Part shown: positions 1-6,419 of the stretch, in pieces
How the letters are laid out: every line of letters begins with the position of its first letter
Position numbering within the stretch: the stretch's first letter is position 1
Assembly: GCA_021795255.1 (NCBI GenBank)
Contig: JAJYPQ010000242.1
Span: forward strand, 1 to 6,419
Origin: Pseudomonadota bacterium
GTDB lineage: Bacteria > Pseudomonadota > Gammaproteobacteria > Acidiferrobacterales > Acidiferrobacteraceae
DNA: 6,419 nucleotides
Direction: 5' to 3'
Notes under the pieces: generated by a model
What the model was told of the DNA's origin: nothing
Seen by the model: the letters and a program-made list of their open reading frames with translations, nothing else
Databases searched by the model: none
Position numbers and translations under genes: made by a program

Positions 1-8
1 TGAGTTCC

Positions 9-446
9 ATGACTAAACGCGCAACCTCCTCGGAACAGGATTCGCTTAAGGTGTCCTCGGACGCCACAGCGAAGCTCAAGACCTATTGTAAGGATATTGA
101 CCGCTGGCCGGAAAGCTGGGCGGGCTTCCCCGATCTGGATGTGCCGGTGGGTGAACGGATTGTGGCGGAGATGAAGCCTCTTCTCCTGGCCTTGATCGCG
201 GAGCGGCGAACGAAGAAGACGGTGAAGAAATACGCGGATTATCTCTGGATCTTGGGTGGCGAGATCATCCGCCGGACCCACTTCGAGGAGCGCGACCGGC
301 GACTATCCGGTCGCGCCCTTATTCTCAAATACATTCACGCGCAGGGTGGTCCTCTGTGGAACGATGCGCGCTATGTGCGCGAGCATGAGGCCTACGACGC
401 CGCGTGTGCCCGTCTATGCCGGTTCCTGACAGGCTCCGAGCCCTAA
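9..446 (+). CDS. Conserved-looking hypothetical protein, 145 aa
   Basis: I do not recognise a named family. The protein is soluble, charged and probably mostly helical, with no signal peptide or membrane segment. A polar N-terminus (residues 1-22) leads into a Trp/Pro-rich stretch (DRWPESW at 31-37, then GFPDLDVPVGER at 39-50) and a helical region 51-90. Residues 66-84 (RRTKKTVKKYADYLWILGG) loosely resemble the SAM-like core-binding domain of tyrosine recombinases, but no catalytic domain follows. The ATG at 9 is the first start in the frame. A TGA at bases 1-3 could be the stop of an upstream gene 5 bases away, so this may be the last gene of an operon entering from the left. It converges on the nuclease gene with a 10-base gap. 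Balanced codon use and the sensible amino-acid composition suggest a real gene. Function unknown. Confidence 0.65.
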   Translation: MTKRATSSEQDSLKVSSDATAKLKTYCKDIDRWPESWAGFPDLDVPVGERIVAEMKPLLLALIAERRTKKTVKKYADYLWILGGEIIRRTHFEERDRRLSGRALILKYIHAQGGPLWNDARYVREHEAYDAACARLCRFLTGSEP

Positions 447-456
447 ATTACACCCA

Positions 457-1185
457 CTAATTCCGCTGAGGAGCCAGAATACTTAAAGGGTATTCCGGAC
501 CGTCCCCATAACAATACCCCAGAAAGGGACAGGGGTAGGGATCCTCACAGTGATCGGTGAGCGGCGGCTTGGGGCCCGCGAGCAGGGTCTGGGCCTCTTG
601 GACCCAGCGGGGAACAGCCGTTAAGAGCGAAGCGATATCTTTTGTCAGATCCTCTTTCGCAAAGAGGCGATTCACGCGGCCATGTGACAGGACCTCGTGG
701 TAACAGCCATTCCCGGGATACACAAAGGTGTTATCGACGTACTGCAGCACACTGCGGCGAATCGGGACCCCGGCCTGCTGAAAGGCATAGGTCTGGATGG
801 CCACATCATCCCGGTAATGATCCTTCACGCCGGTGGACGCCTTCACCTCGATGAGATCCCATGTCTTGGTGACGGGTTTTAGGATATCGGCCCGCACCAG
901 GAGATCTTTGTAGGCGACCGTCGCCTCAAAGAGCGGCTGACGGAGCGTGGACTGCAAGGCCTCTGTGGTCTCCTGAAGGGCGAGTGATAAGGGTCCCTCG
1001 GGGGCAATAAGCCGCCCTCCGACGTGCAGATCACGCGCCACGGCGCCTACCTGATGGCCGATGGTAAAGGCCGCCGTCGTCGCATCAGACTCCTCGGCAC
1101 AATCCGGCTCATGCACCGAGAGCCAGAGCCGGCGCGGACATTGGCGATAGGCCATGAGTTTCGATTTCGATAAGCCGTAGCTCAT
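457..1185 (-). CDS. Cas4/RecB-like PD-(D/E)XK nuclease, short form of the DUF2779 protein N-terminal half
   Basis: Predicted Mg2+-dependent DNA nuclease with an Fe-S cluster. Visible motifs: N-terminal Cys16 in YRQCPRRLW, the GHQVG motif with His44, Asp100 (VRAD), Glu113-x-Lys115 (IEVKAS) and Gln131-x-Tyr133 in the following helix. These match the RecB-family active site H...D...ExK...Q. Cys213, Cys219 and Cys225, with Cys16, give the one-plus-three Fe-S cysteine pattern known from Cas4 and AddB. The KDHYRDDVAIQTY region is typical of the nuclease half of DUF2779 proteins (from family memory, about 500 aa or more), where a DUF2779 domain follows the last cysteines. Here translation stops 17 residues after Cys225, so that half is missing. 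A purine-rich ribosome site (GGGGAG, six bases ahead) supports the ATG at 1185. It is third in the cassette, 97 bases after the ATPase gene. It could also be an independent Cas4-like protein and not a truncation. Confidence 0.85.
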   Translation of the reverse strand: MSYGLSKSKLMAYRQCPRRLWLSVHEPDCAEESDATTAAFTIGHQVGAVARDLHVGGRLIAPEGPLSLALQETTEALQSTLRQPLFEATVAYKDLLVRADILKPVTKTWDLIEVKASTGVKDHYRDDVAIQTYAFQQAGVPIRRSVLQYVDNTFVYPGNGCYHEVLSHGRVNRLFAKEDLTKDIASLLTAVPRWVQEAQTLLAGPKPPLTDHCEDPYPCPFLGYCYGDGPEYPLSILAPQRN

Positions 1186-1282
1186 AACCCTCTCCCCTCT
1201 CTTCCCAGAAGGATCTCACTCAATCCGGCCCGAACGCGACCCGATCGATGAGCGCGCAGAGGCCGCACACCACAGTCAGACA

Positions 1283-3406
1283 TCACGACAACGCCGCCGT
1301 AAAACCCATGGCGCGGCTCTCCTTGCGATAGCGGACACGCCACGCCCCGGCAACTGCGTCCACGAAAGCCGCCGCCGTCAATATCCCTTGAAGGCGCAGC
1401 CCCTTCACGACCGCCGCCACGTCACCTACGGTCAGCCCCTCGCAGCCATCCAGGATCTGACGTTCCGAGACCGACAAGACGGCGGGTATTCCGTGGTCGG
1501 CGAGCACGCGGATCATCAGCGTGCGCCTTTGCACAAGACTCAGGGGCTCGAAGGTCAGCGTGCGATCGAACCGCCGGAAGACGGCATCGTCGAGATCATC
1601 GAGGGCATTGGTGGTGGCGATGAAGATCCCATCGAATTCTTCCATCTGCGTCAGCATCTCGTTCACCTGAGTGACCTCCCAGCTATGGTGGGCGTGCGCG
1701 CGGTTACGCAAAAACGAATCGCATTCATCCAGTAAAAGGATGGCGTCTTGCGTACGGGCACGCGCAAACATCTGACTGATGTGCCGTTCGGCCATACCGA
1801 CATAAGGATCGAGGAGGTCGGAGGCCCGATAGCTCACAAACGGGCGCCCGAGGGTGGTTGCGACATGCCGCGCCCAGGCGCTCTTGCCGGTCCCCGGGGC
1901 CCCGGCACAGAGCAGTCGGGCGCTGCCTGTCGCCTGAATGCCGGCGAGTAAAGCCGGGAGATCGCAGTCGGCCGAAAGGTACTCGAGATCATAGGCCAGC
2001 GGCGACGAGAACGGACTGGGCAATCGGGCCTGCCCCAAGATCGTCAAAAGGCCATTTAAGGTCTCCTCGCAAAAGGCGGCACGCATATCACGATCGGGTC
2101 GGTCGGCGATGGCTGTGGTCTTTGCGGCCTGGGCGAGCACACCCGGCACCAAGGTCTCGTGACGGGCAATGCGCGCGGCCAACGGATGATCACCTAACCC
2201 TAAAGGTGACAAGTATTCCGCCACCAGACGGGCGCGCACGGCCGGCGGCGGAGGCGGGATCTCACAGGCGAGACTAAAGCGTCGCAACAGCGCCGGATCG
2301 ATACCCTCGATACTATTGGTAATCCAGAGAGTCGGTGCGGCCGCCTGCTCCAAGAGATCCACGGAATAACCCTTGCCAGGCCCCGTCCGGGACCTGAGCC
2401 CCGGAAACTCGTACTCTTCCCGAAAATAGTCCTCGATCTCATCGAACAAGACGATCGTGCGTCCCGCCGCCGCCCCCAGATGGGCAACCAGACGCAGCGC
2501 CTTCACCCGCCCATCGCGCGAGAGCCCGTCACCATCTTCATCCATCACCGCAACCTCGAGGAGCCGCGCCTTAAGATCCGCGGCCAGCGCCCGGGCCAAG
2601 GCCGTCTTGCCCGTCCCAGGTGGTCCATAAAGGAGAATATTGACGCCCTTGTGACCATAGCTTGCCTGGTCCAGAAGCGGTCGCATGAGGGTAATGACGC
2701 CCGCCAGATGCGCAAAATCCGCCAGCGCGCGCGGCTCGCAGGTGGCAGGCTTCACATAGCGGGCCAATAAGGTGGCCGCACAGAGATCGGGCTCCAAAAG
2801 CCGCGAGAAGAGATTCGGCACAGTCTCTAGCCAATCATCGAGATCCCGTCCCACTCCCGAACTCTCCACACCGACGAGGCCTGCTGTCACGAGCACCGAT
2901 GTCCGCGTGAGTGCCGCCCCCACGGCCTCGGGTGCTACCTTCAGGCAGATCGCGATCAAGTCGATCAACTCGCTGCGATTACGCACCCGTCCGAAATAGG
3001 CGGCCCCTCGCTGAAAAGCCCCCCGGTGCTTGGCCACCGCCGCCAATACGAGAAGCGCTTGCTCCATCTCACTCAAACTCAAATCGGCGGCCAGGGCCCG
3101 TACCGCGGGAATTTGGGGCAATGCGGTCTTTTCGGCATCGCGCAGCGCGGCCTTCAAAGCCAAAAGCAGCGCGCGTCGCGAAGAGCGACCATCCACGGCG
3201 CCCACGCCGAGCAAGGCTTGCAGGGCGGATTCCTCCGGCCCCCACTCGTCTTCGTCACAGACCCGCTCCCAGGCGCTCCCCAGACGCCGCCAGCCATCGG
3301 TCGCAAGCAGCCCGCGCAAAAGCCACAGGCGCTCCCGTTGATCGATCGCGGCATGGGGGCCCACAGCCTTGCGACGGAAGGCACGATGGATCGGGGGTTT
3401 CGTCAT
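1283..3406 (-). CDS. Tandem AAA+ ATPase (two ATPase modules), WYL-associated family
   Basis: Cytosolic two-module AAA+ motor of 707 aa, probably a hexameric remodeller of protein or nucleoprotein complexes. Residues 1-245 are a helical N-terminal region. Module 1 has Walker A GPPGTGKT (261-268), Walker B IVLFDE (318-323), sensor-1 ITN (362-364) and paired arginines 375-376. Module 2 has Walker A GAPGTGKS (502-509), Walker B ILLLDE (556-561), sensor-1 TTN (598-600) and FRRFDR (610-615). Both sites keep catalytic Glu and Arg-finger candidates, so both should hydrolyse ATP. An aromatic pore-loop motif YVG (535-537) is seen only in module 2; module 1 has an acidic DEDGDG (289-294) instead. The NEMLTQME segment and the DEDGD motif match a proteobacterial AAA family that I recall as often lying beside WYL regulators. 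The ATG is preceded by GGAG at five bases. A run of five prolines (384-388) is unusual. It follows the regulator by 137 bases. Substrate unknown. Confidence 0.9.
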   Translation of the reverse strand: MTKPPIHRAFRRKAVGPHAAIDQRERLWLLRGLLATDGWRRLGSAWERVCDEDEWGPEESALQALLGVGAVDGRSSRRALLLALKAALRDAEKTALPQIPAVRALAADLSLSEMEQALLVLAAVAKHRGAFQRGAAYFGRVRNRSELIDLIAICLKVAPEAVGAALTRTSVLVTAGLVGVESSGVGRDLDDWLETVPNLFSRLLEPDLCAATLLARYVKPATCEPRALADFAHLAGVITLMRPLLDQASYGHKGVNILLYGPPGTGKTALARALAADLKARLLEVAVMDEDGDGLSRDGRVKALRLVAHLGAAAGRTIVLFDEIEDYFREEYEFPGLRSRTGPGKGYSVDLLEQAAAPTLWITNSIEGIDPALLRRFSLACEIPPPPPAVRARLVAEYLSPLGLGDHPLAARIARHETLVPGVLAQAAKTTAIADRPDRDMRAAFCEETLNGLLTILGQARLPSPFSSPLAYDLEYLSADCDLPALLAGIQATGSARLLCAGAPGTGKSAWARHVATTLGRPFVSYRASDLLDPYVGMAERHISQMFARARTQDAILLLDECDSFLRNRAHAHHSWEVTQVNEMLTQMEEFDGIFIATTNALDDLDDAVFRRFDRTLTFEPLSLVQRRTLMIRVLADHGIPAVLSVSERQILDGCEGLTVGDVAAVVKGLRLQGILTAAAFVDAVAGAWRVRYRKESRAMGFTAALS

Positions 3407-3543
3407 AGAGGCTCCGGGGTCAGTAGGAAACAGACCCGTATAATACGACCGTCTTGCGTCAAAATGTGTCGCACAGAGATCTCACCGCCATCGCCCCTAT
3501 GACAGAAAAGACTCGTCTGAGATACTCGCAGAAGCGCGCTATT

Positions 3544-4590
3544 TTAGGGGGTACGGCGCCTTTGCGATCGCTTTTCATAGGGACTCAAGGCCGTACGTAA
3601 TGCCTCTCTTGCCCACCGCCGCAAACGGGCGGGGGCCATCACTTCGATGTCCGCCCCTTGGCTCAAGATCCAGGCGCGCAAAGCGAAACTGTCGGTGACG
3701 GTTGCCGTCACGATGGAGGTCTCGGCTTCATCCTGAATCACCTGGTCGGTCGCCAGAGGGGCTTCCGTGAGATAAAGCGCCGCAACCGAGGACACCCGTA
3801 GAGTCAATCGCAAAGGGTCGGTGGCCACTGGGATATGAAAGGCGCCGCTTGCCACATAGGTATCGAGATCGAAGTCATCGGGCCGATACGCTCGAGATGT
3901 GTTCAGGGCGGCCTGTGTCATGCGGTGCAAGGCATAATGACGTGGGTCGCGATAGTCCCAGGCGGTCGCCACCAGATAATACGCGCCATCGGAACGAACC
4001 AAGCCCAGAGGATGCAAGAGCTGTTCAGAGGATACCTCTTGGCCGACCCCGCGGTAGTGGACCGTCAACGTGCACCCGCGAAAGAGCGCCTCGCACACCG
4101 CCTGTAAAATCGCCGCCACGACCTGCGGGGCGCGTCCTGGCCGACGTAAATCGAGCACACGCACGGCATCCCGCCAACGCGAGAGGCGGGATGGACCGGC
4201 TTGCGCCAAGACCCCGCGGGCCTCGGTAAAAAACGACAACAGAGTCTTATGTAAGGTCGGTGGCAGAGTCTCGCCGCCATGCATCTCTAACAACACAAAA
4301 GCCACCGCCTGCGCGTCGCTTAAGCGATAGCGGCTATCGGGATGACCTTTACCGACCCATGATATCCCATAGGGTTTGGCACGACGATCCACATTGATGG
4401 CTTTTGCGAATACCGCTTCGAGGGTCGTGATATCGCGTTCGAGGGTGCGGCGCGTAAGACCTTTCAGGGCATCCGTACCGGCACCGGTCGATGCCAAGTA
4501 CGCCAGAAGTTCGGGGATGGTTATCCGCCGAGGAGAGGGTGGAATGGCACGCAATACATGCCATTGGCGCTCAATGGTCTCAGCGGGCAT
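3544..4590 (-). CDS. WYL-domain transcriptional regulator (wHTH-WYL-WCX)
   Basis: DNA-binding regulator of 348 aa, probably ligand-controlled and dimeric. An N-terminal winged helix-turn-helix (about 5-80) contains TRRTLERDITTLE (46-58), the usual recognition-helix pattern of this family. The WYL domain spans about 170-235, with HPLGL (193-197), the name motif as YYL (204-206, Tyr replacing Trp) and HRM with Arg223, one of the conserved ligand-pocket basic residues. A WCX-like C-terminal domain follows (about 256-331). The ATG at 4590 was chosen because AGAGGA lies ten bases ahead. An in-frame GTG at 4647 would add 19 residues but has no clear ribosome site and its extension is unlike a family N-terminus. 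First gene of the minus-strand cassette, so probably its regulator. WYL proteins such as BrxR and CapW control defence operons, and others (PafBC) respond to DNA damage. The ligand is unknown. Confidence 0.9.
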   Translation of the reverse strand: MPAETIERQWHVLRAIPPSPRRITIPELLAYLASTGAGTDALKGLTRRTLERDITTLEAVFAKAINVDRRAKPYGISWVGKGHPDSRYRLSDAQAVAFVLLEMHGGETLPPTLHKTLLSFFTEARGVLAQAGPSRLSRWRDAVRVLDLRRPGRAPQVVAAILQAVCEALFRGCTLTVHYRGVGQEVSSEQLLHPLGLVRSDGAYYLVATAWDYRDPRHYALHRMTQAALNTSRAYRPDDFDLDTYVASGAFHIPVATDPLRLTLRVSSVAALYLTEAPLATDQVIQDEAETSIVTATVTDSFALRAWILSQGADIEVMAPARLRRWAREALRTALSPYEKRSQRRRTP

Positions 4591-4650
4591 ATATGTGGGT
4601 TCCTCTCGCCATTGTCCGCGACCGTCACCTTCTGGTAGGCGGGGCACGGA

Positions 4651-4679
4651 TTTCAGATAGTGATCTACGGCGGCTGAAA
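4651..4679. promoter_or_regulatory. Inverted repeat TTTCAG-N17-CTGAAA upstream of the WYL gene
   Basis: A perfect 6-bp inverted repeat (4651-4656 and 4674-4679) with half-site centres 23 bp apart, about two helical turns, 61-89 bases before the regulator's ATG. This is the spacing expected for a dimeric operator, and WYL regulators of the BrxR/CapW type bind inverted repeats at their own promoters. No convincing -35/-10 pair sits beside it, and a 6-bp repeat can arise by chance. Confidence 0.3.
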
Positions 4680-4726
4680 CGCGATCTGTGAATACGCGGC
4701 CCCGCCCCTCTTTATGCCCACCACCC

Positions 4727-4758
4727 GGTGCCCACTCAACGCACCACTGCCGGGCACC
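4727..4758. promoter_or_regulatory. Inverted repeat GGTGCCC-N18-GGGCACC
   Basis: A perfect 7-bp inverted repeat (4727-4733 and 4752-4758) whose right half overlaps the first two bases of the 58-bp repeat A. It lies about 140-170 bases upstream of the regulator. It could be a second operator or a stem-loop bordering the repeat region. No counterpart is seen beside repeat B. Confidence 0.3.
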
Positions 4759-4814
4759 AATATAGCACTCCCTTTTGGCTAGCGCGCCAAGACAGCACGC
4801 CCTTGTCGGCCTTT
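4757..4814. repeat. 58-bp direct repeat, copy A
   Basis: Aligns without gaps to 5247-5304 with 44 of 58 bases identical. Both ends are fully conserved: CCAATATA at the left and TTGTCGGCCTTT at the right. Most differences are transitions. On the minus strand the left end reads TGCTATATT, an extended -10-like sequence pointing toward the WYL gene, about 170 bases before its ATG, but there is no good -35. The copy lies 30 bases before GTTCG array A. Confidence 0.75.
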
Positions 4815-4844
4815 AGTGACGAAGATCCCTGGGGGGGGTGTGCG

Positions 4845-4931
4845 CGAACCGTTCGTATGCGTTCGTCTGTGTTCAGAAGCGTTCGCGAACCGTTCGGTGG
4901 CATTCGCGAACGCGGACGAACGCTTACGAAC
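4845..4931. repeat. GTTCG/CGAAC palindromic array A (about 10-bp period)
   Basis: GTTCG or one-mismatch forms start at 4851, 4861, 4871, 4881, 4892 and 4902. The complement CGAAC starts at 4845, 4886, 4907, 4917 and 4927. Spacing is 10-11 bases, close to a DNA helical turn. The outer 24-base arms, 4851-4874 and 4908-4931, pair at 21 of 24 positions, with two of the three exceptions G-U wobbles in RNA. The centre holds the perfect palindrome GTTCGCGAAC (4881-4890). A 10-bp period is incompatible with a protein repeat. There are no CRISPR-like spacers. Confidence 0.85.
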
Positions 4932-4942
4932 CCCCTTTTTTT
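4851..4942 (+). terminator. Long hairpin followed by T7, terminator-like on the plus strand
   Basis: The 24-base arms of array A close a long stem that is followed by four further C (4932-4935) and seven T (4936-4942), the layout of a Rho-independent terminator. The stem is far longer than usual and there is no obvious plus-strand gene just upstream. It would either end an unseen RNA starting right of the WYL gene or be a by-product of the palindromic array. Confidence 0.35.
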
Positions 4943-4992
4943 GGGAGGCCCCGCACTCCCTGGGGTACCCCTAGAGACAGGTACCTCTGGGG
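4943..4992. other. Cluster of overlapping short inverted repeats (GGGAG/CTCCC, GGGGTACCCC, CCCCTAGAG/CTCTGGGG)
   Basis: Three nested or adjacent palindromes follow the T7 run. GGGAG (4943-4947) pairs with CTCCC (4956-4960) across an 8-base loop. GGGGTACCCC (4962-4971) is a perfect palindrome. CCCCTAGAG (4968-4976) pairs with CTCTGGGG (4985-4992) apart from one bulged T. The last two overlap, so they are alternative folds. GGTACC occurs twice, at 4964 and 4980. Role unknown. Confidence 0.5.
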
Positions 4993-5097
4993 TTAATAAG
5001 AGAAGAGTCGTCAGGCGATGGCCGCCATCCCGGCGCCGATGAGCTCTCCCGCCACAAAATGAGGCAGAGTCGGGCTCAATACACGCACGTCGACCCC

Positions 5098-5160
5098 GTT
5101 CGAGATGTTCGCGAACCGTTCGTACGCATTCAGTGGCGTTCGCGAACGCGGGCGAACGCC
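5098..5160. repeat. GTTCG/CGAAC palindromic array B
   Basis: GTTCG starts at 5098, 5107, 5118 and 5138, with a degenerate ATTCA at 5128. CGAAC starts at 5112, 5143 and 5153. The 16 bases at 5107-5122 are identical to 4881-4896 in array A, and the 27 bases 5133-5159 match 4897-4923 at 25 positions. In array A these two blocks touch; here 10 bases (5123-5132) lie between them, exactly one repeat unit. GTTCGCGAAC occurs twice (5107-5116 and 5138-5147). Confidence 0.8.
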
Positions 5161-5211
5161 TGAGCCCCGGTTCCCCATCACACCCGCGACCCCTGCAATG
5201 CGTGACCAAAT

Positions 5212-5242
5212 CTTGGCAGCCCACGACCGCGCCGCAGCCAAG
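5212..5242. other. Stem-loop CTTGGC/GCCAAG
   Basis: A perfect 6-bp inverted repeat (5212-5217 and 5237-5242), extended by GC/GC after one A-A mismatch, with a 13-base loop. It lies just before 58-bp repeat B and has no equivalent beside copy A. It may be an operator or part of a folded RNA. Confidence 0.3.
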
Positions 5243-5246
5243 CTAC

Positions 5247-5304
5247 CCAATATAATACTCACCTCTGACTAACGCGCCGACGCGACACTCCGTTGTCGGC
5301 CTTT
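5247..5304. repeat. 58-bp direct repeat, copy B
   Basis: Same orientation as copy A (4757-4814), 490 bases away, 44 of 58 identical, no gaps. On the plus strand it contains a perfect TATAAT (5251-5256) without a recognisable -35. Its right end forms a small terminator-like hairpin that copy A does not keep intact. It lies 86 bases after array B, so the two 58-bp copies bracket the two arrays. Confidence 0.75.
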
Positions 5305-5306
5305 TT
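5276..5306 (+). terminator. Possible Rho-independent terminator GCCGAC/GTCGGC + T5
   Basis: GCCGAC (5276-5281) pairs with GTCGGC (5295-5300) and is followed by C and five T (5302-5306). The loop is 13 bases and the stem only 6 bp, so it is weak. An overlapping fold, GGCCT with AGGCC flanked by GTT and AAC (5292-5319), would compete with it, an attenuator-like arrangement that may be coincidental. Confidence 0.35.
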
Positions 5307-5629
5307 CGTCATAGGCCAACATCAGGGGACCGCGTTGCACGCTCACAGTGCCCGAGGTATCGCCCTTGGGCCCTCACCTACTTGGTTGCCGCCGGCGCCG
5401 ATTGCGGTCAGCTGACGCCTTGAGGTCATAGACATACCCCGACGTTCCTCTTTGTGCGGCGTGGTCTGGGATTGCCACCGTTCGCGCCCATTTTTGGAGT
5501 GCATACCACGAGATATTTCCGTGGAATGAATACTTTGTTCATATATTCGTAGGCTCTGATCGCCCAGCGCACCAGCCCTTCTTTTCGGGACAAAACGCTT
5601 TCCCTACGGGCGTCGCTTCTATGTTACTT

Positions 5630-5659
5630 TTTCCTCTATCGCTGGCAATTCATTATAAT
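5630..5659 (+). promoter_or_regulatory. Weak sigma-70-like promoter (TATAAT at 5654-5659)
   Basis: A perfect TATAAT box with TTTCCT 18 bases upstream, which matches only three of six -35 positions. It lies in the AT-rich stretch and points toward the hairpin at 5704-5731. No coding frame starts sensibly after it, so it would make a short RNA if real. Confidence 0.25.
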
Positions 5660-5703
5660 CGCGTGCTGGACAAATCCAACTACCCATCATTTCAATCCGT
5701 TCC

Positions 5704-5731
5704 GTGTGCTAAAGTCCCTTGTATAGCACAC
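5704..5731. other. Perfect 8-bp stem-loop GTGTGCTA/TAGCACAC
   Basis: GTGTGCTA (5704-5711) and TAGCACAC (5724-5731) are exact complements with a 12-base loop. On the plus strand ATTTAAAA follows, giving a weak terminator-like look about 45 bases after the TATAAT box. It may equally be a protein-binding dyad. Confidence 0.4.
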
Positions 5732-5880
5732 ATTTAAAATGGTAACGCGGTTGTTGATCGGCGGCGTAGGTGCGCTGATTTTGACCGCGAGAAGATTGGC
5801 GCTCGCACTCCCGCGCCGTCGGGCTACTTCCTGAACGTCTGCATCCTCAAACATTGAATGGCAGTTACGAGAACCGTCCT

Positions 5881-5905
5881 GCCGCACCGAAAGCACTATT
5901 GCGGC
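5881..5905. other. Stem-loop GCCGCA/TGCGGC
   Basis: A perfect 6-bp inverted repeat (5881-5886 and 5900-5905) with a 13-base loop. It is the leftmost member of the stem-loop-rich stretch and could be chance. Confidence 0.25.
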
Positions 5906-5978
5906 CGTTCTGCGTGGCTGTGTCGACAGATGTCTGGTCTCGACAGCATTGCGGACATCGATGAAACGAATCTCCTGC

Positions 5979-6171
5979 GGCGACTTCGCCCGAGCAATGG
6001 ACGGTCAGGTGCACAGTAATTAGTCGACAGGTTGTCGGCCACAGCGGACACCGGAAGGCATCGAGCGCGATGCCTGCAATCGGTGATTCCGGCCGGTTGC
6101 AGTATCCGGCAATTCGCCGGCGACGTGGAGAAACAACGCGCTCGCAGCCGAACAAATCGAGCTGGCTCGAT
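5979..6171. other. Cluster of six short stem-loops
   Basis: Stems in order: GGCGA/TCGCC (5979-5990), CGACA/TGTCG (6025-6037), GGCATCG/CGATGCC with a 4-base loop (6057-6074), TGCAATCGG/CCGGTTGCA with one T-G pair (6075-6101), CCGGC/GCCGG (6106-6120) and ATCGAGC/GCTCGAT (6156-6171). The third and fourth touch with no gap and the fifth follows after four bases. This could be a folded RNA, an ssDNA-folding site such as an origin or recombination site, or decayed sequence. TCGACAG also occurs three times nearby (5923, 5940, 6024). Confidence 0.45.
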
Positions 6172-6283
6172 ATACCGGACAAAGTTTCCACAAGACGGCC
6201 TTCCGCCAGCAATTATCTCCGAGCTATGATGCCCGTGCCATGCGCATTGGTGGTAACGATTTCCGGACATGGCCGCGGGTACG

Positions 6284-6308
6284 TGGCGAGCACTGTGAAC
6301 GATCGCCA
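6284..6308. other. Stem-loop TGGCGA/TCGCCA
   Basis: A perfect 6-bp inverted repeat (6284-6289 and 6303-6308) with a 13-base loop in gene-free sequence. No adjacent T run or promoter was seen. Low individual significance. Confidence 0.25.
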
Positions 6309-6419
6309 AGTTCCGCGTCTTTCTGGATCATACACGCGGAAAGAACCCTGGAGTCTGTAAATCCTTCTCGATGGCAAATGCGATCACACGCGATTCATGA
6401 CGACGCAGGCCTGCCAATG

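What the first reader, a model, noticed from the sequence alone, without database searches (positions are those of the whole stretch)
4845..5160. Two helically phased GTTCG/CGAAC palindrome arrays upstream of the cassette
Pentamers GTTCG and CGAAC recur at 10-11 bp spacing in two arrays (4845-4931, 5098-5160) that share a 16-bp identical block and a 25/27 block. The arrays differ in these blocks by one 10-bp unit, as if units are gained or lost. The phasing places sites on one face of the helix, as for cooperative protein binding (operator, partition, replication or recombination site). The symmetry also allows strong hairpins. I do not recognise this as a named repeat family.
Basis: partly seen in the sequence, partly recalled or inferred. 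Interest (0 to 1): 0.7.

Follow-up and report, generated by a model that had tools for sequence, protein, structure and literature searches.

The report
Phased binding-site array beside defence genes
Upstream of a small set of probable virus-defence genes lie two clusters of a short DNA word repeated once per turn of the double helix, most likely a landing strip where several copies of a control protein bind side by side, although that protein has not been identified.

Summary
Nine exact GTTCG/CGAAC words lie within 90 bp (A1); no pentamer exceeded five in 300 shuffles. Same-strand words are phased at about 10.25 bp. The unit is a 7-bp half-site, GCGTTCG, plus 3 bp. A1 and A2 share a 16-bp identical block and a 25/27 block whose spacing differs by one 10-bp unit.

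It is not a dispersed repeat. The one close relative, L001, has a single array at the same place upstream of the same WYL regulator. No other array was found in 193 relatives or 397 genomes of the phylum. The array core is 78/82 identical to L001's, against 188/241 for the DNA between array and WYL and 261/349 for WYL third codon positions, which suggests selection.

The hairpin is strong only in A1. I favour a cooperative protein-binding array controlling a WYL/double-AAA+/Cas4-like cassette. The binder is unproven: 0 of 17 more distant WYL loci have an array. The outer edges of the three arrays abut unrelated sequences, so a mobile-element end remains a live rival. All rests on three arrays at two loci.

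The parts
4845..4931 (.). Array A1: 9 exact and 2 imperfect GTTCG/CGAAC half-sites on a ~10.25-bp lattice
   Evidence: 78/82 of its core identical to L001
5098..5166 (.). Array A2: 7 exact half-sites and one poor one; one extra internal 10-bp unit, cut short on the WYL side
4757..4814 (-). D2a: 58-bp element with a TATATT box read towards WYL, 30 bp from A1; promoter role is inferred only
   Evidence: found in G001 at the same place, and a weak 26-bp match in G014, among 31 genomes; no sigma-70 match
5247..5304 (-). D2b: second copy of D2, 76% identical, direct orientation, beyond A2
   Evidence: 86% to the L001 copy
5184..5242 (+). Fragment of a TrwC-type relaxase gene between A2 and D2b (not part of the array)
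3544..4590 (-). WYL+WCX transcriptional regulator (longer start possible at 4647)
   Evidence: nearest solved relatives DriD, PafBC
1283..3406 (-). AAA+ ATPase with two AAA domains, 707 aa
457..1185 (-). Cas4-like nuclease, 242 aa
   Evidence: Pfam Cas_Cas4 21.8 bits, below its cut-off of 22.7; PADLOC Cas4 7.3e-9

Best explanation
The arrays are clustered protein-binding sites in the control region of the WYL/AAA+/nuclease cassette. A dimeric or oligomerising DNA-binding protein binds 7-bp half-sites (GCGTTCG) placed once per helical turn, many copies side by side, and so acts cooperatively on the cassette promoter, which lies between the array and WYL. The first candidate binder is the cassette's own WYL regulator, whose nearest solved relatives, DriD and PafBC, are activators; another cassette or host regulator is the alternative. 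A2 is a shortened extra copy left by recombination. Shown: sequence, phase, conservation, low copy number, position upstream of WYL at both loci. Inferred: binding, cooperativity, promoter, binder.
For: Clustering and phase far above shuffles. Core 78/82 identical between window and L001, against 188/241 for array-to-WYL DNA and 261/349 for WYL third codon positions (Fisher p 1.9e-4 and 1.0e-5). Position kept, about 255 and 243 bp from the WYL ATG. Single copy in the relative's genome. One-unit difference keeps phase. The array goes with this WYL version at both known loci while the AAA+ partner was swapped (52% identical). Precedents: RptR represses a defence island from three direct repeats; BldC and Apl bind repeats cooperatively.
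Against: No binding or promoter shown; no sigma-70-like site by scan. 0 of 17 more distant WYL loci have an array, although versions 54-58% identical have a similar recognition helix (LTRRTLERDI against LTVRTLERDI). Described WYL sites are single inverted repeats: BrxR 11-5-11, DriD 20 bp. The 3-bp spacers are also nearly unchanged between A1 and L001, more than a half-site model requires, so recent transfer of the array could explain the identity. Three arrays at two loci.
Confidence: 0.48

Rival explanations
1. The array is the end of a mobile element or an accessory recombination site: phased sites for a transposase, integrase or excisionase-like protein, with the cassette as cargo.
For: All three arrays have a similar outer edge, and beyond it the three flanks are unrelated. 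In L001 homology to the gene upstream of WYL in G004 stops at 332 and the array edge begins at 341. A2 is followed within 20 bp by a relaxase-gene fragment. Excisionase sites are repeats one turn apart (Apl).
Against: No recombinase gene in the window by ORF and Pfam scan of its four main genes; no second end seen; the rest of the interrupted gene gave no match elsewhere in the G001 assembly; one copy per genome. Apl sites are direct repeats; here orientations are mixed.
Confidence: 0.22
2. A maintenance site (iterons or partition centromere) captured from a plasmid or integrative element.
For: Phased repeats in two groups; a TrwC relaxase fragment beside A2.
Against: No replication or partition gene recognised in the window; no similar DNA beyond short matches in 72,556 plasmid records and none in 50,697 phage records.
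Confidence: 0.12
3. A structured RNA, terminator or cruciform-forming repeat.
For: A1 folds far better than shuffles (z about -5) and on the + strand is followed by CCCCCTTTTTTT at 4932-4943.
Against: A2 and L001 do not fold unusually well (z -0.7 to -2.2) and lack the T run; no Rfam match at E up to 1; the terminator scan did not list A1.
Confidence: 0.08
4. A dispersed REP-like repeat or chance.
For: Short palindromic GC-rich units.
Against: One array in the relative's genome: of 26 matches at E up to 10, two are this array and the other 24 are 15-30 bp pieces, best E 0.07. No array match in 193 other relatives or 397 genomes of the phylum. Far above shuffles.
Confidence: 0.03

Closest known systems
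RptR operator of a Type I restriction/DarTG2 defence island (PMC12255303; abstract, outline and passages seen)
   Same: Tandem short sites in front of a defence island; two or more sites needed for full repression
   Different: Three 9-bp repeats with TAGCTA over the -10 box; here 8-11 half-sites, 10-bp pitch, mixed orientation, no RptR-like gene recognised
BrxR sites of WYL regulators in defence islands (PMC9122601; passages seen)
   Same: WYL gene first in a probable defence cassette, site upstream
   Different: BrxR binds one 11-5-11 inverted repeat next to the promoter; here a long array about 255 bp upstream
DriD site (PMC12340889, preprint; passages seen)
   Same: Nearest solved relative of this WYL protein by sequence and fold; G-containing half-sites
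   Different: One 20-bp pseudo-palindrome, ATACGAC(X)7GTCGTAT, not an array
Apl/excisionase sites of phage 186 (PMC7498355; passages seen)
   Same: Five to seven sites, 10-11 bp apart, cooperative; used for both recombination and transcription
   Different: Direct repeats only; no phage or integrase gene recognised here
BldC sites (PMC5859096; abstract and outline seen)
   Same: Cooperative multimers on a variable number of direct repeats
   Different: No BldC-like gene recognised here; mixed orientation here

Membership tests
BrxR-type WYL operator | WYL gene at the head of a defence cassette, site upstream | tested here: met
   defence role of this cassette inferred from families and a distant WYL-AAA+ pair beside BREX-2 genes
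BrxR-type WYL operator | Single inverted repeat with 11-bp arms and 5-bp spacer close to the promoter | tested here: not met
   Array differs; no inverted repeat with arms of 8 or more at up to 40 bp distance in 4590-4845
BrxR-type WYL operator | WYL protein binds it | not testable with these tools
   needs a shift assay; 0 of 17 more distant WYL loci carry an array
RptR-type repeat operator | TAGCTA repeats over the -10 box | tested here: not met
   The repeat word is GTTCG, and A1 lies 30 bp beyond D2a
Excisionase (RDF) sites | Sites one helical turn apart | tested here: met
Excisionase (RDF) sites | Direct repeats beside an integrase crossover site and integrase gene | tested here: not met
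   Mixed orientation; no integrase found among the four main genes; distant flanks not seen
Mobile-element terminus | Same end joined to unrelated DNA in different copies | tested here: inconclusive
   Three outer flanks unrelated; no empty site, target duplication or second end seen
REP-like dispersed repeat | Many intergenic copies per genome | tested here: not met
   (relatives only; own genome not held)
LexA box of alphaproteobacteria, GTTCN7GTTC (recalled) | 11-bp pitch | tested here: not met
   Pitch about 10.25; coherence at 11 bp only 0.49-0.76
Known RNA family | Match to an Rfam model | tested here: not met
   0 matches at E up to 1

The most novel reading that the evidence does not exclude
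A DriD-like WYL regulator, or a partner, forms a cooperative filament on a helically phased array of 8-11 mixed-orientation half-sites, and the cassette tunes its defence response by gaining or losing whole 10-bp units. I saw no such array operator for a WYL regulator in the listings or the passages I opened.
Probability: 0.2. Interest if true: 0.62.

Novelty: new variant of a known kind. Interest (0 to 1): 0.42.

Why it matters
How defence islands are kept quiet and switched on is still poorly known. A long operator with countable units in front of a WYL-controlled cassette would let the steepness of a defence switch be read from, and tested by, the number of sites. If instead it is an element end, it would mark how such cassettes move and exchange parts.

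Tried and rejected
Rejected: a dispersed repeat; a conserved hairpin or RNA; the middle segment 4932-5097 as a recognisable gene relic (its two matches, in G140 and G180, are 34-36 bp pieces within other frames); the RA3 plasmid paper as a precedent (its GTTCGCGAAC is in primers in the passages shown).

Led nowhere: viral contigs. The 16-mer of A1 matched 20 stretches, the densest with 6 pentamers in 80 bp against 8 by the same count in the window. A longer pattern matched 0. WYL and nuclease searches gave no relative; AAA+ gave five distant loci whose upstream DNA I did not examine. Pattern GTTCGN5GTTCGN5GTTCG: 1 of 194 genomes, against 7 control matches; it misses L001's own array. Pattern GTTCGN4CGTTCGCGAACG with one mismatch: G001 twice and four other genomes once each, against 20 control matches. 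The other five papers were not opened.

Limits of the absence claims: one search scored at most 3 first-look candidates per genome and at most 2; the two genome sets overlap in part; one search scored only 7,993 candidates. Dropped before '0 of 17': second ids of the same genome place; the second WYL piece of G007 (L068/L072, no upstream DNA); L067 (N-terminus not aligned); L065 (not returned by the script). The AlphaFold model of WYL has mean pLDDT 79 but pTM 0.41, and TM-scores to the 32 Foldseek matches at E up to 0.001 are only 0.22-0.36, so just the family assignment is used.

Full report
Observation. Every part of the description holds. A1 (4845-4931) has nine exact GTTCG/CGAAC words and A2 (5098-5160) seven. 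Counting in-phase imperfect words, A1 has 11 half-sites and A2 has 8; the eighth of A2, ATTCA at 5128, has two mismatches. Loose matches are common elsewhere in the window (19.8 per kb), so the case rests on exact words: 9 in 90 bp, against at most 5 for any pentamer in 300 dinucleotide shuffles, and GTTCGN5GTTCG four times against 0.03 expected. Same-strand words keep phase at 10.25 bp with coherence 0.96-1.0; groups are small and four periods were tried. A1 and A2 share a 16-bp identical block and a 25/27 block whose spacing differs by exactly 10 bp.

Anatomy. As 10-bp units the consensus is GTTCGNNNGC, that is a 7-bp half-site GCGTTCG plus 3 bp. Half-sites meet in three ways: head to tail with 3 bp between, abutting as GTTCGCGAAC, or overlapping as CGAACCGTTCG (my reading). 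A1 lies 30 bp from D2a, a 58-bp element with a TATATT box read towards WYL; its inner edge is about 255 bp from the WYL ATG. A second D2 copy lies beyond A2 in the same orientation. No sigma-70-like site was found by consensus scan, so the promoter is not located.

Neighbours. On the minus strand: WYL+WCX regulator, ATPase with two AAA domains, and a weakly matching Cas4-like nuclease (Pfam just below its cut-off). The ATPase reaches no named defence family at its curated cut-off (anti-phage ATPase IteA 117.5 bits against 510). A distant WYL gene next to an ATP-binding protein gene sits beside BREX-2 genes on a Sphaerotilus plasmid. A protein 57% identical to this WYL is named from an Acidiferrobacter MAG. 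The window's own genome is not held.

The relative. L001 is a 4,980-bp contig of a Proteobacteria MAG (genome G001). Its WYL is 89%, nuclease 85% and AAA+ only 52% identical; G004 and G006 have AAA+ 84-87% but WYL 55-58%. The cassette is a mosaic. L001 has one array at the same place. Its core is 78/82 identical to A1, while the DNA between array and WYL is 188/241 and WYL third codon positions are 261/349. Taken over the longer 92-column alignment that includes the outer edge, identity is 82/92. The array changes more slowly than its surroundings; recent transfer of the array alone could give the same picture, and the near identity of the 3-bp spacers fits that too.

Array differences. In a three-way alignment L001 matches A1 on the WYL side, and its outer edge is closer to A2's; A2 has an extra 10-bp unit in the middle and is cut short on the WYL side. 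A unit gain or loss with phase kept is thus seen once.

Distribution. In the genome of L001 the DNA search gave 26 matches at E up to 10: two are this array and the other 24 are short pieces, best E 0.07. Of 194 relatives, G001, G140 and G180 matched; the last two only to the segment between the arrays. Of 398 genomes of the phylum only G001 matched. These searches scored two or three candidates per genome. Of 17 proteins found at E 1e-20 or better, only the window's own and one 90% identical cluster are this WYL version. In a class-wide set 3 of 369 genomes had a WYL at E 1e-60 or better, and only G001 this version. Of 17 other WYL loci with usable upstream DNA none has a pentamer cluster above 5. 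No array-like DNA was found in plasmid or phage records.

Edges. Homology between L001 and the gene upstream of WYL in G004 ends at L001 332; the array edge (GGGCTTCAG) starts at 341. A2's outer side is followed within 20 bp by a 19-residue fragment of a TrwC relaxase gene, present as a long open frame in G006 and G001. A1's outer side is unlike either. One edge with three flanks looks like an element end. Against this, the rest of the interrupted gene gave no match elsewhere in the G001 assembly, no recombinase gene or second end was seen, and the copy number is one.

Mechanism. I judge a cooperative protein-binding array for cassette control most likely (0.48), with WYL as first candidate binder. 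The WYL protein is nearest to DriD and PafBC among solved structures; both are activators, so an upstream array is not out of place. But described WYL sites are single inverted repeats: BrxR 11-5-11, DriD 20 bp. WYL versions with a similar recognition helix lack the array; this is the main evidence against WYL as binder. RptR shows that repeats can control a defence island; Apl and BldC show cooperative binding to repeats; ArdK, a plasmid repressor, can bind both direct and inverted repeats (abstract and outline).

Literature. GTTCGCGAAC is in 6 papers of the library; the one I opened has it in primers. Searches for WYL with operator, inverted repeat and defence (76 papers, 15 listed) and WYL with direct repeats (16 papers, 10 listed) showed me no array operator for a WYL regulator; apart from the papers named above I saw listings only, and the library holds open-licence papers only.

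Limits. Everything rests on three arrays at two loci, one of them a single MAG contig. No binding, promoter or transcript has been shown.

Noticed in passing
window 457-4647; L001, L069, L070: Mosaic cassette: WYL, AAA+ and nuclease have different nearest relatives (WYL 89% to L001, AAA+ 84-87% to L069/L070 but 52% to L001), as if the AAA+ module is exchanged between conserved neighbours.
   Followed up: partly
window 5184-5242: Fragment ATPAMRDQILAAHDRAAAK of a TrwC relaxase between A2 and D2b; long TrwC frames occur in G006 and G001.
   Followed up: yes
window 4757-4814 and 5247-5304: 58-bp D2 elements in direct orientation, one beside each array; the + strand of D2b ends in a terminator-like hairpin (1 found, 0.6 expected). 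Function unknown.
   Followed up: partly
window 6293-6404: A sequence of about 80-110 bp with matches in 9 of 31 genomes, several in G001; gene not identified.
   Followed up: no
L001 4710-4980: Nuclease homology to the window stops at L001 4770, before the gene's end, so its C-terminus differs or is lost.
   Followed up: no
L119 (NZ_CP035707.1 24484-37455): WYL, a large ATP-binding protein and a Sir2-family protein lie beside BREX-2 genes on a Sphaerotilus plasmid, hinting at a variant of the module with another third gene.
   Followed up: no
L070, upstream of WYL: By eye, ACCGCT-N10-AGCGGT close to the WYL start of an array-less version; the repeat search with arms of 8 or more did not list it.
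   Followed up: no
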